A stretch of 40,089 bases of DNA from an uncultured Hyphomicrobiales bacterium. Its GTDB lineage: Bacteria > Pseudomonadota > Alphaproteobacteria > Rhizobiales > Xanthobacteraceae. Both the position numbers and the translations under genes were made by a program. A model generated the notes under the pieces. The model was not told the DNA's origin and searched no databases. It saw nothing but the letters and a program-made list of their open reading frames with translations. This document shows, piece by piece, positions 1-40,089 of the stretch. Where the stretch lies: contig CAIMEA010000021.1 of assembly GCA_903839845.1 (NCBI GenBank), positions 1 to 40,089 of the forward strand, read 5' to 3'. Numbering within the stretch: the stretch's first letter is position 1; every line of letters starts with the position of its first letter.

Positions 1-681
1 GCCCGCAAGGTCGTCAAAGGCATCACGTTGTATGTCCGGCGCGGCGAAGCGGTCGGCCTGCTCGGTCCGAACGGCGCCGGCAAGACCACGGCGTTTTATA
101 TGATCACCGGCCTGATCAAGGCGGACCGCGGCCGCATCGAACTCGATGGCTATGACGTCACCGCGCTGCCGATGTATCAGCGCGCGCGCCTCGGCATCGG
201 GTATCTGCCGCAGGAAGCGTCGATCTTCCGCGGCCTCAATGTCGAGGACAATATCCGCGCCGTGCTCGAAGTGGTCGAGCCTGACCGCCGCCGCCGCGAA
301 GCCGACCTCAACGCCCTGCTGGAAGAGTTCAACATCACGCGCCTGCGCAAGACACCGACCATCGCGTTGTCGGGTGGCGAGCGGCGCCGCGTCGAAATCG
401 CCCGGGCACTGGCGACGCGGCCGAGCTACATGCTGCTCGACGAGCCCTTCGCCGGCATCGACCCGATCGCCGTCGGCGATATTCAGCAACTGGTGCGCCA
501 CCTGACCAATCGCGGCATCGGCGTTCTGATCACCGACCACAATGTGCGGGAAACGCTCGGCCTGACCGACCGCGCCTACATCATCTATTCCGGCGAGGTG
601 CTGATGGAGGGCCGCGCCGAGGATATCGTGAATAACCCCGACGTCCGCCGACTCTATCTGGGCGAGGAATTCCGCCTCTGA
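1..681 (+). CDS. lptB: LPS export ABC transporter ATP-binding protein LptB (5' truncated)
   Basis: The window opens inside this gene; the frame is open from base 1 and the true start lies upstream. LptB is the cytoplasmic ATPase of the LptB2FGC complex that powers lipopolysaccharide transport from the inner to the outer membrane. Counting from the first visible codon, the Walker A motif GPNGAGKTT is at residues 22-30, the ABC signature LSGGE at 123-127, the Walker B aspartate and catalytic glutamate at 147-148 (LLDEP), and the H-loop histidine at about 180 (TDHNVRE). The C-terminus (RRLYLGEEFRL) is typical of LptB and separates it from LivF/LivG-type ATPases. In Rhizobiales it commonly follows lptC/lptA and precedes rpoN, as here. 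Only about 10-15 N-terminal residues should be missing. Confidence 0.95.
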   Translation, partial: ARKVVKGITLYVRRGEAVGLLGPNGAGKTTAFYMITGLIKADRGRIELDGYDVTALPMYQRARLGIGYLPQEASIFRGLNVEDNIRAVLEVVEPDRRRREADLNALLEEFNITRLRKTPTIALSGGERRRVEIARALATRPSYMLLDEPFAGIDPIAVGDIQQLVRHLTNRGIGVLITDHNVRETLGLTDRAYIIYSGEVLMEGRAEDIVNNPDVRRLYLGEEFRL

Positions 682-851
682 CGGCCGCCAATCCGGGGTT
701 TTTCGCCCGGGACGCGCCTATAACCTAGCTTGTCAATATTATTGCCGATAATTTGTGCAATGCTGCGGTGCGGAATCACATACCCGCGCCGCTGAAGACC
801 TGTTATATAGATTCAAGCAAGAATCGGACCAGTTTCCGCCGGGAAACCTCT

Positions 852-2396
852 ATGGCGTTGTCGCAACGACTCGAATTCCGCCAGAGCCAAGCGCTGGTGA
901 TGACGCCGCAGCTGATGCAAGCCATCAAGCTGTTGCAGCTCTCCAGCCTCGATCTGGCCGCCTATGTCGAGGGGGAACTCGAGCGCAACCCGCTATTGGA
1001 GCGCGCCGGCGAGGACGACGGTCCGGCACCGGGTAGCGAACCGGACAATTCCATCACCGGCTCGGATGGCGACAGCGGCGGCAATGGCGACGGCGAAATC
1101 ACCCCGGACTGGATCGGCGCCGATCTGGAAACCAGCCGTTCGTCGATGGAGCAGGGGCTGGGCACCGAACTCGAAAACGTCTTTCCCGATGACGGCGGCG
1201 AAAAAGCCGCGCCGGTCGAAACGCCGCCGCCGGCCTATACCGAATGGTCGGGGTCAGGCACGGGCGGCGAGGACGGCAGCTACAATCTCGAAGCCTTCGT
1301 GACCGCCGAGATTACCCTGGCGGATCACCTCGGCGCGCAGATGGCACTCGCCATCACCGATCCGGTGCAGCGGATGATCGGTCAGTATTTGATCGATATG
1401 GTCGACGAGTCCGGATATCTGGTCGGCGAATTGCAATCGGTCGCCGACAAGCTTGGCGCGCCACTCGCCGACGTCGAGAAAGTGCTGGCTGTCCTGCAGG
1501 CGCTCGATCCGGCCGGCGTCTGCGCCCGCAGCCTGACCGAATGCCTCGCCCTTCAATTGAAGGAGCGCGACCGTTTCGATCCGGCGATGCGGGCGCTGGT
1601 CGAGAACCTGCCGATATTGGCCAAGCGCGATCTCGCCGCGTTGCGCCGGATCTGCGGCGTTGATGAAGAAGACCTCGCCGACATGATTGCCGAGATCCGC
1701 AATCTCAATCCGAAACCGGGTCTCGCCTTCGGTTCGACCCTGGTGCAGCCGATCGTGCCGGATGTCTATGTGCGCGCCGCGCCGGATGGCAGCTGGCAGG
1801 TCGAATTGAATTCCGACACGCTGCCGAAGGTTCTCATCAGTCAAAGATACCATGCGCAAGTGTCGAAAACGACACGCAACGACAAGGACAAAACCTACCT
1901 TGCCGATTGTCTGCAGACCGCGACCTGGCTGGTGCGCGCGCTGGATCAGCGCGCCAAGACGATCCTGAAAGTCTCCTGCGAGATCGTGCGGCAGCAGGAC
2001 GGTTTCTTCGTCAAGGGCGTGCAGCATCTGCGGCCGCTCAATCTCAAGACGGTGGCCGATGCCATCGGCATGCACGAGTCGACGGTGTCGCGCGTCACCG
2101 CCAACAAATACATGGCAACGAGCCGCGGCATTTTTGAATTGAAATACTTCTTCACCTCGTCGATCGCCGCCGCCGACGGTGGCGACGCGCATTCGGCGGA
2201 AGCGGTGCGCCACCGTATCCGGCAATTGATCGATGCCGAGCCGGCCGCCGATGTTCTGTCGGACGATACGATCGTCGATAAGTTGCGCGAGGTGGGAATT
2301 GATATTGCGCGCCGCACGGTCGCCAAATACCGCGAGGCGATGCGAATTCCATCCTCGGTGCAGCGCCGGCGGGAGAAACAGGCGGCGACCGCGTGA
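852..2396 (+). CDS. rpoN: RNA polymerase sigma-54 factor RpoN
   Basis: A 514-residue sigma-54 factor, which directs RNA polymerase to -24/-12 promoters of nitrogen, C4-dicarboxylate and related genes and needs an AAA+ enhancer-binding activator. The N-terminal glutamine-rich region I is clear (LEFRQSQALVMTPQLMQAIK). It is followed by an acidic low-complexity region II (about residues 55-150), the core-binding domain, a helix-turn-helix (MHESTVSRVTANKYM) and the RpoN box ARRTVAKYRE near residues 486-495. I chose the ATG at 852 because region I begins immediately there. The frame is open upstream to 753, but those 33 residues look like leader and are unlike the family. It sits 170 bases after lptB and before hpf and ptsN, a conserved cluster in proteobacteria. 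I see no -24/-12 promoter upstream. Confidence 0.97.
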   Translation: MALSQRLEFRQSQALVMTPQLMQAIKLLQLSSLDLAAYVEGELERNPLLERAGEDDGPAPGSEPDNSITGSDGDSGGNGDGEITPDWIGADLETSRSSMEQGLGTELENVFPDDGGEKAAPVETPPPAYTEWSGSGTGGEDGSYNLEAFVTAEITLADHLGAQMALAITDPVQRMIGQYLIDMVDESGYLVGELQSVADKLGAPLADVEKVLAVLQALDPAGVCARSLTECLALQLKERDRFDPAMRALVENLPILAKRDLAALRRICGVDEEDLADMIAEIRNLNPKPGLAFGSTLVQPIVPDVYVRAAPDGSWQVELNSDTLPKVLISQRYHAQVSKTTRNDKDKTYLADCLQTATWLVRALDQRAKTILKVSCEIVRQQDGFFVKGVQHLRPLNLKTVADAIGMHESTVSRVTANKYMATSRGIFELKYFFTSSIAAADGGDAHSAEAVRHRIRQLIDAEPAADVLSDDTIVDKLREVGIDIARRTVAKYREAMRIPSSVQRRREKQAATA

Positions 2397-2585
2397 GCGG
2401 CGATTCAGAATCTCTTCAGCACGCTTCGCGATGTGTTTCGCAAGGCCCCGGGAAAAAAATATCGAGCATTGACGTGGGGAACGATTCGCAGATCATATGA
2501 TTAGCCCGCTGGAAAAATGGTGCGGTAAACGTCGCGGCGAATGGACCACGATGTGTGGCACGCGCCCGACAAGGAGGCTCGACAG

Positions 2586-2897
2586 ATGCCTTTACGTGTC
2601 TCGGGGAAAAACATCAGCATTGGCTTATCGTTGCAACAGCGGATCAGTGACCGCGTCGAGGAAGCAACGTCGAAATATTTTCACGGCGGCTATTCCGGTC
2701 ACGCCACGGTTGGCCGGGACGGCTTTGGCTTTCGCACCGACTGCGTGTTGCATCTCGATTCGGGCGCCTCGCTCGAAGCCGAGGGGATGGCGGCCGATGC
2801 CTATGAAAGCGCCGACCAGGCGGCGGTTCATATCGAAAAGCGGCTGCGCCGCTACAAACGCCGGCTTAAGGACAATCAGGCGCGCCGCGGCGGCTGA
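2586..2897 (+). CDS. hpf: Ribosome hibernation promoting factor, short form
   Basis: HPF/RaiA-family protein that binds the 30S decoding region and inactivates or dimerises ribosomes in resting cells. The ATG at 2586 follows a strong AAGGAGG (2570-2576) and gives 103 residues. The S30AE domain fills the protein: MPLRVSGKNISIG at the start, the FRTDCVLHLDSG strand, and IEKRLRRYKRRLKD near the end. Alphaproteobacterial HPFs are usually the long form (about 190 residues) with a C-terminal dimerisation domain; here the frame stops after RRGG. Only about 145 bases separate the stop from ptsN, too few to hold a linker plus that domain, and neither other forward frame shows it, so a simple frameshift is not the explanation. 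The position between rpoN and ptsN supports the assignment. Confidence 0.9.
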   Translation: MPLRVSGKNISIGLSLQQRISDRVEEATSKYFHGGYSGHATVGRDGFGFRTDCVLHLDSGASLEAEGMAADAYESADQAAVHIEKRLRRYKRRLKDNQARRGG

Positions 2898-3041
2898 AAT
2901 GCCGAGAAATGCGGGAAAATGCGGCAGTTTCAGCCGCATCGCGGCCATTGACGCCGCTGGATACCATCCCTATGGTCCGCGCCATTCACACCCCAAGAAA
3001 CCCGCAGTTCAACCCGGCGCCGCCGCTTTCGATCATTGGAC

Positions 3042-3512
3042 ATGTCCATGACGCTCACCGATCTCGTCGCGCCCAGCGCGATCATTCCGGCGCTCAAGGT
3101 CAACGGCAAGAAGCAGGCTATTCAGGAACTTGCCGCGCGTGCGGCTGAGTTGACTGGGCAGAATGAGAAGACAATTCTCGAAATTCTTCTCCAGCGCGAG
3201 AAGCTTGGGTCCACCGCTGTCGGCAACGGCATCGCGATTCCGCATGGCAAGCTGCCGAAACTCGGCAGGCTGTTCGGATTGTTCGCGCGACTGGAACGCG
3301 GCATCGATTTCGAGGCGCTCGATTCGCAGCCCGTCGACCTGATATTTCTGCTGCTGGCGCCGGAAGCGGCTGGCGCGGACCACCTGAAAGCGCTGGCGCG
3401 CGTTGCCCGACTGCTGCGCGATCCGGAAATTGCCCGCAAATTGCGCGACTCACGCGACACCGATGCGCTGTACGCGGTCCTGGCGATGTCGCCGGCGAGC
3501 AGCGCGGCCTAA
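3042..3512 (+). CDS. ptsN: PTS IIA-like nitrogen regulatory protein PtsN (EIIA-Ntr)
   Basis: A 156-residue EIIA-Ntr, the last phosphocarrier of the nitrogen phosphotransferase chain (PtsP-NPr-PtsN), which regulates potassium transport, sensor kinases and carbon/nitrogen balance rather than carrying sugar. The phospho-accepting histidine is His68 in GIAIPHGKLP. The family sequence LTDLVAPSAIIPALKVNGKKQA starts the protein, and LDLIFLLLAPE-like core sequence follows (PVDLIFLLLAPEA). The ATG at 3042 and another at 3048 are both possible, giving 156 or 154 residues; a TTG at 3036 is less likely. It follows rpoN and hpf on the same strand and is closed by the terminator at 3534-3560. Confidence 0.95.
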   Translation: MSMTLTDLVAPSAIIPALKVNGKKQAIQELAARAAELTGQNEKTILEILLQREKLGSTAVGNGIAIPHGKLPKLGRLFGLFARLERGIDFEALDSQPVDLIFLLLAPEAAGADHLKALARVARLLRDPEIARKLRDSRDTDALYAVLAMSPASSAA

Positions 3513-3533
3513 CGCATCGACACAAGAAGCGAA

Positions 3534-3560
3534 AAAGCGCAGCCAACATGGCTGCGCTTT
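3534..3560. terminator. Bidirectional intrinsic terminator between ptsN and the DUF1150 gene
   Basis: Two perfectly complementary 12-base arms (aaagcgcagcca at 3534-3545 and tggctgcgcttt at 3549-3560) enclose a 3-base loop. It lies 22 bases after the ptsN stop and 32 bases before the end of the convergent DUF1150 gene. On the minus strand the arm runs into five T residues (complement of 3532-3536), and on the plus strand into TTT, so it can serve both transcripts. Confidence 0.85.
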
Positions 3561-3591
3561 GCGCGATCGCTGAGCCGATGGCGACTCCGGC

Positions 3592-3873
3592 CTAGTGCAC
3601 ACTCACCGCTTCAAGCTCGTTGCTCCAGGCGCTGGCAATCGCCGATTCGCGCGTGTCGGTGAGCATGATCGGCGTGCCGTCGGCGGCGTGCAGGGCGAAC
3701 AGGGTCACGCCCGGCGCGATTTCAGGCGCCTGCGGGAACATGCCGGCGACGTCTTCGGAACGGATCGCCCTGACGTAAGCCAGGCGGCCATCGCCGAGAT
3801 GCGCCAGCGCATCCTGCGTGATGATGGGATTAGTCGTCTGCTCAATCTGCTTATTTGTCATATTTCCAGCCAT
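3592..3873 (-). CDS. DUF1150 family protein
   Basis: A 93-residue protein matching the DUF1150 family of small alphaproteobacterial proteins, which have no assigned function. Recognisable parts are ALAHLGDGRLAYVRAIRSED in the first half and LFALHAADGTPIMLTDTRE in the second. There is no membrane segment or signal peptide. It lies 70 bases downstream of hsp20 on the same strand, the usual neighbour of DUF1150 in Rhizobiales, so it is probably co-transcribed and heat-induced with the chaperone. A partner or adaptor role for the small heat-shock protein would be inference from synteny only. Confidence 0.8.
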   Translation of the reverse strand: MAGNMTNKQIEQTTNPIITQDALAHLGDGRLAYVRAIRSEDVAGMFPQAPEIAPGVTLFALHAADGTPIMLTDTRESAIASAWSNELEAVSVH

Positions 3874-3943
3874 GGCCCTCGATCCTTTCCATTTGAACGC
3901 TAACGCGGTCGAGTCCTCTTTGTGTCCTTCAAGTTCCCGTCAT

Positions 3944-4369
3944 CTATTCCAGATCGTTGATGGCGATCGATTTCACGAAACGTTCCGGCTGGGGCCGGAT
4001 CAGGTCGATCGACAGCAATCCGTTTTTCAAGTCCGCGCCCAAAACCTCCATGCCATCCGCCAGCACGAAGGTGCGCTGGAACTGGCGCGCGGCAATGCCG
4101 CGGTGGAGATATTGCCGGGTCTTGTCGTCCTGCTGACGCCCGCGGATCACCAACTGGCTCTCCTCAATGCAGACGTCGAGTTGATCGCGGGTAAAGCCGG
4201 CGACGGCGAGCGTGATGCGCAGCCGTTCCGGATTGTCCGCGTCGCGTGCCAACCGCTCGATGTTGTAGGGCGGATAGCCGTCGGCTCCCTTGGTGACGCG
4301 GTCGAGCAGACGCTCGATCTCGTCGAAGCCGAGCAGGAACGGACTGGACAGTGACGGCACTCGTGACAT
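3944..4369 (-). CDS. Hsp20 / small heat-shock protein
   Basis: A 141-residue small heat-shock protein of the IbpA/HspA type, an ATP-independent holdase that binds unfolding proteins. The N-terminus MSRVPSLSSPFLLGFDEIERLLD is characteristic of rhizobial IbpA-like proteins. The alpha-crystallin domain follows (NIERLARDADNPERLRITLAVAGF ... GLLSIDL), and a C-terminal I-x-I element (SIAIND) supports oligomer assembly. The start is the ATG at 4367-4369; the frame is open 19 residues further upstream, but that stretch is the structured leader. The leader forms a ROSE-type thermometer that occludes the ribosome binding site, and a heat-shock sigma factor promoter lies just before it. DUF1150 follows in the same operon. 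Confidence 0.95.
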   Translation of the reverse strand: MSRVPSLSSPFLLGFDEIERLLDRVTKGADGYPPYNIERLARDADNPERLRITLAVAGFTRDQLDVCIEESQLVIRGRQQDDKTRQYLHRGIAARQFQRTFVLADGMEVLGADLKNGLLSIDLIRPQPERFVKSIAINDLE

Positions 4370-4450
4370 GGTCTCAAAGTCCTCGCTTCGAAGCGACTTT
4401 GACGAGACCCCTTGCGGGCGTCTCATAACCGGACGGCGACTGCCGCCCGC
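4370..4450 (-). promoter_or_regulatory. ROSE-type RNA thermometer in the hsp20 leader
   Basis: Read on the minus strand, the 3' hairpin is aaag-TCGCT-(8-base loop)-AGGA-cttt. AAAG (4400-4397) pairs with CTTT (4379-4376), and TCGCT (4396-4392) pairs with the Shine-Dalgarno AGGA (4383-4380), leaving the G bulged. This is the conserved ROSE pattern U(U/C)GCU against AGGA. An outer stem GTCTC (4408-4404) with GAGAC (4375-4371) reaches to one base before the ATG. A 5' hairpin is formed by GCGGGC (4450-4445) with GCCCGC (4419-4414). At low temperature the binding site is masked; heating opens the weak pairing and allows translation. Confidence 0.85.
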
Positions 4451-4458
4451 TTGCGTCT

Positions 4459-4488
4459 AATATGGGCAGGGCGAGTTAAAGGTTCAAG
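4459..4488 (-). promoter_or_regulatory. Putative heat-shock (sigma-32-type) promoter of hsp20
   Basis: On the minus strand CTTGAAC (4488-4482) and CCCATATT (4466-4459) resemble the -35 CTTGAAA and -10 CCCCATnT elements of RpoH promoters, with 15 bases between them. The expected start point falls near 4452, just before the first ROSE hairpin, so promoter and thermometer fit together in position. No experiment supports this here. Confidence 0.6.
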
Positions 4489-4544
4489 AACGCGGCGTCT
4501 TTCGCGCGAAAGCGATTATATTGGCCGCCAAACGGGGGAAATTC

Positions 4545-5657
4545 ATGCCAAACGTGCCCAAAATGCCCCCTCTGACGATACGTGCCCTGAAGGCCACCCC
4601 GGTCGAGGTGCCGCTGAATTTTGTGCTCGGCACCAGCCAGCAGGCGCTGCGTCATGTGCCGCTGTTGCTGATCGATCTGGAAACCGAGGAAGGCTTTACC
4701 GGGCGCTCCTATCTCTTCTGCTATTTGCGGGCGGCGCAGCCGGCGATCATGAGCCTGCTCGGCGAAATCGAGAGCCTGGCCAAAGGACAGCCGGCCGACC
4801 CTGTCGCGCTTTCCGCGAAACTGGCGCGCCGTTTCACCTTGATCGGGGTGCAGGGCATCGTGCGCATGGCGCTCGCCGGCTTCGACGTTGCCTGTTGGGA
4901 CGCGGTGGCGATTGCCGCCGGACTGCCGCTCGCCGCGATGCTCGGCGCCGGGGCGAAACCGATCCCGGCCTACAACAGTTGCGGCCTCGGCATTAAAGAC
5001 GATCTCGGCGAACTTGCCGACGAAGCCGAGACGCTCCTCGGAATGGGCGGCTTCAAGGCGGTCAAACTGCGCCTCGGCTATCCGACGCCGCAAGGCGACA
5101 TCGCCGCCGTCAGGGAAGTGCGCAAGCGCGTCGGCGACGGGATCGCGTTGATGGTCGACTATAACCAGGCGCTGTCGCTCGACGAGGCAATGGCGCGCGG
5201 CCGGGCGCTCGACGCTGAAAATATTTATTGGCTGGAGGAGCCGATCCGGCACGATGACTATGCCGGCGAGGCGGCGCTGGCGAACGCGCTGAAAGTACCG
5301 ATCCAGATCGGCGAGAACTTCTCGCTGCCGGCCAATATGGCGTTTGCCATCGCGCAGGGCGCGGCCGATTATGTCATGCCCGATCTCGAACGCATCGGCG
5401 GCGTTACCGGCTGGCGGCAGGCGGCGGAGATCGCCGCGACGCATAAATTGCCAATGTCGTCGCATCTGTTTCCGGAAGTCAGCGCGCACCTGCTGGCGGC
5501 GACGCCAACGTGTCATTTTCTCGAATATGTCGATTGGGCGAATGTTTTGTTACAGGAGCCGCTCATCGTCAGCGACGGCCATGCGCTCATTCCGCAACGC
5601 CCCGGCAATGGCATGATTTGGGACGCCGAAGCGGTCGAACGCCACCGTGTGCGCTGA
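4545..5657 (+). CDS. Mandelate racemase-like enolase-superfamily enzyme
   Basis: A 370-residue enolase-superfamily protein of the mandelate racemase (MR) subgroup; these enzymes remove the alpha-proton of a carboxylate substrate at a Mg site. It aligns with Pseudomonas mandelate racemase at a constant offset of ten residues. Metal ligands are D205 (VDYNQ), E231 (LEEP) and E257 (GEN). The His/Asp dyad is H307 (SSHLFPE) and D280 (MPDLERIGG), and E327 (FLEYVDW) matches the electrophilic Glu317. The first lysine of K-x-K is K174, but the second position, the S-specific base Lys166 in MR, is Arg176 (VKLRLG). A true racemase role is therefore uncertain; an acid-sugar dehydratase or other racemase/epimerase is possible. 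The ATG at 4545 follows a GGGGGA ribosome binding site. It is divergent from hsp20, with no pathway neighbours. Confidence 0.88.
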   Translation: MPNVPKMPPLTIRALKATPVEVPLNFVLGTSQQALRHVPLLLIDLETEEGFTGRSYLFCYLRAAQPAIMSLLGEIESLAKGQPADPVALSAKLARRFTLIGVQGIVRMALAGFDVACWDAVAIAAGLPLAAMLGAGAKPIPAYNSCGLGIKDDLGELADEAETLLGMGGFKAVKLRLGYPTPQGDIAAVREVRKRVGDGIALMVDYNQALSLDEAMARGRALDAENIYWLEEPIRHDDYAGEAALANALKVPIQIGENFSLPANMAFAIAQGAADYVMPDLERIGGVTGWRQAAEIAATHKLPMSSHLFPEVSAHLLAATPTCHFLEYVDWANVLLQEPLIVSDGHALIPQRPGNGMIWDAEAVERHRVR

Positions 5658-5731
5658 AAAATATTCGCCGGCGATCGAACAAATAAAACGAAAGAACGCG
5701 CGCAATCGAAGGGCGCGATGACACGCGGCAA

Positions 5732-5769
5732 AGTTCCCGATTTAACGAAATTAGGTTAAATCGGGAACT
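5732..5769. repeat. 15-bp perfect inverted repeat with 8-base loop
   Basis: Arms agttcccgatttaac (5732-5746) and gttaaatcgggaact (5755-5769) are perfect complements around gaaattag. It lies 74 bases after the enolase-superfamily gene and 150 bases before the cell-wall hydrolase. It lacks a T-tract on either side, so it is a weak intrinsic-terminator candidate. A dyad operator or structured RNA is also possible. I saw no second copy in the window. Confidence 0.75.
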
Positions 5770-5919
5770 CTGCCAAGACCGGTTAATTTAAGCATGCGTC
5801 TTTGCCTTGTTCTCGCAAAAGTTTCGCAAAAACCTATTCATTTCGTTTTCCCTCGCTAAGATAACCGCTGTCCGACCGACGCATAAAAAAACCTTTCGGC
5901 GACAGTGGGAGCGTAAGTC

Positions 5920-7293
5920 TTGTTAACGCGTAGCATCGATGCCGATCCGTTCGCTCCGACATTCGAAGCGACGTTGTTTCGCAACGGCAAACGCATCTGC
6001 GTCGGCTTCGCCGTCATTGCGCTCGGCATCGTCACCATCGATCTGCTGAATGTTCGCATGGCGGAATCCGGCACCCAAATCGCCCAAGACAGCCGTTCAC
6101 AAGACAACCGTTCGCGATCCGCCGATGCGGCGGGCCGCGTTCCGTCCGGCATCCGTCAGGTTTCGTTCGTTGCCGATCAAGACGCGGTTATCGTGGCGAT
6201 CCCGCGCGAGGCCATCGTCAAAGCGAACATCATGGCGGCGCCGCGACTGACGCCGCAAATGACTCCGCAGATTGCATTGGCTGAGCCGGCGCCGGCTCGC
6301 ATGCCTGAGCCCTCGCCCAACACCAATCCGGCCAATACCAGTGTCGAGACCTCAGCCAGTATCCCGGCGGAGCCGGTCCCGCCGACGCGTCTCGCCGCGC
6401 TGCAGCCCGCCAACGACATGGCGGCGTTTGCCCCGGCGATCCAGCCGGCCGCGTCGCAGATTGTTTCTCCGGCGGCCTCTCTCGTTGTTGAATTGGCCGA
6501 CGCGCGCGATGCCGACGCCGTCGAATTCGCCTTGAGCGCGCCCGCGGTCATGGACCGCGCCGTTGCCTTATCGCTGACAGCCGAATTGCCGACCGATACG
6601 TTTGCCGCGCCGTCCGCGCCGAACAGCGCACCGATCAAGCTGGCCAGCCTTGGGCCGGGGACGCTTCCGGCGGACGAACCGGCGGTTGCGCCGCAGCCGG
6701 CGTCATTGCCGATGTCGGCGGCGATCCCGATCGACATGGTGCCGCTGCCGACTCCCGCGCCCGGCGTGCCGCCGCCGTCGCCGGCGCAGCGGCTGAAGCT
6801 CGAGGGCAAGGAATACGCCAAGGCCGAGCGCTGTCTCGCCAATGCGATCTATTTTGAAGCGCGCAGCGAGCCGGTCAAAGGCCAGCAGGCCGTGGCGCAG
6901 GTGATCGTCAACCGCGCCTTCTCGGGCTTCTATCCGAACGATATTTGCGGCGTCGTTTATCAGAACGCGAATCGCCATCTGTCCTGCCAGTTCACCTTCG
7001 CCTGTGACGGCAAGAGCAAAGCGATCACCGAACGCGGCCACTGGGCGCGCGCCAACCGCATCGCCAAGCAGACGCTCGACGGCCAGATCTATGTGCCGGA
7101 AGTCGCCAAGTCGACGCATTATCACGCGGTCTATGTGCATCCGAACTGGGTGCACGAGATGAAGAAGCTGGTCCGTTTCGGCGTGCATCAATTCTATCGC
7201 CCCTTCGCCTGGGGCAATGGCGCCGAAGAGCCGGTGTGGGGCAGCCCCGCGCTGCTGGCGACGAACAACAGCACGAGCGCCAAGAAGAAGTAG
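5920..7293 (+). CDS. Membrane-anchored SleB-type cell wall hydrolase
   Basis: A 457-residue protein with three parts. Residues 1-45 hold a single transmembrane segment (about 27-43, ICVGFAVIALGIVTI). Residues 46-290 form a long Ala/Pro-rich disordered stalk. Residues 300-440 are a Hydrolase_2 (SleB/CwlJ) domain, starting at ERCLANAIYFEARSEP with Glu313 the likely catalytic acid, and including QVIVNR, CQFTF and a THYHA motif. The family cleaves peptidoglycan as spore-cortex lytic enzymes in Bacillus or as wall-remodelling hydrolases in Gram-negatives. Here the domain would face the periplasm. The start is a TTG at 5920 with GGGAG at 5907-5911; the next in-frame ATG (6058) would remove the membrane segment, so the TTG is preferred. 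The target bond and growth role are unknown. Confidence 0.85.
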   Translation: MLTRSIDADPFAPTFEATLFRNGKRICVGFAVIALGIVTIDLLNVRMAESGTQIAQDSRSQDNRSRSADAAGRVPSGIRQVSFVADQDAVIVAIPREAIVKANIMAAPRLTPQMTPQIALAEPAPARMPEPSPNTNPANTSVETSASIPAEPVPPTRLAALQPANDMAAFAPAIQPAASQIVSPAASLVVELADARDADAVEFALSAPAVMDRAVALSLTAELPTDTFAAPSAPNSAPIKLASLGPGTLPADEPAVAPQPASLPMSAAIPIDMVPLPTPAPGVPPPSPAQRLKLEGKEYAKAERCLANAIYFEARSEPVKGQQAVAQVIVNRAFSGFYPNDICGVVYQNANRHLSCQFTFACDGKSKAITERGHWARANRIAKQTLDGQIYVPEVAKSTHYHAVYVHPNWVHEMKKLVRFGVHQFYRPFAWGNGAEEPVWGSPALLATNNSTSAKKK

Positions 7294-7297
7294 TTCT

Positions 7298-7339
7298 GTC
7301 ATTCCGGGTTCGCGTGCAAAGCGCGCGCCCCGAAATGAC
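7298..7339. repeat. Short palindromic intergenic repeat (GTCATTCCGGG type), copy 1
   Basis: The element begins gtcattccggg and ends cccgaaatgac, near-inverted ends around a GC-rich centre. A related copy is at 19531-19571. It sits between two convergent genes, directly after the hydrolase stop. Such elements are scattered in intergenic DNA of Bradyrhizobiaceae; no coding capacity is seen. Confidence 0.65.
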
Positions 7340-7342
7340 GGG

Positions 7343-8317
7343 TTAGATCTTCAATTTAAACAGCTTCACCGCATTGTCGCGGCCGACCTTGGCGCGGTCG
7401 GCATCGCTGATCGCCGCATTGTCGAACCAGTCGCAGCCTTGGCCGACATCCTCGAACGGCCAGTCGACCGAGAACATCACGCGGTCCGGTCCCATCTCGG
7501 TCATGGCATTGACCAGCGACGGTGTATGGAAATTGCCCGACGTGGTCAGATGGAAGTGCTTGCGGAAGTAGTGACCGACGCCATGCTTGGCCGGATAGCG
7601 ATGCGGCTCCTTCATCCAGCCGTTGCGGCCGTCGATGCGCCAGAGCTGCACCGGAATGCCTTCGCCGAGATGGCCGAGCACTATTTTCAAGTTCGGATGT
7701 TCGTCGAACAGGCCGGAACCGATCAGCCGCAACGCATGGATCGAGGTCTCGGCCGAGAACGCCCAGTTCGGGCCGAGCAGCCAGTTGTGCCCGGCGAATT
7801 GCGGATTGCCCGGCTGCGGATTGCGCGGGTGCAGATAGAACGGCACGTCAAGCGCCTCGACCGCGCGCCAGAACGGCCGGTATTGCGGCAGGTCGTAGTA
7901 AGTGACGTTGTCGGGCGTACCGATATTGGAAAAGCCGTTGACCAGGGCGCCGACGAAACCGAGGTCGTTGACGCAGCGCTTCAACTCGGCAATCGCCTCG
8001 TCCGGGTCGTGCATCGGCAGCGCGGCGAAGGCGGCAAAGCGGGCGGGGCGCTTGGCGATGTGATCGGCCAGCACGTCGTTGGCCTGCTTGGCCACCGCGA
8101 TGGCGGTTTTGACGTCATGGATCGCCTGCACCGCCGGCGCATTCAGCGACAGGATCATCATCTCGACGCCGTGTCTGTCCATTTCGCGCAGGCGCGTGTC
8201 ATGGACGTCGATCAGCCGGGGGCCGAGATCGGGCCACACATGGGCGCCGAATACTTTTGAATCGCCGAGCGTCGGCTCGATGGCGAAATGCTCCTCGAGC
8301 GCGATCTTGCCTTGCAT
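7343..8317 (-). CDS. Gamma-resorcylate decarboxylase-like amidohydrolase
   Basis: A 324-residue metal-dependent amidohydrolase (amidohydrolase_2 family) that closely resembles gamma-resorcylate (2,6-dihydroxybenzoate) decarboxylases of rhizobia. The N-terminus MQGKIALEEHFAIEPTL carries the metal ligands Glu8 and His10. Further ligands are His163 (FYLHPRNP) and Asp285 (FSVDWPFE), with catalytic His216 in LGHLGEG. The stretches LSLNAPAVQAI, CVNDLGFVGALVNGFS and TTSGNF also match that enzyme. Decarboxylation of a hydroxybenzoate is therefore likely, with substrate unproven. The start is the ATG at 8317; the open frame continues 13 residues upstream without family similarity. No hydroxylase, ring-cleavage or transport gene of a resorcinol pathway lies nearby, so it is an isolated accessory gene. 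Confidence 0.85.
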   Translation of the reverse strand: MQGKIALEEHFAIEPTLGDSKVFGAHVWPDLGPRLIDVHDTRLREMDRHGVEMMILSLNAPAVQAIHDVKTAIAVAKQANDVLADHIAKRPARFAAFAALPMHDPDEAIAELKRCVNDLGFVGALVNGFSNIGTPDNVTYYDLPQYRPFWRAVEALDVPFYLHPRNPQPGNPQFAGHNWLLGPNWAFSAETSIHALRLIGSGLFDEHPNLKIVLGHLGEGIPVQLWRIDGRNGWMKEPHRYPAKHGVGHYFRKHFHLTTSGNFHTPSLVNAMTEMGPDRVMFSVDWPFEDVGQGCDWFDNAAISDADRAKVGRDNAVKLFKLKI

Positions 8318-8393
8318 GACGTGTCTCTCCCGGTGTGTTTTGCCGCCATCATGCAATGCGGAAGACGTGTTGTCTCTAGGCGATCAACAAACT

Positions 8394-8429
8394 CGTCATG
8401 GCCGGACTTGGTCCGGCCATCCACGTCTT
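8394..8429. repeat. Short palindromic intergenic repeat (CGTCATGGCCGG type), copy 1
   Basis: The sequence starts cgtcatggccgg and continues as a small palindrome (ggccggacttggtccggcc) followed by atccacgtctt. Nearly the same run occurs at 18261-18294. This is a known kind of dispersed element in Bradyrhizobium and relatives. It lies between the amidohydrolase start and the tRNA-Ala gene. Confidence 0.75.
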
Positions 8430-8540
8430 GCTTTCATTGTTGGAAACTTCCGGGTCGCCCGTCTTCGCCCTTCGGGCTACGCCGGGCAACCTTCGCTCGC
8501 TTCGCGGTCCGGGGAATGCGGTACATGCGGAGACGAAGGT

Positions 8541-8616
8541 TGGTGGAGCCAGGCGGGATCGAACCGCCGACCTCCTGCATGCCATGCAGGCGCTCTCCCA
8601 GCTGAGCTATGGCCCC
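8541..8616 (-). tRNA. tRNA-Ala (anticodon GGC)
   Basis: The minus strand reads a complete 76-base cloverleaf beginning ggggccatagctcagctggg and ending in an encoded CCA. The acceptor stem GGGGCCA pairs with TGGCTCC apart from one wobble position. The anticodon stem CCTGC/GCAGG holds the loop ATGGCAT, giving anticodon GGC, which reads GCC and GCU codons. The T-arm GGTTCGATCCC is canonical. It lies 61 bases downstream of the TIGR02300 gene on the same strand. No integrase or duplicated tRNA 3' end is nearby, so there is no sign that it serves as an attachment site. Confidence 0.97.
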
Positions 8617-8677
8617 GTAACGACAGATCAGTAATCAGTAATCGGCAAAAAAGCAAAGACTCAGATTGGCCGATTGG

Positions 8678-9094
8678 TTACTGCTCTTCTTCCTTCTCGA
8701 TCCCGTCGCCGATGATGTCGGTGACGTCCGGATCGCCGTCTTCCTGTTCTTCGATGAAGGCGGCATCGTCAAGGCTTTCGTCGTCGCCTTCGATTTCGTC
8801 GTCTTCGGAGACGTCGCCGGCCGTGGCGGGCTTCTTCTTGCCCTGCTGTTCGGCCTCGGCGTCCTCCAGCGAGACGAATTCCGCGTCCTGCGTCTCCGGC
8901 ACCAACGTCTCGGTCTCGGCGGCGGGCATCGCCCGCGCGGCGGCCGATTCCGGCCGCGACCGCGACTGGACCGGGACGACGATCGGAACGACCTTGCCGG
9001 TGTAGGGCGAAATAACCGGCGACTTACCCATGTCGTAGAATTTACGACCGGTGTCCGGACAGACGCGCTTGGTGCCGAGATCAGATTTAGCCAC
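8678..9094 (-). CDS. TIGR02300 (FYDLN acid) family protein
   Basis: A 138-residue acidic protein of the alphaproteobacterial TIGR02300 family, function unknown. The first 45 residues are the conserved module: MAKSDLGTKRVCPDTGRKFYD, with CPDTG and FYD (FYDLN in many members, FYDMG here), then PVISPYTGKVVPI. The rest is a low-complexity acidic tail rich in Glu and Asp, probably disordered and typical of the family. The ATG at 9094 is the only sensible start. It is divergent from aroA and upstream of tRNA-Ala, the same arrangement seen in Bradyrhizobium relatives. Confidence 0.88.
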   Translation of the reverse strand: MAKSDLGTKRVCPDTGRKFYDMGKSPVISPYTGKVVPIVVPVQSRSRPESAAARAMPAAETETLVPETQDAEFVSLEDAEAEQQGKKKPATAGDVSEDDEIEGDDESLDDAAFIEEQEDGDPDVTDIIGDGIEKEEEQ

Positions 9095-9227
9095 GATCGA
9101 GTTTCCTCGGAAATGCCGTTGAATTGATGCTTCACTTGGCTAGTTGCGAAGCACCTGTCAATAGCGCAAGCGGGACGGTAAAAGAGCCCGCCAAAGCCCC
9201 TGTCGCCCGCCCGAGGATGTGATTGCC

Positions 9228-10580
9228 GTGAGTCCTGCCGCCCCGACACCGTTGACCGCCCGCCGATCGGGCCCGATTGCCGGCCAAATCCGCGTCCCCG
9301 GCGACAAATCGATCTCCCACCGCGCCTTAATCCTCGGCGCCATGACGGTGGGCGAAACCACGATTTCCGGGCTGCTGGAGGGCGAGGACGTCCTCAACAC
9401 CGCCAAGGCGATGGGCGCCCTGGGCGCCAAGGTCGAGCGGCTGGGCGACGGCAACTGGCGCATTCACGGCGTCGGGGTCGGCGGCTTCGCCCAGCCAACT
9501 GGGCCACTCGATTTCGGCAATTCCGGAACCGGCTGCCGGCTGGCGATCGGCGCCGTCGCCGGCTGTGGCATCACGGTGACCTTTGACGGCGACGCATCCT
9601 TGCGCAGCCGGCCAATGCGCCGGGTGCTCGATCCGCTGGAGAAAATGGGCGCACGGGTCGTTTCCGCCGCCGATGGCGGCCGCCTGCCTTTGACACTTAA
9701 AGGCGCCAGCGACCCGCTGCCGCTCGAATACGAATCGCCGGTACCGTCGGCACAGCTCAAGTCGGCCGTGCTGCTGGCGGGGCTGGCCGCGCCCGGCGCG
9801 ACCACGGTGATCGAGGCCGAGGCGACGCGCGACCACACCGAGAAGCTGTTGAAGCATTTCGGCGCCAAGATCGTCAGCAAGCCTTATGGCGACCATGGCC
9901 GCCGCATCACCTTGCAAGGTCAGCCCGAACTGTCGCCGGCGCATGTCGCGGTGCCGGCCGATCCGTCATCGGCGGCGTTTCCGCTGGTCGCCGCCTTGAT
10001 TGTGCCGGGCTCCGACCTGACGCTTCACTCGGTCATGCTCAATCCGCTGCGCACCGGCCTGTTCATGACCTTGCGCGAAATGGGCGCCAGCATCGAAGAA
10101 CTCGACAAGAAGGACGAGGGCGAGGAGACCGCGAACCTGCGCGTGCGCACATCGACGCTCAAAGGTGTCGATGTGCCGGCGGCGCGCGCGCCGTCGATGA
10201 TCGACGAATATCTCATCCTTGCGGTGGCGGCGGCCTTTGCCGAAGGCGACACGCGGATGCGGGGCCTGAAGGAATTGCGCGTCAAGGAAAGCGATCGGCT
10301 GGAAGCGACCGCCGAGATGCTGCGCGTCAACGGCGTCAGGGTCGATATCGAAGGCGACGACATGATCGTGCACGGCAAGGGACCAAGCGGATTGGGCGCG
10401 ACCGGCGTGCCCGGCGGCGGCGAGGTCAAGACGCATATGGATCACCGCATCGCCATGTCGGCCTTGATGATGGGGCTTGCCAGCATCAACGCGGTGCGCA
10501 TCGACGACAGCGCGTTCATCGCCACCAGCTTCCCGGGCTTTGTCGAATTGATGCGCGGTTTGGGCGCGGATTTGTCGTGA
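9228..10580 (+). CDS. aroA: 3-phosphoshikimate 1-carboxyvinyltransferase (EPSP synthase)
   Basis: Cytoplasmic EPSP synthase, which joins phosphoenolpyruvate to shikimate-3-phosphate in the shikimate pathway and is the glyphosate target. The family motifs are clear: [36 protein letters not shown], the catalytic RAPSMIDEY, and RVKESDRL. Overall it resembles the class II (CP4-like) rhizobial type. At the position where the glyphosate-insensitive CP4 enzyme has Ala100 this protein has Gly100 (GNSGT), the residue found in sensitive enzymes. Two GTG starts compete, 9219 and 9228. The CGAGGA at 9212-9217 has normal spacing only to 9228, so 450 residues are given. The stop overlaps the start of cmk by four bases. 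Confidence 0.95.
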
Positions 10581-11203
10581 TCATCGCCATCGATGGACCG
10601 GCGGCGTCCGGCAAAGGCACCATCGGCAAGAGACTGGCCGCGCATTACGGGTTGCGCCATCTCGATACGGGCTTGCTGTATCGCGCGGTCGGCAGGACCA
10701 TGCTCGACGCCGGCCACAAACTCGACGACAGGCAGGCGGCCATTGCTGCCGCGCAATCGCTTGACCTGTCCCGCTTCGATGAAGCGGTGCTCAAGGGCGC
10801 CGAGGCCGGTGAGGCGGCGTCCTTTGTCTCGGCGATCCCCGAGGTGCGCGCGGCTCTCGTGGCCTATCAGCGCGGCTTCGCGGCGGAAGCGCCGGGCGCG
10901 GTGCTCGACGGCCGCGATATCGGCACGGTCATCTGTCCGGATGCCGACGTAAAAATCTTCGTCACGGCGGCGCCGGACGTGCGCGCCAAACGACGGGCAA
11001 AGGAATACGCCGCCGCGGGCAAGGACGGCGACGAAGCGACAGTGCTGGCCGATATCCGCAAGCGCGACGAACGCGACAGCAAACGTTCCGCCTCACCGCT
11101 CAAGCAGGCCGACGATGCGGTGTTGCTTGATACGACCGGCCTTGGCGTTGAGGCGGCAGTGGCGGCAGCTATTGCGATCGTTGAGCGGATAAGAAAGCGC
11201 TAG
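10577..11203 (+). CDS. cmk: Cytidylate kinase
   Basis: A 208-residue (d)CMP kinase that converts CMP and dCMP to the diphosphates for nucleotide synthesis. The P-loop GPAASGKGT is at residues 7-15. The [12 protein letters not shown] segment, the DGRDIGTVI motif and the AKRRAKE lid follow in the usual order, and length is normal. Translation starts at a GTG that overlaps the aroA stop (GTGA), so the two are translationally coupled. The stop codon shares CTAG (11200-11203) with that of the convergent cysN, leaving no room for a terminator between them. In most proteobacteria rpsA follows cmk directly; here the sulfate operon intervenes. Confidence 0.95.
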
Positions 11204-12798
11204 CTTCTGCCCCACGGCGCCAGCAGCCAGATTCGTTCGTGGAAATAATAGAACGCGATCTTGATCACGATCTCGGCGATCACGATCGAACTGGCAATCG
11301 CGGCATGGCCGGTGACCAAGAGCGCCACCAGGAAGGTGACGACGCTGCCCATCACGCGCCATGTCACCGTCTTCGCCAGCGAACGCGCCTGGTTGGCGTT
11401 GATGCCGAACAATCTGTACAGATCGCGCGGCATCGGCACGGCGGTGATGGCGTTCGCACCGCGCGTCGCCGTAGCGGCAACCACCGGCACTTCTATCAAT
11501 CCCATCGCCACGGTGTCGTGCGTCTCGGCGTCGATGAGGATGAAGCTGCCGGTCTCGCGGTTCTGGTCATAGCCATCGGCGGCAAGCGGCCGATCGAGTT
11601 CGAGACTGCAAGTGCCGAACTCGTTGCTCATCAAGCGGTCAACGGATTTCACAGCCGCGTCTTCGCCAAGATCGATCAATTGCATCGGTCCGGCGATGCT
11701 CGCAGCCGCCGAAGCGGTGCCGAGCTTGATGTGATAGCGGCCCCCGGGCGCCAGGGTGCCCTGTCCCATCCAGAAAATGCGGGCGTTAAGGCGATCCGAT
11801 ACATGCGCTGGCCGTGCCGCTTCGGCGATCAGATCGCCGCGTGAGACATCGACATCATCGGCGAGCGTCAGCGTGACCGACTGGCCGACGCCGGCGCGGG
11901 AAAGTTCGCCATTGGCAGTGACGATGCTGGCGATGCGCGTGCGCTGGCCGGACGGCTGGACGAGGATTTCCATGCCGGGGCGAACTTCGCCGCCGGCGAT
12001 CATGCCGCAATAGCCGCGAAAATCCGGAGTCGGCCGGCTGACCCATTGCACGGCCATGCGGAAAGCCTGGTTGGCCGCGCGTGGCGTCACGTCGACGGTC
12101 TCGAGCTTTTCCAAGAGCGTCGGCCCGCGATACCAGCCGGTATGCGGTGAACGTTTGACGACATTGTCACCTTTGCGCGCCGACACGGGAATGAAGGTAA
12201 TCGATACGTCGCCCAGGCGATCGGCGAATTTCCGAAAATCAGACTCGATTGCCGCAAAGGTCGCCTGCGCGTAGTCGACCAGGTCCATCTTGTTAACCGC
12301 GACCACCAGATGGCGGACGCCGAGCGTCGCCGCGATCAAAGCGTGGCGCCGCGTCTGCTGCGTCAGGCCGGCTTGTGCGTTGACCAGAATGAGCGCGAGG
12401 TCGGCGGTCGAAGCGCCGGTCGCCATGTTGCGCGTGTATTGTTCGTGACCGGGCGCGTCGGCGACGATGAATTTGCGCTTTTCGGTGGCGAAGAAGCGAT
12501 AGGCCAGATCGATGGTGATCTTCTGCTCGCGCTCGGCAGCCAGGCCGTCGAACAGCAGCGAGAAATCGAGGTCCTCGAGCGCGTCGGTCAGTTGCCCGGT
12601 ATCCTTCCGAAGCGCGTCGATCTGATCGTCGAGCACCAGCCCGGCGTCGAACAGCAGACGGCCGAGCAGGCTCGATTTGCCATGATCGACCGAGCCGCAG
12701 GCGATGAAGCGCAGCAGGCTCTTCGCTTCGTGATGATAGATGATGGCGTCGCGCTCAAGTTCTTTGCTTTGCGCCTTCGGGTCGGCCAGGATCGTCAT
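11200..12798 (-). CDS. cysN: Sulfate adenylyltransferase subunit CysN with C-terminal DUF2061 membrane domain
   Basis: A 532-residue protein. Residues 1-435 are the CysN GTPase, the regulatory subunit of ATP sulfurylase: P-loop GSVDHGKS at 35-42, DAPGHEQY from 114, NKMD at 169-172, then EF-Tu-like beta-barrel domains. It couples GTP hydrolysis to formation of APS from ATP and sulfate by CysD. After a 35-residue linker, residues 471-532 match DUF2061: [14 protein letters not shown], two hydrophobic helices (about 482-497 and 500-518) and YYFHERIW. Where bifunctional CysN/CysC proteins carry APS kinase, this one carries a predicted membrane hairpin, so the complex may be tethered to the inner membrane. 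That last point is inference. The ATG at 12798 shares one base with the cysD stop (TAATG). The open frame continues upstream inside cysD and is not used. Confidence 0.93.
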
Positions 12799-13727
12799 TA
12801 GAAATAGCCTTCCTGCTTCTTGCGTTCCATCGAGCTTGAGCCGTCCTGGTCGATGACGCGATCGCGCCGTTCCGAAAAGCGGCTGTCGAGTGTTTCGCGG
12901 ATGATGTCTTCCACCGAGGCCGCGGTGCTTTCGATCGCGCCGGTGAGCGGATAGCAACCGAGCGTGCGGAACCGCACGTTCTTGACCTGCGGGACTTCAC
13001 TGCGCTCGAGCGGCAGCCGGTCGTCATCGACCATCACCAAAGTCTCGCCGCGCTTCACCACCGGACGCGGCTTGGCGAAATAAAGCGGCACCACCGGAAT
13101 GTTTTCGCGGTGGATGTAGAGCCATACATCCAGCTCGGTCCAGTTCGACAGCGGAAACACGCGGATGCTTTCGCCCTTGCGCTTGTGCGCGTTGAACAGC
13201 CGCCATGGCTCCGGCCGTTGCCGCTTCGGGTCCCAGCGGTGATGCGCATTGCGGAACGAGAAGATGCGCTCCTTGGCGCGCGATTTATCCTCGTCGCGGC
13301 GCGCGCCGCCGATGGCGGCGTCGAAGCCGTTAAGGTCGAGCGCTTGCCGCAGGCCTTGTGTCTTCATCACGTCGGTATGCAATTCGGACCCGTGCGAGAT
13401 CGGGCCGATGCCGCGCGCCACACCGTCCTGATTGATATGCACCATCAGGTCGACGCCGAGCTCCTTGGCGCGGCGGTCGCGAAACTCGATCATCTCGCGG
13501 AATTTCCACGTCGTGTCGACATGCAGCAGCGGAAACGGCGGCTTGCCCGGATAGAACGCCTTCATCGCCAGATGCAGCAGCACCGACGAATCCTTGCCGA
13601 TCGAATAGAGCATGACGACCTTGTCGCACTCGGCGACGGTCTCACGCATGATGTGAATGCTCTCGGCCTCGAGCTGGTCGAGATAGGAGTGCGCGCTGCT
13701 CGCGGCGGTGAGCGAAACATCATTCAT
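12798..13727 (-). CDS. cysD: Sulfate adenylyltransferase subunit CysD
   Basis: A 309-residue catalytic subunit of ATP sulfurylase, making adenosine 5'-phosphosulfate (APS) from ATP and sulfate. It is a PP-loop ATP pyrophosphatase with the motif [18 protein letters not shown] near residues 41-58. Other family signatures are [39 protein letters not shown], and [12 protein letters not shown]. The C-terminus RKKQEGYF is typical of CysD. The start lies 8 bases inside the end of cysH and its stop overlaps the cysN start, so cysH-cysD-cysN are tightly coupled. Length and motifs are normal. Confidence 0.97.
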
Positions 13728-14517
13728 GATTTTGCCGATTCAAGTTCTTGCGCGCGGCCAGATGCAACGGATTGGCGTGCAGGCCGCATTCGGTCTTGCC
13801 TTCGTCTTCCCACCACCAGCGGCCGGCGCGTTCCGGTTCGCCGGGTTGAACGGCGCGGGTGCACGGCGCGCAGCCGATGGAGAGGAAGCCCTGGGCGTGC
13901 AACGCATTCACCGGCACGTCGTGTTGGCGCGTGAAGGCGACGGCGCGCTCGCGGGTCCAGTCGTAAAGTGGGTTGATCTTGATCAGGCCGCGCGCGCTGC
14001 CGAATTCGGCGAAGGAAACTTCAGCGCGATGTTGCGATTGATCGGCGCGCAGGCCGGTGACCCAGCCGGCGGCGCCGGCAAGCGCGCGGTTGAGCGGTTC
14101 GACCTTGCGCACATGGCAGCAGGCTTGGCGCGCCGCGACCGAGGCGCGAAAGCCGTTGGAGCCTTGCCCGTTAATCAAGGACTCGAGCGCCGTGCCCTCG
14201 GGCACGACGGCGCGAATGTGCTTGCCGTAGCGGCGCTCGGTCTCCGTCCAGACGTCGTGCGTCTCGGCAAACAGGCGGCCGGTATCGAGCGTGACCAGGT
14301 CGATGGCGAGATTCTGCGACAGGATGGCGTGGCCGATCGCCTGGTCTTCCAGTCCGAAGCTGGTGGTGAAGACCAGCGGGCCTTCAATGGCGTCGCAAGC
14401 CGCCTTCACGCGCTCGAATAAATCGAGAGAGCCGGCCGCCAGCGACAGCTGCCGCGCGAGCGCGAGGAGGTGGTCCGGCACCGTAGCTTGGGGAACTTTG
14501 GTAAGGGCGACAGTCAT
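13720..14517 (-). CDS. cysH: Assimilatory APS reductase (iron-sulfur type)
   Basis: A 265-residue thioredoxin-dependent reductase of the CysH family that yields sulfite. It has the paired cysteines of APS reductases, Cys133-Cys134 (RQACCHVRK) and Cys216/Cys219 (GCAPC), which hold a [4Fe-4S] cluster absent from classical PAPS reductases. The catalytic cysteine is Cys244 in the C-terminal KTECGLH. The N-terminal PP-loop-like SFGLEDQAI and the DTGRLF segment bind the nucleotide. This predicts use of APS directly and explains why no APS kinase is needed. The ATG at 14517 is chosen; a TTG nine bases upstream is the alternative. It is the first gene of the cysHDN operon. Confidence 0.94.
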
Positions 14518-14564
14518 GAACTTCAAAACTTGCGCTATTCTGCTACGCGACTGAACCCTGAATA

Positions 14565-14577
14565 GAATAATTTATTC
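14565..14577. promoter_or_regulatory. Palindrome upstream of cysH, candidate operator
   Basis: GAATAA-T-TTATTC is a perfect 13-base dyad, 48 bases before the cysH start, inside an AT-rich stretch (about 14550-14640) that stands out from the GC-rich surroundings. It could bind a dimeric regulator of sulfur assimilation. No regulator gene is present in the window, so its identity is unknown. Confidence 0.4.
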
Positions 14578-14742
14578 GTTTTGTGCAATAAGTCGCTGAA
14601 AAATAACATTTAATTCTACCAAGTACTGAAAATCAGCCAATCTATCCCAATTTTTGCGAGAATCGCGGACGCCGCGCCGCTGTTCGGACGCCGCCGGCGG
14701 CGTCACGATCCGCCGCGGCCGAAAAGCCGCCGCAAAGGCTTC

Positions 14743-14771
14743 TTGCTGCCTTCCGCCGCATTCGCTATAGA
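14743..14771 (+). promoter_or_regulatory. Sigma-70-type promoter, probably of rpsA
   Basis: TTGCTG (14743-14748) and TATAGA (14766-14771) are separated by exactly 17 bases. It is the best housekeeping promoter match seen in the window and faces rpsA, whose start is about 260 bases downstream. Its presence fits rpsA being separated from its usual upstream neighbour cmk. Confidence 0.6.
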
Positions 14772-15034
14772 CGCGGCAATTCGGGCCGCTTTCGATTTCG
14801 TCGAAGCATCCCGGGCGGGCCGGGGAGCGTGTCATTCGCCCCCGCTGTTGGAGGACAAAAGCCCCGTCCGTGTTTCGCCGTCTGGCGCCCGTTTAAACTG
14901 CTCAATCGTTCCGAACGTACGGTGTTAGCGCCGGCTATCCGCTTTGCGGGTAGTCGCCGAAGGTCTTGCCAAGACCATCGGCCCGCATGCCCGGAACGCC
15001 ATATCAAACCCCGGCGCAGGCAACAGGAGAATAC

Positions 15035-16765
15035 ATGGCTACTGCCACTGCACAGAATCCGTCGCGTGACGATTTCGCTGCGATGCTCGACGAGTCGTTC
15101 CAGACCGGCAACCTGCAAGAAGGTTCGGTCATCAAGGGCATCGTCGTCGGCATCGAAAAAGACATGGCCGTCATCGACGTCGGCCTCAAGACCGAAGGCC
15201 GCGTCGCCGTGCGCGAATTCGCCGGCCCGGGCCGCACCACCGAATTGAAAGTCGGCGACGAAGTCGAGGTCTACCTGGAGCGCGTCGAGAACGCACTCGG
15301 TGAGGCCGTGCTGTCGCGCGACAAGGCGCGCCGCGAGGAAAGCTGGGGCAAGCTCGAGAAGGGCTTCACCAATAACGAGAAGGTCACCGGCGTTATCTTC
15401 AATCAGGTCAAGGGTGGCTTCACCGTCGATCTCGACGGCGCCGTCGCCTTCCTGCCGCGCTCGCAGGTCGACATTCGTCCGATCCGCGACGTCACGCCGC
15501 TGATGAACGTGCCGCAGCAGTTCCAGATCCTCAAGATGGATCGCCGCCGCGGCAACATCGTCGTCTCGCGCCGTACCGTTCTCGAAGAGACGCGCGCCGA
15601 ACAGCGCCAGGAACTGGTGCAGAACCTCGAAGAGGGTCAGGTCATCGACGGCGTCGTCAAGAACATCACCGACTACGGTGCGTTCGTCGACCTCGGCGGC
15701 ATCGACGGCCTGCTGCACGTCACCGACATCGCGTGGCGCCGCGTCAATCACCCGACGGAAGTGCTCAATATCGGCCAGTCGGTGAAGGTCAAGATCATCA
15801 AGATCAACCACGAAACTCACCGCATCTCGCTCGGCATGAAGCAGTTGCTGGACGACCCGTGGCAGGGCATCGAAGCCAAGTATCCGGTGCAGGCCAAGTT
15901 CAAGGGCCGCGTCACCAACATCACCGACTATGGTGCGTTCGTGGAACTGGAGCCGGGCATCGAAGGCCTCATCCACGTTTCCGAAATGTCGTGGACGAAA
16001 AAGAACGTTCACCCCGGCAAGATCGTCTCGACCTCGCAGGAAGTCGAAGTGCAGATCCTCGAAGTCGATCCGGTCAAGCGCCGCATTTCGCTCGGTCTCA
16101 AGCAGACCATGCGCAATCCGTGGGAAGTGTTCGTCGAGAAGCATCCGCCGGGCTCGACTGTCGAAGGCGAAGTCAAGAACAAGACCGAGTTCGGCCTGTT
16201 CCTCGGCCTCGACGGCGAGGTCGATGGCATGGTCCATCTCTCCGATCTGGACTGGAAGCGTCCGGGTGAGCAGGTGATCGAAGAGTACAACAAGGGCGAT
16301 ATGGTCAAGGCTCAGGTTCTCGACGTCGATGTCGAGAAGGAGCGCATCTCGCTCGGCGTCAAGCAGCTCAACGGCGATCCGATGACGCAAGGCGCGGCGG
16401 GCGAACTCAAGAAGGGTTCGGTCGTCACCTGTGAAGTCACCGCGATCACCGAAGGCGGCCTCGAAGTGAAGATCGTCGATACCGATCTCACCTCGTTCAT
16501 CCGCCGCGCCGATCTGGCGCGCGAGCGTGGCGACCAGCGTCCGGAACGCTTCGCCGTCGGTCAGAAGGTTGACGCCCGCGTCACCCAGTTCGACCGCAAG
16601 ACCCACAAGGTCGGCGTCTCGATCAAGGCCCTCGAAGTGGCCGAAGAGAAGGAAGCCATGGCGCAGTACGGTTCCGCCGATTCGGGCGCGTCGCTCGGCG
16701 ACATCCTGGGCGCTGCCTTGAAGCAGCGCGCCGGCGAGAACGCCGACGATGAAAAGGCCGACTAA
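15035..16765 (+). CDS. rpsA: 30S ribosomal protein S1
   Basis: A 576-residue ribosomal protein S1, which binds mRNA leader regions and helps the 30S subunit start translation. It is built of six S1 RNA-binding repeats with recurrent phrases such as GFTVDLDGAVAFLPRSQVD, ITDYGAFVDLGGIDGLLH and ITDYGAFVELEPGIEGLIH, each ending near RISLG. The ATG at 15035 follows AGGAGA; the frame is open upstream, but the family N-terminus starts here. It has its own promoter candidate and a strong terminator just after the stop. The codon use is visibly biased (CTC, GTC, AAG), as expected of a highly expressed gene. Confidence 0.98.
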   Translation: MATATAQNPSRDDFAAMLDESFQTGNLQEGSVIKGIVVGIEKDMAVIDVGLKTEGRVAVREFAGPGRTTELKVGDEVEVYLERVENALGEAVLSRDKARREESWGKLEKGFTNNEKVTGVIFNQVKGGFTVDLDGAVAFLPRSQVDIRPIRDVTPLMNVPQQFQILKMDRRRGNIVVSRRTVLEETRAEQRQELVQNLEEGQVIDGVVKNITDYGAFVDLGGIDGLLHVTDIAWRRVNHPTEVLNIGQSVKVKIIKINHETHRISLGMKQLLDDPWQGIEAKYPVQAKFKGRVTNITDYGAFVELEPGIEGLIHVSEMSWTKKNVHPGKIVSTSQEVEVQILEVDPVKRRISLGLKQTMRNPWEVFVEKHPPGSTVEGEVKNKTEFGLFLGLDGEVDGMVHLSDLDWKRPGEQVIEEYNKGDMVKAQVLDVDVEKERISLGVKQLNGDPMTQGAAGELKKGSVVTCEVTAITEGGLEVKIVDTDLTSFIRRADLARERGDQRPERFAVGQKVDARVTQFDRKTHKVGVSIKALEVAEEKEAMAQYGSADSGASLGDILGAALKQRAGENADDEKAD

Positions 16766-16798
16766 GGTTTAGAAGACCTTTACCGACCGCACGAAAAG

Positions 16799-16828
16799 AA
16801 CCCCCGGAGCATGCTCCGGGGGTTTTTT
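16799..16828 (+). terminator. Intrinsic terminator of rpsA
   Basis: The self-complementary run cccccggagcatgctccggg extended by two G residues (16801-16822) makes a stem of nine or more GC-rich pairs with a tiny loop. It is followed by TTTTTT (16823-16828). It lies 35 bases after the rpsA stop and is a textbook rho-independent terminator. Confidence 0.95.
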
Positions 16829-16914
16829 CTTTGTCTCATGAGGGTGCCAAAATGCGGACTCAATGACCACGTTTGGGTCTATGATGCGCCAACGATTCCA
16901 CTGAAGGATTTCTC

Positions 16915-17901
16915 ATGTCGCTCGATGCCGATGCCATCGTCGATCGCCGCCGTATGCGGCGCAAACTCACTTTCTGGCGCGTTGCCGCGGCGCTGGTGGT
17001 GCTCGTCGCCGTCGGCATCGCCGGCATTGCGCTGACGCCGGCGACCGGGCTGAAGCCGGGCGACACCGCGATTGCCCGCATCAAGGTTCAGGGCGTCATT
17101 CGCGGCAATCAGGATCGTGTCGAAGCGCTCGAACGCCTCGGCAAATCGCATGCGCGCGCCGTGATCGTGCATCTCGACTCGCCGGGCGGCACCACCGCCG
17201 GCTCCGAGCAGCTTTACGACGCGCTGCGCGCGTTGCAGGAGAAGAAACCGATGGTCGTCGTGGTCGACGGCCTGGCCGCTTCCGGCGCCTATATCGCGGC
17301 GCTCGCCTCCGAGCACATCATCGCGCACGACACGTCGCTGGTTGGATCGATCGGCGTCCTGTTCCAGTATCCGAATTTCACCGACGTCCTGAAGACGATC
17401 GGCATCAAGGTCGAAGAGGTGAAGTCCTCGCCGCTGAAGGCGGCGCCCAATGGCTTCGAACCGACCAGCCCGGAAGCGCGCGCGGCGATCGAGGCGATCG
17501 TTCTCGACTCCTATGGGTGGTTCAAAGGCCTGGTGAAGGACCGCCGCAAGCTGGATGACGCGCAACTCGCCAAAGTCGCCGATGGCCGCGTCTTCACCGG
17601 CCGTCAGGCCGTACCGCTCAGACTGGTCGATGCCATCGGCAACGAGAAATCGGCGATTGCCTGGCTGGAGAAGGAAAAGAAGGTGCCGGCGAACACGCCG
17701 GTGCGGGATTTCTCGCTCGAGCCGCGCTTCAGCGAGCTTTCCTTCCTCCATGTCGCCGCTTATTTGGCCTCTTGGGGCTTGCAGCAGGCCGGCCTGACGG
17801 CATGGTCGCAGCAGATCCAGGAGTGGGGCGGCGCGCAGGCATTCGAGAGACTTAATCTTGACGGTCTGTTGGCGCTTTGGCACCCTTCAACGGCCAATTG
17901 A
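16915..17901 (+). CDS. sppA: Signal peptide peptidase SppA (S49 family)
   Basis: A 328-residue membrane-bound serine protease that degrades cleaved signal peptides. One N-terminal transmembrane helix spans residues 22-41. The S49 domain follows with LDSPGGT at 88-94, the catalytic Ser123 in [12 protein letters not shown] and the general-base Lys175 in [10 protein letters not shown], giving a Ser-Lys dyad. It is the short, single-domain form (about half the size of E. coli SppA) common in alphaproteobacteria. It sits between the rpsA terminator and ihfB, the usual place in this group, with only 17 bases to ihfB, so the two are probably co-transcribed. Confidence 0.93.
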
Positions 17902-17918
17902 CCAAAGGTGGGGCGTCC

Positions 17919-18224
17919 ATGATCAAGTCCGAACTCGTCCAGCGCATCGCCTCACAGAACCCGCATCTGTATCAGCGCGACGTCGAGAACATCGTCAATG
18001 CGATCCTCGGCGAGATCACCGGCGCGATGGCGCAGGGCGACCGCGTCGAACTGCGCGGCTTCGGCGCCTTCTCGGTCAAGCATCGCCCGGCCCGTACGGG
18101 ACGCAACCCGCGCACCGGCGCGCATGTCTCGGTCGAGCAGAAGTCGGTGCCATTTTTCAAGACCGGCAAGGAAATGCGCGAGCGCCTCAACAAGCTCGAC
18201 GGCGCCGCGCCGCCGGAGGCTTAG
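17919..18224 (+). CDS. ihfB: Integration host factor subunit beta
   Basis: A 101-residue DNA-bending protein of the HU/IHF family; with IhfA it forms a heterodimer that sharply bends specific sites and aids sigma-54 promoters, replication and recombination. Family features are [21 protein letters not shown], the [22 protein letters not shown] beta-arm and [18 protein letters not shown] in the arm carries the intercalating proline. The ATG at 17919 is chosen because the conserved helix begins there; the frame is open upstream into sppA. A dispersed repeat follows the gene. Confidence 0.96.
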
Positions 18225-18260
18225 TAGCGCACTCTAAGTTCCAACCGGACGCTTCAATTT

Positions 18261-18382
18261 CGTCATGGCCGGGCTTGTCCCGGCCATCCACGTCTTTACA
18301 GTCAAGAAGCAAGTCGTGGATGCCCGGGACATCGGCATTCTAGAAACGCCGTTTTTCTAACGGCTATGCCCGGGGCATGACG
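18261..18382. repeat. Composite palindromic intergenic element (CGTCATGGCCGG type), copy 2
   Basis: The element begins cgtcatggccgggcttgtcc and ends ccggggcatgacg, so its ends are inverted. In the middle lie cgtggatgcccgggac and a hairpin acgccg-tttttctaa-cggc. Its left 34 bases repeat the copy at 8394-8429. About 120 bases long, it fills the space between ihfB and the LapA-like gene. Such elements are common in intergenic DNA of Bradyrhizobiaceae and may be derived from miniature mobile elements. Confidence 0.75.
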
Positions 18383-18395
18383 AGGATTTAATCGC

Positions 18396-18779
18396 ATGTT
18401 CCGAAAGATAGTCACTTTCGTCATCGTCGTGCCGCTCGCCGTGGTGATCATTGCCTTTGCGGTGGCCAATCGCGAATTGGTGACGGTCTCGTTCGATCCG
18501 TTCACCAATGTAAATCCGGCCTATGCGGCAACGCTGCCGCTGTTCATCCTGATTTTCGTCCTGGTGATTCTCGGCGTCATCGTCGGCGGCATCGCCGCCT
18601 GGCTGGGCCAGGCGCACTGGCGCCGCGCCGCCCGTCAAGGCGATGCCGAGAACCGCCTGCTCCGGCAGGAACTGGGCGCGCTGCGCAATCGCTTCGCCGC
18701 CGACGCGCCGCCGGCTCCGCCGGCGACAACCTACTTCGACCCGGCCTCGCCGCCGGCGATAGCGCCGCCGCGGCCCTGA
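18396..18779 (+). CDS. LapA-like membrane protein (DUF1049)
   Basis: A 127-residue inner-membrane protein of the lipopolysaccharide assembly protein A (LapA/DUF1049) family. In E. coli LapA with LapB adjusts LPS synthesis by promoting LpxC turnover. Two transmembrane segments are visible, residues 5-24 (IVTFVIVVPLAVVIIAFAVA) and about 46-70 (LPLFILIFVLVILGVIVGG), with the hallmark VANRELVTVSFDPF between them. A short charged helix (about 75-100) and a Pro-rich tail follow. No lapB is seen here, so the link to LPS control is by family only. It lies between ihfB and trpF, the typical context in this group. Confidence 0.85.
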   Translation: MFRKIVTFVIVVPLAVVIIAFAVANRELVTVSFDPFTNVNPAYAATLPLFILIFVLVILGVIVGGIAAWLGQAHWRRAARQGDAENRLLRQELGALRNRFAADAPPAPPATTYFDPASPPAIAPPRP

Positions 18780-18839
18780 GACCGGCCGGACGGTAAGCCT
18801 TTGCGGCGGCGCGCTTTAGGCGCTAGAACCCGCTTCAGA

Positions 18840-19514
18840 ATGGCCCTTTTAATCAAAATCTGCGGTTTGAAGACCCCGGAAGTCCTTGATGTCGCGCTGG
18901 AATCCGGCGCCGACCAGGTCGGCTTCGTATTCTTCGCCAAGAGCCCGCGCCACCTCGGGCTGGAGGCTGCGCGGCTGCTTGGCCAGCGGGCGCAGGGCCG
19001 CGCCGGCAAAGTGGCTCTCACGGTCAATGCCAATGACGAGACGCTGCACGCGATCATCGCGGCGCTGAAGCCCGACATGCTGCAGCTGCACGGCACCGAG
19101 ACCCCGGAGCGGGTGGCGGTTGTGCGCTCTCACTTTGGCTTGCCGGTCATGAAGGCGCTGCCGATCTCGACGCGCGCCGATCTGTCGCCGATCCGCATGT
19201 TCGCCAACGTCGCCGACCGGCTGCTGTTCGACGCGCGTCCGTCACAGGACGACACCCGTCCGGGCGGGCTCGGCAAGACCTTCGACTGGACGCTGCTGGC
19301 CGGTCTGAACGCCGGCGTGCCGTTCATGCTGTCCGGCGGACTCGACGCCGGCAATGTCGCCGAGGCGATCCGCATCGCGCGCCCGCAGGGCGTCGATGTC
19401 TCGTCCGGTGTAGAGCGTTCGCCGGGTGAAAAAGATCCCGATAAGATACGCGCCTTCATCCGCGCCGCGCGCGCGGCAGACAGCGCGCTCGGGCAATCCA
19501 AGGTGAGCGCGTGA
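18840..19514 (+). CDS. trpF: Phosphoribosylanthranilate isomerase
   Basis: A 224-residue (beta/alpha)8-barrel enzyme that isomerises N-(5-phosphoribosyl)anthranilate in tryptophan synthesis. Key parts are IKICGLKTPEVLD with the catalytic Cys near the N-terminus, QLHGTETPERV, LLFDARPSQDD with the catalytic Asp, and SGGLDAGNV plus DVSSGVERSPGEKD, which bind phosphate. The ATG at 18840 is where similarity begins. It heads the trpF-trpB-trpA run, although a repeat element lies between it and trpB. Confidence 0.95.
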   Translation: MALLIKICGLKTPEVLDVALESGADQVGFVFFAKSPRHLGLEAARLLGQRAQGRAGKVALTVNANDETLHAIIAALKPDMLQLHGTETPERVAVVRSHFGLPVMKALPISTRADLSPIRMFANVADRLLFDARPSQDDTRPGGLGKTFDWTLLAGLNAGVPFMLSGGLDAGNVAEAIRIARPQGVDVSSGVERSPGEKDPDKIRAFIRAARAADSALGQSKVSA

Positions 19515-19530
19515 ACGTATATATAGCACA

Positions 19531-19571
19531 GTCGTTCCGGGCTCCTTCGCAGCGCGCGAACGCGGAATGAC
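19531..19571. repeat. Short palindromic intergenic repeat (GTCATTCCGGG type), copy 2
   Basis: It begins gtcgttccgggctc and ends cgcggaatgac, the same layout as the element at 7298-7339. It sits in the 72-base gap between trpF and trpB, so it would be transcribed as part of the operon. Confidence 0.6.
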
Positions 19572-19586
19572 ACTGAGGGCAGTCCC

Positions 19587-20810
19587 ATGACCGTGCAGCA
19601 GGTAAATTCATTCCGCACCGGCCCGGACGAGCGCGGCCATTTCGGCATCTATGGCGGGCGCTTCGTCGCCGAGACCTTGATGCCGAATATTCTCGAACTG
19701 GAAGCGGCCTACGCTGCCGCCAAGGCCGACCCTGCCTATCAGAAGGAGATGGACTTCCATCTCGCTCACTTTGTCGGCCGTCCGTCGCCATTGTATTTCG
19801 CCGAGCGCCTCACCGCGAAATTCGGCGGCGCGAAGATCTATTTCAAGCGCGAAGACCTCAACCACACCGGCGCGCACAAGGTGAACAATGTCACCGGCCA
19901 GATCATGCTGGCCTTGCGCATGGGCAAGAAGCGCAACATCGCCGAAACCGGCGCCGGCATGCACGGCGTCGCCACCGCGACTCTGTGCGCCAAGTTCGGC
20001 CTGCCTTGCGTCGTCTATATGGGCGCGGTCGATGTCGAACGGCAGCAGCCGAATGTGCTGCGTATGAAAATGCTCGGCGCCGAAGTGCGTCCGGTGACCT
20101 CAGGCTCGCACACGCTGAAAGACGCGATGAACGAGGCGCTGCGCGACTGGGTCACCAATGTCAGCGACACTTTTTATTGCATCGGCACGGTCGCCGGCCC
20201 GCATCCCTATCCGGCGATGGTGCGCGATTTCCAGTGCATCATCGGCAATGAAACGCGCGAGCAAATGCAGGAAGCCGAAGGCCGCCTGCCGGATTCGCTG
20301 GTCGCCTGCATCGGCGGCGGCTCCAATGCGATGGGGCTTTTTCATCCGTTCCTCGATGACCGCTCGGTCGAAATTTACGGCGTCGAAGCCGCAGGCCACG
20401 GCATACCGAGCGGCCAGCACGCCGCGTCGGTCGCCGGCGGCCGCCCCGGCGTGCTGCACGGCAACCGCACTTATTTGCTGATGGATGCCGACGGCCAGAT
20501 CACCGAGGCGCATTCGATTTCCGCCGGTCTCGATTATCCCGGCATAGGCCCCGAGCATGCTTGGCTCAACGACATGGGCCGCGTGAAATTTCTGTCAGCG
20601 ACCGACGACGAAGCGGTGGCCGCATTCCAGTTGTGCAGTCAGTTAGAGGGCATCATTCCGGCGCTGGAGCCTGCGCATGCTTTGGCGCGCGTATTCGATC
20701 TCGCGCCCAAGCTGCCGGAAGATCATCTGATGGTGGTCAACATGTCCGGCCGCGGCGACAAGGACTTGGACTCGGTCGCACAGTTTCTCGAAAGCAAGAA
20801 GAAGAAATGA
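19587..20810 (+). CDS. trpB: Tryptophan synthase beta subunit
   Basis: A 407-residue PLP enzyme that joins indole and L-serine to give tryptophan. The PLP lysine is Lys98 in [10 protein letters not shown]. The GGGSNAMG phosphate-binding loop, [12 protein letters not shown] and the N-terminal [15 protein letters not shown] are standard. The end carries [15 protein letters not shown]. Length is typical of TrpB1. The stop overlaps the trpA start by four bases (ATGA), consistent with equal production of the two subunits of the alpha2beta2 complex. Confidence 0.98.
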
Positions 20811-21646
20811 GCACCCGCATTGAAAAGCGCTTCGCCGCGCTCAAGGCCGAAGGCCGCGCCGCGCTGGTGACCTTCACCATGTCGGGCGATCCGGATTATG
20901 CAACATCGCTGGCGCTCGCCAAGGCTTTGCCAAAAGCCGGCGCCGATCTGATCGAGCTTGGCATGCCGTTCACCGACCCGATGGCCGACGGCGTGGCGAT
21001 CCAGGCGGCGGGCTTGCGCGCGCTCAAGGGCGGTCAAACGCTGATCAAGACCTTGGCGATGGTGCGCGACTTCCGCAAAGACAATGACGACACCCCGATC
21101 GTCTTGATGGGCTATTACAATCCGATCTACATCTATGGCGTCGATAAATTCCTTGTCGATGCCAAGGCGGCCGGTGTCGATGGCTTGATCGTTGTCGATC
21201 TGCCGCCCGAGGAAGATGTCGAGCTTTGTTTGCCGGCGCTAAAGGCCGGGCTGAATTTCATTCGCCTGGCGACGCCGACGACGGACGACAAGCGCCTGCC
21301 GGCGGTGCTGAACAACACATCGGGCTTTGTCTATTACGTGTCGATCGCCGGCATCACCGGCGCAGCCGCGCCCGACGCGAGCAAAGTCAGTGCGGCGGTT
21401 GCGCGCATCAAGCGGCACACAAAATTGCCGGTCGCGGTCGGCTTTGGCGTGCGCAACGCCGAAAGCGCCCGCGCCATTGCCGCCGGCGCCGACGGCGTGG
21501 TGGTCGGTTCGGCCCTGATCGACGTTCTGCGCGCCAATCTCGACGCCGACGGCAAAGCCGGGCCGAACCTGATTAAAGCCGTGACCGATCTGGTGTCTGA
21601 TATCGCCCAGGGCGTGCGTTCGGCTGCTAAAATGGCGGCGAAATAG
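20807..21646 (+). CDS. trpA: Tryptophan synthase alpha subunit
   Basis: A 279-residue (beta/alpha)8-barrel enzyme that cleaves indole-3-glycerol phosphate to indole, which is channelled to TrpB. The catalytic acids are Glu50 ([11 protein letters not shown]) and Asp61 (MADG). ISIAGITG-type phosphate-binding sequence (VSIAGITGA) and VGFGVRNAE follow. The start is the ATG overlapping the trpB stop; the frame is open far upstream but inside trpB. accD follows after 61 bases. Confidence 0.97.
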
Positions 21647-21707
21647 CCCCCATTGCACGCGGTGGGGCGGTTATATTTTTGTAGGGTTCGCCCTATATAG
21701 GTGAAGC

Positions 21708-22598
21708 ATGAACTGGATTTCCAACGTCGTCCGGCCAAAGATCCGCAGCTTCCTGCGTCGCGAGACGCCGGAAAATCTCTGGATCAAGTGCCCCGAGACC
21801 GGCTCGCTCGTCTTCTACAAGGACGTCGAGGCGAACCAGTTCGTCATCCCCAGTTCCAATTATCACATGCGGATCAGCGCGCCGATGCGCCTGAAAACCA
21901 TGTTCGACGGCGGCGAATATGAAGACATTGCGCTGCCGGAAGTGCAGATCGATCCGCTCAAGTTCCGCGACGAGCGCCGCTACATCGACCGGCTCAAGGA
22001 TGCGCGCACCAAGACCGGCTATCAGGATGCGGTGAAGCTCGGCATCGGCCGGCTCGAAGGTCAGATGGTCACCATCGGCGTGCAGGATTTCGATTTCATG
22101 GGTGGCTCGCTCGGCATGGCAGCGGGCGAGGCGATCATCACCGGCTTCGAGACCGCGGTGCGGCGCAACACGCCCTATATTCTGTTCGCGGCCTCAGGCG
22201 GCGCGCGCATGCAGGAAGGCATTCTGTCGCTGATGCAATTGCCGCGCACCACTGTCGGCGTGCAGATGCTACGCGAGGCTCGGTTGCCCTATCTGGTCGT
22301 TCTGACCAACCCGACCACGGGTGGCGTCACCGCGTCCTATGCCATGCTCGGCGACGTGCATATTGCCGAACCGGCTGCGCTGATCGGCTTTGCCGGTCCG
22401 CGCGTCATCGAACAGACCATCCGTGAGAAGCTGCCGGCCGGTTTCCAGCGTGCCGAATATCTCACCGAACACGGCATGGTCGATATGGTCGTGCACCGGC
22501 ACAAGCTGCGCTCGACTCTGGCCGAACTGTGCCGCCTGCTGACCAAGCAGCCGGCGCCGGGCGCGCAACAGAAATTGCCGGTTCCGGCGCACGCTTGA
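21708..22598 (+). CDS. accD: Acetyl-CoA carboxylase carboxyltransferase subunit beta
   Basis: A 296-residue beta subunit of the carboxyltransferase that moves carboxylate from biotin to acetyl-CoA, the first step of fatty acid synthesis. The carboxyltransferase core is intact ([44 protein letters not shown]). In E. coli AccD the N-terminus holds a CxxC...CxxC zinc ribbon; here only the first cysteine remains (WIKCPETG), and the second pair is replaced ([10 protein letters not shown]), so a zinc site is not expected. The start is the ATG at 21708. It lies between trpA and folC, a conserved arrangement in proteobacteria, and folC starts one base after its stop. Confidence 0.97.
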
Positions 22599-22599
22599 C

Positions 22600-23919
22600 G
22601 TGAGCCAGGTCGATTCCATCCTGACGCGGCTGCTGGCGCTTCATCCCAAGCGCATCGACCTGTCGCTCGATCGCGTCGAGCGGCTGCTTGCGGCTCTGGA
22701 TCACCCGGAGCGCAAGCTGCCGCCGGTCATTCATATCGCCGGCACCAATGGCAAGGGATCGACCACCGCTTTCCTGCGCGCGATTCTCGAAGCGGCGGGA
22801 TTGCGCGTGCACGTCTACACCTCGCCGCATCTGGTGAATTTCAACGAGCGCTTCCGGCTGGGCGCGATTGGCGAGGGCAAGCTTGTTTCCGACGCTGAAC
22901 TCTCCGCCGCGCTGGAAGAATGCGAACGCGCCAATGGCGGTGAGCCGATCACCGTCTTCGAAATGACAACGGCGGCGGGTTTCCTGCTGTTTTCGCGCCA
23001 TCCGGCGGACGTGCTGCTGCTCGAAGTCGGGCTCGGCGGCCGGCTGGACGCGACCAATGTCATCGATGCGCCGCTCGCCTCCATCATCACCCCGGTGTCG
23101 ATCGATCACACGGATTTTCTCGGCGACACTATCGAGAAGATTGCCGCCGAGAAGGCCGGCATCATCAAGGCAGGTAGCCCGGTCATTGTCGCCGCGCAAA
23201 ACCGTGATGCGCTCGCCGTGATCGAGCGGCAGGCAGCGCGGCTCAAGGCGCCGATCATCGTCGCCGGCGAGAACTGGACCGCGACCGAAGAACGCGGCCG
23301 GCTGGTCTATCAGGACGACAATGGATTGCTCGATCTGCCGGCGCCGAAACTCTACGGGCGTCATCAGTTTGAAAATGCCGGACTGGCGATTGCCGCCTTG
23401 CGCGCGATCCCGCAATTGAAAATTCCGCCGTCGGCTTACGAAGCCGGCATGACCAAAGCCGACTGGCCGGCGCGGCTGCATCGTCTGAGTGCCGGGCGTC
23501 TCGTCGATCTGACACCGCCGGGCAGCGAGCTGTGGCTCGACGGCGGCCATAACCCCGATGGCGGGCGCGCCATCGCCGCCGCGCTCGCCGATCTCGAGGA
23601 GCGCGTGTCGCGGCCGCTGGTGCTGATCGTCGGCATGCTGGCGACCAAGGACTTCGCCGGTTTCCTGAATAATTTTTCCGGCCTGGCGCGCCGCCTGATC
23701 GCGGTGCCGGTGCCGGGCGCCGACAAAGGCGTGCCGGCAGAGACCGTGGCGGAAGCGGCGCGGGCGCTCGATATTCCGGCGGCGAGCCGTGGCAATCTCG
23801 ACGAAGCGCTCGATGCCGTGCGCAAGCTCGATCTCGAACCGCCGCCGCGTATTCTGATTACCGGGTCGCTTTATCTGGCCGGCGACGTGCTGCGCGAGAA
23901 CGGCACACCGCCGCAATAA
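22600..23919 (+). CDS. folC: Bifunctional folylpolyglutamate synthase / dihydrofolate synthase
   Basis: A 439-residue Mur-ligase-family enzyme that adds glutamate to dihydropteroate and to folates. The ATP-binding loop is HIAGTNGKGSTTAF near residues 45-58. The YTSPHLVNFNERFRL segment, LLEVGLGGRLDATNV and SIDHTDFLG (metal and substrate binding) are intact, and DGGHNPDG marks the C-terminal domain. The start is a GTG at 22600, one base after the accD stop, implying coupling with accD. A hairpin terminator follows. Confidence 0.95.
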   Translation: MSQVDSILTRLLALHPKRIDLSLDRVERLLAALDHPERKLPPVIHIAGTNGKGSTTAFLRAILEAAGLRVHVYTSPHLVNFNERFRLGAIGEGKLVSDAELSAALEECERANGGEPITVFEMTTAAGFLLFSRHPADVLLLEVGLGGRLDATNVIDAPLASIITPVSIDHTDFLGDTIEKIAAEKAGIIKAGSPVIVAAQNRDALAVIERQAARLKAPIIVAGENWTATEERGRLVYQDDNGLLDLPAPKLYGRHQFENAGLAIAALRAIPQLKIPPSAYEAGMTKADWPARLHRLSAGRLVDLTPPGSELWLDGGHNPDGGRAIAAALADLEERVSRPLVLIVGMLATKDFAGFLNNFSGLARRLIAVPVPGADKGVPAETVAEAARALDIPAASRGNLDEALDAVRKLDLEPPPRILITGSLYLAGDVLRENGTPPQ

Positions 23920-23946
23920 AAAACGGCCGGCACACTGGCCGGCCGT
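23920..23946. terminator. Intrinsic terminator between folC and trxA (bidirectional)
   Basis: Arms acggccggc (23923-23931) and gccggccgt (23938-23946) form a nine-pair GC-rich stem with loop acactg. On the minus strand the stem runs into six T residues (complement of the A-run ending at 23923), which suits termination of trxA. On the plus strand only GTTCT follows, so it is weaker for folC. The A-run overlaps the folC stop codon. Confidence 0.85.
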
Positions 23947-23969
23947 GTTCTATAAAATGGCGACGACGC

Positions 23970-24290
23970 TCAAACCGCGCCGCTGATCCATGAATGCAGC
24001 TTCTGCTTCGGCGCGGCGCCGACCTGGCGATCGGCGATCTCGCCGTTCTTGAACAAAAGCAGCGTCGGGATCGACATGATGCCGTATTTGGCGGCAACCG
24101 CCGGGTTCTCGTCGACGTTCAGCTTGACGATCTTGACCTTGTCGCCGAGCTGGCCGGAGATTTCCTCCAGCGCCGGGGCGATCATGCGGCAGGGACCGCA
24201 CCATTCCGCCCAGAAGTCGACAACGACCGGCTCGGAAGCCTTGAGAACATCCGCGTCGAAGCCTGCATCTGTGGTTTTGCCGACGGCCAT
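23970..24290 (-). CDS. trxA: Thioredoxin
   Basis: A 106-residue thioredoxin with the redox pair Cys31-Cys34 in FWAEWCGPCRMIAP. The buried Asp (VVVDFW), the cis-proline in SIPTLLLF and the final GA-rich helix are all normal. It reduces disulfides in the cytoplasm and donates electrons to enzymes such as ribonucleotide reductase and, in this genome, very likely the APS and methionine sulfoxide reductases. The ATG at 24290 is where similarity starts; the frame is open another 36 residues without similarity. It follows addA on the same strand after 112 bases, the usual addB-addA-trxA order in Rhizobiales. Confidence 0.96.
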   Translation of the reverse strand: MAVGKTTDAGFDADVLKASEPVVVDFWAEWCGPCRMIAPALEEISGQLGDKVKIVKLNVDENPAVAAKYGIMSIPTLLLFKNGEIADRQVGAAPKQKLHSWISGAV

Positions 24291-24402
24291 GGGGAGACCC
24301 TTTTCTATTGCGCGTTGCTGTGGCGCGGGACGGGGCTTTTGGAGTCGCCCCACGAATTGCGAGGCTGCGAACCTATGAACGGTACCCCCTAGCGTCAAGG
24401 CG

Positions 24403-27400
24403 CTATCGCGCGGACGTGACCAGCGTCAGCGCCTGGTCCAGGGTTTCGGGAGAAACTTCCATTAAATCAGGCGCTTCGGTCCAGATCAAAGCGGCGCGGA
24501 TGGGCCGGTCGGGGTACAATTTGCCCAACACCGCACGGTAGAGCGCGAGCTGGCGGATATAGCTCGGCGGCACCTCGGCAAGTGTGCGCGGCGGCGGCCG
24601 ATTCGTCTTGAAATCGCCGATCAGAACAAAGCCGTCGGTCACCACCAGGCGGTCGATCTGGCCGGAGACCAAAAACGGCGCTGCCGCCGTGCCAAGCCGG
24701 CCGACGATCGGCACTTCGGCGCGACTGCCCGGGCCGAACAATTCGGCAAAGCGCGGATCGTCGAGGACGCGCATCACTTGCGCCGCCAGTATCGGTTGAT
24801 CGTCCGCCGGCAATTTGGAGCGCGCCAGATAATCCTGCGCGGCCTTCAGCCGCCGCTCGCCGGCGATGCCGGGCAGCGACTGCATCAACCGATGAACCAA
24901 CGAACCGCGCAACAGCGCCAGTCCACCGCCGCCGGTCACAACCGTGCGGACATCGTCGTCGAGCGCGCCGGACGGCGTCACGGTGCGCGCGGCCTGCTGC
25001 TCGCGCGGCGACTCGCGCAACAGCCAATCGGGCAGTGCGATAGGCGTCGCGGGCTTTTTGTCGGCGGGCTCGGTGACGGACGGCGGCAGCGCCTCGCCTT
25101 TGCGATAGCGTCTGACCTCGCCATCGGCGTCGTCGGCCGGTTCGATCGCGCATTTCTCGCTCAGGGCGTTTTCGACAAGCTGATACCAGCAGCCATCCGG
25201 AATTTTGTTGATGCCCTTGGCGCCGCAGATGATCAGGCGCTCGGCGGCGCGCGTCATCGCCACATAGAGGAGGCGGCGGTACTCGTTGCGCGCTTCCTCC
25301 TGCGCGGCGAGGCGCGCCTCTGTCATCGGGCCGATATCTTCCTTCTGACCCTTGGCCCAGGCCATCGCGCCCTCCGCCAAGGACAACAGGCGCGGGTCCT
25401 GTTTGCCGGTCGGCTTGCCGACGGTGTCGGCGAGAATGACGGTGTTGGCTTCTAGTCCCTTGGCGCCGTGCACGGTCATGACGCGCACTTCGTCGCGCGC
25501 CAATTCCATATCGCGGCGCACTTCGCTCTGCGCCGCGCGCAGCCAGGCGACGAAGCCTTGCAACGACGGCGTCTGCTGCGTTTCGTAGCCGAGCGCGAGA
25601 TTGAGAAATTCGTCGAGCGCATCGTTGGCTTCCGGGCCAAGGCGCGTAAGCAGCCGGACGCGGCCACGGCGCGGTCCCAGTACATGGGCGAAGAAGGCGA
25701 AGGGCGTCAGGCGGCGCGCGGCGTCGCCAAGCTCATCGAGCGTAGCCGCGGACTGGCCAAATGCAACGTCGTCAGCGGATTTGTCGCGCAGCGAGGCCCG
25801 CATCGACAAAGGCTGGCGATTCCACGCGAGCGTGAACAATTGCTCCTCGCTCAGACCGAACAAAGGCGATTTCAGCACGCTGGCCAAAGCCAGATCGTCA
25901 TCCGGCAATAACAGCGCATCGGCGAGCGCCAACAGGTCCATCACCGCGATGTGCTCGGTCAGCACTAGCCGGTCGGCGCCGGCCACTGGCACGCCTTCGG
26001 TCTTGAGCGCGCGGATGATCGCCTCGAACAACGGGCCGCGCTGGCGCACCAGCACCAGCACGTCGCCGGCTTTCAGACCGCGTGCCATCCAGATCTTGAC
26101 GTTTTTGGCGATCTTGCGCGCCAGACGAACGCGCGGGCTTTCCTCGCTTTCGGTATCGAACGGCGCTTGCCAGCCTTCCATCTCCGGCCGTTCGGCCGGT
26201 TGCAGCAGTTCCCAGAGTTCGACCAGGCCGGGCGCCGCGCCCGGCAGCGACTTGTGCTCGGGGATGCCGATGTCGTCGGTGGTGATGCTGGCGAAGATTT
26301 CCTTGTCGCGAAAAACCTGATCGACCGAGCCGAGCACATTCTCGCCGGAGCGGAACGAGGAATGAAACTTGAGATATTTCCAGCCAAGCTCCGGCGTATC
26401 GAACTGGCGCGCGAACAGCCGCCGCATGGCGTCGAATTCCTTCGGCTGCGCGCCCTGGAAGGAGAAGATCGACTGCTTCTCGTCGCCGACCGCGAACACC
26501 GTGCGCTTGACGTTCGGCCGCGCACCGCCGGGCATGAATTCGGAAACGATCGTGCGGATGATGTCCCATTGCTTGGGGCTCGTGTCCTGCGCCTCGTCGA
26601 CCAGAACGTGGTCAATGCCGAGATCGAGCTTGTAGAGCACCCAGGCCGCCGAGGCGCGCTTGAACAGGTCGAGCGTCCTGTCGATCAGATCATCATAATC
26701 GAGCAGCGCGCGGCGCTCTTTCTCAGCCTTGTAACGCGCGATCACGTCGGCGGCGATCGTGATCAGCGCGCGGGTGCGGTCGCGCGCGGCCACGGCGCGT
26801 TCGCGGGCAAGCAGTGCGCACACACGGTCCTGTTCACGCCTGAGCCGTTCGAACCACGCGGGATGGTCCTCGACGATCGCCTTGGTGACGATATTCTTTC
26901 GGGGTGCCAGCTCCGTTGTGCAGAACACACGCAGATAATTATCGATGCGGTCGCGGCCGAAACTCGCTTGGGCGGCGCGTAGCGCGTCGATATGGTTCTT
27001 GTCGGTCTTAGAGCCGATCGCCAATACTTCGATCAGCGCCGGCCATTCCGATTCCGGAATGACGGACGCCGCGAAGAATTCATGCTCCAGCGATTCGGCG
27101 GTGTCTTTCGGATCGACGCCGAAACCGCGCGACAGCGCGTCAATGGCCGCGTCAACGCTTCCGGCCGCATCGATCCAGCGCGCAATATCATCGCGCTTCC
27201 TGATGGCATCGCCAATAACGTCCTTGAAGGTCTGATCGGCGGCGACCACGATGGCCGTCGCCAGCGCCTTGCCGAGCAGGCTTTGTGGCGCGGCGGAAGC
27301 TTCCAGCAAGACGTCGAGCGTCAGCCGGTCGAGCAGTTCGGTGGTCTGCGCCTCGTCCAGCACGGTAAAGCGCGCCGCGACATTGGCCTCGAACGGAAAC

Positions 27401-27810
27401 TGATGCAGCAGCCGCGTGCAAAAAGCGTGAATGGTCTGCACCTTGAGCCCGCCCGGTGTCTCCAGCGCGGAGGCAAACAGCCGGCGCGCGCGGGCGCGCT
27501 GCGTAGGGCTTGCCGGCTTTCCGGTCGAGGCTTCTATCTTCTCATCAAGCGCGGCGTCGGCGAGCGTGCTCCATTCGGCGAGCGTGCCAAACACGCGGTT
27601 GGCCATATTGGCCGCCGCCGCCTTGGTAAAGGTGATGCAGAGAATCTTCGCCGGGTCGACGCCGCGCAACAGCAGATTGATGACGCGCTGCGCCAGCACA
27701 TGCGTCTTGCCGGAGCCGGCATTGGCCGAGACGAAGGCCGACGTATCCGGGTCGGCCGCTTCGACCTGCACGCGGCTTACTTCGGGGGGAATGATGCGGG
27801 GTGCGCTCAT
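24403..27810 (-). CDS. addA: Double-strand break repair helicase AddA
   Basis: A 1135-residue UvrD-like helicase-nuclease, partner of AddB in the complex that processes DNA ends for RecA loading. Helicase motif I is SANAGSGKTHVLAQR near residue 30. ITFTKAAAANMANRV, LVDEAQDTSPKQWDII (motif II) and the later VMTVHGAKGLEANTVIL (motif V region) and YVAMTRAAERLIICG (motif VI) follow in order. The C-terminus holds a RecB-like nuclease with GDFKTNRPPP and YIRQLALYRAVL, giving the catalytic D-x-K and Q-x-x-x-Y. The ATG at 27810 overlaps the addB stop by four bases (ATGA). It is the alphaproteobacterial counterpart of RecB; no recBCD is seen. Confidence 0.96.
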   Translation of the reverse strand: MSAPRIIPPEVSRVQVEAADPDTSAFVSANAGSGKTHVLAQRVINLLLRGVDPAKILCITFTKAAAANMANRVFGTLAEWSTLADAALDEKIEASTGKPASPTQRARARRLFASALETPGGLKVQTIHAFCTRLLHQFPFEANVAARFTVLDEAQTTELLDRLTLDVLLEASAAPQSLLGKALATAIVVAADQTFKDVIGDAIRKRDDIARWIDAAGSVDAAIDALSRGFGVDPKDTAESLEHEFFAASVIPESEWPALIEVLAIGSKTDKNHIDALRAAQASFGRDRIDNYLRVFCTTELAPRKNIVTKAIVEDHPAWFERLRREQDRVCALLARERAVAARDRTRALITIAADVIARYKAEKERRALLDYDDLIDRTLDLFKRASAAWVLYKLDLGIDHVLVDEAQDTSPKQWDIIRTIVSEFMPGGARPNVKRTVFAVGDEKQSIFSFQGAQPKEFDAMRRLFARQFDTPELGWKYLKFHSSFRSGENVLGSVDQVFRDKEIFASITTDDIGIPEHKSLPGAAPGLVELWELLQPAERPEMEGWQAPFDTESEESPRVRLARKIAKNVKIWMARGLKAGDVLVLVRQRGPLFEAIIRALKTEGVPVAGADRLVLTEHIAVMDLLALADALLLPDDDLALASVLKSPLFGLSEEQLFTLAWNRQPLSMRASLRDKSADDVAFGQSAATLDELGDAARRLTPFAFFAHVLGPRRGRVRLLTRLGPEANDALDEFLNLALGYETQQTPSLQGFVAWLRAAQSEVRRDMELARDEVRVMTVHGAKGLEANTVILADTVGKPTGKQDPRLLSLAEGAMAWAKGQKEDIGPMTEARLAAQEEARNEYRRLLYVAMTRAAERLIICGAKGINKIPDGCWYQLVENALSEKCAIEPADDADGEVRRYRKGEALPPSVTEPADKKPATPIALPDWLLRESPREQQAARTVTPSGALDDDVRTVVTGGGGLALLRGSLVHRLMQSLPGIAGERRLKAAQDYLARSKLPADDQPILAAQVMRVLDDPRFAELFGPGSRAEVPIVGRLGTAAAPFLVSGQIDRLVVTDGFVLIGDFKTNRPPPRTLAEVPPSYIRQLALYRAVLGKLYPDRPIRAALIWTEAPDLMEVSPETLDQALTLVTSAR

Positions 27811-30800
27811 TCGCCGCCCTCCTCGCCGCCGCCACCGAGCGACCATTCCTTGACGCGCGCGAGATGGTCGTAGTCGCCGTAATGGTTGGTCCACATCGGA
27901 TGCACCAGCGACAGGTATGGCGTCTCGGCCTTCTCGAATGTCGCCGCCAATTCCTTCAGCCGCATCAGCGCGTAGTCGGCCTTTATGTCCGGCGTGCTGT
28001 CCTTGAAAGTGATTTCCTCCGGATTGCCGGCCGGGTCGCCGCCTTTCAGCGCGACATAGGTAATTTCCGAAATGGAACCGGGCCGCAGCCCCTTGAAGCC
28101 GCCTTGCCGCAGGATGGCGCCTTCCAGCGTCAGCTGCGGCGCGAGACCGGTGCTGACCTGCTTCTTGGTGCGCGCGGCGCCGGTCTTGTAGTCAATGATG
28201 GCGTAGCTGCCGTCGCGGCGCCATTCGATGCGGTCGGCAATCGCCGACAATGTGAATTCGCGCGTACCGACGGGAAATTTGATCTCGCCTCTGATCTCGC
28301 CGTGCAGCGTGGCGATGCCGTCGCGGCGCGCGCGGTCCCAGCCGGCGAACCATTGCGCGATGCGTTGAAAGCGCGGCCACCAGAAGGCGCGCGCTTCGGG
28401 AAAGTCGATATGCGCGGCGAAGCGTTTTTCGCCGAGAGCCAGCAATTGTCGCTGCGGATCGGCGGGGAGCCCCGCGGCGTACTGCACGGTGAAGTCGCCA
28501 ATGGCGCCATGAATGATCGTGCCGCGGTCGCGTGCGCCTGGCGGCGTATCGACGGGGTCGAGCGGATAGAGCCGCAGAATATACTTGGCATAGACGGTGT
28601 AGGGGTCGCGCAGCCAGTCCTCGATCGCCGTAACGGAAAGCCGCGACGGACGCGCGTCGATGGGCGGCGTTGGCCGCGGCCGCTTCGCCGGCTCGACAAT
28701 GCCAGGCTGATCGAGTGCGCGCGCCAGTTCGACGATGCGATGGCCCCGCGCCAGCACATGGCGCCAGCGCTCGGCGCCGGCAACCGCGGCCATGCGCTGG
28801 ACGAAGCGCGAGGTCACCGTTGGCGCGCCGGCGAGCTTGGCGGCGCGGGTCAAAACGATTTCGGGCGCGCCGAGCGATTGCGCGAAGTCATGCGCGGAGA
28901 GGCCGATGCGGCGCTCGGGCGGGTCAAGGCCAAGGTCGCGGCGCATTGGCCGCGACAGCCACGGATCGCTGCGCGTCTCCGGCGGCCAGGTGGCTTCGTT
29001 TAGGCCACCGAGCATCAAAAGATCGGCGCTCTGCAAGCGCGCTTCCAGCGGCCCATAAATATGCACGCGCACGTCGCGCGTTTCCGGACGGCGGACGACG
29101 CGGTCACCGATCGTCGCATGGAACAGTTCAACGTAATCGCCACGGCTGACGGCAAGCCCCTGCGCCGACGGGCTGTCGATGATCTTCTCGATCGCGTCGG
29201 CGAGTATGGTGCCGTCATTGCCGGCGAAAGCTTCGAGCGTACCGTCGGCGTCGGCGCCAAGATTAGCCAGCGTGTCGCGATGGCATTTCGCCAGCGCGGC
29301 GAGCGGATGATCACCGGCTTTGAGCGATTCCAGCGGGGCAAGCGCGGTCTTCAACCGTTCGACCAGCTCAGCCGCCGCATCGAGCTGCTCCGGTTGCAGC
29401 GCCTTGCGCGAATCGCTGCGATGCAAGTCGTCGCGATTGGCGCGAAAGCTTGCCAGCGCATGCGCCAGCCCGTCGCTGCCGGGCTTGGGCCGCGGGCCGC
29501 GCAACACGGCGCGCTCGAGCACGGCAATGGTCTCGCCATGCGCACCTGCCGGCGCGCCGAGCCTCAGCAAGGGATGCTTGAGCAGCGCCAACAGCGCGAC
29601 CGGCTTCAGCCCGTCGAGCGCCGCCTCGGCGGCCAGCCGCGCAAAGCGTCCGGCCTGCGTCTCGGGCAAAGGATCGCCGCCGGAATCGTCGGCCGCGACA
29701 TGCCAGCGTTCCAATGCCGCCACGACGCGGCGCGCCAGAGCGCGATCCGGCGTCACCAAAGCCGCGGTCTTGCCCGGCGTATCGAGCGCTTCGCGCAAGA
29801 CGACCGCGATGGCGAGCGCTTCTTCTTCCGGATTGGCGGCCTCGATCATACTGACTTTTGCCAGGGCCTTGTCGGCCGCTGGCCCGAATGCGGCGTCAGC
29901 GCGCTCGGCCTGCCAGCGGTCGGTGGTCGCGGCCGGGCGCAGGGCTTCCGAGACCAGCCGTTCGCGGCCATGCGCCGATGGCGCGGCGAGGTCGGCAACG
30001 TCGCTCCGCGCAATGCCGATCGAGGTCAGCAAGGCCTGCATGGCGAACTGCGGGTGACCGGCCGCGGCAATGCCGTCGTGCGTTTTGTCGCCAGCGACGC
30101 CGGCGATGGAACGCCAGGAGTCGTCGTCGAGGTCCTTGTCGAGGCCAGGAAGCACCACGGCGCCATGCGGCAGCGCGGCGATGGTCGCCAGCAGCTTGGC
30201 GGTTGCCGGCATCGAACCGGTGGAACCGGCGGTGATCACCGGCGCGGCGCTGCCCGCCAGACGCCGGGCTTCGGCTTCGATTAGTTTGTCACGCCGTTCC
30301 GCCGCTTCGATGGCGCCGCGCTCGGCGCGGATATTGGGCCAGGCCTCGCGCGCGATCTTGAGAAAGTCGAGCGACATCTTCCAGTATTGATCGAGGTCGT
30401 CGGGCACCAGGCCGTCGAGCTTTTTCCAGTCGACCTGCCGCGTCGTCATGTCGTCCATCAACCGCGCCAGATCGTCGGCGAGGCCGAGCGCTGCCGGCGG
30501 CGTGTTGGCAATTAGCGGTGAGCCTTCGGCGCTGCGCACGGCCGGTGAATTCGCCCATTGCAGGATCAGTCCGGCCAGCAGCAGACGTCGCTCGAGCGGC
30601 GCGATTGCCTCCGGCAAGACCAAAGCCGCGTCAGCGAGGTCGTTGGTTGCTGCGTCGGCAAATGCAATTTCGTCTTCGTCCAGATCGCCGAGCGCAACGA
30701 TACGCGGCAGAATCGCGGCGTCGCCATCGAGCTGTCTGAGGAATTCGTCGCGCGCCAGCCGGCAGGCGCGCCGGGTCGGCAAATAAAGTGTGGCGCGGGC

Positions 30801-30941
30801 AAGCTCCAGCGGCGCGTCCGAGGCCGGAAAGCCGGCCACCAGCCTGCCAGCGCGCAACGCATCGATCAGCGCCGGCAGGAACGGCGCTGAGGCGGGAATA
30901 TTGAAGACGTTGGGGCGAATGGCCGGCATCGGCCGGATCAT
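27807..30941 (-). CDS. addB: Double-strand break repair protein AddB (alphaproteobacterial type)
   Basis: A 1044-residue subunit of the AddAB helicase-nuclease. The N-terminus (NVFNIPASAPFLPALIDAL, then LYLPTRRACRLARDEFL) is that of alphaproteobacterial AddB and lacks the Walker A motif of Bacillus AddB. The C-terminal nuclease has RGTIIHGAIGDF, IADRIEWR and the catalytic DYKTG. Only two cysteines are present in the whole protein (RRACRL and AKCHRD), so the four-cysteine iron-sulfur clasp of Bacillus AddB is absent. ATG 30941 is used; ATG 30929 would give four residues less. It is the first gene of the addB-addA-trxA run and overlaps addA by four bases. Confidence 0.94.
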   Translation of the reverse strand: MIRPMPAIRPNVFNIPASAPFLPALIDALRAGRLVAGFPASDAPLELARATLYLPTRRACRLARDEFLRQLDGDAAILPRIVALGDLDEDEIAFADAATNDLADAALVLPEAIAPLERRLLLAGLILQWANSPAVRSAEGSPLIANTPPAALGLADDLARLMDDMTTRQVDWKKLDGLVPDDLDQYWKMSLDFLKIAREAWPNIRAERGAIEAAERRDKLIEAEARRLAGSAAPVITAGSTGSMPATAKLLATIAALPHGAVVLPGLDKDLDDDSWRSIAGVAGDKTHDGIAAAGHPQFAMQALLTSIGIARSDVADLAAPSAHGRERLVSEALRPAATTDRWQAERADAAFGPAADKALAKVSMIEAANPEEEALAIAVVLREALDTPGKTAALVTPDRALARRVVAALERWHVAADDSGGDPLPETQAGRFARLAAEAALDGLKPVALLALLKHPLLRLGAPAGAHGETIAVLERAVLRGPRPKPGSDGLAHALASFRANRDDLHRSDSRKALQPEQLDAAAELVERLKTALAPLESLKAGDHPLAALAKCHRDTLANLGADADGTLEAFAGNDGTILADAIEKIIDSPSAQGLAVSRGDYVELFHATIGDRVVRRPETRDVRVHIYGPLEARLQSADLLMLGGLNEATWPPETRSDPWLSRPMRRDLGLDPPERRIGLSAHDFAQSLGAPEIVLTRAAKLAGAPTVTSRFVQRMAAVAGAERWRHVLARGHRIVELARALDQPGIVEPAKRPRPTPPIDARPSRLSVTAIEDWLRDPYTVYAKYILRLYPLDPVDTPPGARDRGTIIHGAIGDFTVQYAAGLPADPQRQLLALGEKRFAAHIDFPEARAFWWPRFQRIAQWFAGWDRARRDGIATLHGEIRGEIKFPVGTREFTLSAIADRIEWRRDGSYAIIDYKTGAARTKKQVSTGLAPQLTLEGAILRQGGFKGLRPGSISEITYVALKGGDPAGNPEEITFKDSTPDIKADYALMRLKELAATFEKAETPYLSLVHPMWTNHYGDYDHLARVKEWSLGGGGEEGGE

Positions 30942-30989
30942 ACACGAAGTGCGCGCCCGGGCACTTTTCGTCTACGTCGTGCGAAACAC

Positions 30990-31484
30990 TTATGCCCCGA
31001 GTTCGACCATCTCGCCGGAACCGGCCAGCTTGCGCGGCGCCGGGACGTAAGAGTCGCCGATCTGCATCATCGGCCGCGGATTGACGACGATCGAGCTCAG
31101 CCGGTCGTGTAGCGCCTTGGCTGAGGTCGGCTTGACCAGGAATTCATGGACGCCGGCTTGCAGGGCCTGCACCACCGAGGAGCGGTGCGCGCGGCTGGTC
31201 AGCATGATGATCGGCAGGTTCGGGCGCGGGAACACGCCGGGCGAACGCACGATACGCATGACTTCCATGCCGTTGAGCAGCGGCATGTCCCAGTCGAGCA
31301 ACATCACGTCGGGATCGCAATTGCGGATTTGCTCGAGCGCAGCCAGGCCGTCGGCGGCCTCGATGACCGATTTGGCGCCGAGATTCATCAGCATCATGCG
31401 CGTGATCCGGCGCATATAGGCGTTGCCGTCCACGATCAGGATATTGAGTCCCTGAATAAGCGTTTTGATCGGGGTATTTTGCAT
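30990..31484 (-). CDS. Single-domain response regulator (CheY-like)
   Basis: A 164-residue protein made of one receiver domain and a short C-terminal tail with no output domain. The phospho-accepting aspartate is in VMLLDWDMPLLNG; the switch Thr is in IIMLTSRA and the conserved Lys in EFLVKPTS. The first strand reads ILIVDGNAYMRR, where normal receivers have two acidic residues (DD or ED); here the second is Gly, which may weaken Mg binding. The tail (PRPMMQIGDSYVPAPRK) is found in related rhizobial proteins. The ATG at 31484 is used although no strong ribosome binding site is visible; the frame is open 16 residues further. No kinase gene is adjacent, so its partner is unknown. Confidence 0.85.
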   Translation of the reverse strand: MQNTPIKTLIQGLNILIVDGNAYMRRITRMMLMNLGAKSVIEAADGLAALEQIRNCDPDVMLLDWDMPLLNGMEVMRIVRSPGVFPRPNLPIIMLTSRAHRSSVVQALQAGVHEFLVKPTSAKALHDRLSSIVVNPRPMMQIGDSYVPAPRKLAGSGEMVELGA

Positions 31485-31659
31485 AGAGAGAACGCACCGT
31501 TTCCTTGCCGCCACCTCGAAAGCTACCGGCAAAACAATGTCATTTCACTAAGGCCAATCGTTCAATTTTTCGCAATCTGGTTTCAGTCGCGAGATGGTGA
31601 GCGGCGTTAGCAAATGGTTAGGCTAAACTGGATTGCCAAAATCGAAAGACGAGGATGTC

Positions 31660-32019
31660 ATGAAACTACCCGGTCCGGATCATCCGATCACAATCAAAGC
31701 CGACGGCGCGCGCGTGCGGGTGCGTTTCGGCAACAGGATCATCGCCGATACGACAAAGGCGCTGATGCTGGCCGAGGCGAATTATCCTCCTGTTTACTAT
31801 ATTCCGCGTGATGATGCCGACATGAGCCTGCTGCGGCGAACAGCTCACGCGAGCCGCTGCCCGTATAAAGGCGACGCCAGCTATTTCACCATCGTCGCCG
31901 ACGGACGCAGTGCCGACAATGCGATATGGAGCTACGAGCAGCCGTTTCCGGCAGTCGCCGAGATCAAGGAATACCTGGCGTTCTATCCCAACCGGGTCGA
32001 CGCGATCGAGATAGAATGA
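31660..32019 (+). CDS. DUF427 domain protein
   Basis: A 119-residue DUF427 protein. Members form a small beta-barrel fold and have no established role. Recognisable features are FGNRIIADTTKALMLAEANYPPVYYIP, the SRCPYKGDASYF segment with its conserved Cys, and an end of the form YLAFYPNRVDAIEIE. The ATG at 31660 follows GAGGA (31651-31655). No transmembrane segment is seen. It is convergent with the pseudoprotease gene, nine bases from its end. Confidence 0.87.
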   Translation: MKLPGPDHPITIKADGARVRVRFGNRIIADTTKALMLAEANYPPVYYIPRDDADMSLLRRTAHASRCPYKGDASYFTIVADGRSADNAIWSYEQPFPAVAEIKEYLAFYPNRVDAIEIE

Positions 32020-32028
32020 GCGCGCCGC

Positions 32029-33015
32029 TCAATGCATCCTTGGCCCTTTGAGAAATTTGGCGCGATCGGATGAGTTCACGCGCACGTCGAAGGTGACGCC
32101 GTCGCGATGCAGCGTCATCGGCACTTCGACGCCTGCTTCGCCAATGGCCCAGACGCGGCGATAGAAGCTCGCCAATGTCGAGACATTCTCACCGGCGACC
32201 GCGACGATCATGTCGCCGGTCCTGATTTCGGCGCGCGCCGCCGGCCCTTTCGGCGCGATGCCGACAGTGACGACGCGGTCTTCGACTTCGGTGCAATAGA
32301 CGCCGAGCCACGGCCGCACTGGCTTGTTGACGCGGCCGAATGTCGTCAGATCGCCGAGGATCGGTTTCAGCAGATCGATCGGGATCGTCATGTTGAGATT
32401 TTCCGTCGCGCCTTTGCCGCCCTGGCCCTCACGCATCCGCTCGATCTGCAATGAGCCAATGCCGATCAAATCGCCCTGCGACGAGATCAATGCGGTGCCG
32501 CCCCAGTTCGGGTGGGCCGGAAACGTAAAAATCGCTTCCTCCAGCAGATACTCCCAATAGCCGGCGAATTCCTGCTTGGCGGCGATGCGTCCGGCCAGCG
32601 AACGGGTGCGGCCGCCGGCGCCGCCGACGACGACACGTTCGCCGATCACCGCCGCGTTCGACGAGCCGAATTCGAGCACTGGCAAGGACGTGCGGCCAAG
32701 CAATTGCACCAGGCCGAAACCGGTCTCGCCATCGAAGCCGAGCGGATGTCCTTGCACGACGGTGCCGTCGGACAGATGCAGCCAGATGATTTCCGCTTCG
32801 GTGATGAGATAGCCGACGGTCAAAACAAGGCCGTCGCCAATCAAGACGCCGTTGCCGGCGCGTTCGACGCCGAGCGTCTCGGCGGTGAAGGCATCGGGTG
32901 GAATGATCGAATGCAGGCCAACCACCGCCGACAGCACCCGCTCGAGATCGTAGGCGTAATCGCCGGTCCGCGGCTGGACCCCCGGCGGCACTTTCCATTC
33001 GATCAGCGATGCCAT
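32029..33015 (-). CDS. HtrA/S1C-like pseudoprotease with PDZ domain
   Basis: A 328-residue protein with a trypsin-like (S1C, DegP-type) domain at about 30-220 and a PDZ domain at about 233-320 (RPWLGVYCTEVEDRVVTV ... PKGPAARAEIRTGDMI). All three catalytic positions are changed. The His of TNNHV is Tyr69 (LTVGYLI), the Asp of TDLAV is Gly99 (ETGFGLVQ), and the Ser of GNSGG is Trp171 (PNWGG). Protease activity is therefore not expected, while peptide binding through the PDZ domain may persist. No signal peptide or membrane anchor is seen, so it may be cytoplasmic, unusual for HtrA relatives. Similar degenerate proteins exist in Bradyrhizobium as far as I recall, so it is probably a conserved, functional pseudoenzyme. 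Confidence 0.82.
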   Translation of the reverse strand: MASLIEWKVPPGVQPRTGDYAYDLERVLSAVVGLHSIIPPDAFTAETLGVERAGNGVLIGDGLVLTVGYLITEAEIIWLHLSDGTVVQGHPLGFDGETGFGLVQLLGRTSLPVLEFGSSNAAVIGERVVVGGAGGRTRSLAGRIAAKQEFAGYWEYLLEEAIFTFPAHPNWGGTALISSQGDLIGIGSLQIERMREGQGGKGATENLNMTIPIDLLKPILGDLTTFGRVNKPVRPWLGVYCTEVEDRVVTVGIAPKGPAARAEIRTGDMIVAVAGENVSTLASFYRRVWAIGEAGVEVPMTLHRDGVTFDVRVNSSDRAKFLKGPRMH

Positions 33016-33129
33016 CGGGAAATCCTCATATGCGGCGCGGCCGTGGTTCGATCATAACCGTGGCGACCGGTCCGAGGAACGGCAAATTGCGCGTTTGCCT
33101 CTTGGCCGCCCAATGTTTAGCTAGGCATC

Positions 33130-34128
33130 ATGACCGCAATTTCCATCCTCGATCTGTCGCCCGTCGCCGCCGGTTCAACCGCCGCGCAGGCCTTGCGCAA
33201 TACGCTCGATCTGGCGCGCATGGCCGACGGGCTCGGCTTCACACGCTATTGGGTGGCCGAACACCACAATATGGCATCGATCGCCAGTTCGGCGCCGGAA
33301 ATCATGATCGGGCAGATCGCCGCGGCGACCAGCCGCATGCGGGTCGGCTCCGGTGGAATCATGCTGCCCAACCATGCGCCGCTGATGGTGGCGGAACGCT
33401 TCAAGGTGCTTGAGGCCCTGTTCCCCGGCCGCATCGACCTCGGCCTCGGCCGCGCACCCGGCACCGATCAGGTGACGTCCTATGCGTTACGCCGCCGTCA
33501 GGGCATCAGCGAGGAAGACGATTTCCTCGACCGCTTCACCGAACTGATGCTGCTGGAGTCGCGCCAATTTCCGGCCGGGCATCCGTTTCACAACGTTCAG
33601 GCGATGCCGACGGATGTCAGACTGCCGCCGATCTATTTGCTGGGTTCGTCCGACTACAGCGCGCAACTGGCCGGGCAGATCGGCGCGGCCTTTGCGTTCG
33701 CACATCATTTCGCGACGTTTCCGGCCGACGAAGCGATGCGGCTTTATCGCGACAGCTTCAAGCCCTCGGCCTCGCACGACAAGCCTTATGCGATCATCGG
33801 CACGCATGTCGTCTGCGCCGACACCGATGCCGAGGCGGAGCGACTGGCCGCGACCGTCGATCTGAATATCGTGCGCCGCGCCAAGGGCGAGATGCTGCCT
33901 TTGGCGTCGCCGGAAGACGCGCTCGCCTTCAATTACACGCCGGTCGATCGTGCGCGTATCGCGCAAAATCGTACCAAGCTGTCGGTCGGCTCGCCGGCGA
34001 CGGTCAAGGCAAAGCTCGATACGCTGATCGCCGCGACCAAGGCCGATGAGGTCATGGTGACGACGATGATTCACGAACACGCGGCGCGCAAGCATTCCTA
34101 CGAATTGCTGGCGAAGATATTTGTGTAA
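33130..34128 (+). CDS. LLM-class flavin-dependent oxidoreductase
   Basis: A 332-residue luciferase-like (bacterial luciferase alpha / F420-type fold) monooxygenase family protein. The barrel signatures are [46 protein letters not shown] and [16 protein letters not shown]. Members use reduced FMN or similar to oxidise varied organic substrates, and the substrate here cannot be inferred. It belongs to the subgroup often called MsnO8-like. ATG 33130 is the first sensible start; a weak TAGG precedes it. It is divergent from the pseudoprotease gene, 114 bases apart, and precedes a dienelactone hydrolase-like gene after 72 bases. Confidence 0.88.
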
Positions 34129-34200
34129 GATATATCCGTGCTAAATTCGTCGCCGGCGGCACATTCAATTTTTCAGTCAATGAAATAACCGGAGGTTCCC

Positions 34201-34872
34201 TTGGGCAAACAGTTCAAACTCACCACTACCGACCAGCATTCGCTCGGCGCCTATCGCGCCGACCCGGCAGGCAAGCCGAAGGGCGGCATCGTCGTGGTGC
34301 AGGAAATTTTCGGCGTCAATCACCACATCCGCGCGGTCTGCGACCGCCTGGCGGCGCTCGGCTATGTCGCTGTGGCGCCCGCCATCTTCGACCGCTTCGT
34401 GCGCGATTTTGAAAGCGGCTATACGCCGGACGAGATCGCGCATGCGCGCTCCTATCTCGGCAATCTCGACTGGGACAAGATGATGCTCGATGTCGCCGCG
34501 GCGCAGGCCGATCTCAAAGGCGTGGGTCCGTTGGGTGTGATTGGCTTCTGCATGGGCGGCACCGCGGTGTTTCTCGCCGCCTGCCGGCTGCCGGGCTTTG
34601 CCGCCTCGGTTTCTTTCTACGGCGGCATGATCGGCAAGTTCGCCGACGAGAAACCGAAATGCCCGATGCAGATGCATTTCGGCGAAAAGGACGAAGGCAT
34701 TCCGATGGATGTGGTCGAGGCCATCAAGGCCAAGCAGCCGCAGGCCGAGGTCTATGTCTATCCGGGCGCGCCGCACGGGTTTTACTGCGACGAACGCGCC
34801 AGCTATCGCAAAGAATCAGGCGATCTGGCCTGGAGCCGGACGCAGGAATTTTTCAGCAAGCATATGAAATAG
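34201..34872 (+). CDS. Dienelactone hydrolase family protein
   Basis: A 223-residue alpha/beta hydrolase of the dienelactone hydrolase family. The catalytic triad is Cys117 (GFCMGG), Asp164 (GEKDEGIP) and His192 (APHGF), and Glu35 (QEIFGVN) matches the glutamate that activates the cysteine. Classical members open dienelactones in chlorocatechol degradation; many homologues act on other lactones or esters, and no chlorocatechol gene is nearby, so the substrate is open. The start is a TTG at 34201 with a strong GGAGG (34191-34195) at proper spacing; no in-frame ATG fits. Confidence 0.9.
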   Translation: MGKQFKLTTTDQHSLGAYRADPAGKPKGGIVVVQEIFGVNHHIRAVCDRLAALGYVAVAPAIFDRFVRDFESGYTPDEIAHARSYLGNLDWDKMMLDVAAAQADLKGVGPLGVIGFCMGGTAVFLAACRLPGFAASVSFYGGMIGKFADEKPKCPMQMHFGEKDEGIPMDVVEAIKAKQPQAEVYVYPGAPHGFYCDERASYRKESGDLAWSRTQEFFSKHMK

Positions 34873-34894
34873 CCGGCAGGCGGCGCGTCATACT

Positions 34895-34966
34895 CCGCTC
34901 ATTCCCGCGCAGGCGCGAATCCAGTTCTTAATCGGTCTGGCCCCCCGCCTGCGCGGGGGTGAGCGG
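34895..34966. repeat. Long imperfect palindrome, dispersed REP-like element
   Basis: The arms ccgctcattcccgcgcaggc (from 34895) and gcctgcgcgggggtgagcgg (ending 34966) are complementary except at two positions, around a 30-base centre. It lies between two convergent genes. The motif with 'attcccgcgcaggcg' is widespread in Rhizobiales. It could act as an RNA hairpin ending both transcripts, but no T-tract follows. Confidence 0.7.
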
Positions 34967-34974
34967 AAAAATAT

Positions 34975-35943
34975 TTAAAACCACCGCTCCTTCACCACCA
35001 CGGTGTCACCGGGGCGGAGCGGGAAGTTGAGCGGCACCTCGCCATTGATCTGCTGGCCCGGCGCATTACGGGTCAACTGAACCTTGCTCTTTGATGCGCG
35101 CGGGGCAAAGCCGCCGGCGATGGCGATCGCGGTTTCCGCCGTCATGTTGGCGACGTACGGATATTGTCCGGGCGTGGTGACTTCGCCGAGAATGAAGAAC
35201 GGCCGGTAGGCTTCGACCTCGACGCTGACATGCGGTTCGCGCACGTAACCTTGCTTGAGTTTGTCGGCGATGACCCGCGACAATTGCTGCGTGGTCGCAC
35301 CGCGCGCCGGCACCGTGCCGACCAGCGGCAGGTTGACGTTGCCGCCGGCATCGACCGTGTAGCTGTTGGTGATGCCGTCCTGGCCGAACACGACGACGCG
35401 CAGCTTGTCGCCGGAATCGAGCGTGTAGTCGGGTGAATAACTGGCCGGCGCCGACGCATAGGCGTTGGGCGCGGCGACATAGGGACCACCGACAGCGGGC
35501 GCCCTTGGCGGCGCGACCGGCGCCGGTGCGGCCATGGCCGGTTCACCGTATTGCGCGATGTATGGCTGTTGCACCGGCGGCTGCCGGGGCGCCGACGTGC
35601 GTCCGGACGTAAATAGACCGCGTCCGCCGCTCGGCGAAGCCGCGCGTTGTTGCGCGGCCGGGGCCGCGTAGCCGGGCTGGGCATATTGCGGCGGCCCATA
35701 GGCCTGCTGCGCGGAAGCCGGCGATGTCGAATAGAGGTCGCGCAAATCAGTCGGCGCCCCGACCGGGGCATAAGGTTGTTGCGCGTAGCGCGGCTGTCCG
35801 AATTGCTGTTGCGGCTGCGCCGTCACCGGCACCGGCTGTCCGGTCTGCGGATCGATGACGTAATAAGTCTGGGCGGGCTGGCGCATGCAGGCGCCGACCG
35901 AAAGCGCGGTCAAAACGGCGAATAGAAGTCGGGCTCCCCGCAT
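34975..35943 (-). CDS. Polysaccharide export (Wza/KpsD-like) lipoprotein
   Basis: A 322-residue secreted lipoprotein. The N-terminus is a lipoprotein signal peptide with lipobox LSVGAC (Cys19). Residues 25-175 are a low-complexity stretch rich in Pro, Gln, Ala and Tyr. The second half holds a Poly_export domain (YTLDSGDKLRVVVFGQDGITNSYTVDAGG, then LPLVGTV) and an SLBB-like domain (FFILGEVTTPGQYPY ... LTRN), as in outer-membrane exopolysaccharide channels. It is shorter than Wza, and no polymerase, flippase or glycosyltransferase gene is adjacent. The ATG at 35943 gives a normal signal peptide; a GTG at 35976 is the alternative. The disordered spacer may cross the periplasm or peptidoglycan, which is inference. 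Confidence 0.88.
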   Translation of the reverse strand: MRGARLLFAVLTALSVGACMRQPAQTYYVIDPQTGQPVPVTAQPQQQFGQPRYAQQPYAPVGAPTDLRDLYSTSPASAQQAYGPPQYAQPGYAAPAAQQRAASPSGGRGLFTSGRTSAPRQPPVQQPYIAQYGEPAMAAPAPVAPPRAPAVGGPYVAAPNAYASAPASYSPDYTLDSGDKLRVVVFGQDGITNSYTVDAGGNVNLPLVGTVPARGATTQQLSRVIADKLKQGYVREPHVSVEVEAYRPFFILGEVTTPGQYPYVANMTAETAIAIAGGFAPRASKSKVQLTRNAPGQQINGEVPLNFPLRPGDTVVVKERWF

Positions 35944-36025
35944 CGAGCGCAATCCGGGCGGCTGGCTGAAAGTCACGCCCGATTAACGCTTTATATGGTT
36001 AAGAAAGTCTGACTTTTTTCTTTTT

Positions 36026-36051
36026 CCCTCTCCCCGCAAGCGGGGAGAGGG
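36026..36051. repeat. Perfect 12-bp hairpin repeat (CCCTCTCCCCGC type)
   Basis: Arms ccctctccccgc (36026-36037) and gcggggagaggg (36040-36051) are perfectly complementary around 'aa'. It lies 11 bases beyond the msrA stop, in the direction of msrA transcription. The following bases on that strand are A-rich rather than T-rich, so it is not a standard intrinsic terminator. Hairpins of this sequence are frequent dispersed repeats in Rhizobiales. Confidence 0.75.
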
Positions 36052-36062
36052 CAATAAGAAAC

Positions 36063-36731
36063 TCAGGCGCTGGCGCCCTGGGTCAGCTTGGCGCCGGTAC
36101 CGATCGGGCAAGAAACGCCGGTGCCGCCGTGGCCACAATAGCCGAACGGGTTCTTGGCCAGATACTGCTGGTGATAGTCCTCGGCGAAATAGAATTCCGG
36201 CGCGTCGATAATTTCGGTGGTGATGGCGCCGTAGCGCTTGGCCTTCAGTTCGTTCTCGTACATCGCCTTGGAAGCTTCGGCCGCCTGTTTCTGCGCGGAC
36301 GAGAACGTATAGATGCCGGATCGATACTGGGTGCCGATGTCATTGCCCTGGCGCATGCCTTGCGTCGGGTCGTGACCTTCCCAGAAGGTCTTGAGCAACT
36401 GCTCGTAGGAAACCGTCTTCGGGTCATAGACCACCAGAACGACTTCGTTGTGGCCGGTCCGCCCGGAGCAGACTTCCTCGTAAGTCGGGTTTGGCGTCAT
36501 GCCGCCGGCATAGCCAACCGCGGTGACGTAAACGCCGGCAAGCGACCAGAACGCCTTCTCGGCGCCCCAGAAACAGCCGAAGCCGAACACGGCCTTCTCG
36601 AAACCGTCCGGATAGGGGCCTTTGAGGGCGTGGTGATTGACGAAATGGCTGGCGGCCGTGCGGATTTCGTTGGCGCGGCCGGGCAGCGCCTGCTCTTTGG
36701 TGGGCAATGCAATCTTCTTGAAGCCGAACAT
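36063..36731 (-). CDS. msrA: Peptide methionine sulfoxide reductase MsrA
   Basis: A 222-residue MsrA that reduces the S-epimer of methionine sulfoxide in proteins and free form using thioredoxin. The catalytic Cys53 lies in [13 protein letters not shown]. Resolving cysteines are Cys199 and Cys208 in the C-terminal [34 protein letters not shown] and the [12 protein letters not shown] motif are typical. The ATG at 36731 is preceded by GGGGAGAAG; the longer open frame upstream is not supported. Length with an N-terminal extension of about 40 residues is normal for rhizobial MsrA. Confidence 0.96.
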
Positions 36732-36840
36732 GATCTTGCTTCTCCCCAAATTGATAACAGCAATATAGGCGTCCGCCTCACGGCCCGAAACGGCGGGAGC
36801 GATCACGTCTCGGACAGCGCCCCGTGAGGGCGCGGGGACA

Positions 36841-37158
36841 TCAGCGCGCGTAGCCGATCAGCGGCTTTTTGCGGCGTCCCAATATCATGCACAGGATGCC
36901 AAAGGCGCCGAGCAGCGCCCAGCTGGGCGTACCCAGAATTGCCGTCGCGCCGGGGTCCCACAGAATGCCGCCAGCATAAGGCTGCAGCAACGGCTGCATC
37001 TTGGCGAGACTTGCGCTGTTGACGATCTGCCAAAGGTCGCGGACGCTGGTCAAATAGACATTATTGCCGGCGATCGACTTGGTGCCGTCGTAAATGATCA
37101 GAATGAAGGCGGCGGCCAGGCAAAAAAGGCCAATTATGCGAAGAAAAAAGCGGATCAT
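36841..37158 (-). CDS. Conserved small membrane protein, unknown function
   Basis: A 105-residue protein with two predicted transmembrane segments, residues 4-23 ([20 protein letters not shown]) and about 78-94 ([17 protein letters not shown]), and a periplasmic loop between them ([20 protein letters not shown] ...). It ends in the basic [11 protein letters not shown], a positive cytoplasmic tail. Similar short proteins with this tail occur in Bradyrhizobium relatives as far as I recall; none has a known role. It starts from ATG 37158, 109 bases upstream of msrA on the same strand. Confidence 0.75.
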
Positions 37159-37303
37159 GGGATCTTCTTATCGGCTCATAACGGCTAAATTCGGCCATCG
37201 GAATGGCCCCGGATTAGCGCGCGCCGGGCTCGTGTTCAACACCTGCATGCCAGATCGGCGCGGCCGGCTGCCAACCCACCTTGAGCTTGCGCCCGGCCTT
37301 CAC

Positions 37304-37362
37304 TAGAGCATACGCACGATTCTGTCCGAAACTGGGTTCCCACCTTTCATAATCGTGCGCTA
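37304..37362. repeat. Imperfect palindrome, degenerate AGAGCAT...ATGCTC-type repeat
   Basis: The element runs from tagagcatacgcacgat to atcgtgcgcta with gcacgat/atcgtgc as perfect inner arms. The centre includes gtccgaaactgggttccc and ccacctttc, resembling a repeat common in Rhizobiales whose ends are agagcat and atgctc around a cgaaaa-tggttccc core. It lies 44 bases before the maeB start, so it may be in the maeB leader or promoter region. Confidence 0.55.
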
Positions 37363-37406
37363 TGGTCCCGGCCCGCCGGGCTCGCCGGCCGCGTATTGGA
37401 GTAAAA

Positions 37407-39683
37407 ATGTCGTCAAAGCCCCCCGGCCGCAGCCGCCCGACTTTTACCGATCAGGAAGCCCTGCAATTTCACTCAGTTGGCCGGCCCGGCAAGCTCGAGG
37501 TCATCGCTACCAAGCCGATGGCGACGCAGCGCGACCTGTCGCTGGCCTATTCGCCCGGCGTCGCCGTGCCGGTGCTGGCGATCGCCGAAGACCCGAGCAA
37601 GGCCTACGACCTGACCGTTAAAGGCAATTTCGTCGCCGTCATTACCAACGGCACGGCTATTCTCGGCCTCGGCAACCTTGGCGCCCTGGCGGCGAAACCG
37701 GTGATGGAAGGCAAGGCGGTCCTGTTCAAGCGCTTCGCCGACATTGACTCGATCGACCTCGAAGTCTCGACCGAGGACCCGGAAGAGTTCATCAACTGCG
37801 TCAAATATCTCGGCGCCGGCTGGGGCGGCATCAACCTCGAGGACATCAAGGCGCCCGAGTGCTTTATCATCGAGCAGAAGCTGCGCGAATTGATGGACAT
37901 CCCGGTGTTCCACGATGACCAGCACGGCACCGCCATCATTTCGGCCGCCGGCCTGATCAACGCGCTCGATCTCACCGGCCGCGACATCAAGACCACCAAA
38001 CTGGTTTGCAACGGCGCCGGCGCCGCCGGCATCGCCTGCCTCGAACTGTTGAAGGCCATTGGCTTCACGCCGGAAAATCTGATCCTCTGCGACACCAAGG
38101 GCGTCATTTATCAGGGCCGCACCGAAGGCATGAACCAGTGGAAGTCGGGCTACGCGGTCAAGACCGATGCGCGCACGCTCGCCGACGCCATGAAAGGCGC
38201 CGACGTATTCTATGGCCTCTCGGCCAAGGGCGCGGTGACCAAGGACATGGTCAAGTCGATGGCGGCAAAGCCGATCATCTTCGCCATGGCCAATCCCGAT
38301 CCGGAAATCACCGCCGAGGAAGTCGCGGAAGTGCGCGATGACGCCATCATGGCGACCGGCCGTTCCGACTATCCCAACCAGGTCAATAACGTCCTCGGCT
38401 TCCCGTTCATCTTCCGCGGTGCGCTCGACGTGCGCGCCTCCACCATCAATATGGAAATGAAAATCGCCGCGGCGCGCGCCCTCGCGGCGCTGGCGCGCGA
38501 GGACGTGCCGGACGAAGTCGCCGCCACTTACGGCGGGCGGCCGAAATACGGACCGGAATACATTATTCCAACACCGTTCGATCCGCGCCTGATCTCGCAT
38601 GTGCCGCCGGCGGTGGCGCAAGCGGCCATGGATACCGGGGTCGCGCGCAAGCCGATCGTCGACATGGACGCCTACAAGCATCAGCTCAGCGCGCGGCGCG
38701 ATCCGATCGCCGGCACTCTGGTACAAGTTTACGCCAAGCTTCGCCGCTCGCCGAAGCGCGTCGTCTTCGCCGAAGGCGAAGAGGAACAGGTGATCCGCGC
38801 GGCGGCAAGCTTCGTCGCGCAAGGTCTCGGCACCGCGCTTCTCGTCGGCCGCGAGGACCGCGTCAAAGGCGCCGCCAAGGAAGCCGGCATCGCGCTCGGC
38901 GAAGGCATCGAGATCATCAACGCGGCTTTGTCGAAGCGCAACAATGTCTATCTCAACTATCTCTACGAGCGGCTGCAACGGCATGGCTACCTGCTGCGCG
39001 ACTGCCAGCGGCTGGTGAACACCGACCGCAACTACTTTGCCTCGCTGATGGTCGCGCTCGGCGATGCCGACGCCATGGTCACCGGCGTCACCCGCAATTT
39101 CTCGGTCGCGCTCGAGGACGTGCGCAAGGTGATCGATCCCAAGCCTGGCCACCGCGTCATCGGCGTGTCGCTGGTCGTGGCGCGTGGCCGCACTGTGGTC
39201 GTCGCCGATACCGCGATCACCGAGATGCCGACAGCCGAGGATCTGGCCGAGATCGCCATCGAGGCAGCCGGTGTGGCGCGGCGGTTCGGCTATGAGCCGC
39301 GGCTGGCCATGCTTGCTTTCTCGACTTTCGGTCATCCGGCCGGCGAGCGCTCGGCCAAAGTCATCGAGGCAGTGAAAATCCTCGATCGCAAGCGCGTCGA
39401 TTTTGAATATGACGGCGACATGGCCGCCGACGTCGCGCTTAATCCGGAATTGGCGGCGGCCTATCCGTTCTGCCGCCTATCCGGCCCGGCCAATGTGCTG
39501 ATCATGCCGGCTTTCCATTCGGCCTCGATCTCGACCAAGATGCTGCAGGAACTAGGCGGCGCCACCGTCATCGGCCCGCTGCTGGTCGGTCTCGACCGGC
39601 CGGTGCAGATCGTCCAGCTTGGCGCCAAGGATACCCAGATCGTCAACATGGCGGCGCTGGCGGCATATAATGTGAGCGGCTGA
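37407..39683 (+). CDS. maeB: NADP-dependent malic enzyme (MaeB type, phosphotransacetylase-like C-terminus)
   Basis: A 758-residue MaeB-type malic enzyme that oxidatively decarboxylates malate to pyruvate, supplying NADPH and pyruvate for growth on C4 acids. The malic domain is at residues 15-430: Tyr48 in [39 protein letters not shown] with the metal-binding acids, and [16 protein letters not shown] for NADP. The C-terminal 320 residues (from [14 protein letters not shown]) resemble phosphotransacetylase and in this family are regulatory rather than catalytic. The ATG at 37407 follows GGAG (37398-37401). Length is typical of rhizobial MaeB/Dme proteins. No gene is interrupted and no frameshift is seen. 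Confidence 0.96.
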
Positions 39684-39735
39684 GCAGCCGCACCGCACAA
39701 TTGAAAACGCATAAACGAATGTTTGGAGAAACGCC

Positions 39736-40089
39736 TTGAGCAAGACCCTGTCCGGCGTCATCGCCGCGGTTGCCACGCCGATCGACGCGGGCGGCGCGCC
39801 CGATCTCAAGCGCGCCACCGATCTGGCGCGCCATCTGCTCGACAATGGCTGCGATGGCCTCAACGTCCTCGGTTCAACCGGTGAGGCGACCTCGTTCTCG
39901 GTCGACGAGCGCAAAGCGGTGATGACCGCCTACAAGAATAATGGCCTACCGCTCGACCGCCTGATGGTGGGAACCGGTGCTGCATCGGTATCCGACGCCA
40001 TCGCGCTCACCCGCCATGCGGCGGAACTCGGTTTCGGCGGCGCGTTGGTGCTGCCGCCCTTTTATTACAAAGGCGTCACCGACGATGGA
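39736..40089 (+). CDS. Dihydrodipicolinate synthase/N-acetylneuraminate lyase family protein (3' truncated)
   Basis: The frame is open to the last base; 118 residues are visible. This is a DapA-superfamily class I aldolase: GVIAAVATPID at the start, GSTGEATSFSVDERK (the DapA GTTGE region), and LPPFYYKG, which matches the tyrosine loop of the family. The Schiff-base lysine lies beyond the window. The gene starts from a TTG with GGAGA (39724-39728). It is 52 bases after maeB. Whether it is DapA itself or one of the sugar-acid or pyruvate lyases cannot be told; the divergent N-terminus favours a DapA paralogue. Confidence 0.88.
   Translation, partial: MSKTLSGVIAAVATPIDAGGAPDLKRATDLARHLLDNGCDGLNVLGSTGEATSFSVDERKAVMTAYKNNGLPLDRLMVGTGAASVSDAIALTRHAAELGFGGALVLPPFYYKGVTDDG

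Follow-up and report, generated by a model that had tools for sequence, protein, structure and literature searches.

The fused cysN gene and its operon

When analyzing a window of 40,089 nucleotides (the whole of the stretch studied here) from an uncultured Hyphomicrobiales bacterium, we found an operon with the order cysH-cysD-cysN that converges with cmk and ends in a cysN gene carrying an unusual C-terminal domain (Table 1). The cysN gene is a single open frame on the minus strand, with its ATG at 12798 and its stop codon at 11202-11200, and cysD overlaps its start by one base. A tRNA-Ala(GGC) gene lies elsewhere in the window (8541-8616, minus strand).

Table 1. Coordinates of the sulfate activation genes and of the parts of the fused protein in the window
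Feature	Position	Strand	Basis
cysN-DUF2061, sulfate adenylyltransferase large subunit (GTPase) with C-terminal DUF2061, 532 aa	11200..12798	-	PF00009, PF22594, TIGR02034, PF09834
DUF2061 domain (PF09834), residues 474-524	11227..11379	-	Pfam match; predicted helices 470-495 and 499-526
Linker, residues 442-467	11398..11475	-	pLDDT <50 in model; no constraint in genus-level pN/pS
cysD, sulfate adenylyltransferase small subunit, 309 aa	12798..13727	-	TIGR02039 485.1 bits, NF009214 529.6 bits, both above cut-off
cysH, phosphoadenylyl/adenylyl-sulfate reductase, 268 aa	13720..14526	-	NF002537 236.5 bits (cut-off 154)

Pfam assigned GTP_EFTU, GTP-eEF1A_C, and then DUF2061 to the protein. From its sequence it is best identified as a CysN: it matches NCBIfam TIGR02034 with 547.1 bits (cut-off 336.1), has a GTPase domain (PF00009, E 2.2e-39) with GTPase motifs that can also be read by eye, and is encoded next to its CysD partner. 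The first-pass annotation had described a CysN fused to DUF2061, and the fusion was borne out. DUF2061 scored 67.4 bits (E 1.5e-18, cut-off 23.1) over positions 1-51 of 52, at residues 474-524 of the 532-residue protein, which is 475-525 in the numbering of the scanned frame P0001 with its one extra leading residue. The last 66 residues scanned alone scored 72.1 bits (E 4.9e-20). This was the sole PF09834 match (E 0.001) in the source genome, which is 99.76% complete.

The annotation was also right that DUF2061 stands where CysNC carries its C-terminal APS kinase (CysC), and the Pfam scan gave no PF01583 match in the protein. We considered whether it could be a bifunctional CysNC and rejected this: besides lacking PF01583 at the C terminus, it is covered by the CysNC model PRK05506 only from residue 16 to 447, with 590.9 bits against a cut-off of 715. 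Compared with CysN (TIGR02034) and CysNC (PRK05506), the protein is alike in its GTPase and downstream domains and in having a CysD partner in the operon, but it has DUF2061 where they hold nothing or an APS kinase, and its neighbor is cysH. The CysH protein scored 226.9 bits with TIGR02055 (APS_reductase), slightly below the cut-off of 235.3, and its CC...CxxC cysteines, read by eye, suggest an APS-reducing type.

Spread and constraint of the fusion

We searched 60 genomes, the source and its relatives, of which 36 belong to the same genus, the source included. CysN and DUF2061 were found in one frame in 12 of the 36 genus genomes and a free-standing DUF2061 in two, with none in the other 22 (E 0.001), among which are incomplete assemblies; each of the 14 positive genomes has one PF09834 match. 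CysD lies directly upstream of the fusion in at least 11 of the 12 genomes and CysH is listed in at least 10, counts that are minimal because the listing of genes drops overlapping frames. Beyond the genus, the fusion was found in Bradyrhizobiaceae MAG-132 (L045), G127, and G273, and G117 (L276) has a weak fused match of 20.9 bits, under the cut-off. In a sample of 297 genomes from the order of the window, 35 have PF09834, and 4 of these, the source and G117 among them, have it fused; these four fall under three family codes (f1, f5, and f42).

CysD-CysN-DUF2061 is also encoded on three complete Microvirga plasmid records, one of Microvirga lotononidis and two of Microvirga sp. VF16. CysH is upstream of the fusion in both VF16 records and was not found within the stretch examined in the M. 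lotononidis record. On the latter plasmid, cysD-cysN-DUF2061 is preceded by a 260-aa gene (L477:2453-3235) that matches APS_kinase in part (54.1 bits) and resembles the viral kinases described below in length. In a CysN tree of 54 rows, from which the Microvirga rows were left out, a single branch (SH-aLRT 92, quick method) sets all 16 fused rows apart, with G117 on a long branch of unsure placement.

Median pN/pS over 66 genus pairs was 0.222 for the CysN core, 0.862 for the linker (residues 437-468), and 0.428 for DUF2061, so that in the genus the domain is kept under constraint while the linker drifts. Because one frame recurs in 12 of the 36 genus genomes and the pN/pS of the domain is half that of the linker (0.43 versus 0.86), a frameshift or assembly artefact, or a pseudogene, is ruled out. 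The frameshift joining two genes, for which we had looked as a refutation of the fusion, was not seen. As L045 and the complete Microvirga plasmids carry the one-frame fusion too, an artefact has practically no chance of being the explanation, and we regard it as refuted.

The fused gene is not always the only cysN. In the source genome a cysD-cysNC pair lies on a different contig, and in seven genus genomes the fused form is accompanied by a further CysN match, which in one of them (G031) is partial and under the cut-off. The fused CysN is the only CysN match in G029, G030, and G032, each 99% complete, and in the less complete G006 and G024. In the three nearly complete genomes it would therefore have to act as the ATP sulfurylase.

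Sulfur-linked DUF2061 in genomes, plasmids, and viruses

DUF2061 (PF09834; also COG3205 and IPR018638) is mentioned in published work on several bacteria. The excerpts we read report an iron-responsive DUF2061 gene in Caulobacter, one that figures in a regulator study in Shewanella, one (PA3237) required for calcium-dependent polymyxin resistance in Pseudomonas, and an entry in a mutation table in Neisseria. They give no molecular function for DUF2061 and deal with neither sulfate nor CysN, and CysN with DUF2061 was not the subject of any further paper found, judged by title and abstract opening. The fusion may stand in domain-architecture databases. Among 14 well-known control genomes, PF09834 was present only in Caulobacter vibrioides.

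We built five local profiles (CysD, CysN, CysH, CysC, and sulfite reductase) from genes found here, with examples identified by Pfam, and scored a DUF2061 locus as linked if such a gene was fused to it or at most 1 kb away on the same strand. Among the named genomes whose domains most resemble the fused one (best 80 of 569 relatives), 40 of the 79 loci with a called frame were linked: 29/31 in Bacteroidota, 9/39 in Pseudomonadota, 1/2 in Methanobacteriota, and 1/2 with no phylum, with 0/4 in Actinomycetota and 0/1 in Bathyarchaeota. As this set was picked by likeness, we took three wider samples. PF09834 was found in 31 of 296 Bacteroidota genomes, and 22 of 30 loci, one each from 30 genomes including the seed genome of L062, were linked. 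The archaeal sample, drawn from the phylum of G693, has PF09834 in 39 of 243 genomes; 30 loci were read, and 3 of the 29 with a called frame were linked, all three with the order CysD-DUF2061-CysN and one of them from the seed genome. The Pseudomonadota sample had PF09834 in 91 of 398 genomes, and only L325 and the fused L369 were linked among the 94 loci with a called frame (95 loci from 90 genomes, with the window and the weak fusion L276 left out). How far DUF2061 is tied to sulfur genes depends on the lineage, the link being strong in some and missing from most, and the Pseudomonadota and archaeal samples rule out that all DUF2061 are sulfur proteins.

The linked loci take several forms. 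Bacteroidota have cysH-cysD operons with DUF2061. DUF2061 stands beside CysH and sulfite reductase, with no CysD adjoining, in L118 and L120 and beside sulfite reductase alone in L078 and L117; in the L078 and L118 genomes, a CysD-family match is found on a different contig. Actinomycetota locus L050 has the order cysD-cysNC, a sulfotransferase-family gene on the other strand, DUF2061, and a second sulfotransferase-family gene, and was not scored as linked, its CysN being slightly more than 1 kb away. DUF2061-CysC fusions were found in Roseivirga (L119), G849 (L236), and on a Gemmatirosa plasmid (L484). They resemble the window protein in joining DUF2061 to a sulfate activation enzyme and differ from it in that DUF2061 is N-terminal and the partner is an APS kinase. 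Long frames ending in DUF2061 (L277, L278, L318, L338, L249, and L106) gave no further Pfam match and were treated as frames with overextended starts, not fusions. Other neighbors, read by eye, include one thiolase-like gene cluster, recognized by N-terminal sequence, next to DUF2061 in 18 of the archaeal loci L244-L273, and LysR-regulator-like and catalase-peroxidase-like genes flanking it in L339-L341.

Twelve plasmid records have a PF09834 match: the three Microvirga fusions, the Gemmatirosa plasmid, five Mesorhizobium plasmids, and three (Bradyrhizobium, Phaeobacter, and Halobellus) on which no sulfur neighbor of DUF2061 was seen. All five Mesorhizobium plasmids carry DUF2061-cysD-cysNC, and in the four that are annotated (L473, L476, L479, and L480) the order is nodC-nodI-permease-sulfotransferase-DUF2061-cysD-cysN. 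NodQ is the rhizobial name for the bifunctional CysNC.

On viral contigs we scanned the best 80 of 362 DUF2061 relatives (L393-L472). In 49 of these 80 loci (23 clusters at 80% identity) a gene for a P-loop kinase (GLPGxGK) abuts or overlaps DUF2061, with an end that ranges from 38 bases past the start of DUF2061 to 8 bases short of it (for example, L417:57-1075). An HxGH nucleotidyltransferase-like motif is present in the C-terminal half of 41 of the 49 kinases. PF01583 (APS_kinase) was above its cut-off in all six kinases scanned (five of the 49 and the truncated L394) and was the top match in four, and none of five reached the NCBIfam APS kinase cut-off. Going by these sequence matches, we call the viral gene APS-kinase-like only. 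The remaining 31 of the 80 loci have no kinase, and their other neighbors include a peroxiredoxin-family gene. A collection of 50,697 named phage records gave one DUF2061 match, with neither a kinase nor, by annotation, a sulfur neighbor.

A tree of 194 DUF2061 domains, thinned from 280, splits into 127 and 67 rows (starred, 98); the larger branch holds all 53 sulfur-linked rows, the smaller none. The sulfur-link label changes 19 times on this tree, compared with a shuffled mean of 47. As the domain has few alignment columns, we used only this deep split and set finer branching aside. Sulfur-linked rows conserve W480 (98%), R481 (98%), T488 (100%), E/D509 (99%), K513 (98%), and H520 and E521 (both 100%), while R481, T488, and K513 are found in only 49%, 34%, and 41% of the 141 other rows. 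The window domain falls in the 127-row branch, its position inside being weakly resolved, and has the motif WR..G[ST].DT...E...K...HER.W except for the first-helix aspartate, which is D in 83% of sulfur-linked rows and V487 here. Compared with free-standing PF09834 proteins, it is alike in its full domain, predicted hairpin, and conserved K, W, and HExxW, and differs in being joined to an enzyme, in lying in the sulfur-linked branch, and in lacking the usual aspartate.

The first-pass annotation had further proposed that free-standing DUF2061 proteins act in sulfate assimilation. This stands for one branch, with its links to genes of sulfate activation and reduction, and is too wide for the family, in which 67 of the 194 rows form a sulfur-free branch and hardly any of the Pseudomonadota loci are linked.

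Membrane docking and other candidate roles

When the window protein was modeled, the CysN body came out with good confidence, the linker (residues 442-467) at pLDDT below 50, and a helical hairpin (470-495 and 499-526) at moderate confidence, consistent with the two-helix domain of the first-pass annotation. The helices are moderately hydrophobic: hydropathy gives one segment above threshold in the window protein and none in several genus members. Natural two-copy DUF2061 proteins occur in Pseudomonadota, Bacteroidota, and archaea (L056, L076, L097, L122, L025, L231, L232, L246, L253, and others), and one was modeled as four helices (pTM 0.55). DUF2061 has no solved-structure relatives by sequence (best E 0.22), the two-copy model has no PDB fold match at E 0.001, and its best matches in a viral library are phage DUF2061 proteins.

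On balance, we lean toward reading the window protein as a functional CysN that has, in place of an APS kinase tail, a hairpin belonging to the sulfur-linked branch, by which CysD-CysN would be docked at the membrane. Judged from sequence and model, docking would be the best mechanism for the fusion, given its spread and constraint, the predicted hairpin after a linker, and, for the sulfur-linked branch, the recurrent links to CysD, CysN, CysC, and CysH and a polar motif of its own. Basic residues mark the cytoplasmic ends of membrane helices (the positive-inside rule), and those at both ends of the hairpin suggest that both are cytoplasmic. The DUF2061 hairpin would then insert in the inner membrane, with CysD-CysN hanging from it on a linker of about 30 residues, and the conserved polar residues R481, E509, K513, H520, E521, R522, and W524 may form a homo-oligomeric or partner-binding surface. 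A free-standing DUF2061 would play this part as a small subunit in its own right. The benefit would probably be APS or PAPS made and handed over locally, to CysH in assimilation or to sulfotransferases in sulfation of the Nod-factor type.

Several observations speak against docking. Its helices are only moderately hydrophobic, the domain has more conserved charged residues than a plain anchor requires, and its place next to CysH or sulfite reductase with no CysD is not explained by docking of an ATP sulfurylase. CysN functions without DUF2061 elsewhere, as in the Escherichia coli and Corynebacterium controls, which have CysN and no PF09834, and CysD is present in 18 of 58 Bacteroidota genomes without DUF2061. 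The viral loci without a kinase (31 of the best 80 of 362) and the sole matched phage record point the same way. The corresponding excess of CysD in Bacteroidota genomes with DUF2061 (21/22 versus 18/58) was not used as evidence for a link; having a sulfur neighbor was the ground on which 21 of the 22 genomes had been selected, which makes the comparison almost circular.

The conserved polar residues within the predicted helices would also suit a role of DUF2061 as a small oligomer that channels or transports sulfate, sulfite, or an activation product, with the fusion coupling transport to activation. The tandem two-copy forms, which suggest a dimeric unit, and the adjoining sulfite reductase genes with no CysD fit this as well, as does G032, which has the fused CysN and neither a TIGR00969 match over the cut-off nor a SulP match. 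So does a Na/Pi-cotransporter-family gene (one gene-cluster member scanned) upstream of free-standing DUF2061 in 10 loci of the sulfur-linked branch, mostly Mesorhizobium, among the best 80 of 569 relatives (L057, L064, L066, L067, L072, L079, L080, L081, L086, and L123). We nevertheless consider a channel unlikely. A sulfate ABC permease is over the cut-off in 8 of the 12 fused genus genomes, compared with 6 of the 24 other genus genomes, and the channel reading also has to reckon with the missing PDB match. In 40 Bacteroidota genomes, SulP is present in 19 of 22 with DUF2061, and of the 18 that have CysD but no DUF2061, 17 have SulP (22 of the 31 DUF2061 genomes were compared, the linked genome G948 being left out), which rules out DUF2061 as a simple SulP replacement there. 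The suggestion in the first-pass annotation that the complex docks near a sulfate transporter finds no direct support: the cysHDN operon of the window has no permease, the sulfate ABC permease genes of the source genome sit on another contig, and SulP does not follow DUF2061. A transporter link of another kind is conceivable, given the Na/Pi-cotransporter neighbors.

DUF2061 could instead be an assembly, stability, or regulatory factor for CysDN, CysC, or CysH, with its membrane place secondary. It is tied to several enzymes of the pathway and not to one, and an Rrf2-regulator gene cluster (one member scanned) is near it in at least 15 loci. The position of the fusion, after CysN or before CysC, and the unconstrained linker in the genus point to bringing proteins together, not to a defined contact, and we give this reading a low probability, a shade under that of a channel. 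A passenger tail, that is, a small membrane gene fused by chance with no role in sulfur metabolism, is disfavored and quite improbable. The distance of most Pseudomonadota DUF2061 from the five sulfur families (2/94 loci linked) would fit it, as would the iron-responsive and stress settings in the excerpts cited above, but links and fusions recur in at least four phyla and on viral contigs, and the fused domain is under purifying selection.

The fusion is confirmed as real, conserved, and under constraint, while the interpretation in the first-pass annotation is supported in part; the fusion draws attention to a branch of DUF2061, a family with no established molecular function, that is tied to sulfur genes. 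More tentatively, and at somewhat less than an even chance, this branch could be an unnamed membrane subunit of sulfate-activating systems in bacteria, archaea, rhizobial Nod-factor sulfation operons, and phages with an APS-kinase-like enzyme, its partner being revealed by the fusion. Sulfate activation is soluble enzymology in textbooks; if the proposal is true, a conserved membrane module would add spatial organization to it. The uncharacterized DUF2061 would gain a testable role, which truncation of the tail in the fused protein could address directly, and there would be a handle on Nod-factor sulfation and on the viral cassette.
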